A stretch of DNA of 58,594 nt, taken from contig WFXD01000104.1 of assembly GCA_015490795.1 (NCBI GenBank), positions 1-58,594 on the forward strand. Reading direction: 5' to 3'. This document shows, piece by piece, positions 1 through 58,594 of the stretch. The notes beneath the pieces were generated by a model. The model did no database searches. It was not told the origin of the DNA and worked only from the letters and a program-made list of their open reading frames with translations. The position numbers and the translations under genes are program-made. Source of the DNA: Gammaproteobacteria bacterium (GTDB lineage: Bacteria > Pseudomonadota > Gammaproteobacteria > Chromatiales > Chromatiaceae). Positions within the stretch are counted from its first letter, which is position 1. Each line of letters begins with the position of its first letter.

Positions 1-152
1 CTGAGGCATTTTTTGTGCTGGCACCAACAGTAGGCGCTTTAGGCGAGGCGCGGTGAGGCGTAATAGTTACTCTATTGCAACGAACCGCAACGCCGCCAGC
101 ATGAAAAAGGGCCAGAATCTCGCCACGAACGGTGATTGAGAACACCCCCTAG
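1..152. mobile_element. MITE-A copy 1, truncated by the window edge
   Basis: This is the right-hand 148 bp of a non-coding element plus its CTAG target site at 149-152. Positions 1-151 match 34529-34679 with a single visible mismatch (position 140 G versus 34668 T). The right end GATTGAGAACACCCC is the inverse of the left end seen in the complete copy at 34496. It has no ORF of any size. The left end lies outside the window. The 4-bp CTAG/CTAA flanks match the YTAR target preference of IS5-group elements, so I infer a non-autonomous relative of that family; no transposase is present to confirm it. Confidence 0.75.
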
Positions 153-264
153 GAGGCTGTCCGAGAACTCGGCTTTTTACGAAATGCAATTTCTAACTCA
201 TTGATTCGTAAGGATTTAATTATTGACATATTGCATATTTACCTATTCTCGGACAGCCTCCTAG
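149..264. mobile_element. MITE-B, 108-bp element at the psd stop codon
   Basis: The element (153-260) has perfect 15-bp terminal inverted repeats, GAGGCTGTCCGAGAA at the left and its reverse complement at 246-260. It is flanked by direct repeats CTAG at 149-152 and 261-264. The interior is AT-rich and non-coding. The right CTAG contains the TAG stop of psd on the minus strand. The left CTAG is also the right target site of MITE-A, so two elements used the same CTAG one after the other. Its inverted ends would form a strong hairpin just after psd and may act as a terminator (inference). Confidence 0.75.
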
Positions 265-1157
265 TACTCCATCAAGGTTATATTGCCTATCGCCTGCCCC
301 ATTTCAAGGGTGGCATCAGGGGTCATTGCAGCAGACCATTCAACAGCATCTTTTCCAAACAGCAGCACGACCGTTGAACCCATATTGAACCTGCCAATCT
401 CTGCACCCCGTTCGAAGATGATTGGCTCAACGCTGCTGCCACACTCATAACTCCAGCTTCTTATGCTGCGGGAGCGTGGCGCAACACTCCCCGCCCAGAC
501 GGTATCTATGCTTGCCACAAAAATAGCGCCAACCATTATAACGGCCATTGGCCCTGCATCCGTTTCAAACAGATTGACCACACGCTCATTGCGGCTAAAC
601 AGTCGTGGCACGGTTCTGGTGGTGGAGGGGCTGACACTGAACAGACGTCCAGGTATGTGCAACATCCTGGTTAGCCGCCCTGCCAGTGGAATATGAATAC
701 GATGATAATCCCGTGGTGAGAGATAGATGGTAGCGAAGCTGCCATCCTCAAATGCCTCCGCTAGTGATCGATCCCCTCCCAGCAGCTCTTCCAGCGAATA
801 ATCTATCCCTTTGGCCTGAAAGATACGCCCATCAACAATCCGGCCAGACTGGCTAACTGCGCCATCAACCGGACTCAATACACTGTTATCGCCAGCCGCC
901 AAGGGGCGCGCGCCTGCACGAAGCGAACGTGTAAAGAATGCATTAAAGCAGCGATAAGCCGCAGGATCAGGCTCTGCGGCAGCACTCATATCAATGTGAT
1001 AGAGCTTGATCGCCTGGCGGATCAGCGTGTTTTTCAAAGGCTCCCATTCGCAACGGGTGATCCAGTAGACCAGCTGGGAGAGCAGGTGATGCGGCAATAG
1101 ATACAGCAGCAGCGCAAACAGCTTATCTGTCAGATTTACATCAGAATTATTTGCCAT
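261..1157 (-). CDS. psd: phosphatidylserine decarboxylase proenzyme
   Basis: This enzyme converts phosphatidylserine to phosphatidylethanolamine at the inner membrane. The family is made as a proenzyme that cleaves itself at a Gly-Ser-Thr motif to create a pyruvoyl cofactor; here GST sits near residue 261 in the context FNMGSTVVLLF. The catalytic-region segments SPVDGAV and YLSPRDYHRIHIP are present. I chose ATG at 1157, which overlaps the upstream rhodanese stop as TGATG; GTG at 1160 is an alternative adding one residue. It is the last gene of a tightly packed minus-strand group. The final residues ITLMEY and the TAG stop abut a mobile element, so the C-terminus may have been altered by insertion. 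Confidence 0.95.
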   Translation of the reverse strand: MANNSDVNLTDKLFALLLYLLPHHLLSQLVYWITRCEWEPLKNTLIRQAIKLYHIDMSAAAEPDPAAYRCFNAFFTRSLRAGARPLAAGDNSVLSPVDGAVSQSGRIVDGRIFQAKGIDYSLEELLGGDRSLAEAFEDGSFATIYLSPRDYHRIHIPLAGRLTRMLHIPGRLFSVSPSTTRTVPRLFSRNERVVNLFETDAGPMAVIMVGAIFVASIDTVWAGSVAPRSRSIRSWSYECGSSVEPIIFERGAEIGRFNMGSTVVLLFGKDAVEWSAAMTPDATLEMGQAIGNITLMEY

Positions 1158-1972
1158 CACTCAATCGGGGTATCGTCTCTGTTGCCCCAGTCAGACCAGG
1201 AACCAGGATAGCTTTTTACCTGCGTATACCCCAAAGATTTAAGTGCAATATAGGTGAGTGATGAGCGGTGGTTTGTCTGGCAGTAGGTGATCACCTGCTT
1301 GTTTGGCGTAATGCCGCGCTCGGCCAGCGCCTGCTCCAGCTCACACCTGCCTTTGAAGCGCTGGTTGTTGAGTGGATCCATGATCTCCTGCCAGTCCCAA
1401 TGTTTTGCGCCGGGAATGTGTCCGCCGCGACGGGCCATCACCTGGCGCCCAATATATTCATCCCTGCTGCGGGCATCAATCAGCACCACATCATCACTCT
1501 CCAGATGCTGCAAAATATAGTCCGCCTCGGCAATGGGCCGGGCGGAGTAGTGGTTGATAAAGGTAGCGGGGAGAGCCTCTACAACTCCGGCATCCAGCGG
1601 GTGACCATCATTCGCCCAGGCATAAAGCCCGCCATTCAGCAGCGACATCCGCTGGTGCCCCATGATCTCCAGTGTCCACAGCAGGCGCGCTGCCTTGCCT
1701 CCACCCTCATCATCATAGGCCACCACATGGGTATCATTGCCAATACCGATAGCGCAGAAGAGACGCTCCAGATCAGCCGTCTCAGGCACCAGACCCTGCA
1801 CCGGCGGCCTGGCTGCAATAATCTCTCCATATTCAATATGGACGGCACCTGGAATATGGTACTGGCTATAGGTAGGCTTTTGGCAGAGGTCAACCACCAG
1901 CAGCCCCTCCTGGCCCAGCAGTCCAGCCAACTCATTGGCTTCAATAATCAAAGGCAGATCGAGCGCTGACAT
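1157..1972 (-). CDS. two-domain rhodanese-type sulfurtransferase
   Basis: This 271-residue protein carries two rhodanese domains, the usual architecture of thiosulfate/3-mercaptopyruvate sulfurtransferases. The C-terminal active loop is CQTNHRSS with the catalytic cysteine near residue 231. The equivalent N-terminal loop reads YDDEGGG and has no cysteine, as is normal for the inactive domain. HIPGA motifs occur in both halves. The gene begins directly after the aminotransferase stop (TAGATG) with a GGAG ribosome site, and its stop overlaps the psd start, so the three are probably one transcript. Thiosulfate versus mercaptopyruvate as donor cannot be decided from sequence alone. A link to sulfur metabolism is inference. 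Confidence 0.9.
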   Translation of the reverse strand: MSALDLPLIIEANELAGLLGQEGLLVVDLCQKPTYSQYHIPGAVHIEYGEIIAARPPVQGLVPETADLERLFCAIGIGNDTHVVAYDDEGGGKAARLLWTLEIMGHQRMSLLNGGLYAWANDGHPLDAGVVEALPATFINHYSARPIAEADYILQHLESDDVVLIDARSRDEYIGRQVMARRGGHIPGAKHWDWQEIMDPLNNQRFKGRCELEQALAERGITPNKQVITYCQTNHRSSLTYIALKSLGYTQVKSYPGSWSDWGNRDDTPIE

Positions 1973-3160
1973 CTATTGGTTCTCCAGTGTTTTGTGCACC
2001 GTTGCGAGGGCGCTGCAGGTTTTCAGCATCGACTCCAGCGCACCCACGCAGAGCAGGATATTCTCCGGGCGACTGCTATAGCCCATCAGACCGATGCGCC
2101 AGACATCCCCTGCCAGCGGCCCCAGTCCGCCGCCAATCTCCAGATTGTAATATTTCAGCAGATCAGCCCGCACCGAAGCATCATTCAACGCCTCGGGCAC
2201 ACGCACGACATTCAACTGCGGAAGACGCCAATCTTTGCGCACCAAAAACTCGATCCCCAGTGATGCCAGACCATCCCGCAGCACAAGATGGTTGTGCAGA
2301 TGGCGATCCCAGGCGTTCTCCAGCCCCTCCTCCCTCAACATCAGCAGCGCCTCATGCAGGCCAAACAGTGCATTGACCGGCGCGGTGTGATGGTAGGCTC
2401 TGCGCCTCCCCTTGCCCCAATAGCCCATGATCAGGTTCAGATCCATAAACCAGCTCTGCACCTTGCTGCGGCGGTTTTTGACCTTCTCCAATGCACGCTC
2501 GCTAAAGGTAAGGGGAGAGAGACCCGGCGCGCAGGAGAGACACTTCTGAGAGCCGGAATAGACCGCATCAAGCTCCCACTCATCCACCAGTACAGGTGAC
2601 CCGCCCAGTGAAGTGACCGTATCGACCAGCGTCAAACAGTCGTGCTGAATGGCCAGATCAGCCAGGGCTCTTGCATCAGACTCGACCCCGGTGGAGGTCT
2701 CTGCATGCACAAAGGCGAGGATCTTTGCATCAGGATGGGTGCCCAGTGCAGCCTCCACCTTCTCCAGATCAACTGCACAGCCCCACTCATCCTCCACCAT
2801 GACCGGGATACCGCCACAGCGCTCCACATTCTCCTTCATACGGCCGCCAAACACCCCATTCTGGCAGACGATAACCTTGTCACCCGGCTCAACCAGATTG
2901 GCAAAGCAGGCCTCCATGCCGGCCGACCCGGGGGCCGAGAGCGGAAAGGTTGCTGCATTTTCAGTCTGAAAGGCATACTGCAACAGCACCTTGATCTCAT
3001 CCATCAGATCAATAAATGCCGGATCCAGATGACCAATCGTCGGCTGCGCCATCGCCGCCAGCACGCGGGGATGAATATTGGATGGCCCCGGCCCCATCAG
3101 CGAACGAGGGGTCGAGCAAAAAGGTTTGATTCGTGCCGCTTTAGCGTCTATAAAATTCAT
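1973..3160 (-). CDS. serine/alanine-glyoxylate aminotransferase family protein
   Basis: This PLP-dependent class V aminotransferase (395 residues) would transfer an amino group from alanine or serine to glyoxylate, giving glycine. The GPGPSN N-terminal motif, the AETSTGV segment and the PLP-binding lysine near residue 206 (YSGSQKCLS) are visible. In autotrophs such enzymes remove glyoxylate formed from 2-phosphoglycolate, the product of RuBisCO oxygenation. A cbbR-like gene elsewhere in the window fits this role, which remains inference. It lies 90 bp after the SulP gene and directly before the rhodanese gene. Alanine versus serine specificity cannot be read from the sequence. Confidence 0.88.
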   Translation of the reverse strand: MNFIDAKAARIKPFCSTPRSLMGPGPSNIHPRVLAAMAQPTIGHLDPAFIDLMDEIKVLLQYAFQTENAATFPLSAPGSAGMEACFANLVEPGDKVIVCQNGVFGGRMKENVERCGGIPVMVEDEWGCAVDLEKVEAALGTHPDAKILAFVHAETSTGVESDARALADLAIQHDCLTLVDTVTSLGGSPVLVDEWELDAVYSGSQKCLSCAPGLSPLTFSERALEKVKNRRSKVQSWFMDLNLIMGYWGKGRRRAYHHTAPVNALFGLHEALLMLREEGLENAWDRHLHNHLVLRDGLASLGIEFLVRKDWRLPQLNVVRVPEALNDASVRADLLKYYNLEIGGGLGPLAGDVWRIGLMGYSSRPENILLCVGALESMLKTCSALATVHKTLENQ

Positions 3161-3250
3161 GGCATAAAACAGAAGGTAGCAGGCCGCAAGGGGGCCGAAT
3201 GTTACAGGATTTCACCAAACTTTACACATTTGTCAGGCCAGCGCCCACAG

Positions 3251-4999
3251 CTATTTTCGTCGCAATGGGCAGTTGATGCTGTCGTAGCTGTCACCCAGTT
3301 TTTTCCAGGCATAATCCAGTGCAAATTTGATACGGGGAAAGATACGCTCCTCTCCCAGAGACTCCATCAGGCCATCATTATACCTTAGCGTATCAATGAT
3401 CTGCTTTTTCGAACGCGCCATCAGCACCTCGATGCCCGCAGCACGCAGCCTTCTGATCAGATGGTGCAGCATCTCCTCACCCGTGGCATCAATCTGGGTG
3501 ATGCCGCCACCATCAATGATGATAAAACGCAGCTTGGGATTTGCCGCCTCAACGGCCAGAACCTGATCCTCAAAGAAGCCTGCATTGGCAAAATAGAGGG
3601 CGCCATCATAACGAATAATAGAGATATATTCACTGGTTGGCAGGTCATAGATCTGCACATCGCGCAGGGTGCCATCGACATAGCGTGACAGGATAGAGAA
3701 GCGCGGGCGCATGGTACGGTAGAGAAACAGAACCAGAGAGAGCCCGACACCGGCCATGATGCCGTAATCCAGATGCGGCGCCAGCAGCAGCGTCAGGATA
3801 AAGGTCACCAACGCCACAATTCCGTCATGACGCTGCACCTTCCAGATATGAAAGAAGGGGCCTATTTTGATCAGCCTGACCACCGCCACCACAATCACAA
3901 CTGCCAGGGTGGCTTGTGGCAGATGGTATAGCCAGGGCGTAAACCAGAGCAGCGCAATCGCTACCGCAAGGCCAGCGACGATGGAGGAGAGACCGGTTAC
4001 AGCCCCCACATCCATATTGATTGCCGAACGAGAGAAGGAGCCGGATACCGGATAGCCAGAGAAGAGCCCGGAGGCAATATTACCAAGCCCTTCACCGATG
4101 AGCTGCTGATTGGCATCCAGCCGCTGCCGGGTGCTGGTTGCTATTGCCTTGGAGATGGATATGGCCTCCATAAAGCCAATCAGGGCAATCACAACCGCAG
4201 AAGAGAGCAACTGGCTGATGATCTCCCAGTTGAATGTCGAAGGGAGCACCAACGCAGGCAGCCCGGCCGGGACAGCACCGACAACCTGCCCACCCGCTTC
4301 CATGTATCCGGTTGATGCAGAGACCAGGGTCGTTACTGCAACAGCTACCAGTATCGCAGGTACTTTGGGCGCATATTTCATCAAACCAAAGATGATGACA
4401 ACGGCCAGCAGCGCCATGAACAGCGTCAAACCATGCGTATGCGTCAGCGCTGCAACCAGGGTATTCCATACCGTTTCATAGTGTTGCTCTTCATTGGCGA
4501 TGCTGATCCCAAATATCTTGCTCAGCTGAGAGCTGGCAATAATAAGGGCGGCTGCATTGGTAAAGCCCAGCACAACAGGATGAGAGAGCAGATCAACCAG
4601 CACCCCCATACGCAAAAAGCCCAGAGCCAATTGGAACAGCCCGACCAGCAGCGCAAGCAACACCGCATAGGCCAGAAACCCCTCACTGCCCATACTGGCC
4701 AGCGGCTCCAGCGCCGTAGCAGTCATAAGAGAGACGACAGCTACCGGCCCTGTAGAGAGTTGCCGTGAAGAGCCAAACAGCGCAGCGATAACCGGCGGCC
4801 ACAGGGCGGCGTAAAGCCCCATGTGCGGCGGCAGCCCCGCAAGCTGCGCATAAGCCATGGACTGAGGGATAAGCACCAGGGCAACGGTGATCCCGGCCAG
4901 GATGTCTGCACGAAGAACCTCACTCCGCCGCAGTTCCCCCACCCAGGAGAGGAAGGGAAACAGGCGGAGCCAGATCGACGGGAGGGGGGCTTTTTGCAT
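3251..4999 (-). CDS. SulP family inorganic anion transporter with STAS domain
   Basis: This is a 582-residue inner-membrane transporter with the SulP signature near residues 44-65 (IPQSMAYAQLAGLPPHMGLY) and multiple hydrophobic helices. A cytoplasmic STAS domain follows at about residues 440-565, including the segment FIIIDGGGITQIDATG. Family members carry sulfate, bicarbonate or other anions, usually coupled to Na+ or H+. Substrate cannot be assigned here: sulfate handling suits a sulfur oxidiser, and bicarbonate uptake would suit an autotroph. Upstream on the same strand is the Mrp operon, separated by about 330 bp; downstream is the aminotransferase. Confidence 0.92.
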   Translation of the reverse strand: MQKAPLPSIWLRLFPFLSWVGELRRSEVLRADILAGITVALVLIPQSMAYAQLAGLPPHMGLYAALWPPVIAALFGSSRQLSTGPVAVVSLMTATALEPLASMGSEGFLAYAVLLALLVGLFQLALGFLRMGVLVDLLSHPVVLGFTNAAALIIASSQLSKIFGISIANEEQHYETVWNTLVAALTHTHGLTLFMALLAVVIIFGLMKYAPKVPAILVAVAVTTLVSASTGYMEAGGQVVGAVPAGLPALVLPSTFNWEIISQLLSSAVVIALIGFMEAISISKAIATSTRQRLDANQQLIGEGLGNIASGLFSGYPVSGSFSRSAINMDVGAVTGLSSIVAGLAVAIALLWFTPWLYHLPQATLAVVIVVAVVRLIKIGPFFHIWKVQRHDGIVALVTFILTLLLAPHLDYGIMAGVGLSLVLFLYRTMRPRFSILSRYVDGTLRDVQIYDLPTSEYISIIRYDGALYFANAGFFEDQVLAVEAANPKLRFIIIDGGGITQIDATGEEMLHHLIRRLRAAGIEVLMARSKKQIIDTLRYNDGLMESLGEERIFPRIKFALDYAWKKLGDSYDSINCPLRRK

Positions 5000-5328
5000 T
5001 TTTCAGTAGTTGGGGCCTAAGAGAGCTGTCAGGGCTTTATATTCAAATTGCTCTATTTTCCACAGCTGTTGGCTGGGCCGCTATTCTAATATGATCTGTG
5101 GATCTAGGTATACCGCTTTCTTATGCCAAAAAGAAATAACGCACTAACCTTGATCGTTAGCGAACCGACCATGGCGGCACGCAGGTGGGAGCTCATCTTT
5201 GTTGAGCTGCTGCGGCCTTTTTATTTTTCTGGAGCCTGTTGAACTTAGGTGGATTGTAGCGAGGGAGTGGGAGAGTGAAGGGGAAGATATGGCCGCATGC
5301 CATCTGCTGATGCAGCCCCATGAGATGC
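5000..5328. other. gene-free interval between the Mrp operon and the SulP gene
   Basis: About 330 bp with no convincing coding sequence. It should contain the SulP promoter and the end of the Mrp transcript, both minus strand. A small inverted repeat GCTCA/TGAGC around 5190-5206 is followed a little later by a T-rich stretch on the plus strand, but it is not a clear terminator for the minus-strand operon. No repeat or RNA gene was recognised. Confidence 0.5.
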
Positions 5329-7023
5329 CTACCCAAAGATACCCAGCAGCAGATAAGCGGCAAGAATGGCGGAGATCCAGAACACCATGCTGCCGGTAGG
5401 CCAGCTTTCAGCAAAATGATATTTGGCAATGGAGGATTGAGAAAATGAGCTGCGAATACCATGCAGGGACGATGTTGCGGCTGCTCTTGCAGACTCTTTA
5501 GCATCGCGAAGAAAAGCCAGGCCGCGCCGGACACCGGCGGGAAGCAATTTGCGATAGAACCATTCCGCATCCAGGTTGGTCGAGTGCAGCTCTGGTGGCG
5601 CATATCCCTTGATCTCCATCCAGACGAACGCCAGTGCCGCAAAGAACAGCAGCTGTAATTGCGCCAGCACATGCGTAACGTCATACGGCCAATAATCCAT
5701 CTCCCACGGCAGGATACTGTAAAGGTACTGAGGTTGTGAGCCGATGAGCACGCAGAGCACGGCAGCGATGAACATTGCGACCAGCATGTTCACTGGTGCT
5801 TCCTTCGTGCGAATGCCCGAATCGTGGGCATAGAACGCGAAGAAAGGAACCTTGATACCAGCGTGGTGCAAAACGCCGGCTGAAGCGAACAGAAGCATCA
5901 GCCAGACAATGAGTTGCCCCTGTTCGAGCAGCGCCGTCATCACAAGTGATTTGGCTACGAATCCGCTGAAAAGAGGTACTGCCGAGATCGATGCCGCCCC
6001 GATGATGCAAAGCACCGCCGTCTTCGGCATGCTTTTGTACAACCCGCCCAGATCGGATGCATAGGTGTGTCCCACACGGTACATAACTGCACCCATCGAC
6101 ATAAACAGCAATGACTTGTACAGGATATGAGAGAAGGCATGTGCAACTGCACCGTTCAACGACAGCGCGGTACCGATACCGATGCCGCAGACCATGAATC
6201 CAAGCTGGTTGATCAGGCTGTAGCTAAGCACCTTGCGCAAGTCATTTTCCAGCACCGCGTAGAAAATCGGAAAGCAGGCCATGATGGCACCGATATAAAT
6301 CAGTATATCGGTACCTGGGTAGCCTCTCGCCAGCGCGTAAATGGCCACCTTGGTTGTGAACACAGACAGTACCGCCGCGCCGGTATGCGTGGATGCCGGA
6401 TAGGCATCAGTCAGCCATGTATGCAGGAACGGGAAGGCACACTTAATACCAAACGCCAACAATATCAGCCACCCACCCGGGTTCTCCAGGCCGATAAAGT
6501 CAAACGCGAGCGAGCCGGTATGGTGATAGTGAATCAGAGCACCGGCGAGAAGCAGTACGCCTGACAACACCTGGTAAATCAGGTATCGAATGCCCGCCTG
6601 TGTAGCGTTGGCCGTCCGGTTTGCCCAGATCAGAAACACGGAACTGACGGCGAGCAGCTCCCAGAAAATGAACAGCGTGATCAGATCCCCCGCAAACGTG
6701 GCGCCCATTGCGCTGCCTGCATAGACCAGACCGGCGACATGTTGCAACCTGTCTTTCAGGTGCAGCGTATATACAACGAGAACGAAGGCGGCAATATGGA
6801 AAATATACCCGAAGACCAGGCTCAGCTGGTCAGTGCGCATCAACAGCAGTTGGTACTCGAGAACCGGCAGGCTGTAAACGACATCTACTGGCACATTGAA
6901 CCATAGATGCAACCCTCCGAGCAGTGGCGCCGCCAGCATGATGGCACCCTGCACAGGTCCACGCGTGAACAGCGCCAATGCTGCCGCAAGGAAAAACGGC
7001 ACAAATGGTGGCAGATCAGTCAT
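5329..7023 (-). CDS. proton-conducting membrane subunit (NuoL/MrpA-MrpD family), third paralogue of the Mrp operon
   Basis: About 564 residues, nearly all hydrophobic helices, with the proton-antiporter domain shared by complex I NuoL/M/N and Mrp subunits A and D. Typical segments are visible: a conserved glutamate in the TM region FIFWELLAVSS, the lysine in AFGIKCAFPFLHTWLTDAYP, and the downstream motif RKVLSYSLINQLGFM. I chose ATG at 7023, overlapping the previous stop (ATGACTGA) and giving the start MTDLPPF; ATG at 7029 is possible. It is the last gene of the operon. The C-terminus ends in a single TM after a hydrophilic stretch. It may supply the N-terminal half of MrpA, which is absent as a full-length gene. 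Confidence 0.85.
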   Translation of the reverse strand: MTDLPPFVPFFLAAALALFTRGPVQGAIMLAAPLLGGLHLWFNVPVDVVYSLPVLEYQLLLMRTDQLSLVFGYIFHIAAFVLVVYTLHLKDRLQHVAGLVYAGSAMGATFAGDLITLFIFWELLAVSSVFLIWANRTANATQAGIRYLIYQVLSGVLLLAGALIHYHHTGSLAFDFIGLENPGGWLILLAFGIKCAFPFLHTWLTDAYPASTHTGAAVLSVFTTKVAIYALARGYPGTDILIYIGAIMACFPIFYAVLENDLRKVLSYSLINQLGFMVCGIGIGTALSLNGAVAHAFSHILYKSLLFMSMGAVMYRVGHTYASDLGGLYKSMPKTAVLCIIGAASISAVPLFSGFVAKSLVMTALLEQGQLIVWLMLLFASAGVLHHAGIKVPFFAFYAHDSGIRTKEAPVNMLVAMFIAAVLCVLIGSQPQYLYSILPWEMDYWPYDVTHVLAQLQLLFFAALAFVWMEIKGYAPPELHSTNLDAEWFYRKLLPAGVRRGLAFLRDAKESARAAATSSLHGIRSSFSQSSIAKYHFAESWPTGSMVFWISAILAAYLLLGIFG

Positions 7024-7282
7024 CCACATCGTAATAATTTTCCTTGCGCATGATCAGTTTACGTAAAGCGATGGAGCCGATCACCAATACGACGAAGGCA
7101 ACGAAACCGAAGATGGCATAAAACGCGGGGAACTCTTCCAGTGCAACTTTTGTATGACGGTGAACAACGAAATCCGCCACGAACAGCAATGCACAGATCA
7201 CGTAGAACACCTTCAACAGGCGGTCAATGTTCTCCGGTTTATCAAGGTAGTATTCCTTGTCGTCTGGATTATTTGCCATCAT
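7016..7282 (-). CDS. small two-helix membrane protein of the Mrp operon
   Basis: This 88-residue protein has a charged N-terminus (MMANNPDDKEYYLDKPENIDR), two predicted transmembrane helices (about residues 23-40 and 55-73) and an acidic tail ending YYDVDD. I do not recognise a named family. The gene sits 11 bp after one proton-channel gene and overlaps the next, so it belongs to the same transcript and probably to the same membrane complex. It may be an accessory or assembly subunit. ATG at 7279 is an alternative start. Confidence 0.75.
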   Translation of the reverse strand: MMANNPDDKEYYLDKPENIDRLLKVFYVICALLFVADFVVHRHTKVALEEFPAFYAIFGFVAFVVLVIGSIALRKLIMRKENYYDVDD

Positions 7283-7293
7283 GTTTTCCCGGG

Positions 7294-8790
7294 TTACGGT
7301 GCCGGATCTACTGGCCCCGAACTAAAGAGTCCGGCCAGTGTATAGAACGGTTCAGGGTTGAAGAAAAGGTAAATGCACATCAGTGATGAAGCGGCCATGC
7401 CGATCAGGCACGCCATCGGCGCCTCGCCGTGGTGATGTGCATGGCCGTTATCATGCCCGTCCGCCGGTTGTGGCTGGCCGAAATAAGCGCGTGCCGGTAT
7501 CACCAGCAGGTAGGCGACATTCAGTAGCGAGCTGATCATCAGGACGGCCAGCAGCATCCACTGTCCAGCCTCGACCGTACCTATCGCCAGGTACCACTTG
7601 CTCCACATGCCACCGAACGGCGGAAGGCCGATGATGCTGCAGGCGCCGATGGTGAAAAACATGAACGTCCACGGCATCTGTCTGCCCAGGCCATTGAGCT
7701 GACTGACTGCTGTCTTGTGCGATGCGACCAGGATAGCACCGGCAGCAAAAAAGAGGGTGATCTTGGCAAAGGCGTGCATCGCAATATGCATTGAGGCGCC
7801 GATCAGCCCCGCTTTACTTGCCAGCATCGCCCCCAGCGCGATATAGCTCAACTGGCTGACAGTAGAGTAGGCCAGCCGCGCCTTGAGGTTATCCTTGGTC
7901 ATCGCAATCAGGGATGCGATCAGTATGGTGGCTGCTGCCACCCAGATCAGGCCGCCCGTCACATCATTGGAGAGGATGAAATCACTGCCAAAGATGTAGA
8001 TGGTCACTTTAAGCAGGGTGAAGACACCCGCCTTGACCACCGCCACGGCATGCAGCAGCGCGCTCACCGGGGTGGGCGCCACCATCGCTGCGGGCAGCCA
8101 GCGGTGAAAGGGCATCACTGCAGCTTTGCCGATGCCAAACAGAAAGAGCGCATAGAGCAGACCTGCCCACGCCGGGTCAATATGGCCGGACAGTATGCCG
8201 CCCTCCTGAAAATCGACGCTGCCGGTGATCACCCATGTGGCCAGAATCCCGAGCAGAAAGAAGCCAATGGATGTCCCCAGCAAAATACCAAGATAGACCC
8301 GTCCGCCCCGCTTTGCCTCAGGGGTGCCGGCATGGGTAACCAGCGGATAGGTGGCCAGCGTCAACAGCTCATAGAAGAGAAACAGCGTAAACAGGTTGGA
8401 GGAGAATGCAATGCCCATCGTCGCAGCGATGGAGACCGCAAATGCAGCATAAAACCGCGTCTGGTTCTGCTCATTATGGCTGCGCATATAGCCGATGGCA
8501 TAGATAGAGGTAACCACCCACAACAGCCCGGCAACCAGTGCAAACAGCATCCCCAGCGCCTCAACCTCAAAGGCGATAGCGACTCCGGGCAGGGGTTCGA
8601 TCACGGTAAGGGCGAAGACCTCTCCATCCATGAAACGGCAGGCCATAACCAGCACCAGGATGGCAATGAGCGAAGCGGTTACCAGCGTAACCCCCTCTCT
8701 GACATCAGGGTTGCGCCGGGTGGCAATGATACCGACCGCCCCGACCAGAGGCAGCAGCAGAATGGCCAGCAGTAGTGTTTCTGCACTCAT
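7294..8790 (-). CDS. proton-conducting membrane subunit (NuoM/MrpD family), second paralogue
   Basis: This 498-residue polytopic protein contains the proton-antiporter domain, with FLFYELLTLATYP carrying the conserved TM5 glutamate, GKAAVMPFHRWLPAAM carrying the TM7 lysine region, and RLAYSTVSQLSY. A histidine-rich loop (HDNGHAHHHGEAP) lies near residues 445-457, which is unusual and could bind metal. The start codon overlaps the mrpD stop as ATGA. It follows the canonical mrpD-like gene, so the operon carries at least two D-type subunits in tandem. It may fill the role of the missing MrpA antiporter half (inference). Confidence 0.85.
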   Translation of the reverse strand: MSAETLLLAILLLPLVGAVGIIATRRNPDVREGVTLVTASLIAILVLVMACRFMDGEVFALTVIEPLPGVAIAFEVEALGMLFALVAGLLWVVTSIYAIGYMRSHNEQNQTRFYAAFAVSIAATMGIAFSSNLFTLFLFYELLTLATYPLVTHAGTPEAKRGGRVYLGILLGTSIGFFLLGILATWVITGSVDFQEGGILSGHIDPAWAGLLYALFLFGIGKAAVMPFHRWLPAAMVAPTPVSALLHAVAVVKAGVFTLLKVTIYIFGSDFILSNDVTGGLIWVAAATILIASLIAMTKDNLKARLAYSTVSQLSYIALGAMLASKAGLIGASMHIAMHAFAKITLFFAAGAILVASHKTAVSQLNGLGRQMPWTFMFFTIGACSIIGLPPFGGMWSKWYLAIGTVEAGQWMLLAVLMISSLLNVAYLLVIPARAYFGQPQPADGHDNGHAHHHGEAPMACLIGMAASSLMCIYLFFNPEPFYTLAGLFSSGPVDPAP

Positions 8791-10262
8791 GGGTTTACGA
8801 CTCCCAGAATGGCCGTTGCTTTTTCAGCAACGCCCACCGTCAATTCCGTATCCAGGCCAAAGTAGATATTGGCAAATACCAGCACCCAGGTAGGCGCCAA
8901 CAGCAGCAGCGGTGCCTCGGTGGCTGATCTCCCGGACTCTGTGACCGGCTTGAAGTAGAGCGCCTCCACCACTTTGCCCACATAGACCACCGCAAGCAGG
9001 GAGCCAAACAGAATAACGGCGACAGAGATCCAGGCCCCCTGCTCCAGGGCAGCCGATACCAGATACCATTTGCTGATAAATCCGGCCGTGCCAGGCACCC
9101 CAACCAGGCTCATGCTGCCGATTATGATGGCGCCAAAGGTCCAGGGCATCTCCCTGCCCAGCCCATGAATATCCTTCATGTGGCATGCGCCAACGCGATA
9201 GATGATAGCGCCAACCGCCATGAACAGCGCACCCTTCATCAGGGCGTGGTTGAACAGATGGATCAGTGCGGCAGTAACGCCTGTTGCCGATGCAAATCCG
9301 ATCCCCAGCACCATATAGCCAATTTGCGCAACGCTGGAGTAAGCCAGCAGCCTCTTAACGCTCCTCTGATAGATGGCATAGATGGATGCGATAATAATGC
9401 CGGCAATGCCCGCCACTATAAACAGATCTTTGGCATGTGTTGCCAGCACAAAACTGTCCGGGAAAACCGTAAACAGTAAACGCAACATCACATAAACCGC
9501 GACCTTGGTTGCGGTGGCTGCAAGGAATACCGTGACCACCGATGGCGCATAGGCGTATGCATTGGGCAGCCAAAGGTGCAGAGGAAAGAGCGCCAGCTTC
9601 AGTGCGACACCAATCATGATGAATGCAAAGCCGGTATTGACCGTTTTAAGGTGAATCACCTCGGGCAGGCGTATGGTCAGATCCTGCATGTTCAGGGTGC
9701 CGGTTTGTGAATAGATCAGCCCGACACCGATCAGGAAGAAGGTGGCACCAATCGTACCCATAATCAGATATTGGTAAGCGGAGGTGAGCGCCTGCCGCTT
9801 TCTCCCAAGGCTGATCAGCGCATAGGAGGAGAGTGACGAGATCTCCAGAAAGACAAAGATATTAAAAATATCGCCTGTCTGCGTGATCCCCAGCAGGCCG
9901 GTCAGGCAGAGCAGCAGGGCGCTATAGAACAGCGGGATCTGATCTTCCGGGATCTCCTTCTCCACACTCAGCAGCGCATAGGGCAGCGTAACCGCCGCAA
10001 TACCAGCAACAATCAGCGCCACGAAGGCGTTGACGGCATCAATACGATACTCGATTCCCCAGGGTGGAGCCCATCCACCCAGCTCATAACTGATCATGCC
10101 GCCATTAAGCACCCCCCACAGCTGCATACCGGCAAACAGCACACAGAGAAAGGTGACAACCAAAGCGACCGCCCAGGGGAGCCGGCCACGGGGTAGAACG
10201 GCGACGACAGGGGCTGCAATAAGCGGTACAACAACCAGCAGCAGGCTAATGTTATTTCCCAT
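8787..10262 (-). CDS. mrpD: Na+/H+ antiporter subunit D (MrpD/MnhD)
   Basis: This 491-residue membrane protein has the length and position of MrpD, directly after MrpC. The proton-channel landmarks are present: FVFLEISSLSSYALIS with the TM5 glutamate, LKLALFPLHLWLPNAYAYAP with the TM7 lysine, and RLLAYSSVAQIGYM. In the family this subunit forms one proton path of the heteromeric Mrp antiporter. The start ATG overlaps the mrpC stop as TAATG, and the stop overlaps the next start as ATGA, so translational coupling is likely. Confidence 0.9.
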   Translation of the reverse strand: MGNNISLLLVVVPLIAAPVVAVLPRGRLPWAVALVVTFLCVLFAGMQLWGVLNGGMISYELGGWAPPWGIEYRIDAVNAFVALIVAGIAAVTLPYALLSVEKEIPEDQIPLFYSALLLCLTGLLGITQTGDIFNIFVFLEISSLSSYALISLGRKRQALTSAYQYLIMGTIGATFFLIGVGLIYSQTGTLNMQDLTIRLPEVIHLKTVNTGFAFIMIGVALKLALFPLHLWLPNAYAYAPSVVTVFLAATATKVAVYVMLRLLFTVFPDSFVLATHAKDLFIVAGIAGIIIASIYAIYQRSVKRLLAYSSVAQIGYMVLGIGFASATGVTAALIHLFNHALMKGALFMAVGAIIYRVGACHMKDIHGLGREMPWTFGAIIIGSMSLVGVPGTAGFISKWYLVSAALEQGAWISVAVILFGSLLAVVYVGKVVEALYFKPVTESGRSATEAPLLLLAPTWVLVFANIYFGLDTELTVGVAEKATAILGVVNP

Positions 10263-10618
10263 TACAGCGTATGATCCAGCTCGTGAATTTCATCTTCTTC
10301 AATGGTGTCGTAGGACTCCTTAATGCGCACCACCAGCGCCAGCGCCAGCGCAGTCGTCGCCACACCCACCACGATAGCGGTGAGAATCAACACATGCGGC
10401 AACGGGTTTGAATAGAGTTCAACACCTTCGGTAATAATCGGCGCAGCCCCCCCCTCCACTGTGCCGATGCTGATATAGAGAAAAAAGACCGAAACCTGAA
10501 AGATATTCAGGCCAATCACCTTTTTTATCAGATTGCCCCGACTTATGACGGTATAGAGCCCCACCATCATCAAGAAAATCACAACCCAGTAGTTGTAATG
10601 GTCAGTAAAAAAATCCAC
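10262..10618 (-). CDS. mrpC: Na+/H+ antiporter subunit C (MrpC/MnhC, NuoK-like)
   Basis: This 118-residue protein has three hydrophobic segments and the NuoK-like fold expected of MrpC. The motif GLNIFQVSVFFLYISIG in the second helix and the segment PLPHVLILTAIVVGVATTALALALVVR in the third are characteristic of the family. Translation appears to start at GTG (10618-10616), sharing a base with the mrpB stop (TAGTG). It is flanked by mrpB and mrpD in the standard order. Confidence 0.9.
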   Translation of the reverse strand: MDFFTDHYNYWVVIFLMMVGLYTVISRGNLIKKVIGLNIFQVSVFFLYISIGTVEGGAAPIITEGVELYSNPLPHVLILTAIVVGVATTALALALVVRIKESYDTIEEDEIHELDHTL

Positions 10619-11037
10619 TACTCTCTGCCCCTGCCTGCAAAGGCAAAATAGATAATCAACATGACGGCGGCAACGGTAATGCCTACCCCCAGCTCTACCA
10701 GCAAAATCCCCAGGTGTTGGCCTGCAATCTGGTTGCTGCCAAGTACCGTGTAATCCAGGTAGTTGGCGCCCAGCAGCAGTGCCACCACACCCACCCCAGC
10801 ATAGATCAGCAGACCCAGGCTGGCCAAAATGCGTAACAGATGGGAAGGGATGATCTTTTCTGCCGCATCAAGCCCAAACACCAGAGCGTAAAGTATCAGC
10901 GCGGCACTAAAAATCACCCCGGCCTGAAAGCCGCCACCCGGCCCAAAATCACCATGAAACTGAACGTAAAGCGCAAACAGGATAATCAGCGGGATGAGGA
11001 ACTTTGAAACAACATGCAGAATAAGGTTAGGTTTCAT
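10618..11037 (-). CDS. mrpB: Na+/H+ antiporter subunit B (MrpB/MnhB)
   Basis: A four-helix membrane protein of about 139 residues matching the MnhB domain. The GDFGPGGGFQAGVIFSAALI segment (about residues 28-47) is the family hallmark. I chose the ATG giving MKPNLILHVV at 11037; an upstream start at 11052 would add MTGGR. Either start overlaps the stop of the preceding MbhD-like gene, and the preceding sequence is G-rich. It is part of the Mrp core and precedes mrpC. Confidence 0.9.
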   Translation of the reverse strand: MKPNLILHVVSKFLIPLIILFALYVQFHGDFGPGGGFQAGVIFSAALILYALVFGLDAAEKIIPSHLLRILASLGLLIYAGVGVVALLLGANYLDYTVLGSNQIAGQHLGILLVELGVGITVAAVMLIIYFAFAGRGRE

Positions 11038-11629
11038 CCTGCCCCCCGTCACCCTTCAGGCTGGTGCTGGATTTCGGGCGCTTTCCACCGATCAGCAGTA
11101 ACACGGCAACACCTGCGGTAAAGACAACAGCGACCTCTCCCAGCGTATCGAACCCGCGATAGCTCGCCAGCACAGCGGTCACGATATTTGGAACGCCGGT
11201 CTCTGGCATGGCATTTTCAATGTAGTAACGTGCAACATGCGTCTGCGCAGGCGCATCAGGGTCACCAAAACCGGGGATGTCCCAGGTACCATAAACCAGT
11301 GCAGCGCCGGTTATTCCCACTACAGCCAGCGGCAACCATGGACGGTGGGCGCGTGAGGGTTTCTCTTCATAATCTTCCTCATGGCTTTTCTTCTGGCCTT
11401 TTGTCAAAGCCAGCGTCGCCAGCATCAGCACAGTGGAGATTCCCGCGCCCACCGCGGCCTCGGTAAATGCCACATCTGGCGCGTCCATCACAACAAACAG
11501 CCCCGCCGACAGGAGACTGAAAATCCCAAACAGCATGATGGTGGCAAACAGGTTTGTCAGACGCACAATAGCCACTGAGGTGATCGCCAGGAAGGCCAGC
11601 AGGGTGATGTTGATCAGGATATCAATCAT
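11027..11629 (-). CDS. MbhD/MbhE-like (MrpA C-terminal-type) membrane subunit
   Basis: A 200-residue membrane protein. Its first half (MIDILINITLLAFLAITSVA, then a helix with DAPDVAFTEAAVGAGISTVLM) matches the DUF4040/MbhD domain; the second half, with GFDTLGEVAVVFTAGVAVLLL, matches the MbhE/MrpB-like domain. Together they correspond to the C-terminal part of full-length MrpA, made here as a separate protein. The open frame extends upstream to 11920, but that part overlaps mrpG and is not convincing. The chosen ATG at 11629 overlaps the mrpG stop as ATGA. The arrangement resembles archaeal Mbh-type modules rather than the Bacillus mrp operon. Confidence 0.85.
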   Translation of the reverse strand: MIDILINITLLAFLAITSVAIVRLTNLFATIMLFGIFSLLSAGLFVVMDAPDVAFTEAAVGAGISTVLMLATLALTKGQKKSHEEDYEEKPSRAHRPWLPLAVVGITGAALVYGTWDIPGFGDPDAPAQTHVARYYIENAMPETGVPNIVTAVLASYRGFDTLGEVAVVFTAGVAVLLLIGGKRPKSSTSLKGDGGQDET

Positions 11630-11946
11630 GATCCGACCCCACGGCCATTCATAACCAGCTTGGGTTTCAGACCGCTGTGCAGCGCCGCATTGGCCAATGC
11701 GTGGGAAGCTGTGGGGCTGGTAAAAAAGAGAAACACAAAAATCAGCGCCAGCTTGAAAGCAGCAAGGGTGAAGCCAGCCTGCAACCCAAGGCCAAACAGA
11801 ATCAGCATGGCACAGAGGGTATCGGTTATGCCTGCGGCATGCAGGCGGCTGTAAAAATCGGGAAAGCGATGGATGCCAATACCGCCAACGATGCCCAGCA
11901 TGCCGCCTGCAAAGAGGCAAACCCAGCTAAGAATGTCGATAATCAT
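11626..11946 (-). CDS. mrpG: Na+/H+ antiporter subunit G (MrpG/MnhG)
   Basis: This 106-residue protein has three hydrophobic segments and the PhaG/MnhG pattern: GIGIHRFPDFYSRLHAAGI around residues 23-41, followed by two helices and FFTSPTASHALANAAL. The start overlaps the mrpF stop as ATGA. MrpG is a small structural subunit of the Mrp antiporter without a catalytic residue assigned by family knowledge. Confidence 0.92.
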   Translation of the reverse strand: MIIDILSWVCLFAGGMLGIVGGIGIHRFPDFYSRLHAAGITDTLCAMLILFGLGLQAGFTLAAFKLALIFVFLFFTSPTASHALANAALHSGLKPKLVMNGRGVGS

Positions 11947-12227
11947 TCTACTTTCCTCTCTTTTTCTCCAGAGGAGTGAAAATTTTTCTGGGTAACCAGC
12001 TTCAGCGCCGCTACAACGCCTATAAAATTGATCAGCGCATAGACCAGCGCAATATCCAGTAGATCCGTGCGGCCTGACAAGAATGCCAGAACAGCGATCA
12101 GCAGCACGGTTTTGGTACCAAACATATTAACCGCAGCAATCCGGTCATAGGTTGTTGGCCCCGTAAGGGCACGCGCAAGCGCTAACCCCATGGTGATGAG
12201 AATCGCCAGTGAGACTGCAATGAACAT
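11943..12227 (-). CDS. mrpF: Na+/H+ antiporter subunit F (MrpF/MnhF)
   Basis: A 94-residue, three-helix membrane protein. The GPTTYDRIAAVNMFGTKTV segment near residues 23-41 and DLLDIALVYALINFIG are the family landmarks. The ATG overlaps the mrpE stop as TAATG. It precedes mrpG in the canonical E-F-G order. Confidence 0.92.
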   Translation of the reverse strand: MFIAVSLAILITMGLALARALTGPTTYDRIAAVNMFGTKTVLLIAVLAFLSGRTDLLDIALVYALINFIGVVAALKLVTQKNFHSSGEKERKVE

Positions 12228-12703
12228 TATTCGTCAAAAACCCGGCTAGAGACTTCTTTGGCCATGCTTCCCGTGGCAAGCTCTTCAGCCGCCTCCTCGG
12301 TTAGCGCATGAATCAGGATGGTATCCTGGGATAGCTCAATACTCACCGTGCCCGGCGTCAGTGTAATGGCATTGGCATAAACAACACGCCCCAGGTCAGA
12401 TTTTTGCAACGCCGGAAGCTCCACCAGCTGCGGGCTGATGGTGCTTCCCTGCCACTGCAAGACCCGCTTGATAACATCGATATTCGCTTTTATGATCTCT
12501 TTAAACATATATACAATAAAAGCCGGGAGCTGTGATGAGAGGTGCAGGGGATAGCTTTCGTGATCAATAACATTCATCCGCTGCGACAGAAACACCGTCA
12601 GCGCAACAGATACCAGCCCAAGCCCAAGCAGCAGCGGCCCGAGGTGCCCTGACAGAAAAACCCAGAACAGTAACAGTAGTGCGGCAAAGCTGTAAGATTT
12701 CAT
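12227..12703 (-). CDS. mrpE: Na+/H+ antiporter subunit E (MrpE/MnhE)
   Basis: I chose the internal ATG that gives MKSYSFAALLLLFWVFLSG. This makes a 158-residue protein, the usual MrpE length, and places the first membrane helix at the N-terminus. The frame is open up to 12793, which would add 30 residues. The segment AFIVYMFKEIIKANIDVIKRV and the tail region YANAITLTPGTVSIEL are typical of the family. It is the first gene of the ten-gene operon. Its promoter must lie in 12704-13006, which also holds a mobile-element remnant. Confidence 0.88.
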   Translation of the reverse strand: MKSYSFAALLLLFWVFLSGHLGPLLLGLGLVSVALTVFLSQRMNVIDHESYPLHLSSQLPAFIVYMFKEIIKANIDVIKRVLQWQGSTISPQLVELPALQKSDLGRVVYANAITLTPGTVSIELSQDTILIHALTEEAAEELATGSMAKEVSSRVFDE

Positions 12704-12929
12704 CTCGAGAATACCGTGCATCCAGTTCAGCAGATAGAAAGCCAGCCGGTTTATACCATGTAGCTGGATAAATTTCCCGGCCATGATCAACATTCAAGCC
12801 AGCGTGGCGTAGCTGGCGGCATAAGTTATCAGATCAGTTGGCACAGTGCCAGCAGAAGCCAGAGCACCCCTGGTGATTAGACCTGAAAAGAGCCGGGCCT
12901 GCCGTAGAAAAAGTTTCCAACCAACTGAA

Positions 12930-12975
12930 TATTATCAACAATCATACTCAGTCAGCTGATTGAGAACAGCCCTAG
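12930..12975 (-). mobile_element. diverged left end of a MITE-A-like element
   Basis: Read on the minus strand from CTAG at 12975-12972, the sequence GGCTGTTCTCAATCAGC and the following 20 bases align with the left end of the complete MITE-A at 34496 with one gap and several mismatches. A weak match to the opposite end (GTTATCAGATCA near 12826) suggests a degraded whole element of about 155 bp between mrpE and the P-II-like gene. The far end is uncertain. There is no coding sequence. Confidence 0.5.
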
Positions 12976-13011
12976 TACTCCATCAAGGTAATAACTTGAT
13001 GGAGTACTAGG
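12971..13011. repeat. perfect 17-bp inverted repeat between two CTAG sites
   Basis: CCTAGTACTCCATCAAG and its exact reverse complement flank the 7-base spacer GTAATAA. The right arm contains the TAG stop of the P-II-like gene; the left arm touches the MITE-A-like remnant. The arm sequence is the same as the last coding bases of psd plus its stop (261-278). As RNA it would form a stable hairpin and could terminate the metal-efflux transcript, although no U-tract follows. Confidence 0.85.
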
Positions 13012-13339
13012 ATTGCGCTTCAGCCACGCCATCAATCCGGATCGCCTGGCCAATGTCGGTAACATAAATCCATCCAGCGTCCGCTTGTCCGGTTCGGGCA
13101 TGTTGATAAATCAATCGGACCGCTTCATCCACCAGCGGTTCCTCACACACCAGTTCCAGCTTTATTTCGGTAATAACTGCCTCACCCAGCTCAACAGAGT
13201 AGTCTTGCTCTTTGCTGTCCAGCGCTTTAAGCATCCCTTTGACATCGACAATGGAGAGGTTGCGAAAACCGGCATCCCTGAGAGCATGGGCAACATCGGC
13301 AATGCAGTTACGGTGAATAAAGGCTTTGATCTCTTTCAT
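13007..13339 (-). CDS. P-II-like nitrogen-regulator-fold protein of the metal-efflux operon
   Basis: A 110-residue protein resembling GlnB/P-II: the N-terminal MKEIKAFIHRNCIADVAHAL, the VKGM segment where P-II proteins have their T-loop approach, and the C-terminal GWIYVTDIGQAIRIDG. The classical uridylylated tyrosine region is not obvious, so it is probably a divergent P-II-like protein of the kind found beside heavy-metal RND pumps. ATG at 13339 has a good ribosome site (AGGAG, eight bases upstream); the longer open frame overlaps the pump gene. Its ligand and partner are unknown. Its stop is a TAG inside CTAG next to the palindrome described separately. Confidence 0.8.
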   Translation of the reverse strand: MKEIKAFIHRNCIADVAHALRDAGFRNLSIVDVKGMLKALDSKEQDYSVELGEAVITEIKLELVCEEPLVDEAVRLIYQHARTGQADAGWIYVTDIGQAIRIDGVAEAQS

Positions 13340-13407
13340 GGTTGCTCTCCTAACAGTCTCAGGAAAAGGTGCCCCGCCTCCTCTCACGCGAGGAGGCGCA
13401 GCTGTAC

Positions 13408-16400
13408 TTATTTCTGTTTGCGCGTCTCTATCCACTCATAGATTACTGGCAACAGCAGCAGGGTCAGCAGCGTGGAGGTGACCAGCCCCCCAACCACTAC
13501 GGTGGCCAGGGGGCGCTGGGTTTCAGCACCCACGCCACTGGAGAGCAGCATGGGCACTAGGCCAAGAATGGCGACACTGGCGGTCATCAGCACTGGCCGT
13601 AACCGCATCTCTGCACCTTTTCGCACGGCTTCGTACACAGTCAAACCCTTCTCTCGCAGTTCGTTGAGAAAGCTCACCAGCACGATGCCGTTAAGCATGG
13701 CCACCCCGAACACGGCAATAAAACCAATGGCCGAAGGCACCGACAGATACTGATCACTGATGAACAGCGAGACAATGCCCCCAATTGTGGCAAAAGGGAC
13801 ATTGGCGATGATCAGGGTAGCGTACTTGATCGAGTTGAATGCGGTGTAGAGCAGCACGAAGATAAAGAAGATGGTCAATGGCACAATAACCGCCAGCCGC
13901 TTCAGTGCCCGCTGCTGGTTTTCAAACGCACCCCCCCATTCGATCCAGTAGCCCGGCGGCAGATTGACCTGCGCCTCTATCGCTGCTTCCGCCGCCTGGA
14001 CGAAGCTGTCCACATCGCGGCCGCGCACATCCATCTGGATCACTGCATAACGCTGTAACTGCTCACGGCGGATGAAAGAGTACCCTTCCGTCACCGAGAT
14101 ATCGGCAACCTTGTGCATTGGCACAATGGCGCCGTTACTGCTGCGCAAGGGGATATTGCGAATAGCGTCCACCGACATTTTGGCTTCATCGTTCAGACGC
14201 ACGGTGATATCAAAACGCTTAACACCATCAATGAGGGTGGAAACCGGCTCATTGCCAATGCCGGTACGCACCACGGTCAACACCTCGTCGGCATTCATAC
14301 CGTAACGGGCCAGCTGCTCACGGTTGACCTGTATGCGAATCTGCGGCTTACCCAGATTGGCTTCCAGCGACAGGTCAGTCACGCCGGGCACCTGGCTGAT
14401 GGCGTTCTTGATCTGCTGGCTGATGCGGTCCAATTCCTCCAGATTCTGGCCATAAAGCTTGGCCGCCAGGGTGGCACGCACACCAGAGATCAGCTCTTCC
14501 ACCCGCATTTGGATGGGCTGGGTGAAGCTGATGACAGCTGTCGGCACGGCCTCTTCAAGTCTCTCCTGCATCTCGTCCACCAACGATGCCATGTCGCGAT
14601 CCCCGGGCCACTCATCATGGGGATTCAACTCGGTGTAGATCTCCATATAGTTGACATCGGCGGTCTCACCCTTCTCAGCACGGCCAATCATGGCAACGGT
14701 TGTTTTTACCTCGGGAAAGGCAGTGAGCACATCCGCCACCTCTTTGGATATGTCGATGGATTGCTCCAGTGAGGTGGAGGGAATCGAAACCACTCTCCAC
14801 ATGATGGAGCCCTCCTGCAACTGAGGCATGAACTCCTTGCCCAACAGCGGGAACAACGCCAGGCTGCCCATCAGCAGCGCCACGGCACCGGTCATCACGG
14901 TTCGCTTATGTGCCAGCGACCAGGCCAGGGTGGGCAGATAGGCGCGTTTCAGCCAGCGCATCAGCAGGGTGTCACGCTCCTCCTTCGGTTTGAGGATCAG
15001 CACCGCCAGCACCGGGATAATGGTCAGCGTCAGCAACAATGAACCGGCCATGGCGAAGCTGATAGTAAAGGCCATGGGCTTGAACAGCTTGCCCTCCAGC
15101 CCCTCCAGACTGAACAGTGGCAGGAACACCACAATGATGATGAGAATGGCGAAGGCAATGGGGTTGGCCACCTCTTTGGCGGCCACCAGCACGGCCGCGC
15201 TGCGGTTGACCTTTTCACCTTTTTCCCGCCACTCCGCCATAATCCGAAAAGCGTTCTCGGTCATGACGATGGCGCCATCCACCATCATGCCGATGCCGAT
15301 GGCCAGGCCTGCCAGCGACATGAGATTGGCCGACAGCCCCATCTCACCCATAAAGATAAAAGCGATCAGCATCGCCAGTGGCAGCGCGGAAATGACAACA
15401 ATGGCCGAGCGCAGCTCGCCGAGAAACAGAAACAGCACTATGGCAACCAGGATGGAACCCTCCACCAAGGCCTTCACGGCGGTGCTCATGGCCTTATCGA
15501 CCAGGTCTGTCCGCTCGTAGACCGACCGCAGCTCCACCCCCTCGGGCAGAGCGGACTCGACAATATCAAATTTCTCTTTCACTGCCGCCACCACATTTTT
15601 GGCATTCTCGCCAATGCGGGCAAGGGCCATACCCAGCACCACCTCCTCACCATCGCGAGTTACCGCGCCGAAGCGCAGCGCCGGTTGCTGGGCAATATCC
15701 GCCACGTTACGCAGGTAGACCGGGGTGCCATCCTCTACCTTGACTACGATATTGCCGATGTCGGTTTCACTCTTCACCAGCCCCAGTCCACGCACCAGAT
15801 ATTGCTCTGACCCCTGATTGATGTACTGGCCGCCCACCTGGCTGTTGTTACGTTCGATCACCTCCATCACTTCACGGAAGCTGAGGTCATATTCGATCAA
15901 TTTCAGTGGGTCGAGTACCACCTGAAACTGCCGCTCTTCGCCCCCCCAGGACATCACATCGTCCACGCCGGGCGCAGTACGCAACATCAGACGCACCTGC
16001 CAGTCCTGCAGGCTGCGCAGATCCATGTTGCTGACATCCTGCTTTAGCGCCTCATCGGCCCGTTCCACGGTATACCAGAAGACCTGGCCCAGGCCGGAGG
16101 TGTTAGGCCCCATCTCAGGTTTGCCGTAACCCTCGGGCAGGCGGTCGCCAACCTCCTGCAGGCGCTCCATCACCAGCCGCCGGGCAAAATAGATATCCAT
16201 GTCGTCGGCGAAATAAACCGAGACATAGGATAGTCCGAACAGACTCACCGAACGGATCTCCTGCACGCCGGGCAGACCGGCCATGCCGGATTCGACCGGG
16301 AAAGTGAGAAGCTGCTCCACATCCTCAGCCGCCAGGCCGGCCGCCTCGGTGTAGATATTGACCTGCACGGGGGTGACATCGGGGAAGGCGTCGATAGGCA

Positions 16401-16500
16401 CGGTGGTTATCGCCCGCCAGCCGAGAAAAGCCACTACGGCAAAACAGACGATCACCAGAAATTTATAGCGCAGTGATGCTTCAACCAGATTGTTCAACAT
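13408..16500 (-). CDS. CzcA/CusA-type heavy-metal RND efflux pump
   Basis: A 1030-residue inner-membrane RND transporter that uses proton flow to export metal ions through a periplasmic adaptor and an outer-membrane channel. The N-terminal VPIDAFPDVTPVQVNIYTEA and the TM4 motif region LAIGIGMMVDGAIVMTENAF are clear HME-RND features. The motif reads GIGxxxDGAxxxxEN, so the first aspartate of the CzcA-type DFG motif is replaced by glycine. It also differs from the CusA form. Substrate (Cu/Ag versus Zn/Co/Cd/Ni) is therefore left open. The adaptor gene lies 12 bp upstream. No outer-membrane factor gene is in the operon. Confidence 0.92.
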   Translation of the reverse strand: MLNNLVEASLRYKFLVIVCFAVVAFLGWRAITTVPIDAFPDVTPVQVNIYTEAAGLAAEDVEQLLTFPVESGMAGLPGVQEIRSVSLFGLSYVSVYFADDMDIYFARRLVMERLQEVGDRLPEGYGKPEMGPNTSGLGQVFWYTVERADEALKQDVSNMDLRSLQDWQVRLMLRTAPGVDDVMSWGGEERQFQVVLDPLKLIEYDLSFREVMEVIERNNSQVGGQYINQGSEQYLVRGLGLVKSETDIGNIVVKVEDGTPVYLRNVADIAQQPALRFGAVTRDGEEVVLGMALARIGENAKNVVAAVKEKFDIVESALPEGVELRSVYERTDLVDKAMSTAVKALVEGSILVAIVLFLFLGELRSAIVVISALPLAMLIAFIFMGEMGLSANLMSLAGLAIGIGMMVDGAIVMTENAFRIMAEWREKGEKVNRSAAVLVAAKEVANPIAFAILIIIVVFLPLFSLEGLEGKLFKPMAFTISFAMAGSLLLTLTIIPVLAVLILKPKEERDTLLMRWLKRAYLPTLAWSLAHKRTVMTGAVALLMGSLALFPLLGKEFMPQLQEGSIMWRVVSIPSTSLEQSIDISKEVADVLTAFPEVKTTVAMIGRAEKGETADVNYMEIYTELNPHDEWPGDRDMASLVDEMQERLEEAVPTAVISFTQPIQMRVEELISGVRATLAAKLYGQNLEELDRISQQIKNAISQVPGVTDLSLEANLGKPQIRIQVNREQLARYGMNADEVLTVVRTGIGNEPVSTLIDGVKRFDITVRLNDEAKMSVDAIRNIPLRSSNGAIVPMHKVADISVTEGYSFIRREQLQRYAVIQMDVRGRDVDSFVQAAEAAIEAQVNLPPGYWIEWGGAFENQQRALKRLAVIVPLTIFFIFVLLYTAFNSIKYATLIIANVPFATIGGIVSLFISDQYLSVPSAIGFIAVFGVAMLNGIVLVSFLNELREKGLTVYEAVRKGAEMRLRPVLMTASVAILGLVPMLLSSGVGAETQRPLATVVVGGLVTSTLLTLLLLPVIYEWIETRKQK

Positions 16501-16512
16501 GATCTCTGCTCC

Positions 16513-17613
16513 TTAGTGCTCATCACCGATCTGCGATTTCAGCAACAGCGACTTGAGCAGATAGGCACCCTGGGTAACGACCTCATCACCCACAGCCAGG
16601 CCCGCCTTGATCTCGGTCCAGTTACCACGCGTCACCCCCCGCTCCACCGGCACGGGGTAAAGCTCGTCACCCTCCAGCTTGAATACCACGTAATCCCCCT
16701 GCAGTAGCAACACGGCCTCTTTGGGCACCGCCACCACCGGCTTGCCCGCAGCAAGCGCAATGGCGCTCCTGACAAATTGACCAGGACGCAGCCCTCCATC
16801 ACGCGAGTCCAGCTCGATACGCACGGCCAGGGTGCGGGTCGTTTCGTCTATGCGGCGATGGATCTGCACTACCTTGCCAGAGAACCAAAGGCGTTTATCA
16901 CTGCTCACCCGCGCAGAGGCATTCACCTCGATGCCGACGGCCACCTCCGGTGCCAGCCGTGCCTCTACCCAGAGCCGGGATTCATCACTGATCTCCATCA
17001 GCACCTCCCCCGGCTCCACCACCCGGCCAATGACAAAGTCATCACTAAGCACCGTGCCCGACTGTGGACTGAGCAGGTCGAAAGTCCCTGTCGCTTTGGA
17101 GGCATCGCCCTGTTTCAGCAAGGCCTTCACCTGGATTCCGGTCATACCGAAAGCCAGCACTTTTGCATAGGCTTGCTGATGGGCTACCTGAGCCTCCACA
17201 TAGCGTTTTTCCGACACCACCTGGCGCCCCAGCTTCTGAACCCGGCGCCACTCCCGGTCAGCCATCAACAACCGACCCTGGGCCCTGGCCATATCAACAC
17301 TGGAGAGCGTAACCAGCTTTTGCCCCTTTTTAACCTGCTGCCCCATACTGGCATGGCGGTGAATTATCTGGGCGGTGATGCGTGGTGTTACCTCGGCACT
17401 GCGATAGCGATTGACCGTTACCTCACTGGGGGCAATCACTTCATCGGCCATCCGTTGTGTGCCTGCAATCTGGGTGAGAATACCTATGGCCTGGCGCTGT
17501 TCCACTGTCATAGGAGGGATGCCACCCCCTTCATTTTCATGTTCTTCTTCAGCAAAGGCCAGGGCGCTACCCAGCAGGCACAGTGTGAGGAATCGGCTTA
17601 AAAATATGCTCAT
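16513..17613 (-). CDS. RND efflux periplasmic adaptor subunit (CusB/CzcB type)
   Basis: I chose ATG at 17613, which has a GGAG ribosome site and gives a signal peptide (MSIFLSRFLTLCLLGSALAF) followed by the acidic/His stretch EEEHENEGGG. The 366-residue product has the membrane-fusion layout: lipoyl-like half-motifs around a helical hairpin (AQIIHRHASMGQQVKKGQKL), a beta-barrel domain and a C-terminal domain (PKEAVLLLQGDYVVF). It bridges the inner-membrane pump encoded next to it and an outer-membrane channel. The short His/Glu N-terminus might bind metal, but no CusB-type methionine cluster is evident. Confidence 0.9.
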   Translation of the reverse strand: MSIFLSRFLTLCLLGSALAFAEEEHENEGGGIPPMTVEQRQAIGILTQIAGTQRMADEVIAPSEVTVNRYRSAEVTPRITAQIIHRHASMGQQVKKGQKLVTLSSVDMARAQGRLLMADREWRRVQKLGRQVVSEKRYVEAQVAHQQAYAKVLAFGMTGIQVKALLKQGDASKATGTFDLLSPQSGTVLSDDFVIGRVVEPGEVLMEISDESRLWVEARLAPEVAVGIEVNASARVSSDKRLWFSGKVVQIHRRIDETTRTLAVRIELDSRDGGLRPGQFVRSAIALAAGKPVVAVPKEAVLLLQGDYVVFKLEGDELYPVPVERGVTRGNWTEIKAGLAVGDEVVTQGAYLLKSLLLKSQIGDEH

Positions 17614-17684
17614 GATGCGTTTCTCCGAACTTGGGATATCGGTACAACAAACGAAATGGGGCCTACGGCGCCCCAGGCAAGCAC

Positions 17685-17993
17685 TTAGATTTGAGGAGGC
17701 CGAATGGGTGGTTTCTGATCGGGAGAGTGATACGAAAGATCCCTCCACGCCACGTACTGGCGAACGAATGGGGGATAGTCAAACTTGGCGTTGAAGGTGA
17801 TGGTGACAAGATGAAGCCAACCGAGGCAAAACTCTTCACAAATGTTGTCGCTCTGGCTGTCACCGGACAGATCGCCTGGCTGTGCCAACACGGAGGCTTC
17901 GCTTGCATACGCTGAAAAGCAGTCATCCATCGCCCACACCACATTGCTGGCGAGCACAGTAAAAATCAGCAGATGGGTGACGAATCGGCGCAT
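17685..17993 (-). CDS. small exported protein of the metal-efflux operon
   Basis: This 102-residue protein has a clear signal peptide (about residues 1-21, ending VVWA) and a short mature part with three cysteines, including CEEFCLGWLHLV, and a proline-rich end (PPIRPPQI). Small secreted proteins with paired Cys/His residues are common between regulator and pump genes in heavy-metal RND operons. I recognise no named domain. Periplasmic metal binding is a reasonable guess only. It lies about 70 bp from both neighbours on the same strand. Confidence 0.7.
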   Translation of the reverse strand: MRRFVTHLLIFTVLASNVVWAMDDCFSAYASEASVLAQPGDLSGDSQSDNICEEFCLGWLHLVTITFNAKFDYPPFVRQYVAWRDLSYHSPDQKPPIRPPQI

Positions 17994-18064
17994 AATGATC
18001 AGAGCGGCTTATAGCACCGCAGACGCCCGCTCCAGGCAGGATCTTACTTTGCCCAACACCATAT

Positions 18065-18679
18065 TCACCCTGTCATCTCCTTCTGGTTTTTCTCATGGTT
18101 GGCATCATTAATAATGTATATGCCCCCTCTAATCACGATGGCGGCAATGATTAAACCAATGAACAGATCAGGATAAGATGAACCTGTGTAAGCCACCAGC
18201 AGGCCACCGGCTATAACGCCCAGGTTGGCTATAACATCATTTTTAGAAAAAATCCAGCTTGCCCGCATGTGAACTTCGCCTTGGCGATGCCTATAGATCA
18301 GTGCCAGACAAACACTATTGGCGATCAGCGCCACGATACCCACAGCCATCATCATCAGGGATGATGGTTCACTGCCGACGATAAACCGGCGCACGATATC
18401 AAACAAGACCCCCAGGCCAAGCAAAATCTGTAACACGCCACTTGCATGGGCCGCTTTTGCTTTGGTGCGCATGCTTCTGCCCACGGCATAGAGACCGACA
18501 GCATAGACTGCGGCATCCGCCAGCATATCCAGAGAGTCGGCAATCAATGCAGTTGAATCACCGATAATGCCGGTAATAATCTCCGCAACAAACATCACGC
18601 TGTTTATGGCCAACAGCAGGATGAGCACACGACTCTGGTCTCTGTCTTTAATTTCAATCTCGCAACCACAGCTGGACAT
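18065..18679 (-). CDS. cation diffusion facilitator-type transporter, short form
   Basis: A 204-residue membrane protein with about six hydrophobic helices. It resembles the transmembrane part of CDF transporters: GDSTALIADSLDMLADA in TM2 and FSKNDVIANLGVIAGG in TM5, where family metal-binding residues normally lie. It lacks the cytoplasmic C-terminal domain of full-length CDFs. The N-terminus MSSCGCE carries a CxC pair that might bind metal. It is encoded two bases after the ArsR-type gene and is probably controlled by it. It likely exports a divalent cation from the cytoplasm. Confidence 0.85.
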   Translation of the reverse strand: MSSCGCEIEIKDRDQSRVLILLLAINSVMFVAEIITGIIGDSTALIADSLDMLADAAVYAVGLYAVGRSMRTKAKAAHASGVLQILLGLGVLFDIVRRFIVGSEPSSLMMMAVGIVALIANSVCLALIYRHRQGEVHMRASWIFSKNDVIANLGVIAGGLLVAYTGSSYPDLFIGLIIAAIVIRGGIYIINDANHEKNQKEMTG

Positions 18680-18681
18680 GT

Positions 18682-19083
18682 CTACCCCGCTTTAGTCTTG
18701 AATTCTTCAGATTGGATGCCGATCTGACAACGCCCGCCTTTGCGCAGGCAAAGGCGCTTGCGGAAACGTTGCAAATCTGCACTGTAGGCACCACCCGAAT
18801 CGGGAAGCGCCGACACCGTGGAGTACAACAGCTCCAGGTACGGCGGCTTCACCACCAAACGATGATAGACCCACCTCCCCTCTTTTTGAGATGACAGAAG
18901 GCCTGCCTGGCGCAAGATTTTCAGATGACGGGAAAGCTTGTATGAGGGTTCCAGCAAGCTATCGACAAACTCGCACAGACAGGACTCCTCACCAGTCACC
19001 ACCAGCAGCCGGATGATCCGCAGTCGGGTCTCGTCTGCCAGAGCCTGAAAAATCACTTCTGGCTGGATAGTAATTATTTGCAT
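18682..19083 (-). CDS. ArsR/SmtB-family metal-responsive repressor
   Basis: A 133-residue winged-helix regulator. The recognition region SYKLSRHLKILRQAGLLSSQ and wing EGRWVYHRL are plain. The metal-site helix reads ESCLCEFVDSL, close to the ELCVCDL type. The C-terminal tail adds a second cysteine pair (CLRKGGRC). It would repress the operon until metal binds. It is the first gene of the efflux operon and its own promoter contains a candidate operator. No Shine-Dalgarno sequence precedes the ATG. Confidence 0.9.
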   Translation of the reverse strand: MQIITIQPEVIFQALADETRLRIIRLLVVTGEESCLCEFVDSLLEPSYKLSRHLKILRQAGLLSSQKEGRWVYHRLVVKPPYLELLYSTVSALPDSGGAYSADLQRFRKRLCLRKGGRCQIGIQSEEFKTKAG

Positions 19084-19089
19084 ACTTGC

Positions 19090-19119
19090 ACTATAGCGCT
19101 AGTAATAGCGACCAGGCAA
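19090..19119 (-). promoter_or_regulatory. promoter and candidate ArsR operator of the metal-efflux operon
   Basis: On the minus strand a -35-like TTGCCT (19119-19114) and a -10-like TATAGT (19095-19090) are separated by 18 bp. The spacer holds the inverted repeat CGCTA-GTAA-TAGCG (19097-19110), placed where a bound repressor would block polymerase. The predicted transcription start falls on or next to the A of the arsR ATG at 19083. Box assignment is by eye. Confidence 0.5.
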
Positions 19120-19183
19120 GCAAAACCACTCCAAAACCCGGTGGCCGCAGATGATAATCCCAATTCAACCGAGGCGTTCAGGA

Positions 19184-21094
19184 TTAAGCAGACCGGATGC
19201 CCTGCTCTGCCTTATCGTCCATCACTTCAAGTATGGATTTACGGATACCATCGACATCCAGGCCGCACTGCTGTAGCTGCTCTGCCGGCTGGCCATGTTC
19301 GATATAGCGGTCAGGCAGCCCCAGGTTAATGATCGGGATCACCTTGTGGCTCTGAGCCAGCAGCTCATTGACTGCTGAGCCTGCACCACCTTGAACCATG
19401 TTCTCTTCAACAGTAACCAGCAGCTCGTGCTGTTCTGCCAATTGCAGGATAAGCGCCTTATCCAGCGGCTTAACAAAACGCATATTGGCAACCGTGAGAT
19501 CCAGCTCTTCACCCACCTTCAGTGACGAGATCAGCATGCTGCCAAATGCAAGTATCGCGGCCCGGCGGCCCTGTCGGCGCAGCTCACCTCTGCCCATAGG
19601 GATGGTTGCGCATGGCTCTTTAATCGCCACACCAGAGCCGCTGCCGCGAGGATAGCGAACCGTAGCAGGGCCTTCATGTTCGTAGGCTGTCTGCAGCATC
19701 TGATGGCACTCGTTTTCATCAGACGGCGCCAGAATGACCATATTGGGCAGGGTACGGACGTAGCTCAGATCAAAGCTGCCAGCATGTGTAGCGCCATCCG
19801 GGCCTACCAGGCCAGCACGGTCGACCGCCAGCGTCACATCCAGATTCTGCAGCGAAATATCATGCGCCAACTGATCATAACCACGCTGCAGAAAGGTGGA
19901 GTAGATGGCTACAACAGGTTTCAACCCTTCACAGGCCATGCCGGCCGCAAAGGTCATGGCATGTTGTTCAGCAATGCCAACATCAAAAAAACGCTCGGGG
20001 AACCGCTTTGAGAAGCCGACCATGCCGGAACCCTCGCACATGGCAGGGGTGATTGCGACAAGCCGGTTATCTTTTTCAGCCGTTTTGCACAGCCAGTTGC
20101 CAAAGACCTGGGTATAGGTCAGGCCACCCTTTTTCTTTGCCATCTCTCCGGTGGAGGGGTTGAACGGGGTGACCCCGTGGTAGACGCAGGGATCCTCCTC
20201 TGCAGGCTCGTAACCCTGCCCTTTTTTTGTAACAACGTGCAGCAGGCGTGGGCCGCTCATCGCTTTCATATTGCGCAGGGTGGTGACCAGTGTGGGCAGG
20301 TCATGGCCATCAATGGGGCCAATGTAGTTAAATCCCAGCTCTTCAAACAGGGTGGAGGGCATCACCATCCCCTTCATGTGCTCCTCGGCACGCTCCATGA
20401 GCTCAGTGATGCCGGGCATGTGTTTGAGGGCATTGATGCCGCCTTCACGCACCCTGGTGTAAAATTTTCCTGATAGCAGCCGTGCCAGGTGGTTGCTGAC
20501 TGCACCCACAGGCTTGGAGATGGACATCTCATTGTCGTTGAGAATGACCAGCAGGTCGAGATCCAGTGCGCCCGCATGATTCATCGCCTCAAAGGCCATG
20601 CCGCCACCCATGGCTCCATCACCAATCACAGCGATGATCTGTCGCTCCTCACCTTTCTGTTTCGCAGCGGCAGCCATGCCCAGTGCGGCGCTGATGGATG
20701 TGCTGGAGTGGCCCGCCCCAAAGGCATCATGCACGCTTTCGCAACGGCGGGGAAAGCCGGACACGCCATTTTTTTGGCGCAGCGTATGCATCCTGTCCCG
20801 CCGCCCGGTCAAAATCTTGTGTGGATAGGCCTGGTGCCCCACATCCCATATAAAGCGATCCTCCGGGGTATTGAAGACGTGGTGCATGGCAATCGTGAGA
20901 TCCACCACCCCCAGCCCGGCCGCCAGATGCCCGCCTGTTTGGGATATTGTCTCCACCAAAAACCGGCGCAGCTCGTCAGCAAGCTGAGCAAGCATGGCTT
21001 CATCAAGCTGCTGCACATCAGCTGGCGTATTGACCTGCGCGAGTAGCGGATAGTCTGTCAAAGGTGCGACTTCAGTTTCATTGCAACGGGACAT
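19184..21094 (-). CDS. dxs: 1-deoxy-D-xylulose-5-phosphate synthase
   Basis: The enzyme condenses pyruvate and glyceraldehyde-3-phosphate to DXP, the first step of the MEP isoprenoid pathway and a source for thiamin and pyridoxal synthesis. The 636-residue length is standard. Visible landmarks are [14 protein letters not shown], the thiamin-diphosphate motif [18 protein letters not shown]...NDN, and the transketolase central and C-terminal domains ([21 protein letters not shown]). It stands alone between the cbbR-like and arsR genes on the minus strand. Confidence 0.97.
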
Positions 21095-21205
21095 CGGAGA
21101 ATCAGATCACATTTGGCCAAGCGAAACACAGCAGTTTACCCCATTTAAATCACTTATGCGCCATCTAACACCTAGATAACATGACAAGAAGGGCTCCTTT
21201 TCTGG

Positions 21206-22114
21206 CTAATCCAGCCCTGACAGGGCAGATAGATTATCGCTCAGCACAAAATCGTGGAAAGCCTGGGCTGCAGGAGAGAGCCGCTTACCGCGGGGATAGA
21301 CGATATGCCAGGTGCGCATGATGGGGAACTCCTCCACATCCAGTATCTGCAACCGTCCTGTCTCAACCTCAAGCTCAATGGTGTGTCTGGAGACGACAGC
21401 CAGCCCCATACCGGCACGAACCGCCTGTTTGATCGCCGTGTTCTGGCTCATAGCCATGCCTCTCTTGTAGCGTATCTTCCTGTCTTGAAAGAAGCGCTCC
21501 ATGGCCAGGCGTGTGCCGGAGCCAGGCTCACGTATCAGGAAGGTCTCTTTAGCCAGTTGTTGCAGTGGGATCTGCTGCTCTTTCGTCAATGGATGATCTG
21601 GCGGCGCAATAATAACAAGGGGATTATCCATAAAGGGGGTGGCCTCCAGATCCATCTTGGCCGGCGGCTGCCCCATCAGGATGATATCTCTTTCATTAGC
21701 CATCAACCTTTTTTTCAGCATCTCTCTATTGGTAACCTCAAGCGTGAGGTCAATATCGGGGTAGTGATGACTGAAGGCCGCCAGCAATTTGGGCGCAAAG
21801 TAGTTGATGGTACTGGCCACGGCAATATCAAGACGCCCACCGCTAAGCCCCTGCATGGCCTCCAGCACATCTTCCATCTCTTTGAGCTGCTGAAAGGCGG
21901 CATGGCTGTAATGTTGCACCTCCCTGCCCGCCTGGGTGAGGTGGATCTTTTTGCCAATCTGTTCAAATAGCGGCATACCGATGTGCCCCTCCAGCTGTTT
22001 AACCTGAATGGAGACCGCAGGCTGGCTGAGAAACAGCTCTTCAGCAGCGCGTGTATAGCTTGAGTGCTTGGCTACGGAGGTAAATACCTTCAGCTGCCGG
22101 AGGGTGAATTTCAC
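21206..22114 (-). CDS. LysR-family regulator, CbbR-like
   Basis: A 302-residue LysR regulator with an N-terminal helix-turn-helix (SYTRAAEELFLSQPAVSIQVKQ, about residues 18-39) and a periplasmic-binding-like effector domain. The opening MKFTLRQLKVFTSVAKHSSY and the GKKIHLTQAGREV segment are very close to what I know of CbbR/RbcR regulators of Calvin-cycle operons. No RuBisCO gene is adjacent, so the target may be elsewhere or may be the candidate small RNA transcribed divergently from the shared AT-rich region. It could also control another carbon-fixation or anion-uptake gene. Confidence 0.85.
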   Translation of the reverse strand: MKFTLRQLKVFTSVAKHSSYTRAAEELFLSQPAVSIQVKQLEGHIGMPLFEQIGKKIHLTQAGREVQHYSHAAFQQLKEMEDVLEAMQGLSGGRLDIAVASTINYFAPKLLAAFSHHYPDIDLTLEVTNREMLKKRLMANERDIILMGQPPAKMDLEATPFMDNPLVIIAPPDHPLTKEQQIPLQQLAKETFLIREPGSGTRLAMERFFQDRKIRYKRGMAMSQNTAIKQAVRAGMGLAVVSRHTIELEVETGRLQILDVEEFPIMRTWHIVYPRGKRLSPAAQAFHDFVLSDNLSALSGLD

Positions 22115-22213
22115 TTAATCAGCTCTATTCTGTTTAATGTATTAATGATTATATATGATAATTATTGATATATTTTAGTTTTATTTATATCAGTGTTTCG
22201 TTATATTACTTCC

Positions 22214-22332
22214 CGTGAACGCAAATAACGGATTGAACAAACCAGCTATTTGACGCTTCCCCCGCATGAAGTAATCCTCCTTAATTTACTTCAGCTTTTT
22301 TGGGACTCCACCCTCCGGAGTCCCTTTTTTTT
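22214..22332 (+). ncRNA. candidate small RNA with two anti-Shine-Dalgarno loops
   Basis: Two hairpins lie in tandem. The first (22267-22293) has an 8-bp stem TGAAGTAA/TTACTTCA and an 11-base loop containing CCTCC. The second (22302-22324) has stem GGGACTCC/GGAGTCCC and loop ACCCTCC, followed by eight T residues, a textbook intrinsic terminator on the plus strand. A -10-like TATATT at 22202-22207 suggests a start near 22214. No plus-strand protein gene ends here, so the terminator needs another explanation, and a small RNA is the simplest. The 5' end is a guess. It is transcribed away from the cbbR-like gene. Confidence 0.55.
22302..22332 (+). terminator. intrinsic terminator of the candidate small RNA
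   Basis: A perfect 8-bp GC-rich stem (22302-22309 with 22317-22324), a 7-base loop and a run of eight T bases. The T run is only on the plus strand, so it does not serve the minus-strand cbbR-like gene. Confidence 0.85.
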
Positions 22333-22669
22333 GCCCTGCTTCTGGCTTTTAGCAAGCCGTGCCGTCAGAGACCGCTATTCATCAGAGATCCCTTGCGACT
22401 TAGATAAAGCCCAGCCCAAAAATATAAGGTCAAAAATAGTAAGTAATCACAGATTGAATAGCAACGTTAATCTGCTTTTCCTTACTAAAGGCGAGCTGCC
22501 GGCCCCTAAAGAGATGCAGGTTATGCTATACTGCTCGGCTTTAAATATTCAGGTGGTGTAATCTTTAACACCATCTCCCATCGTAACTATCTCTCCACCT
22601 TGCATCAGTTACAGAGACCAACCCCCAAATGGGTTGCTTTGGGTCTTTCATCCAGGAGTTCATATCAGT

Positions 22670-24082
22670 ATGTCATTCGATTCACTCGGCCTGTCAGCCG
22701 AACTATGCCGTGCCGTGGCCGGGCAGGGCTATACCGAACCAACACCGGTTCAGCGCCAGGCCATCCCTACCATCCTTGAAGGAAAAGATGTTATGGCAGG
22801 CGCCCAGACCGGCACAGGAAAAACCGCCGGATTCACCCTGCCACTGCTGCAACGCCTAAGTGAGCGGCAGATAAACGGCCGCCGCCCGGTGCGCGCCCTT
22901 GTATTAACCCCAACGCGCGAACTTGCAGCACAAGTGGGCGCAAGCGTCAGCGACTACGGTCAGCACCTGCCTCTGCGCTCAGCCGTGATTTTTGGTGGGG
23001 TAAAGATCAACCCTCAAATTGAGAAACTGCGCCACGGCGTCGATATTCTGGTGGCAACACCAGGGCGGCTGCTGGACCATCTCTCCCAAAAGACACTGGA
23101 CCTCTCCAAGATCGAGATCCTGGTACTGGATGAAGCCGATCGCATGCTGGATATGGGTTTCATCCGCGATATTCGCAAGATATTGGCACTGCTGCCAAAA
23201 GGTCGCCAAAACCTGCTCTTCTCCGCAACATTCTCTGGCGAAATCAAAAAGCTGGCCGACAGCCTGCTGAAAAAGCCAGTGCTCATTGAAGTTGCCCGGC
23301 GCAACATGACTGCTGACAGTGTTGATCAGACTATCCACCCAATAGATCGAAAGCGCAAGCGTGAGCTGCTCTCCTTTCTGATTGGCTCCCAGGATTGGAA
23401 ACAGGTTCTGGTATTTACCCGCACCAAGCATGGCGCCAACAAACTGGCCCAGCAGTTGGAGCGTGATGGCCTGAGCGCAGCCGCCATTCATGGCAACAAA
23501 AGTCAGGGCGCACGCACCCGGGCCTTGGCAAATTTCAAGCAGGGTGAAGTGCGGATATTGGTAGCTACCGACATTGCGGCACGCGGGCTGGATATCGACC
23601 AGCTACCCCACGTCGTCAATTTTGAGCTACCCAATGTGCCTGAGGATTATATCCACCGCATCGGCCGTACTGGCCGCGCCGGCAACGAAGGCGAAGCCAT
23701 CTCACTGGTCTGTGTCGATGAACTCAAACTGTTACGGGATATTGAGCGGCTGATCAAGCGGGAGATACCCAAGGTCACTGTATCGGGCTTTGAGCCTGAT
23801 CCAACCATCCAGGCCGAACCCATTGGTGGCAAGCGGCAAGGGGGCAACCCGCGCCATGACAGGGGACGGCATGCACACGGGAGCAGCGCCAACCCCTCCC
23901 ATACCCAGCGAAAGCCCAGCCGAAAATCATCAGGAGCCAAGGGAGCAGCAGCCAGCAACACTGGCAACAACCCAAAGGAGGGCACAGGGAGAAGAGGCAA
24001 GCCCCAGGCCGCCCCCCATCAGCGGCGCACGGCCTCCAGCCAAAGAGGCGAACGGCCATCGCTATTAGGCGGAAAAAGATAG
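22670..24082 (+). CDS. rhlE: DEAD-box ATP-dependent RNA helicase, RhlE type
   Basis: A 470-residue helicase that remodels RNA structures, with family roles in ribosome assembly and RNA decay. Motifs appear in order: EPTPVQ (Q motif), AQTGTGKT (I), PTRELA (Ia), DEAD (II), SAT (III), ARGLD (V) and [10 protein letters not shown] (VI). The C-terminal ~90 residues are low-complexity and basic, as in RhlE. I chose ATG at 22670, preceded by AGGAG, giving the family start MSFDSLGL; upstream in-frame ATG at 22634 is less likely. A long leader with a hairpin suggests post-transcriptional control, perhaps cold-responsive. Confidence 0.95.
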
Positions 24083-24101
24083 ATTTTTCACCCGATAGTG
24101 A

Positions 24102-24130
24102 TTTCCACCACCAGGATTTTTGACTATAAT
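24102..24130 (+). promoter_or_regulatory. probable promoter of the EF-G gene
   Basis: A perfect TATAAT (24125-24130) is spaced 17 bp from TTTCCA (24102-24107). It implies a leader of about 190 nt before the EF-G ATG at 24326. The leader has several GC-rich stretches but no structure I can name. Confidence 0.6.
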
Positions 24131-24325
24131 GCCGGGTTTTGCTAAGCCACAAGCATCTGACTAATTTTATATCACCCAAGCCGCAAGCCACCAGCCTTTG
24201 CGTCTGTCAGGTTGAAATGAGTGAGATCTGTGTGAATGGGACCCAGGCGCCAGCTGACCTGCCCACCCAGGAACACTCAAGGATGGCTGCCAGATTTTTT
24301 TGCCCAACACTTTTAGAGTACAACT

Positions 24326-26410
24326 ATGACAGATCTATCCCACTACCGAAATATCGGCATCTTTGCTCATGTGGATGCAGGTAAAACCACCACCACTGAG
24401 CGAATCCTGAAACTAACCGGTAAGATCCACAAGATTGGTGAGGTGCATGATGGCGCTGCCACCACTGACTTTATGGATCAGGAGCAGGAACGCGGCATCA
24501 CCATTCAGTCTGCTGCAACATCCTGTGAATGGGATGGCCATCGTCTGAACATCATCGACACCCCTGGGCACGTTGACTTCACCATCGAAGTCTACCGCTC
24601 CCTTAAAGTGCTGGATGGTGGCGTTGGCGTATTCTGCGGCTCCGGCGGCGTGGAGCCTCAGTCAGAGACCAACTGGCGCTACGCCAACGAGTCCGAGGTT
24701 GCCCGCATCATCTTCGTCAACAAGCTGGATCGCCTGGGCGCAGACTTCTACCGCGTCACCAAACAGGTTGAAGAGGTTCTGGGCGCCAACCCGCTGGTCA
24801 TGACACTGCCCATCGGTACCGAGGATGATTTCACCGGTGTTGTCGATCTGCTCACCCGCAAGGCCTGGGTATGGGATGACTCCGGTGACCCACTGAAGTA
24901 TGAGATCCAGGATGTACCTGCCGATATGGCCGACGACGTTGAAACATGGCGTGAACAGCTGGTCGAGACAGCCCTTGAGCAGGATGATGAGGCGATGGGA
25001 AAATATCTGGACGGCGAGGAGCCGGATCTGGAGACCCTCAAGGCCTGCATCCGCAAAGGCACCATCGCATTGGATTTCTTCCCCACCTACTGCGGTTCTG
25101 CCTTCAAGAACAAAGGCATACAGCTGGTTCTGAACGCCGTTGTTGATTACCTGCCCTCTCCCACAGAGGTCAAGCCCCAGCCGGAGGTTGACCCCAAAGG
25201 CAATGAGACCGGCGAATTTGCAGTCGTTGACCCTGACAAGCCCCTGCGCGCGCTGGCCTTCAAGATCATGGACGACCGCTACGGCGCCCTGACCTTTATC
25301 CGCATCTACTCTGGAAAACTCGGCAAAGGCACCACCGTGCTCAACAGCTTTACCGGCAAAACCGAGCGTATTGGCCGCATCGTCGAGATGCATGCGGATG
25401 AACGTATCGAGCTGGACTCAGCACAGGCTGGCGACATTGTTGCCATACTGGGCATGAAGAATGTCCGCACCGGCCACACCCTGTGTGACCCCAAGCACCC
25501 AGCGACCCTGGAGCCCATGGTCTTCCCTGATCCGGTTATCTCTATCGCCATCGCACCAAAAGACAAGGGTGGTTCCGAGAAGATGGGCGTTGCACTCAAC
25601 AAGATGGTGCAAGAGGACCCCTCATTCCGCGTTGAAACCGATGAAGAGAGCGGCGAAACCATCCTTAAGGGCATGGGCGAGCTGCACCTTGATATCAAAA
25701 TTGACATCCTCAAACGCACCCACGGTGTTGAAGTAGAGGTTGGCAAGCCACAGGTAGCCTACCGCGAAACCATCACCAGGCGGGTTGAAGACAGCTACAC
25801 CCACAAGAAACAGTCCGGCGGCTCCGGCCAGTTTGGCAAGATCGACTACATCATCGAACCGGGCGAGCCAGGCAGTGGCTTCGAGTTTAACTCAACAGTA
25901 ACCGGCGGCAATGTGCCAAGAGAGTACTGGCCGGCCGTAGAGAAGGGCTTCAAACAAAGTCTGGAGCAAGGCGTGCTGGCTGGCTTCCCTTGCCTTGACC
26001 TCAAGATTACCCTGGTCGATGGCGCCTTCCACGCCGTTGACTCCTCTGCAATTGCATTTGAGATTGCAGCCAGGGGCGCCTATCGCCAATCCATTCCAAA
26101 GGCCGCCCCTCAGCTGATCGAACCGATCATGAAGGTTGACGTATTCACCCCGGAAGATCATGTGGGTGATGTGATTGGTGATCTCAACCGCCGCCGAGGC
26201 ATGATCAAGTCTCAAGAGCCTGGTGTAACCTCTGTGCGTATCAAGGCTGATGTGCCACTGAGTGAGATGTTTGGTTACATCGGCGACCTGCGCACCATGA
26301 CCTCAGGCCGCGGGCAGTTCTCCATGGAGTTCTCACACTACCTGCCATGTCCAAAGAATGTGGCCGAAGATGTGATTAAAGAGGTTCAGGAGCGTAACGA
26401 AAAGAAGTAG
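24326..26410 (+). CDS. fusA: elongation factor G, stand-alone paralogue type
   Basis: This 694-residue GTPase moves tRNAs and mRNA through the ribosome and, with RRF, splits ribosomes. G motifs are [11 protein letters not shown] (G1), DTPGHVDFT (G3) and NKLDRLGAD (G4). Domains II-V follow, including GMGELHLDI and [11 protein letters not shown]. It is not in the str operon context (no rpsL, rpsG or tuf nearby). Details such as [19 protein letters not shown] resemble the second EF-G of pseudomonads. It may therefore be a paralogue (fusA2) with another EF-G elsewhere; this window cannot decide. Confidence 0.93.
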
Positions 26411-26425
26411 AGCGCTGTAAATAAA

Positions 26426-26465
26426 ATAGCCGGGCAGCAAGGGCGCTGTCCGGCTATCTTCTGTT
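26426..26465 (+). terminator. hairpin terminator after the EF-G gene
   Basis: A 13-bp stem (26426-26438 with 26445-26457, one G-U pair) and a 6-base loop start 16 bp after the stop. The following sequence CTTCTGTTCTT is only moderately U-rich. The left arm shares AGCCGGGCAGCAA with the terminator at 51324. Confidence 0.65.
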
Positions 26466-26525
26466 CTTGCCTCAGGGCATGCAGGCCTTCCGCTCCAACC
26501 ACTCTCCCCTCTTTTTACAGACCCC

Positions 26526-26909
26526 CTATTTCACCAGCTTGAGGCCAGGGCGGTCATTAGGGGATTCTGGCGGCTCGGGCGAGCCACCGCTGTCACCTCC
26601 AGGCTCATCGGGGAACAGCATGCCCCGCCCATCCTCCTTGGCATAGATACCCAGCACGGCCTGCGGGGGAATCCGGATCGCCCTTGGCACCCCATCAAAG
26701 CGCGCACTGAAAGAGATCAGCTCATTTCCGAGCTGAAGATCTTTTACGGCACCCGGGTTGATGTTGAGCACAATGCGCCCGTCCTTAATATGCTGCTCCG
26801 GCACAACCACGCCATCGCCCGTTGCATCCACCAGCAGGTGGGGGGTGAGGCCGCAATCCACCAGCCACTCAAACAGCGCACGAACCAGATAGGGGCGACT
26901 GGAGGTCAG
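26526..26909 (-). CDS. sspB: ClpXP protease specificity-enhancing factor SspB, CTG start
   Basis: SspB tethers ssrA-tagged peptides and other substrates to ClpX. The body (GLTPHLLVDATGDGVVVP, PRAIRIPPQAVLGIYAKE), an acidic linker and the ClpX-binding tail RPGLKLVK are present. The conserved N-terminal helix SRPYLVRALFEWLVDCG is encoded upstream of the first canonical start (GTG at 26861). The only start that includes it is CTG at 26909, followed by TSSRPYL. This CTG overlaps the sspA stop as CTGA. An in-frame TAA lies 13 codons further up with no ATG, GTG or TTG between. Full length is then 127 residues. Confidence 0.85.
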   Translation of the reverse strand: MTSSRPYLVRALFEWLVDCGLTPHLLVDATGDGVVVPEQHIKDGRIVLNINPGAVKDLQLGNELISFSARFDGVPRAIRIPPQAVLGIYAKEDGRGMLFPDEPGGDSGGSPEPPESPNDRPGLKLVK

Positions 26910-27529
26910 GACCGCATTTCCTGCTCTGCTTCGGAGAGGCTCTCTTTAAATGCCTCCCGATCAAACATGCACTGTGCGTAATCCAGTACGGACTTGGCCT
27001 GGGCAGGCAACTCAATGCCAAACTCAGGCAGACGCCATAACAGCGGGGCGATGCTACAGTCCGCCAGCGTCAGGTCATCACTCATAAAAAAGGGCTTTGC
27101 AGTAAAGATGGGCGCCGCTGCTATCAGACTCTCTTTCAGCTCCTTGCGCGCCGCTGCCGCCTTTGCTCCGCCAGCCAGTATCCGGTTCATTTTGGTGTAC
27201 CAGTCACTGTCCACCCGATGCATATACAGGCGCGCTGAGGCACGCGAGACAGGGTCTACCGGCAGCAGCGGCGGATGGGGGAAACGTTCATCAAGATATT
27301 CCATGATGATGCGCGACTCATACAGCGTCAGGTCACGATCGACCAGGGTTGGCAAAGAGCCATAGGGGTTAAGATCCATAACATCATCCGATAGATTCAG
27401 TGGATCGACATCAATAATATCAACAGCGATATTTTTTTCTGCCAGCACCACCCGAACACGGTGACTGTATGCACTCACAGGATCTGAGTAGAGAGTCATT
27501 ACGGGACGTTTATTAGAAACTACGGCCAT
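26906..27529 (-). CDS. sspA: stringent starvation protein A (GST-fold)
   Basis: A 207-residue RNA polymerase-associated protein with a thioredoxin-like N-terminal half (MTLYSDPVSAYSHRVRVVLAEK) and a helical GST C-terminal half. The segment DLNPYGSLPTLVDRDLTLYESRIIMEYLDERFPHP, seen in SspA proteins, is clear. In enterobacteria it affects stationary-phase and acid-stress transcription. It lies downstream of the bc1 operon in the usual gammaproteobacterial order, but a strong terminator separates them. A GGAG ribosome site precedes ATG 27529. Its stop overlaps the sspB CTG start. Confidence 0.93.
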   Translation of the reverse strand: MAVVSNKRPVMTLYSDPVSAYSHRVRVVLAEKNIAVDIIDVDPLNLSDDVMDLNPYGSLPTLVDRDLTLYESRIIMEYLDERFPHPPLLPVDPVSRASARLYMHRVDSDWYTKMNRILAGGAKAAAARKELKESLIAAAPIFTAKPFFMSDDLTLADCSIAPLLWRLPEFGIELPAQAKSVLDYAQCMFDREAFKESLSEAEQEMRS

Positions 27530-27574
27530 TAAGCCACTCCAGACTGTCTCAAGTTAGAAACCCAACAGGGCATC

Positions 27575-27622
27575 TAAAAATAAAAAAAGGGGTGCACAGT
27601 ATACATGAAAACTGTGCACCCC
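27575..27622 (-). terminator. strong intrinsic terminator between petC and sspA
   Basis: A perfect 12-bp stem (GGGGTGCACAGT at 27589-27600 with its complement at 27611-27622) has a 10-base loop. On the minus strand it is followed by seven T residues and then a T-rich run, ending the petABC transcript. A second T run on the plus side makes it potentially bidirectional. Confidence 0.9.
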
Positions 27623-27645
27623 TGTTTTTTACTGCTGTATTTTAC

Positions 27646-28374
27646 TTAGTGGATATCCTTCCAGTACTCCTTCTTCAGCAGGTAAGACAACACAAACAGG
27701 ACCAGCAGGAAGAGAATCACTTTCACGCCCAGAGCCTTACGCTCCATCTGAGACGGATCACCAAGGTAGGTCATGAAGTTGACCAGATCGCGCATGGCCG
27801 CATCAAACTCTTCGGGCGTCATGCTGCCTGCCTCGACCAGCTCAAACTTATCAAACTGCATCTGGCCATGCTCATCTTTTTTGAAACGCGCCTCTTGCCA
27901 GCCTTGCAGCTCCCACAACGCATGCGGCATGCCCACATCAGGGAAAACCACATTGTTGATGCCCATTGGCTTGGAATCATCCAGATAGAAGCCGCGCAGA
28001 TAGGTGTAAACCCAATCCGGCCCTCGCGAGCGTGTGGTAAGGCTCAGATCCGGAGGCGTCACACCAAAGAATATATTGGCATTTTCAGCGCTCATCGCAA
28101 TATCCATGGTGTCGCCAATTTTTTCAGCGGTGAACATCAGGTTCTGTTTGACATCCTCAACAGTAAGCCCAAGGTCATTGGCGGTACGCTCAAAACGCTG
28201 GTACTTGGCAGAGTGGCAGCTCAGACAGTAGTTAACAAAATATTTAAAACCACGTTGTAGCGACTCTTTGTCACCCAGATCAACATCTGCGTCATCCAGC
28301 GGGACAGTACTAGCTGCTCCCATGCTGAGCATAGGCGTCGCAAACAGCATCAATGCAATGATCAGCTTTTTCAT
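27646..28374 (-). CDS. petC: cytochrome c1 of the bc1 complex
   Basis: A 242-residue subunit with a signal peptide (MKKLIIALMLFATPMLSMGA), one haem-binding site CLSCH at residues 50-54, and a C-terminal membrane anchor (VILFLLVLFVLSYLL). It carries electrons from the Rieske centre to a soluble cytochrome c in the periplasm. The distal ligand region near DVGMPHALW contains the expected methionine. The start overlaps the petB stop as TAATG. It is the last gene of petABC and is followed by the intrinsic terminator. Confidence 0.96.
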   Translation of the reverse strand: MKKLIIALMLFATPMLSMGAASTVPLDDADVDLGDKESLQRGFKYFVNYCLSCHSAKYQRFERTANDLGLTVEDVKQNLMFTAEKIGDTMDIAMSAENANIFFGVTPPDLSLTTRSRGPDWVYTYLRGFYLDDSKPMGINNVVFPDVGMPHALWELQGWQEARFKKDEHGQMQFDKFELVEAGSMTPEEFDAAMRDLVNFMTYLGDPSQMERKALGVKVILFLLVLFVLSYLLKKEYWKDIH

Positions 28375-29588
28375 TAGGTTAACCTCTCAGGAACAGGCTT
28401 TGTTGAATCAATTCTGCTGTACCAGGGCATCAGCAAGAAGTAGGCAAAATAGAGCACGGTACAGACCTGCGCCAGTAGCGTTAAGGCCGGGGTTGACGGC
28501 ATAACACCCAAAACACCCAGAATAATGAACACTATAACAAAGATACCCAGTGCAGCTCTCTGAATGGGTCCTTTATAACGCATGGACTTAACAGGACTTC
28601 TATCCAGCCAGGGCAGAAAGAAGAAGCAGACAATCGCAGCGCCCATGGCCAGTACGCCAGGAAAGGCCGACCCCATTATAGAGGGAACCGCACGCAAAAT
28701 GGCGTAGTAGGGGGTGAAGTACCAGACCGGAGCGATGTGATCCGGCGTCTTCAGCGGATTGGCCGGTTCAAAGTTTGGCGCCTCTATGAAGTAGCCGCCC
28801 ATCTCCGGGGCAAAGAAGAGCACCATGGAGAAGAGAATAAGGAAGCCCATCACGCCGACAATATCCTTAACGCTGTAGTAAGGGTGGAAGGGGATGCCAT
28901 CACGCGGGATGCCGTTCTCATCCTTGTTTGCCTTGATCTCGATGCCATCCGGATTGTTTGATCCCACTTTATGCAGTGCAACAATATGCACAAACACCAG
29001 CCCAACCAGCACAAATGGCAGCAGGAAGTGCAGTGAGAAGAAGCGGTTCAGTGTGGCATCCGAGATCACGAAGTCGCCGCGAATAAAGATACCCAGCTCT
29101 TCGCCTATAAAGGGTACCGCGCTGAACAGATTCACGATCACCTGCGCGCCCCAGAAGGACATCTGACCCCAGGGCAGCAGATAGCCCATAAAGGCCGTTG
29201 CCATCATCGCAACGTATATGATCATGCCGATGATCCACAGCAACTCGCGAGGCCCTCTATAGGAGCCATACATCATCCCGCGAAACATGTGCAGATAGAT
29301 AACAATGAAGAAAAAAGATGCACCGGTTGAATGCATGTAGCGGATCAGCCAGCCCCACTCCACATCACGCATGATGTATTCAACGGAACCAAAGGCAAGC
29401 TCTGCATCAGGTTTATAGCTCATCGCCAACCAGACGCCAGTCAGGATCTGGTTTACCAGCATCAATATGGCAAGCGAGCCAAAGAAGTACCAGAAATTAA
29501 AGTTTTTTGGCGCATAGTACTCTGCCAGGTGCTCGTTCCACACCTTGGTCGCAGGGAAGCGCTCATCAACCCAGTTTATAAAGCTCAT
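28374..29588 (-). CDS. petB: cytochrome b of the bc1 complex
   Basis: A 404-residue polytopic membrane protein that holds the two b haems and the quinol sites. The region WGWLIRYMHSTGASFFF supplies haem histidines, and the Qo-site PEW-type motif is replaced by the family-normal sequence around DHIAPVWYF. FMGYLLPWGQMSFWGAQVI and LHFLLPFVLVGLVFVHI are also plain. It is translated in overlap with petA (TAATG) and petC. Its presence indicates quinol-dependent respiration. Confidence 0.96.
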   Translation of the reverse strand: MSFINWVDERFPATKVWNEHLAEYYAPKNFNFWYFFGSLAILMLVNQILTGVWLAMSYKPDAELAFGSVEYIMRDVEWGWLIRYMHSTGASFFFIVIYLHMFRGMMYGSYRGPRELLWIIGMIIYVAMMATAFMGYLLPWGQMSFWGAQVIVNLFSAVPFIGEELGIFIRGDFVISDATLNRFFSLHFLLPFVLVGLVFVHIVALHKVGSNNPDGIEIKANKDENGIPRDGIPFHPYYSVKDIVGVMGFLILFSMVLFFAPEMGGYFIEAPNFEPANPLKTPDHIAPVWYFTPYYAILRAVPSIMGSAFPGVLAMGAAIVCFFFLPWLDRSPVKSMRYKGPIQRAALGIFVIVFIILGVLGVMPSTPALTLLAQVCTVLYFAYFLLMPWYSRIDSTKPVPERLT

Positions 29589-30181
29589 TATGCTGCTCCT
29601 CCATCTTCACCGATCAGGATCACGCTGTCAGACATATAGTAATACGGCGGTATGACCAGGTTTGTGGGTGCGGGAAAGCCACTATAGACGCGAGCTGCCA
29701 GATCAAACCGGGAGCCGTGGCAAGGGCAGAAGAAGCCCCCCATCCAGTCTGCTCCCAGATCTTCTGGTGCCATCTCAGGGCGGTAGGTTGGCGAGCAACC
29801 CAAGTGTGTACAGATACCTACGGCAACCAGATACTCAGGCTTGCGTGAACGGTACTCGTTCTTGCAATATTCTGGCTGCTGCTGCACCTCTGAAGCGGGG
29901 TCAGCCAACTGATCGGTCAATTTTGACAGATCCGCCAGATTCTGCTCGGTGCGACGCACAATCCATACCGGTTTGCCACGCCACTTGACGTTCATCTTCT
30001 GACCTGGCTCAAGCTTGCTGATGTCGGCCTCTGCCGGGGCACCCGCAGCCCTAGCTCTAGCGCTAGGGGCCCAGGAACCAAGGAAGGGGACTGCTACAAA
30101 GACGGCACCAACACCCGCAACTGCACTCGTTGCGGCGGTAAGGAACCTTCGTTTTTTTAGATCCACGCCTGCTGCGCTCAT
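29588..30181 (-). CDS. petA: Rieske iron-sulfur subunit of the bc1 complex
   Basis: A 197-residue protein with a basic [16 protein letters not shown]-terminus suited to the Tat pathway, one membrane anchor, and the 2Fe-2S ligands CTHLGC (124-129) and CPCH (152-155). It accepts electrons from quinol at the Qo site and passes them to cytochrome c1. It is the first gene of petABC. Just after the anchor, the stretch SARARAA is encoded with rare Arg codons that create the palindrome CCCTAGC/GCTAGGG (about 30048-30071), an odd but probably harmless feature. Confidence 0.96.
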
Positions 30182-30331
30182 ACAATTTACTCCCGGAAGA
30201 TAAATCTGGATAGATCTGGGATTCTTAACTTAGTAACTCTGTCGATCCACTCACTTTTCTTATTGCGGCAATGCGATCCTGCATTTACCCAGCAAATCAA
30301 TTGGGTATTCTGTTACAAGCAGCTAATCAGG

Positions 30332-31081
30332 TCAAGCCGGATTAGAAATATCAATAAACTGGTGCTCCAGGGCATACTGTTCGGCTAGGTGCCCCCCCAG
30401 TGCCTGAACGCCAAATCTCTCGGTGGCATGGTGCCCGGCAGCATAGAAATGGATGCCCAGCTCACGCGCCAGATGCACCGTGCGCTCTGATATCTCCCCC
30501 GTAATAAAGGCATCCAGTTCCAATTCTGCCGCCTGCTCGATAGCATCCTGTGCTGCCCCGCTGCACCACCCAATGCGCTGTAACGGCCTGTTTCCAACCG
30601 AGATATGCAGCGGTTGCCGGTCAAGGGCTTGTGCAATACGCGCTGCCAGCCCATCGGCAGCCAATGGCTGCTGCAGGCCGACTTGCCATATCAGGCCATC
30701 TTTCACCGGAGCGGCATCTGAAAACCCCAGCCGCTCTGCCAGTTGTGCATTATTACCAAATTGCAGGTGCGCATCCAGCGGCAGATGATAGGCCAGCAGA
30801 TTCACCCCGGCCTGCATCAGGGTTCTGATTCGGCGGCCCTTGATGCCCTTCAGCGGCTCCGACTCCCCTCTCCAGAAATAGCCGTGGTGCACCAGCAGCA
30901 GATCTGCTTTGGCTTCGACTGCGGCATCAATCAGTGCCTGACAGGCGGTGACCCCTGTGACCACCCTCTCGATCTCGACCCTTCCCGCATCAATCTGCAA
31001 CCCATTGGGGCAGTAATCCTGAAAGGTCTCTATCTCCAGGAGCCTATTGCAATAGGCTTCCAAATCTTTCAATCTAATCAT
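30332..31081 (-). CDS. Nif3-like dinuclear metal centre protein (YbgI family)
   Basis: A 249-residue member of the NIF3/YbgI family, which forms hexameric toroids with a di-metal site. Metal-ligand regions are VHHGYFWRGE near residues 64-73 and the C-terminal GHHATERFGVQAL. The biochemical role of the family is not settled. It lies upstream of petABC and divergent from the DegS-like gene, an arrangement common in gammaproteobacteria. Confidence 0.9.
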   Translation of the reverse strand: MIRLKDLEAYCNRLLEIETFQDYCPNGLQIDAGRVEIERVVTGVTACQALIDAAVEAKADLLLVHHGYFWRGESEPLKGIKGRRIRTLMQAGVNLLAYHLPLDAHLQFGNNAQLAERLGFSDAAPVKDGLIWQVGLQQPLAADGLAARIAQALDRQPLHISVGNRPLQRIGWCSGAAQDAIEQAAELELDAFITGEISERTVHLARELGIHFYAAGHHATERFGVQALGGHLAEQYALEHQFIDISNPA

Positions 31082-31142
31082 GGGTCACGACTCTCAAATT
31101 GCGGCTGGTTTTTCTGTCTGGATTGATAGATTATGCCTCTCC

Positions 31143-32333
31143 ATGGAATTACGAAAGCTATTTTCTTTTGCTTTAACATCTATCGCGGCTGGCCTTGCTG
31201 CGGCTTTTGTTGTGCTGATGCTGCAACCAGCGCTTTTAAATAACCATCAACAGGCGCCCCTGCCACCACTTCCTGTTGCTTTAACAGCGCCACCACCCCC
31301 ATCGGTCAATCTGCCATCCCCGGCGATAACGGACGGGCCTGTCTCATACTCGGCGGCTGTAGAAAAGGCTGCGCCCTCTGTGGTCAACATATTTACCACC
31401 AAACTGATTACTGAGCCGCTGAACCCGGTATTCAGCGACCCGGCCTTTCGCTCTTTTTTCAATGACCCGCCGGCGGCCAAACCACGCCAACGGCGGGAAA
31501 CCAGCCTGGGCTCTGGTGTGATTATGGACACACGGGGTTACATTCTGACCAACCATCATGTGATAGAGGGTGCCAGTGAGATCCAGCTGGTGCTGCATGA
31601 CGGTCGAAATATTCCCGCTGCCGTCGTAGGCACCGACCCGGATACCGATCTGGCCGTGCTGTTCGCCCACACAGAGAATCTCCCGGCCATCGAACTGGGC
31701 AAGGCAGAAGAGATAAAGGTAGGCGATGTTGCACTGGCGATAGGCAACCCCTTTGGCGTGGGCCAAACCGTAACCATGGGCATTATCAGTGCCACTGGGC
31801 GCAACCAGCTGGGGATCAACACCTTTGAGGATTTCATTCAGACCGATGCGGCTATCAACCCGGGCAACTCGGGGGGCGCACTCATCAATGCACGCGGACA
31901 CCTGCTGGGGATCAATACGGTTATCTTCTCCAAAACAGGCGGCTCTCAGGGGATTGGCTTTGCCATCCCTGTCTCACTGGCCCAGGGCATTATGCAGCAA
32001 CTGCTCGTACACGGACGGGTGGTGAGGGGGTGGCTGGGTATTATGGTGCAGGATATTACCCCAGAGCTGGCAGAATCATTTGATCTGCCTCAGGTAAAAG
32101 GTGTCCTGGTCTCAGGTGTATTGGAGCGGGGTCCGGCCAATATGGCAGGCATTGTGCCTGGCGACATCATCACACGGATCAACAATATGGAATTTGATGA
32201 CTCCCGGAATATCCTGAACGCCATCGCCATGCAGCCACCGGGCTCTGTTATCACCATTGATGGCTGGCGCGGGCAGCACCGGCTAAAACTCAGGGCCTTG
32301 ATTGCAGAACGCCCACCCCGAACCGGGCGTTAA
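31143..32333 (+). CDS. DegS/AlgW-like periplasmic serine protease
   Basis: A 396-residue protein with one N-terminal membrane anchor (LFSFALTSIAAGLAAAFVVLML), a trypsin-like domain and one PDZ domain. The catalytic triad appears as H139 (TNHHVIEG), D169 (DTDLAVL) and S243 (GNSGGAL). Proteins of this layout sense misfolded outer-membrane proteins and start the sigma-E response by cutting RseA. I chose ATG at 31143 because the anchor follows directly; an ATG at 31080 overlaps the divergent Nif3-like start. The single PDZ separates it from DegP. Confidence 0.9.
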   Translation: MELRKLFSFALTSIAAGLAAAFVVLMLQPALLNNHQQAPLPPLPVALTAPPPPSVNLPSPAITDGPVSYSAAVEKAAPSVVNIFTTKLITEPLNPVFSDPAFRSFFNDPPAAKPRQRRETSLGSGVIMDTRGYILTNHHVIEGASEIQLVLHDGRNIPAAVVGTDPDTDLAVLFAHTENLPAIELGKAEEIKVGDVALAIGNPFGVGQTVTMGIISATGRNQLGINTFEDFIQTDAAINPGNSGGALINARGHLLGINTVIFSKTGGSQGIGFAIPVSLAQGIMQQLLVHGRVVRGWLGIMVQDITPELAESFDLPQVKGVLVSGVLERGPANMAGIVPGDIITRINNMEFDDSRNILNAIAMQPPGSVITIDGWRGQHRLKLRALIAERPPRTGR

Positions 32334-32359
32334 ACCTATCGAGCGGCCATACTCTAATA

Positions 32360-32368
32360 TGGTAGAAT
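32360..32368 (+). promoter_or_regulatory. extended -10 promoter element before the gnnA-like gene
   Basis: TGGTAGAAT (TGn followed by a TATAAT-like hexamer) lies about 75 bp upstream of the ATG at 32442. I see no good -35 box, which is tolerated with an extended -10. Confidence 0.45.
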
Positions 32369-32441
32369 CCGCCAGCTTTATCATACCCCCAAGCCTCCCG
32401 AACCGTTGGGATGGCCAGAAAAATTCAGGATCCACCTTAAT

Positions 32442-33377
32442 ATGGCAAACAAAACCCGTGTCGGGGTCGTTGGCGTCGGCTATCTTGGCCGGTTCCATGC
32501 CCTGATCTACTCCCGTATGGCCAATGCAGAACTGGTTGGTGTTGTTGACAGCAATGCAGAGAGGGCAGCAAAGGTTGCCGCCGAGTGCCATTGCAAAGCC
32601 TTCACAAACGGCCAGGAACTCGCTGAAAAGCTGGATGCGGTCAGCATCGTTGTGCCCACCACCGCTCACCTCGAGGTGGCTCGCCCGTTTCTGGAACAGG
32701 GCATACACATGCTGCTGGAAAAACCCATTGCCACCACCTGTGACGAGGGGCGCGAAATCGTACAGCTGGCCGAAGAGCGGGGGGCGCTGTTGCAGATTGG
32801 CCATCTGGAACGATTCAATGCCGGTGTCATGGCACTGGCAGACCGTATCTCCAGACCACGCTTTATCGAGGCCCACCGCATGGGGGAGTTTGTGGCGCGG
32901 GCAACTGATGTGGATGTGGTCTCTGACCTGATGATCCACGACATCGACATCATACTGTCGCTGGTCAATTCGGAGATCACCTCCATCGCCGCCGTCGGCA
33001 CGAGGGTACTGACCAACCATATCGACATCGCCAATGCCCGGCTTGAGTTTGCCAATGGTGCAGTGGCCAATGTGATCGCCAGCCGCGTATCGGAAAAGAA
33101 GCTGCGCCGCATCCGGGTATTTGAGGAGAACCTCTACCAGTCACTCGACTTTATCGAGCAGCGCATCGAAACGGCATACCCTGAATCCAACCCTGGCGCG
33201 GAGTGGCCTGAGATCATCGTTGAAAAGGTGGATATAGATCCCATCAAGCCGCTGGATACCGAGCTGGCTGCCTTTATCGACTGCATCAACACGGGGCAAA
33301 AGCCCCTGGTCGATGGCCGGGTTGGACTGGAGGCCCTGGAGGTCGCACTAAAAGTGAAGGAGATTATAGGTCAATGA
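32442..33377 (+). CDS. Gfo/Idh/MocA oxidoreductase, GnnA-like (UDP-GlcNAc 3-dehydrogenase)
   Basis: A 311-residue NAD(P)-dependent oxidoreductase with the N-terminal Rossmann motif GVVGVGYLGRFHA and the family EKP signature (LLEKPIATT). The start chosen has AGGA upstream and gives MANKTRVGVVG. The opening and the adjacent aminotransferase recall GnnA/GnnB, which turn UDP-GlcNAc into UDP-GlcNAc3N for lipid A with amide-linked acyl chains (known from Acidithiobacillus and Leptospira). The reaction is therefore inferred from family and neighbour. A Wlb/Wbp-type O-antigen role is the main alternative. It overlaps the next gene by 4 bp (ATGA). Confidence 0.8.
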   Translation: MANKTRVGVVGVGYLGRFHALIYSRMANAELVGVVDSNAERAAKVAAECHCKAFTNGQELAEKLDAVSIVVPTTAHLEVARPFLEQGIHMLLEKPIATTCDEGREIVQLAEERGALLQIGHLERFNAGVMALADRISRPRFIEAHRMGEFVARATDVDVVSDLMIHDIDIILSLVNSEITSIAAVGTRVLTNHIDIANARLEFANGAVANVIASRVSEKKLRRIRVFEENLYQSLDFIEQRIETAYPESNPGAEWPEIIVEKVDIDPIKPLDTELAAFIDCINTGQKPLVDGRVGLEALEVALKVKEIIGQ

Positions 33378-34495
33378 GCAAACCACAAGATCAAACCCCG
33401 CAGGGCGTACCCTACCTGAGCTTACAGAAAGAATACAAAGAGCTGCGTGATGAGTGGATGCAGGCGATTGACGGCGCAGGCGCCAGCGGCGCCTTTATCC
33501 TTGGCCCCAATGTACGGGCATTTGAAGAGGAGGCTGCCGCCTACATTGGCGCAAAACATGCCATTGCAGTGGCCAGTGGTACCGATGCGCTGGTACTGTC
33601 ACTGCGCGCACTTGGCATTGGCCCGGGGGATGAGGTCATCACCACCCCATTCACCTTTTTTGCCACGGCCGAAGCGGTCTCTCTGGTGGGTGCGACCCCC
33701 GTGTTTGCCGATGTAGAGATCGGCAGCTTTAATATCGATCCGGCCAGCGTAGCGGCGCGCATCACAGATAAAACCCGCGCCATCCTGCCGGTGCATATCT
33801 TTGGCAACCCTGCCGATATGACCCGCCTGAACAGCCTCGCAAGGGGTCATGGCCTGCATATCATTGAAGATGCAGCCCAGGCCTTTGGCGCGCAGCATAG
33901 CGGCCAGCGTGCCGGCAGCATGGGTGATTGCGGCTGCTTCAGCTTTTACCCCACCAAGGTTTTGGGTTGCTATGGCGATGGCGGGTTGATCACCACCAGC
34001 AGTGATGAGGTCAAGGCACGCCTGATACAGCTGCGGAACCACGGTGCAACCAGGCCATTCATCCATGCCGAGGCCGGTTACAACAGCCGTCTGGACGAGA
34101 TTCAGGCAGCCCTGTTGCGCATCAAGCTGCGTGATATCGAGAAGGCGATTGCCGCTCGCCGACAGGTCGCATCCTGGTATGACGAAATGCTCTCGGGGCT
34201 TGACCTGGTGACGCCTAAACCTGCTGTGAATGGCCGCCATGCCTATAACCTCTACACCATCCGCCATCCACGGCGTGATGCGCTACGGGAACGGCTCAAC
34301 GCCTGCAAGATCGGCAACAGCCAATGCTATCCGCAGCCGCTGCACCTGCAAACGGTATACGCAGAGCTGGGCTACAAAGAGGGGGATCTTCCAGTGGCTG
34401 AGGCGCTCTGCTACGAGACCCTTTCATTGCCGATATTCCCGGATCTCAGCAGAGCACAGGTGGCCCATGTGTGTGAACAGGTGGCCGAGGTCTAG
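33374..34495 (+). CDS. DegT/DnrJ/EryC1/StrS aminotransferase, GnnB-like
   Basis: A 373-residue PLP sugar aminotransferase. The GTDALVLSLRALGIGPGDEV and EDAAQAFGA segments are family marks, and the PLP lysine lies in SFYPTKVLG. It would aminate a 3-keto nucleotide sugar made by the neighbouring oxidoreductase. The gene is translationally coupled to that one by overlap (ATGA). Its TAG stop lies in CTAG, the left target site of a mobile element, so the C-terminal end VAEV directly abuts the insertion. Confidence 0.85.
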   Translation: MSKPQDQTPQGVPYLSLQKEYKELRDEWMQAIDGAGASGAFILGPNVRAFEEEAAAYIGAKHAIAVASGTDALVLSLRALGIGPGDEVITTPFTFFATAEAVSLVGATPVFADVEIGSFNIDPASVAARITDKTRAILPVHIFGNPADMTRLNSLARGHGLHIIEDAAQAFGAQHSGQRAGSMGDCGCFSFYPTKVLGCYGDGGLITTSSDEVKARLIQLRNHGATRPFIHAEAGYNSRLDEIQAALLRIKLRDIEKAIAARRQVASWYDEMLSGLDLVTPKPAVNGRHAYNLYTIRHPRRDALRERLNACKIGNSQCYPQPLHLQTVYAELGYKEGDLPVAEALCYETLSLPIFPDLSRAQVAHVCEQVAEV

Positions 34496-34680
34496 GGGGT
34501 GTTCTCAATTACCTGAGTGAGCGTGATTCTGAGGCATTTTTTGTGCTGGCACCAACAGTAGGCGCTTTAGGCGAGGCGCGGTGAGGCGTAATAGTTACTC
34601 TATTGCAACGAACCGCAACGCCGCCAGCATGAAAAAGGGCCAGAATCTCGCCACGAACGGTGATTGATAACACCCCCTAA
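34492..34680. mobile_element. MITE-A copy 2, complete
   Basis: An intact 181-bp non-coding element (34496-34676). The left end GGGGTGTTCTCAATTA and the inverted right end (34661-34676) match at 14 of 16 positions. Flanks are CTAG at 34492-34495 and CTAA at 34677-34680, consistent with a 4-bp YTAR target duplication as in IS5-group elements. It sits between convergent genes. The left flank contains the stop of the GnnB-like gene, and the right flank, read on the minus strand, contains the stop of the PPOX gene. Positions 34529-34679 match 1-151. Confidence 0.85.
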
Positions 34681-35222
34681 TCTTCAAATATGCCGGTGGG
34701 CTTGCCATCCAGGCTTTGGACATTTCTATCTGCCCAATATTGGGCGATACCCTCTTCACCCTTTTTATCTATCCAGCGGATCAGGGTATCGCGCTGCCCC
34801 ACATAGCTGTAGAGGGGAACGCCAAAGCCGCATGAGGTATGTACCAGCTCCACATCCATCTCGATCAATTGGCGGGCGCCTGCCGTATCAGGAAAGTGGC
34901 GCAACAACGTCTCCCAACCCTCATCACGGGGGTGGGTGGTACGCGCATGGCCATAAAGGCGCAGGATCTTGGGGTCCCCCTCAAAGGCGCAGAACATGAT
35001 GGTCATGCGATCATCCTCCCGCAGGTGGGCAGCCGTCTCATTGCTGCTGCCGGTGTAGTTCAGCCATAGCACCCGGTTGCTGTTGATGATGCGCAGACTC
35101 TCCAACCCTTTGGGGGAAAGGTTAAGGTGGCCGCCTTTGGGGGCGGTAGTGACAAAAAACATCTGCTGCGCCTGAATGAACTCCTGGTGTTTTTTGCTGA
35201 TTTCCGGATATGTCTTGCCCAC
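34677..35222 (-). CDS. pyridoxamine 5'-phosphate oxidase-fold (PPOX) protein
   Basis: A 181-residue protein of the FMN-binding split-barrel class. NLSPKGLESLRIINSNRVLWLNYTGSSNETAAHL and MTIMFCAFEGDPKILRLYG are typical of the uncharacterised PPOX group rather than of PdxH. Substrate is unknown; members bind FMN, F420 or haem. Translation probably starts at GTG (35222) with GAGG upstream. Its stop TAG is formed by the target-site copy of the adjacent mobile element. Confidence 0.85.
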   Translation of the reverse strand: MGKTYPEISKKHQEFIQAQQMFFVTTAPKGGHLNLSPKGLESLRIINSNRVLWLNYTGSSNETAAHLREDDRMTIMFCAFEGDPKILRLYGHARTTHPRDEGWETLLRHFPDTAGARQLIEMDVELVHTSCGFGVPLYSYVGQRDTLIRWIDKKGEEGIAQYWADRNVQSLDGKPTGIFED

Positions 35223-35246
35223 GAGCCTCTGTTTCCTCGGTTATGA

Positions 35247-35525
35247 TTAGCGATGGATTACCGTCTTGATAACGCGATCATACTCAAAGTAGACGGTAAA
35301 CTTCTCGTATATCCAGCGGGTGATGGGCGGTTTGCCAACCGCCGGGATCTCCTGCCGGGCCTGCCCGAATTTATTGTATACCTGCTCCATACTCTGGCCA
35401 CGACCAGGGTGGGGTATACTGGCAGAGGCCTCCACAATGGTATCCAGCAACAGCACATCGCCAACAGCCAGTGGCGGCATGGCGAACAGGGCGGTTATCA
35501 GAACCAGCGGTGCAATCTGTTTCAT
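35247..35525 (-). CDS. small exported protein, SmpA/BamE-like fold
   Basis: A 92-residue protein with a signal peptide (MKQIAPLVLITALFAMPPLAVG). The mature part QSMEQVYNKFGQARQEIPAVG...WIYEKFTVYFEYDRVIKTVIH fits the pattern of SmpA/OmlA-type modules: a helix that measures spacing, then W-Y and a hydrophobic strand. There is no lipobox. I infer a BamE-like fold without assigning a function. ATG 35525 places the signal peptide at the start; the frame is open to 35570. Confidence 0.7.
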   Translation of the reverse strand: MKQIAPLVLITALFAMPPLAVGDVLLLDTIVEASASIPHPGRGQSMEQVYNKFGQARQEIPAVGKPPITRWIYEKFTVYFEYDRVIKTVIHR

Positions 35526-35632
35526 GGGAGATCTTCTCCAATCCGTAAAACCTACGGATAAATATAGCATTTCATTCTAACTAACGGAATGGGCTAAATT
35601 TTTTAACCTTTTGTAATAATCCATCAGGAATG

Positions 35633-35641
35633 TGGTTTAAT
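35633..35641 (+). promoter_or_regulatory. extended -10 promoter element before lolC/E
   Basis: TGGTTTAAT lies only 8 bp upstream of the ATG at 35650, so transcription would begin within one to three bases of the start codon. There is no Shine-Dalgarno sequence. A near-leaderless mRNA is inferred. Confidence 0.4.
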
Positions 35642-35649
35642 GCGCGGCT

Positions 35650-36897
35650 ATGTATAAACCCCTCGAACTCTTTATTGGCCTGCGCTACACCCGCGCCAAG
35701 CGGCGCAACCATTTCATATCCTTCATCTCGCTGACCTCAATGATGGGCATCATGCTGGGGGTGGTGGCTTTGATCACTGTATTGTCCGTTATGAATGGTT
35801 TTCACAAAGAAGTCCGTGAACGGATTCTCGGAATGGCCTCCCACGCGACCATTACTTCGGTTCGTGGTGGTCTACAGAATTGGCAAGAGGTGATCCAGCT
35901 CTCAAAAAATCACCCCCATGTCATTGGCCAGGCCCCTTTTGTAGAGGGGCAGGTGATGCTGGTCAACGGGAAGAATGTCAGTGGCGTGATTTTACGTGGC
36001 ATCCTGCCTGAGTATGAGCCACAGGTTTCAGATGTGGCAGAGCACATGGAATTTGGCTCCATGACCGATCTGCAGCCGGGAAAATACAATATCGTTATCG
36101 GCAAAGAGCTGGCCTTTGTGCTGGGCGTCAGCCCGGGTGACAAGGTGACCGTGGTTTCGCCGCAAACCACCATCACCCCAATGGGCACCATGCCGCGCTT
36201 CAAGCGCTTTACCGTGACCGGGGTGTTTGAGGTTGGAATGGGCGAGTACGACCGCAGCATGGCATTGGTGCATATGCAGGATGCACGCAAACTACAGCGG
36301 CTGGGCGATGCCGTCACCGGCGTGCGGCTGAAGCTGGATGATCTCTATCTGGCGCCCAAGGTCTCACGCCAGCTGGCAAATGAGCTGCCGGGGCTTTACC
36401 GGATCAGCGACTGGACGTACCAGCATCAGAACTTTTTCAGCGCCCTGGCGATGGAGAAACGCATGATGGGCATCATTCTCTCTCTGATCGTGGCAGTGGC
36501 GGCCTTCAATATTGTATCGACCCTGGTAATGGTGGTGACCGACAAGCAGGCCGATATCGCTATTTTACGCACACTGGGAATATCCCCAGGCAGCATCATG
36601 GCCATCTTCATGGTGCAGGGAACGATGATCGGCTTTATCGGCACCCTGCTGGGCATCGCCGGGGGCGTTGCGCTGGCGCTGAATCTGGAGGCACTGGTGA
36701 AATGGATCGAAACCACCTTTGGCTATGATTTTCTCGATGCCAATGTCTACTACATCAGCGAGCTGCCCTCTGACCTGCACTGGGAGGATGTTGGCCTGAT
36801 CAGCATCAGCGCCTTTATTATGACCATACTTGCCACACTCTACCCCGCCTGGCGGGCAGCGCGGACTCAACCGGCAGAGGCGCTGCGCTATGAGTGA
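35650..36897 (+). CDS. lolC: lipoprotein-releasing ABC permease (LolC/LolE family)
   Basis: This 415-residue inner-membrane protein works with LolD to extract lipoproteins from the inner membrane and hand them to LolA. It has an N-terminal helix after the family-typical [20 protein letters not shown], a large periplasmic MacB-like domain, and three C-terminal helices. Only one permease gene is present before lolD. The system may therefore use a single permease as a homodimer (LolF-like) rather than LolC plus LolE, unless another copy lies elsewhere. It overlaps lolD by 8 bp. Confidence 0.92.
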
Positions 36898-37570
36898 TCA
36901 ACCCGTACTGGAGTGCCGCAACCTGGTACGCACCTTTGTCGATGGCGAGCTGCGGGTTGAAGTACTGAAAGGTGTAGATCTGCGTGTAGGCGCGGGTGAG
37001 CGTCTTGCCATTGTGGGCGCATCCGGCTCGGGAAAGAGCACCCTGCTGCACTGCCTGGGTGGATTGGATCAGATCACCTCCGGCACCGTATTGATTGATG
37101 GAACCGACATGGTGGCGCTGGACGAACGCCAGCGTGGCACCCTGCGCAATCAGGCATTGGGATTTGTCTACCAGTTTCACCATCTGCTGCCGGAGTTTAC
37201 CGCCCTGGAAAATGTGGCCATGCCACTGCTGATTGGAGGCGCCAGGGTTCCGGCAGCCAGGGCGCAGGCGACAGAGATGCTGGAGCGGGTCGGCCTTGCA
37301 GCACGCACCGGACACAAACCCAGCGAACTTTCCGGCGGCGAAAGGCAGCGTGCAGCCATTGCCCGCGCGCTGGTAAACCATCCCCGCTGCGTACTGGCGG
37401 ATGAACCCACCGGCAATCTGGATCGCAATACGGCAGAGCAGGTCTACCAGCTGATGCTGGAGCTAAACCAGGAGCAGGGCACCAGCTTTATTGTAGTGAC
37501 CCATGACCACAGCCTGGCGCAGCGGATGGATCGGATATTGAACCTGGACGACGGCCTCTTCCAGGATTAG
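36890..37570 (+). CDS. lolD: lipoprotein-releasing ABC ATPase LolD
   Basis: A 226-residue ATPase with Walker [10 protein letters not shown], the signature [15 protein letters not shown] and Walker [12 protein letters not shown], plus the switch histidine in VVTHDHSLA. It powers the Lol permease encoded directly upstream. ATG 36890 lies within the end of the permease gene (ATGAGTGA), giving translational coupling; upstream in-frame starts overlap further and break family length. Confidence 0.95.
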
Positions 37571-37576
37571 GGGGCA

Positions 37577-38110
37577 TTAGCATCCCCCAAGCGGTCTACT
37601 GCTTTTTTTCCGCCGCTTTTCAAGCTGGCTGACAACATACCAGCGCCAATAAGCCCGCATGGCGACATACCCAACAATGGCTGCAACAATAGCGCACAGC
37701 AGGCTGCCCAGATAGAGCGGCTGCCAGATCCCGCCAATACTGTTCATCAGCCAGTCAACCGTAAGTTCAAACTCAACCTCTTGTATGGGCTCATCCATAA
37801 TCCAGGTGCCGACAAGATAGGTAAAGTAGAATATGGGGGGCATGGTAATTGGATTGCTTATCCACACCAATGCGACCGAGATGGGCAGATTGACCCGCGC
37901 CGGGATGGCCGTAGCCGCAGCGGTCACCATCTGAAAGGGGATGGGGATAAAGGCCCAGAAGAGTCCGACAGCAAAGGCCCCTGATACCGAGCGGCGATTG
38001 AGATGCCACAGATTTGGCTCATGGAGCAGCCGCCCGAATATACGCAGGTATTTATGGTTGCGAATGGTCTCTTTATCAGGTGCGTAGCGTTTTATTAACT
38101 TCTTTGGCAT
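37577..38110 (-). CDS. DUF2062 membrane protein
   Basis: A 177-residue membrane protein of the DUF2062 family with the characteristic GLFWAFIPIPFQMVTAAATAIPARVNLPISVALVWISNP region and two or three helices. Function unknown. It converges on lolD, and the two stop codons are only 6 bp apart. GGGGG...CCCCC around 37571-37589 could form a small hairpin for termination. Confidence 0.88.
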   Translation of the reverse strand: MPKKLIKRYAPDKETIRNHKYLRIFGRLLHEPNLWHLNRRSVSGAFAVGLFWAFIPIPFQMVTAAATAIPARVNLPISVALVWISNPITMPPIFYFTYLVGTWIMDEPIQEVEFELTVDWLMNSIGGIWQPLYLGSLLCAIVAAIVGYVAMRAYWRWYVVSQLEKRRKKSSRPLGGC

Positions 38111-38339
38111 AGCTTATCTGTAAATTATTCTCTCTATTGAACCATGCAAAGCAATACATTGGCTACCGTGGCAGCAAATATCCCTGGAACAGGCTGCTCA
38201 AGTCATGGACAAGGGGCACAGCGGTCTGTTTTTGGTTTAAACTGAAGCAGTGCAGTCTGTTTTTCATAAAAGCTGGTAATTGGCGCAACCCTATAGTCAT
38301 AGTTTGATACAAGCATCAGCACAATAAAAAGGGATATAG

Positions 38340-43299
<4,960 letters not shown>

Positions 43300-43319
<20 letters not shown>

Positions 43320-44382
43320 AATCCTGATTGTTGATGATGAGTGCTTCTATATTGATGTGCTGGTTAATCTATTGGAGGATGAATACAGCATTGTAGTGGC
43401 AAAGGATGGTGAACAGGCGCTCAAAAGAGCACAATGCAGCGTACCACCCGACCTGATTTTACTGGATGTGCTGATGCCGGGCCTGGATGGCTATGAGGTC
43501 TGTAGCCGGCTAAAACAGCACCCCGATACCCGTGACATCCCAATCATCTTCCTGACCATCAAGAGTGAAGTGGACGATGAGATTAAAGGCTTTGAGCTGG
43601 GGGCATCCGACTACATCGTCAAACCCATGAGCCCCCCTATCGTCAAAGCCAGGATCCGCACCATTCTGGCACTGGACCAGGCACGCAGGGCGCTGAAGAC
43701 ACAAAACAGGCTACTGGAGCAGCGCGTTCAAGAGCGAACCCGCGAGATTCAGCAGACACAGGATGTTGCAATCTACTGCCTCGCCTCCCTGGCTGAGACC
43801 CGTGACAATGAGACAGGCAACCACATTCGACGCACCCAGCACTACATCAAACTGCTAGCAACCTACCTGCAAAACCACCCCCGCTTCCGCCAGCAGATTG
43901 ATAATGAGTTTATCAATCTGCTGTTTAAATCTGCCCCGCTGCATGACATCGGAAAGGTAGGGGTGCCAGACCGAATCCTGCTCAACCCAGGCAAGCTGGA
44001 GGGCGAAGATTGGGAAGAGATGAAACGGCATGCGCAATATGGGCGGGATGCCATTCTTACCGCAGAGAAAGAGCTGGGCAGCACCTCATTTCTGCGTCTG
44101 GCACGAGAGATAGCCTACAGCCATCATGAGTGCTGGGATGGCACCGGATACCCCCAGGGGCTACGGGGCGATGACATACCCCTCTCTGGCCAACTGATGG
44201 CAATTGCCGACATTTACGATGCACTGATCAGCCGGCGTGTCTATAAAGAGCCAATACCACACAAAGAGGCAGTAGCCATTATCAGTGAAGGCAGCGGCAG
44301 ACAGTTTGATCCCGAGATTGCAGAGGCCTTTATCACCCTGCAAGATGAATTCAACCATATCGCACGCCAGTTTGAAGGGTAG
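43300..44382 (+). CDS. response regulator with HD-GYP phosphodiesterase output
   Basis: A 360-residue protein: receiver domain (phospho-acceptor D56 in LLDVLMPGLDG), a coiled linker rich in Gln/Arg, and an HD-GYP domain with HD at 215-216 (LHDIGKVGVPDRILL), HHECWDGTGYPQGL and IADIYDAL. Active members hydrolyse cyclic di-GMP. The full set of HD-GYP metal ligands appears present. It overlaps the hybrid kinase gene, so the pair is probably one phosphorelay that lowers c-di-GMP in response to the periplasmic ligand. Confidence 0.93.
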
Positions 44383-44424
44383 AAAAACCACTGCTCCGTC
44401 AATACGTAAGTTGTCCCCCCTAGT

Positions 44425-44452
44425 TTGAGAATTGCACAAGTGGCAAAATAAT
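44425..44452 (+). promoter_or_regulatory. probable promoter of mutL
   Basis: TTGAGA (44425-44430) and AATAAT (44447-44452) are 16 bp apart. The -10 box ends 6 bp before the chosen mutL ATG, so the transcript would start at or near the start codon. No Shine-Dalgarno sequence is seen. Confidence 0.4.
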
Positions 44453-44458
44453 GGGTCA

Positions 44459-46222
44459 ATGCGCATTCAAACACTCCCCTCTGTTTTGGTTAACCAGATC
44501 GCCGCCGGTGAAGTGGTCGAACGCCCCGCTTCTGTCATCAAGGAGTTGGTAGAGAACAGCCTGGATGCCGGGGCAAAAAAGATCGAGATCGAGATCGAGC
44601 AGGGCGGCACCAAACTGATGCGTGTGCGCGATGATGGGCGAGGCATCCACCGCGATGACCTGCTGTTGGCGCTCTCGCGTCATGCCACCAGCAAGGTCAG
44701 CAGTCTGGAAGAGCTGGAGCGGATCAACAGCATGGGATTCCGGGGAGAGGCGCTGCCCAGCATTGGTTCAGTGTCGCGCATGACACTCACCTCGCATGCT
44801 CAGGAGGCTGAACACGCCTTCCAGCTGACCCCGGGCGCCGATGCGCCAATACCCGCAGCACATCCTGTCGGATCGACACTGGAGGTGCGTGATCTCTTCT
44901 ACAACACCCCCGCCCGGCGCAAGTTTCTCAAACGCGAGAAGACCGAATTCAACCATATCGAGACACAGATCAGACGCCTGGCCCTGGCGCGATTTGATGT
45001 CGGTTTCTCTTTGCGGCACAACCGGCGGGAGATCCTCTCACTGCCGCCTGCAACATCGCGCCCCGAGCAGGAGCGGCGGGTCAGCAAACTGCTCGGCAAG
45101 GCATTCCTGGAGCAGGCAATCTATCTGGAGCATCAGGCTGCCGGGTTGCGCCTCTATGGCTGGGTGGCGCGCCCGCTCTTCTCCCGCAGCCAGGCCGACA
45201 TGCAGTATTTCTACGTCAATGGCCGGGGAATCAGAGATAAACTGGTGACCCACGCCGTGCGGCAGGCCTTTCAGGATGTGCTCTACCACGGCCGGCATCC
45301 GGCCTATGTGCTCTATCTGGAACTTGATCCGGTGATGGTGGATGTCAACGTCCACCCCACCAAACATGAAGTGCGCTTCCGTGAAGGGCGACTGGTGCAT
45401 GACTTTCTATTCCGCACCCTGCACCAATCGCTGGCGAATGACCGGCCAGGGGCAGCCCCGGACAGACCTGTGCAGACAGGAGCACCGGAGAGCAGAAGCA
45501 CTCCAGCGGCACCACCCTTTGCACCACAGAGCGCACAGCTCAAACTGGCGGAGCGGGGGGCTCATTATCAAGCCGGTTTCAAGATGCAACAGCCCGCACC
45601 GGAGGGCACAGCAACTGTAGACACGGAGCAGGATGAGACGCCACAGCTGGGCCTTGCACTGGCTCAGCTGCAAGGCATCTACCTGCTGGCAGAGAACCGC
45701 GAGGGGCTGGTGCTGGTGGATATGCATGCGGCGCATGAGCGGATCACATACGAGCGGCTCAAGCTGGCCTGGGACGAGTCAAACATCAGGAGCCAGCCCC
45801 TGTTGGTACCCATCACGGTTACCGTAAGCCAACCTGAAGCAGAGCTTGCAGAAGAGCAGCAGGCGATATTTGAGGCCCTGGGGCTGGAGGTGGACCGGAT
45901 GGGTTCTGAGACGCTTGCCGTGCGGGCCATCCCAATCGTGCTGCACGGTGTCGATGCAGAAAAGCTGCTGCGGGATATATTGGCAGATCTGGTGGTTTAT
46001 GGCTCCAGCGAACGCATTCGCAATGAGATCAACGCCGTACTGGGCACGATGGCCTGCCACGGCTCCGTACGCGCCAACCGCCGCCTGACCCTTGATGAGA
46101 TGAATGCACTGCTGCGGGATATGGAACGCACTGCACGCAGCGGCCAGTGCAATCACGGCCGCCCGACCTGGACTCAACTGAGGATGGATGAGCTGGATCG
46201 GCTCTTCAAACGCGGGCAGTAA
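44459..46222 (+). CDS. mutL: DNA mismatch repair protein MutL, endonuclease-motif type
   Basis: A 587-residue GHKL ATPase that links MutS to strand incision. N-terminal motifs are complete: [18 protein letters not shown] and [11 protein letters not shown] variable linker precedes a C-terminal dimerisation domain. Near residue 421 it has [12 protein letters not shown], close to the metal-binding endonuclease motif DQHA(X)2E(X)4E, together with [12 protein letters not shown] and CNHGRPTW. E. coli MutL lacks this motif and relies on MutH. This MutL may nick DNA itself. The start at 44459 gives the family opening MRIQTLP. Confidence 0.95.
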
Positions 46223-46223
46223 C

Positions 46224-47159
46224 GTGCTCCCCGAAAAAACAGCCCTCTGCCTCATGGGGCCAACCGCCTCGGGCAAGACGGACCTGGCACTGGAGCTGGT
46301 GCAGGCACTGCCGTGCGACATTATCAGCGTCGACTCAGCACTGGTCTACCGGGGAATGGATATTGGCACAGCCAAACCCGCCCCCGGTATATTGAAAGCT
46401 GCGCCGCATCGCCTGATCGACATCTGCGACCCCACAGAGTGCTACTCGGCCGCCCGTTTCAGAGAGGATGCCCTGCGCGAAATGGAGACCATCTTCGCCA
46501 ATGGCCGCACTCCACTGCTGGTGGGTGGCACCATGCTCTACTACAGGGCACTGCAATATGGCCTGTCGAAACTGCCAGAGGCCGACCCGGCTGTTCGAAC
46601 AGCGCTTGAGGCCGAGGCAGACAGCCTGGGCTGGGCACAGATGCACCAGCGCCTTGCGCAGATCGACCCGGCAGCCGCTGCACGCATCCACCCGAATGAC
46701 CCGCAACGTATTCAACGGGCACTGGAGGTATTTGAGCTAACCGGCCAAACCCTCACCGAACTGCAAAACCAGAACGGGGAGCCGCAGCTGCCCTACCGTC
46801 TGATCAAGCTGGCACGCGCACCAAAAGAGCGGGCGGTACTGCACCAGCGCATCACCCGGCGCTTTCACCAGATGCTGGAACTGGGCTTTGAGGATGAGGT
46901 GCGTGGGCTGCTGGCTCAAGAGGGCATCACCCCCGATCTGCCGTCAATGCGCTCAGTGGGCTATCGACAGATGTTGGCGTACCTGACAGGGAACCTTAGC
47001 CATCAGCAGATGGTCGAACGGGGCATTATTGCGACACGGCAACTGGCAAAACGGCAGTTGACCTGGCTGCGGAGCGAGCAGGATCTGCACTGGCTCGATG
47101 ATGAAGCGGGAGATCTTTGCCAACAGACCTTGAAATGGCTCAAAAGCATCTCCATTTAG
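46224..47159 (+). CDS. miaA: tRNA dimethylallyltransferase
   Basis: The enzyme adds a dimethylallyl group to A37 of tRNAs that read UNN codons. The P-loop [11 protein letters not shown], the substrate segment [18 protein letters not shown] and the [14 protein letters not shown] region are all present. I chose GTG at 46224, two bases after the mutL stop, giving about 311 residues, the family length. An upstream ATG at 46188 lies inside mutL and would add an unrelated leader. No separate ribosome site is evident, which fits translational coupling. Confidence 0.93.
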
Positions 47160-47194
47160 AGAACAGGTTGTGTCCAAATATTAGCAAGCCCCTG

Positions 47195-47203
47195 TGCTAC
47201 ACT
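47195..47203 (+). promoter_or_regulatory. extended -10 promoter element before hfq
   Basis: TGCTACACT (TGn plus TACACT) ends about 75 bp before the hfq ATG. The -35 is poor. Local hfq promoters downstream of miaA are known in other gammaproteobacteria. Confidence 0.45.
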
Positions 47204-47277
47204 GAAAGCAACAGGATTGTAATTCGCATGTATGCCCGATTCTGGCCATATACATCCAACAATAAAAGGAGAAGATC

Positions 47278-47541
47278 ATGTCCAAAGGGCAAAGTTTACA
47301 AGACCCTTTCCTCAATGCTCTGCGTAAAGAGAAAGTACCTGTTTCAATTTTTTTAGTAAACGGAATCAAACTCCAGGGGCAGATTGAGTCATTTGACCAA
47401 TTTGTCGTTCTACTCAAAAACAGTGTGAGCCAGATGGTTTATAAACACGCTATCTCAACCGTTGTGCCGGTCAGAAACATCCGCTTTCAGCAGAATTCAG
47501 ATGGCGGGGATAGCCCTCCCCATGAGCCAGGCAATTTTTAG
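47278..47541 (+). CDS. hfq: RNA chaperone Hfq
   Basis: An 87-residue Sm-like protein that forms a hexameric ring and helps small RNAs pair with mRNAs. Sm1 ([20 protein letters not shown]) and Sm2 with the YKHA motif are complete. The opening [22 protein letters not shown] is canonical, and the C-terminal tail is short. AAGGAGA lies 7 bases before the ATG. It sits in the standard miaA-hfq-hflX order. Confidence 0.98.
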
Positions 47542-47642
47542 CAATACATGCTGGGGCGGGCTGGCTCGCCCCGGTTTACCCTCTATAGCAGCAGCCTGCT
47601 GCCCCTCTCTTTAGATATAGCCTCGCCCCCAGATGAAACCTG

Positions 47643-48944
47643 ATGTTTGAACGCCCTGCCAGCGGCGAATGCGCCGTTCTTGTGCATCTCGATCTTGGCG
47701 TTAAAGCCGATAAAGAGGAGCTGGATGAGTTTAAGTTGCTTGCGGTCTCTGCGGGGGCCGAGGTGGCAGCATTTGTGCGTGGCTCTCGAAAAACCCCGGA
47801 TCGAAGACTCTTTATCGGCAAGGGCAAGGCTGAAGAGATCAAGGCCATCATTGCTGCAGAAGAGGCCGAACTGGTGGTCTTCAACCATTCGCTCTCACCC
47901 AGCCAGGAGCGTAATCTTGAGCGGGAATTTCAGTGCCGGGTGGTCGACCGGACCGGGCTGATCCTGGACATCTTTGCCCAGCGCGCCCGCACCTTTGAGG
48001 GCAAGCTACAGGTAGAGCTGGCACAGCTGAGGCACCTCTCAACCCGCCTGGTACGAGGCTGGACGCACCTGGAACGCCAGAAGGGCGGCATCGGCCTGCG
48101 CGGGCCGGGAGAGACCCAACTTGAGACAGACCGCCGCCTGCTGGGCAAACGGATCAGCCTGCTCAAACAGCGGCTGGAGAAGGTTGCCACCCAGCGAGAA
48201 CAGGGACGCAAGGGGCGCAGCAAGGCGATGGTACCCACCGTCTCTCTGGTGGGTTATACCAATGCGGGCAAATCCACGCTGTTTAACCGCATCACACAGT
48301 CAGAGGTCTATGCCGCCGATCAGCTTTTCGCCACGCTCGACCCAACACTGCGGCGTCTGGAGCTGCCCGGCGAAGGAGCGGTTGTGCTGGCCGATACCGT
48401 GGGCTTTATCTCGCATCTTCCGCACGAACTGGTCGCAGCATTTCGCTCCACGCTACAGGAGACAACATCTGCTGATCTGCTGCTGCATCTGATTGACGCA
48501 GCCAGCCCTCAGCGAACACGCTGCATTGCTGAAGTCAATGATGTGCTCAGGCAGATCGGCGCGCACCAGGTACCCCAGATTGAGATCTACAACAAGATCG
48601 ACCTGATGGACGAGGGTCAGCCACGCATCGAGCGGGATGAGAGCGGGGCAGTCAGGCGCATCTGGCTATCGGCACAGACCGGCGCAGGCATCGAGCAGCT
48701 GGCTGAAGTGCTGGCTGAATTTTTTCACCAGGAGCATATCCGGCATACCCTGCACCTCTCTGCCACGGATGGGCGTCTGCATGCACAACTCTATGAGCTG
48801 GGAGAGGTCTACTCTGACCATGCCCGGGATGATGGCGGCTGGGAGATGGATGTGGAGCTGCCAATCCGGCATTACGAGCAGCTTATTGGCCAGGATGAGA
48901 GATTAACAAAACGATTGCTTGCCACAGTGCAGCAAGCCCCCTAA
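47643..48944 (+). CDS. hflX: ribosome-associated GTPase HflX
   Basis: A 433-residue GTPase that splits stalled ribosomes, notably after heat stress in E. coli. It has the N-terminal HflX domain (GSRKTPDRRLFIGKGKAEE), a coiled linker containing GGIGLRGPGETQLETDRR, and a G domain with GYTNAGKSTLFN (G1), DTVGFI (G3) and NKIDLM (G4). A weak GC hairpin (GGGGCG/CGCCCC, 47553-47572) separates it from hfq. No strong ribosome site precedes ATG 47643. Confidence 0.96.
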   Translation: MFERPASGECAVLVHLDLGVKADKEELDEFKLLAVSAGAEVAAFVRGSRKTPDRRLFIGKGKAEEIKAIIAAEEAELVVFNHSLSPSQERNLEREFQCRVVDRTGLILDIFAQRARTFEGKLQVELAQLRHLSTRLVRGWTHLERQKGGIGLRGPGETQLETDRRLLGKRISLLKQRLEKVATQREQGRKGRSKAMVPTVSLVGYTNAGKSTLFNRITQSEVYAADQLFATLDPTLRRLELPGEGAVVLADTVGFISHLPHELVAAFRSTLQETTSADLLLHLIDAASPQRTRCIAEVNDVLRQIGAHQVPQIEIYNKIDLMDEGQPRIERDESGAVRRIWLSAQTGAGIEQLAEVLAEFFHQEHIRHTLHLSATDGRLHAQLYELGEVYSDHARDDGGWEMDVELPIRHYEQLIGQDERLTKRLLATVQQAP

Positions 48945-49025
48945 AATCGCGCTTTTGCGGTATAACATATTTGCTGGTTCACGCAGCGTGGATCAAAAGG
49001 CAAAAACAGATAATTGGAGCATCTT

Positions 49026-50213
49026 ATGACCTGGAATGAACCGGGTGGTGGTGACAAGGGTAATAAAGACCCCTGGAGTGGTAAAGGTGGTCGCAATCAA
49101 GGCCCGCCGGATCTTGACGAGGTAGTCAAGAAGCTGCAGGAAAAACTCGGCAACTTCCTTGGCGGAAGTGGAAGCGGCAACTCCAGCTCTGGTGGTGAAT
49201 CAGGAGGCGGTTTGCCCCCAGGTGGCTCCGCTGTTATTACTGTGGTAGTTATCGCCGCGATAGGCATCGTCCTGCTCATGAACAGCTTTTACAAGATTGA
49301 AGCTGCTGAGCGTGGCGTTGTGTTGCGCTTTGGAGCATATAGCCAGGTGACGGATCCGGGTTTGAACCTTAAACTCCCCTTTATAGATGAAGTCTACAAG
49401 GTGAATATTGACCAGATCAGCTCATTCAACCACAAGGCCCAGATGCTGACGAAGGATGAAAACATCATTGATGTCGAGTTGACGGTACAGTCCAAAATCC
49501 AGGATCCGGTAGACTACCTGTTCCAGGATCGCAACCCACAAAAGACCATCCAGGATGCCACAGAGACCGCCGTGCGTGAGACCATCGGCAAAAGCGGTCT
49601 CGACTTCATCTTGACAGAGGGTCGCTCATCTATTGCAGCGGATATCAAAGAGCGCGCGCAAAAGCTGATCGATCTTTATAAAACCGGCCTGAAGATCACC
49701 AGTATCAACATGCAACCAGCAAAGCCGCCGGAGCAGGTCAAGAGCGCATTCGATGATGCCATCAAGGCACGCGAGGACAAGGAGCGTCTGGAAAACGAAG
49801 CGCATGCGTATGCCAACCAGATCGTGCCACAGGCGCGTGGTACAGCTGCTCGCCAGATACAGGCCGCCAAGGCCTATGAAGAGAAGGTGATTGCGGAGGC
49901 AGAAGGTGAGAGCAACCGCTTTCTGGCCGTGTTGACAGAGTATGAAAAGGCACCTGAAGTGACCCGCGAACGCCTCTATCTGGAGACAATAGAGGAGGTA
50001 CTGGGCAAAACCAGCAAGGTCATGCTGGATGTTACAAGCGGCAACAGCCTGATGTACCTCCCGTTGGATAAATTGATTAAATCAGCGGGCACAGATGCGG
50101 GGAAACCTGCCGCCTCGCCAATGACTTCAAACTACGGTTTGACCGCACCGCTACAACAGCAACCGGCTGACACACGCATCCGTGATGTAAACCGTGGCAG
50201 GAGGGTACGCTAA
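49026..50213 (+). CDS. hflK: FtsH protease modulator HflK
   Basis: A 395-residue membrane protein with a Gly-rich cytoplasmic N-terminus, one helix (SAVITVVVIAAIGIVLLM) and a periplasmic SPFH/band-7 domain with a long coiled region. With HflC it forms a large cage around FtsH and tunes its activity. ATG 49026 is 7 bases after GGAG. The C-terminal tail ends RDVNRGRRVR. Its stop overlaps the hflC start as TAATG. Confidence 0.96.
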   Translation: MTWNEPGGGDKGNKDPWSGKGGRNQGPPDLDEVVKKLQEKLGNFLGGSGSGNSSSGGESGGGLPPGGSAVITVVVIAAIGIVLLMNSFYKIEAAERGVVLRFGAYSQVTDPGLNLKLPFIDEVYKVNIDQISSFNHKAQMLTKDENIIDVELTVQSKIQDPVDYLFQDRNPQKTIQDATETAVRETIGKSGLDFILTEGRSSIAADIKERAQKLIDLYKTGLKITSINMQPAKPPEQVKSAFDDAIKAREDKERLENEAHAYANQIVPQARGTAARQIQAAKAYEEKVIAEAEGESNRFLAVLTEYEKAPEVTRERLYLETIEEVLGKTSKVMLDVTSGNSLMYLPLDKLIKSAGTDAGKPAASPMTSNYGLTAPLQQQPADTRIRDVNRGRRVR

Positions 50214-51085
50214 TGAGCACCGGCAAAATGGGGATTGTGGCGCTTGCGCTAATCGTGGCAGTTGGCGGTTACGCAGCAGCCTTTAAGATACAGGAGTGGG
50301 AGCTGGCGCTGAAGCTGCGATGGGGCAAGATCGTAGATGCAGACTATGAGCCAGGACTGCACTTCCTGCTACCTGTTATCAACAACGTCCTGAAATTCGA
50401 TGCACGAATCCAGACGCTTGATGCAGAGCCACAACGTTTTCTCACCTCCGAGAAAAAAGATGTGATCGTAGACTCCTTCGTGAAATGGCGCATCACCGAT
50501 GTGGCACAGTACTATCGCTCCACAGGCGGCCGCATCACCACCGCATCACGCCTGCTGTCAGAACGCATCAACACCAGCCTGCGTGATGAATTTGGTAAAC
50601 GCACCATCCAGGATGTCATCTCGGGTGAGCGCGCAAAAATCATGGCGCTGCTGACCAAGGATTCTGACGCAAAAGCAGCTGAACTCGGCATCGAGGTTGT
50701 CGATGTCCGGGTCAAACAGATCGACCTGCCGCAAGAGGTGAGTGGGTCCGTGTTTGATCGCATGCGGGCAGAGCGGCAACGGGTCGCCAGCGAGCTACGG
50801 GCACGCGGCGCAGAGGAGGCAGAGAAGATACGCGCTGATGCAGACCGCCAGAGCACCGTCATCATTGCCGAGGCCTACAAAGAGGCGGAGCAGCTGCGCG
50901 GTGCCGGAGATGCAAAATCTACTGAAATCTATGCCACCGCATATAACCAAAACCGGGAATTCTACTCCTTCTACAGAAGCCTGAACGCCTACCGCAAGGT
51001 CTTCAATGAAGGCGGTAACCTGATGGTTCTGGAGCCTGATTCAGAATTTTTCAAATACTTTAACAACCTCAAGGGGGCCAACTAG
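50213..51085 (+). CDS. hflC: FtsH protease modulator HflC
   Basis: A 290-residue SPFH protein with one N-terminal helix (MGIVALALIVAVGGYAAAF), the band-7 domain and a C-terminal coiled coil (ELRARGAEEAEKIRADADRQ). It pairs with HflK, to which it is translationally coupled. The C-terminus (NREFYSFYRSLNAYRKVF) is family-typical. Confidence 0.96.
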   Translation: MSTGKMGIVALALIVAVGGYAAAFKIQEWELALKLRWGKIVDADYEPGLHFLLPVINNVLKFDARIQTLDAEPQRFLTSEKKDVIVDSFVKWRITDVAQYYRSTGGRITTASRLLSERINTSLRDEFGKRTIQDVISGERAKIMALLTKDSDAKAAELGIEVVDVRVKQIDLPQEVSGSVFDRMRAERQRVASELRARGAEEAEKIRADADRQSTVIIAEAYKEAEQLRGAGDAKSTEIYATAYNQNREFYSFYRSLNAYRKVFNEGGNLMVLEPDSEFFKYFNNLKGAN

Positions 51086-51323
51086 GGGGCTTCCCGAGGA
51101 TAGAAGCCGCAGCAAGGGAAGACTGTTTTGATTCAGGTTTTTTTGATCAAATGAGACAGATTTTGGGTATGTTTAACGAATTTGATCAGAGAATCCGGCC
51201 AAAATGGTTTTCCCGCACTCATACCCGCTTTTTGGGTAGCAGGTTTTCTGTTCTCGAACAGGCCCCTAGCCCCCCTGCCGGAAGCACCCTTAGTATATGA
51301 GTCTGTTTGATAAACCAGGAATC

Positions 51324-51352
51324 AGCCGGGCAGCAACTGCCCGGCTTTTTTG
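51324..51352 (+). terminator. intrinsic terminator directly before the DUF2065 start
   Basis: A perfect 10-bp stem AGCCGGGCAG/CTGCCCGGCT with loop CAA is followed by six T residues. Only about six bases separate the T run from the ATG of the DUF2065 gene at 51358. It ends the hflKC transcript and may also act as an attenuator for the DUF2065-hisZ-purA group. Confidence 0.88.
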
Positions 51353-51357
51353 TCTCA

Positions 51358-51543
51358 ATGTGGCATGATCTGTTAGTTGCTCTTGCATTGGTGATGATTA
51401 TTGAGGGGATACTGCCTTTCCTCAATCCGAACGGCATGCGCAATATGATGCGCATGATGTCGGAGATGGAAGAGAGAACCCTGCGCATGACCGGCCTGGT
51501 CAGCATGCTGGTTGGTGTTGCAGCACTGTACCTGATTAATTGA
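51358..51543 (+). CDS. DUF2065 small membrane protein (YjeT family)
   Basis: A 61-residue protein with two membrane helices (LLVALALVMIIEGILPFL and TGLVSMLVGVAALYLI) joined by a Met/Arg-rich loop. It matches the YjeT/DUF2065 family that lies between hflC and purA in many gammaproteobacteria. Function unknown. I chose ATG 51358 because the longer frame would translate through the terminator hairpin. No ribosome site is visible between the T run and the ATG. Confidence 0.88.
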   Translation: MWHDLLVALALVMIIEGILPFLNPNGMRNMMRMMSEMEERTLRMTGLVSMLVGVAALYLIN

Positions 51544-51551
51544 GGGTTTAG

Positions 51552-54049
<2,498 letters not shown>

Positions 54050-54180
54050 CAGCGCTCTAAAGAAGATTGGGGTCACGGCAGTCTGGCAGCCTATTCTGCT
54101 CTGCCCCATAAGCGGCAAGGCCTTGTAAAACAGAAGCTGCGCCGGCACCACCACGAGATCCAAAGCGCTGCAGGCAACAG

Positions 54181-56316
54181 CTACATCATGCTGCAACCCA
54201 CCCCCACTCCGCTATGGCAGTAGCTCTTCTGCCAGTTGCCACTTGAAACAGAATCGACATTCAGTGTAGAAGGGATGCCATAGTCGGCGCCACTGGAGCC
54301 AGATACAGGGACACGCCGGCTCTGGGCGTTGTAAGGCTCTGGATCAGCTCCGGCATCCGTGCTGGGGCTGCGGCCATAAATCAATAGGGCGCGGCGCTTC
54401 ATGCCATGGGGTACGGCCGAGTGGCAGGTCATGCAGGGTGCATTCGTTCTACAGTTATGAAATGCATGCAGATTTTTAATGCTGCTTCCCGAGCCACAGC
54501 CACCGCCTCCCATGCCGCTGCCGCTAAAACCTGTTCGCTGCCACTCAGTCGTGGTGCCGCCAGCATAGGTGTAGACATTCTTGTCGTGACACCTGAAGCA
54601 GAGATGGGTATCCCAGGTTCCAGACTGGCCGGTGGTCTCATCATGGGGAGCATTCAGAATGGGCCAGTAGTCGCTGCCATGAGGCCCCTTCGGGCCGGTT
54701 CCTGACAGCGTATCAGGGTCCGAGTGACAATCTGTGCAGTTCATGGTGCTGGCGGCAGTAAAGCCCTTTAGCAGTGAACTGGAGTAATCATATACGACAC
54801 CGCTGACGGTCATTTGAAAATCATTCTTCCCTGCAAACTCTGTCACCGGATGGTAAGAGGGGTTGTTGGGGTTGAACTCCTTGCCCTGGTCGGTCAGCGT
54901 ATAGACACCAGGCCCTGGATAGGCATAGCTGTCAGGAGGGGTGGCGCCGTTAAAGGCATAATCAGAGTGGCATTTCAGGCAGAGCTGATATTGGTAGGTG
55001 ACTGTATCAACTACGGAGTAATCAAAGCGGAGCACCTCAGTCCAGGCGGCAGGCCATAGAGGGGCAACACCCCACACCCCTTTCAGTACATTAGAGGCCA
55101 GGTGGGTCGTGTTATCAGCAATGGAATCCTCAGGGTTTGGCGATACACCGGCTTTCGCCTCATGTGGGTTGTGGCAATCCTGGCACTCTACATGGCGGTT
55201 GGCTCCTGTCAGATTATCTGGATTTTCACGCACTCTGTAGTTGTCCGTCGCTCCGCCTCTCACTGGCCTGTGCCGCCCATCATACGCAGCAATAAGCGCC
55301 GGATGCGGAGATAATTTGTCCAGGGATTTTTCAATGTTGAAAGTGGTGTCTGGCGTATCCGATACATTGCCCTCCAATCCCCCAAGCCCACTGTTACCAT
55401 GACAGTTCAGGCAGAGTCCCGACTCACCATCCCCTTTCAGCAGCCGCTCGTTGCCATTTGGATTATTGTGCGGCTGATGGCAGCTCTCACAGCCATTGAT
55501 CTTGGGCGTGGAGCCAATATCATACGCCAGGTTCTGCCCGGTTATATGCCAGGGGTTGTTGCCAGAGCCATTCCACTGGGCATCAGAATCACGGTGTTTA
55601 TTACCCAGCTCCCAACCATCTTTATTGTGACATTCAAGGCAAAGGGGCGAGCCATATCCTCCGGCATCCGTAAACCCCATCCGCAGAAATTTGGGGTAGG
55701 CATCCGTGTGTGGATCATGGCAGCTGGTACACTGCAATTCACTATTGCCATCAAGGCGGACTTTGCCGGTTAAGCCTGCGGGGTCATTCAACTCCAGGCT
55801 ATAACCCGCTAAGGAGAGGTCATAAACGAATGAGACGGGGTGATCATCACGAAGATCTACGCCCAGATTGGCTGTGCCCGTTATCGTCGCCTCCAGGCCG
55901 GGGATGGTGCCATCATAGAATGGCTGGCTTAGTCCATCATACCCCTGAATGGCTCCCGGCATATTCAGCAGTGCGCCTACCGCAATGGTGCCGTCGTGGC
56001 AGGCCAGGCAGAGCTTTGACGACCCTGTTGGCTGCCCGGGAGCCGCATTGAGTGTGCTGCTGCTGTAAGGGGTATAGACCGTACCGCTGGATGAGAGTTT
56101 GTGATTCCACAATGGCCCTGCCGGATTGGCATTGTGCGGCGTATGACACATCAGACAGATTCTCTCTTCAGCAGTGGCCCGATGTGTATTCCCGGAACTG
56201 GCAGAAAGGTTATGCTTTGTGGCCTCAATGCCGGCCTCTACCAGAAAGGCGCTGCCAAACAGCAACCACGCGCCCAGCAACCGCAACCAGAATGTGGAAT
56301 AAAACTGCGCTCTCAT
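54181..56316 (-). CDS. 11-haem c-type cytochrome, doubled-CXXCH type
   Basis: A 711-residue exported protein with a signal peptide (LRLLGAWLLFGSAFLVEA) and eleven CXXCH motifs: CLMCH (54-58), CLACH, CTSCH, CLECH, CESCH, CLNCH, CQDCH, CLKCH, CTDCH, CFRCH and CMTCH. Several are followed by xPH, the doubled-CXXCH pattern, and DDHPVSF appears between haems 2 and 3. A Gly/Ser-rich stretch precedes the last haem, and the C-terminus has two more cysteines. No anchor is seen, so it is periplasmic or surface-exposed. Its ATG overlaps the beta-propeller gene stop as ATGA. An electron-transfer role is certain in kind, but its partner and terminal acceptor are unknown. Confidence 0.93.
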   Translation of the reverse strand: MRAQFYSTFWLRLLGAWLLFGSAFLVEAGIEATKHNLSASSGNTHRATAEERICLMCHTPHNANPAGPLWNHKLSSSGTVYTPYSSSTLNAAPGQPTGSSKLCLACHDGTIAVGALLNMPGAIQGYDGLSQPFYDGTIPGLEATITGTANLGVDLRDDHPVSFVYDLSLAGYSLELNDPAGLTGKVRLDGNSELQCTSCHDPHTDAYPKFLRMGFTDAGGYGSPLCLECHNKDGWELGNKHRDSDAQWNGSGNNPWHITGQNLAYDIGSTPKINGCESCHQPHNNPNGNERLLKGDGESGLCLNCHGNSGLGGLEGNVSDTPDTTFNIEKSLDKLSPHPALIAAYDGRHRPVRGGATDNYRVRENPDNLTGANRHVECQDCHNPHEAKAGVSPNPEDSIADNTTHLASNVLKGVWGVAPLWPAAWTEVLRFDYSVVDTVTYQYQLCLKCHSDYAFNGATPPDSYAYPGPGVYTLTDQGKEFNPNNPSYHPVTEFAGKNDFQMTVSGVVYDYSSSLLKGFTAASTMNCTDCHSDPDTLSGTGPKGPHGSDYWPILNAPHDETTGQSGTWDTHLCFRCHDKNVYTYAGGTTTEWQRTGFSGSGMGGGGCGSGSSIKNLHAFHNCRTNAPCMTCHSAVPHGMKRRALLIYGRSPSTDAGADPEPYNAQSRRVPVSGSSGADYGIPSTLNVDSVSSGNWQKSYCHSGVGVGCSMM

Positions 56317-57362
56317 TGCTTCACCGCTGTCTTTAAATACTGGAAAATCTGTATCCGCCTATTGTACGCATCAGCTACATATAATCGGTCTTTACTGTCA
56401 AAATAGAGTCCCGACGGTGTCCAAAATTCGCCCGGCGCCTGGCCAGATCGCCCAAAGTCCAATAACAGGCGGCCCTGGCTGTTAAAAATCTGGATGTTAT
56501 CGAATCCGGCATCCGCTACATATATATTTCCGTCACTGTCCACAGCGATACCCTTTGGCGTAGCAAAGGTGCCTGAGGCATCACCAAACCGGCCAAATGC
56601 ATTTATAAATCTGCCCTCAGGATCAAACACCTGAATTCGCCCATTTAGCGCATCATTAACATGCACATTTCCATTTGGCCCAACGAAGAGATAACCAGGA
56701 AAGTTCAACTCCCCCTCTTTCCGCCCACGCTTGCCTATTGTGCGGACAAAAGCACCACTATCCAGATTGAAAACCCTGATGGTATGAACCGGCGTATCAA
56801 CCACGTAGAGGAGACGTCTGGCAGTATCAATAGCAATACTTGTGGGGCGCTCTATCTGCTCGGCACTGCCAATCGACCTCAAATACTCACCTTTTGGAGA
56901 GAAGACGCATACCCTCTTGAGCCCACCATCAGAGACGTAGATGTTGCCTTTTTCATCTACCGCCAGCCCAACGGGCAGCACCAGGGGAACGTCTGCCTCC
57001 TCTATAACCCAGTAACCCCCTGTATTTTGGTCATAGACATGAACCACTTTCCCTGTTGGGTCTGCAACGCTCATCCGCCCCTGATCATCCACGGCCACAG
57101 CCGTGGGCTTGAGCTGGTTATTCCGCTGTTCCCCTCGAATCAGATCCCAGAACTTCTCCCAAAAGCCCTTTTCATACTCAATATCATCAAAACTTGCAAT
57201 TGCATTCAGATAGCGAATACGCGCCGGCATGGGCTTGGGGGGCCACACCAAATCAAAAAGCTCCTCTTGTTCAGGCTGGGCCGGTTCAGCCTGCAACTCC
57301 GCACAAGGCAGGGCCATTACGATAACAAGCAGCAACCAGCGAAAGACTGTCACTTCATACAC
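56313..57362 (-). CDS. NHL-repeat beta-propeller exported protein
   Basis: A 349-residue protein with a signal peptide (WLLLVIVMALPCAELQA) and about six NHL-type repeats of the form GIAVDSDGNIYVADAGFDNIQ and GLYFDSKDRLYVADAYNRRIQ, predicted to fold as a six-bladed beta-propeller. A cysteine in the signal region (ALPC) does not fit the usual lipobox well, so a lipid anchor is doubtful. GAGGTG precedes the ATG. It is coupled to the 11-haem cytochrome and lies 230 bp after the 5-haem cytochrome. It may act as a scaffold or docking protein for them (inference). Confidence 0.9.
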   Translation of the reverse strand: MYEVTVFRWLLLVIVMALPCAELQAEPAQPEQEELFDLVWPPKPMPARIRYLNAIASFDDIEYEKGFWEKFWDLIRGEQRNNQLKPTAVAVDDQGRMSVADPTGKVVHVYDQNTGGYWVIEEADVPLVLPVGLAVDEKGNIYVSDGGLKRVCVFSPKGEYLRSIGSAEQIERPTSIAIDTARRLLYVVDTPVHTIRVFNLDSGAFVRTIGKRGRKEGELNFPGYLFVGPNGNVHVNDALNGRIQVFDPEGRFINAFGRFGDASGTFATPKGIAVDSDGNIYVADAGFDNIQIFNSQGRLLLDFGRSGQAPGEFWTPSGLYFDSKDRLYVADAYNRRIQIFQYLKTAVKQ

Positions 57363-57592
57363 CTCATATTACACATATCTCCGCGCGCCCCTTTGCCTCT
57401 GGCATCGGTAGAAAATCTACCTTATTAGAATAGTACACTATCAAGCATGCAGACCAAATAACAGGATCAAAAATCCACCCGGACAGCTGCTGTATGATGT
57501 TGATAAAGCAGCCCTTCTCAATCTAAAGTGAAAGACAGCGAGGAGTACGCCGCTGCTGGCAAAACACCGTTATGCCAGGATGCATGTAGGCA

Positions 57593-58465
57593 CTACCGCT
57601 TATGGCAGGTGATGCAGAGCGTGCTGCCATCCAGCGTTTCACGCAGGAACGGCGCATAGGTGACCGGGGAAGATGGATATGAGTTATCTATATAGACAAT
57701 CTCACCGGGATTATGCGGGTTATGGCAGCTTGGGCACTCCACCCGTCCTTGATACAACTTAACACCTGCCCAGCCATTTGTTGGATTTGGTGCAGGATAG
57801 AAGTCATCCGCCCAACCAGAATAGTTTGGTGGATAGGGCATTGAAATGGGGTGATCATCCGACATATCCGGGCCAATCTGCCACCAAATGGGAGGAGGGT
57901 CACCACCATCAGGGTGGCAAGCGCCACAGTTTGGCGTTCCTGCACCGCTCCGGTTGGGCATATTAACCAGATTATGCGTGTCCCCTTCTGACCCGGATGT
58001 AGTGACAATACCTGAGCTGCCACTGTTTGCCATGGCCGAATCATGGCAGCTCAGGCAGACCAGCGATACCGGGCTGGGCACCCAACTCGCTGCAAATATC
58101 GTGTTCATCGTATAGCTTTGATAGCCTGGCGCGCTACCATAAGGGGTGAAACTGGCCGACAGGCTGGCAACAGAGATATTGCGATTCCAGAGGGGGGCCG
58201 ACGGACGAACGGTATCATCGGTATCTGTCGTGCCATCATTGTTCAGGTCAATGTTGGCTCCATGCGGGGTGTGACAAAAGACACAGATCTGGTCTGAAGG
58301 TGTTACCCCAAAGGAGGCATCCAGCCCATAATAGTTGCTTATGCTCAAATCATGCTTCGAGCCTACAATCGTATTGCTCAACGTAGGGGCAGCCACTGCC
58401 GCCTGAGTTAAAAAAACCAGCAATAAAAAGCAGACAACTTGCACCCTGCGCGGCATATTAACCAT
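57593..58465 (-). CDS. 5-haem c-type cytochrome related to the 11-haem protein
   Basis: A 290-residue exported protein with a signal peptide (VQVVCFLLLVFLTQAAVA) and five CXXCH motifs: CVFCH (61-65), CLSCH, CGACH, CPSCH and CITCH at the extreme C-terminus. It shares with the 11-haem cytochrome the order KHxLS, CxxCHTPH, PLWN, CLxCHD, DDHP, CxxCHxPH, so the two are paralogues in their N-terminal halves. ATG 58465 or 58456 could start translation; GGTAGG serves either. It is the first gene of the group in this window, and further genes may lie beyond the right edge. Confidence 0.9.
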   Translation of the reverse strand: MVNMPRRVQVVCFLLLVFLTQAAVAAPTLSNTIVGSKHDLSISNYYGLDASFGVTPSDQICVFCHTPHGANIDLNNDGTTDTDDTVRPSAPLWNRNISVASLSASFTPYGSAPGYQSYTMNTIFAASWVPSPVSLVCLSCHDSAMANSGSSGIVTTSGSEGDTHNLVNMPNRSGAGTPNCGACHPDGGDPPPIWWQIGPDMSDDHPISMPYPPNYSGWADDFYPAPNPTNGWAGVKLYQGRVECPSCHNPHNPGEIVYIDNSYPSSPVTYAPFLRETLDGSTLCITCHKR

Positions 58466-58594
58466 ACCTACCTATCGTAATTTAAATTCCAAAACCGGCT
58501 ACCCTCCGGGCAGCAACATTAGCAATACCCACTCTGATATTATAGGCCTGTCAGCCAAATAGTGCGCCGTTAAACAGTCTATCCCAATGAGAAG

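Follow-up and report, generated by a model that had tools for sequence, protein, structure and literature searches.

A putative anti-Shine-Dalgarno small RNA divergent from cbbR, possibly transcribed from a former RuBisCO promoter

The gene divergent from the LysR-type regulator CbbR encodes RuBisCO in many relatives of the bacterium studied here, and this raises the question of what is expressed from that position in a genome where no RuBisCO was found. In the window (the whole stretch of 58594 bases that was analysed), the sequence and its predicted fold point to a three-hairpin RNA with a strong terminator at approximately 22214-22332 on the plus strand. The features of the locus are as follows.

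21206-22114, minus strand: cbbR-like LysR gene, divergent from the RNA (synteny, tree and NCBIfam)
22175-22187, plus strand: TNA-N7-TNA element TTAGTTTTATTTA, the proposed CbbR activation site
22202-22207, plus strand: -10 box TATATT, 14 nt after the TNA-N7-TNA element
22217-22259, plus strand: hairpin 1, fast-changing, with 56-88% identity to the window in six relatives
22264-22295, plus strand: hairpin 2, with the loop UCCUCCUUAAU at 22275-22285
22302-22332, plus strand: terminator hairpin (hairpin 3) and T run, with the loop ACCCUCC at 22310-22316

The initial annotation proposed a small RNA with a terminator and C-rich loops, and both sequence and fold agree: the 125-nt stretch has a minimum free energy of -31.9 kcal/mol (z -4.37), a value reached by none of 200 dinucleotide shuffles, and the terminator, GGGACTCCACCCTCCGGAGTCCC, is followed by eight T. 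The same stretch folds at z -5.36 to -9.80 in five relatives of the genus. Hairpins 2 and 3 contribute much of this stability. Taken by itself and compared with mononucleotide shuffles, hairpin 1 gave z 0.1 (window), -2.5 (L028), -5.4 (L029) and between -0.8 and -1.6 (the remaining four sequences), and is clearly above shuffles in stability only in L028 and L029. Five terminator-like sites were found between 20900 and 23000 against 2.1 in shuffles, the longest T run being that of the RNA's terminator. A mechanically called plus-strand ORF (22250-22561) overlaps the RNA site; two single-base gaps fall within it in L030. Comparison of the window with Rfam gave no family at its gathering score, nine related loci returned only tRNAs, and the alphaproteobacterial suhB/mmgR family (RF00519), whose cut-off is 41 bits, scored 19.1. 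The loop of hairpin 2 contains CCUCCUUA, which we take to be the 3' end of 16S rRNA, and the candidate RNA appears to carry what defines an anti-SD RNA, namely conserved hairpin loops complementary to Shine-Dalgarno sequences.

Comparison between genomes indicates that the RNA is conserved. By blastn it was found in all six genomes of the genus (the named records L028-L032 add no cases because they are the same genomes as G001-G005), and it also occurs in G017, which belongs to another genus and carries the same LysR gene in divergent orientation next to the RNA; of 55 genomes searched by blastn, 19 had some match at E <=1, the matches outside the genus being short with a best E of 0.04. A loss of loops and stems in close relatives would have counted against the initial annotation; hairpins 2-3 are retained in 6/6 genus genomes, with 95-98% identity to the window in the other five. 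The loop UCCUCCUUAAU is identical in five of the six and one base shorter in L030, and in G017 it reads TACTCCTCCGT. The terminator loop is C-rich throughout, with CCUCC in four of seven sequences and CCCCC in the other three; the claim that both loops expose CCUCC holds for hairpin 2 within the genus, bar one single-base gap, but for the terminator loop in 4/7 only.

Beyond the genus, a model of hairpins 2-3 gave a match at E <=1 in 25 of 194 family genomes, scoring 99-110 bits in the six genus genomes, 55.6 in G017, 41.1 in G135 and no more than 33 in the remainder, and an order-level search of 210 genomes returned the same top matches. A class-wide search, limited by strict filters and by 13 scored candidates per genome, gave matches at E <=0.001 in 6/369 genomes, own genome included; the matches L113-L117 were judged from their sequence to be chance, and only the window's own was accepted. 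G053 scored 36.8 bits, above some family matches taken as similar RNAs, in a stretch that is rich in AT and contains no CCUCC. No such RNA was seen by eye in the 600 bases upstream of the Beggiatoa-type LysR relatives L033-L037.

Covariation was considered in an alignment of seven sequences that was fitted to, and leans towards, the hairpin 2-3 model. Both partners have changed in three pairs of the terminator stem, all in G017, where one further pair is broken, and hairpin 2 has one one-sided change. The score was reached by one of 500 shuffles, but the number of further pair types (four) was not above shuffles, 500/500 being as high.

Given the terminator and the conserved hairpins, three other uses of the stretch have to be weighed. 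The first is a transcribed leftover, in which promoter and terminator were joined upon deletion of RuBisCO and the product has no function in trans. This would fit a locus where RuBisCO was not found and many relatives carry it beside this regulator, and yet hairpins 2-3 are 95-98% identical across a genus in which cbbR differs by 0.42-0.70 per synonymous site; a leftover is improbable. The second, in which the stretch serves the RhlE-type helicase gene downstream as its leader or attenuator, draws on the presence of that gene in five of six genus loci (the contig ends in the sixth), but it is very unlikely for two reasons: first, a strong terminator lies between the RNA and the helicase gene; second, the 2867-base locus of G017 retains the RNA and the LysR gene and gave no helicase match. 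The third supposes that the loop merely complements the SD of a small ORF on the minus strand, where TTAAGGAGGATTACTTCATG supplies a strong SD followed by ATG at 22265-22284, antisense to hairpin 2. The encoded peptide is 8 aa in L032 and has diverged in both L030 and L031, and in G017 ATA stands in place of the ATG; this ORF, the least credible of the three, was rejected since its coding sequence is not conserved.

The LysR gene bears on what would drive the RNA. The protein is named CbbR on the strength of RuBisCO synteny in relatives and of the tree; NF045990 (CbbR, NCBIfam) was the best of 55 families at 273.8 bits, a score under its curated cut-off of 450. The LysR proteins of the genus and of G017, whose divergent LysR is 77% identical, form one clade (support 98/92) among the others of the family, and because of this the seven RNA-bearing genomes are counted as probably reflecting one event. 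Comparison of coding sequences places cbbR under strong purifying selection, with dN/dS of 0.026-0.041 within the genus and 0.090 against G017, and LysR matches at E <=1e-60 occur in 168 of 194 family genomes. The divergent cbbR-like gene of the initial annotation is borne out by synteny and tree, and the RNA is preceded by an operator-like element.

RuBisCO is present in 18 of 20 family genomes searched for it, and by coordinates it shares a contig with the LysR match, in divergent orientation, in 12 of them, two of these on more distant LysR matches (G099, 47%; G065, 54% with one inner stop). The spacing between the LysR match and the matched RuBisCO domain is 573-741 bases in ten, and 1359 and 2174 in two. 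Among the other eight genomes, two have RuBisCO on a different contig, two are without it and four bear RuBisCO with no carried-over LysR place. A search of 24 LysR loci (L085-L108) for N-terminal motifs that we take to distinguish cbbM from cbbL gave 11 cbbM-like, one cbbM remnant (L086), seven cbbL-like and five of neither class: L085 (the RNA in G017), L091, L098, L107 and L093, the last with a visible cbbM start that runs off the contig. At L086/L143 (G015), the divergent neighbour of cbbR has a cbbM-like start and an apparently broken frame, and RuBisCO is on another contig. At L091 (G092), cbbR and the operator-like element are present with no RuBisCO start found adjoining, and here too RuBisCO is on another contig.

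RuBisCO was found in none of the six genus genomes and not in G017, against 170 of 194 in the family, and phosphoribulokinase in none of the seven RNA-bearing genomes, against 7/7 controls that were picked for having RuBisCO. The seven genomes are listed at 94-100% completeness; these absences rest on draft genomes, which can hide genes, as in G014, which was scored as without RuBisCO and yet has the start of cbbL next to cbbR where a contig ends.

The region in front of the RNA resembles that in front of RuBisCO. The published CbbR motif is TNA-N7-TNA (PMC2942843). The predicted RNA promoter carries this motif, which is short, weak and common in AT-rich DNA, upstream of its -10 box, as expected of a promoter in the CbbR regulon, and transcription would start near 22214. 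Element and TATATT recur at the same 14-nt spacing in 7/7 RNA loci. Among 14 relatives, chosen after the element had been seen, it was located in 13 (the script missed L090, where it is visible in the sequence), and TATAGT or TATATT follows at exactly 14 nt in 10 of the 13, the exceptions being L086, L087 and L091, in an alignment whose script anchors on the element. A second comparison took the LysR loci L086-L108 without choosing (L090 was not located): a 56-nt probe from the window beat all 500 dinucleotide shuffles in the LysR upstream regions of 11 of 22 relatives, one further relative had 1/500 shuffles as good, and ten were unremarkable, namely seven form I-linked loci, L098, L107 and the cbbM-linked L087 (50/500). 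By this sequence comparison, the RNA's promoter resembles the form II RuBisCO promoters of relatives.

It is conceivable that the anti-SD RNA is genuine and its promoter independent of CbbR, the operator serving only the expression of cbbR itself. The element, placed between two divergent starts, might act for cbbR only, the C-rich RNA candidates at tgt-queA (described below) have a TTGACA promoter, and loci L048, L050 and L051 gave no LysR match. Nevertheless, the element stands at a fixed 14 nt from the -10 box on the RNA side in all seven RNA loci, and a simple promoter scan, which left the -10 box at 22202-22207 unreported, assigned the RNA no promoter that includes a -35 box. Independence from CbbR is consequently rather unlikely, and activation of the RNA by CbbR is preferred.

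If the loop pairs with ribosome binding sites, matches would be expected before start codons. Perfect 10-nt matches before ATG in six genomes numbered six besides the RNA's own antisense, against one for a reversed control pattern; two of the six predicted sites open only 4 and 15 codons. The exact-pattern search returned 11 rows, five of them the RNA's own antisense, and found one gene in two genomes. Duplexes at <= -8 kcal/mol were predicted for 7 of 40 genes chosen from the window's ORFs, a list made without a control. Perfect target sites are few, which speaks against the suggested pairing with ribosome sites. Hfq is presumably encoded at 47278-47541 in the window, a name given from its N-terminus. 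Taken as a whole, the initial annotation appears partly supported.

An anti-SD mechanism has precedents, which are compared here from the accessible portions of the sources. AbcR1 of the Rhizobiales is an RNA with anti-SD motifs, including aSD1, CUCCUCCC, in a loop, and is activated by the adjacently encoded LysR regulator LsrB/VtlR (PMC8844928, PMC7486931); for Sinorhizobium meliloti these sources conflict, PMC7486931 giving no effect of lsrB in strain 1021, against the reporter data of PMC8844928 in Sm2011. AbcR1 differs in belonging to Alphaproteobacteria, in having another LysR regulator and tandem sibling RNAs, and in that no link to RuBisCO was seen in those portions. The Neisseria RNAs NmsRA and NmsRB share the three stem-loops and a UC-rich anti-SD sequence in the hairpin 2 loop and linker, but they are tandem siblings under RelA, with no LysR control seen in the text available (PMC5362039). 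The Xanthomonas RNA sX13 likewise has three hairpins, whose C-rich loops act on G-rich motifs near starts, whereas those loops are 4C/5C and its action is Hfq-independent (PMC3771888). Repeated anti-SD loops on diverged stems are described for the CCUCCUCCC-loop RNAs SmelA075 and SmelA099 of Rhizobiales, which differ in that CCUCCUCCC occurs in each of their three or four similar loops, a comparison made by description only (PMC3927594).

A second C-rich small RNA candidate was observed between tgt and queA in 6/6 genus genomes, five of which were covered by folding; the region has C-rich stretches, a terminator and a promoter with TTGACA.

L073-L078, approximately 1375-1500: tgt-queA RNA candidate, with queA on the minus strand

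Similar C-rich candidates were observed in four other genera of the family, at L048, L050 and L051 between genes that we take from their sequences to be tgt and queA, and at L049 near rplM. A literature search found nothing on an RNA between tgt and queA.

Given the conserved loops, the resemblance of the promoters and the failure to find RuBisCO and phosphoribulokinase, the explanation that we favour, with modest confidence, is that the product of the stretch is a small RNA of about 120 nt acting in trans, and that it would be activated by the divergently encoded CbbR from the operator-promoter employed in relatives for form II RuBisCO. The Calvin cycle would have been lost in this lineage, and the regulator and promoter retained and now driving the RNA. 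The exposed UCCUCCUU loop may then pair with Shine-Dalgarno sequences, aided by the C-rich terminator loop and linker, and this pairing would block translation of selected mRNAs. Among the titles listed in a search of the open-access literature, none was about a CbbR-controlled small RNA. It is put forward tentatively, as somewhat short of probable, that the lineage kept CbbR and the RuBisCO operator-promoter with an anti-SD RNA in RuBisCO's place, and that a switch for carbon fixation has become a post-transcriptional regulator. If so, the case would show how a regulator of metabolism survives the loss of its pathway through the gain of a small RNA as its output, and the signal to which CbbR responds would become testable in a cell without RuBisCO.
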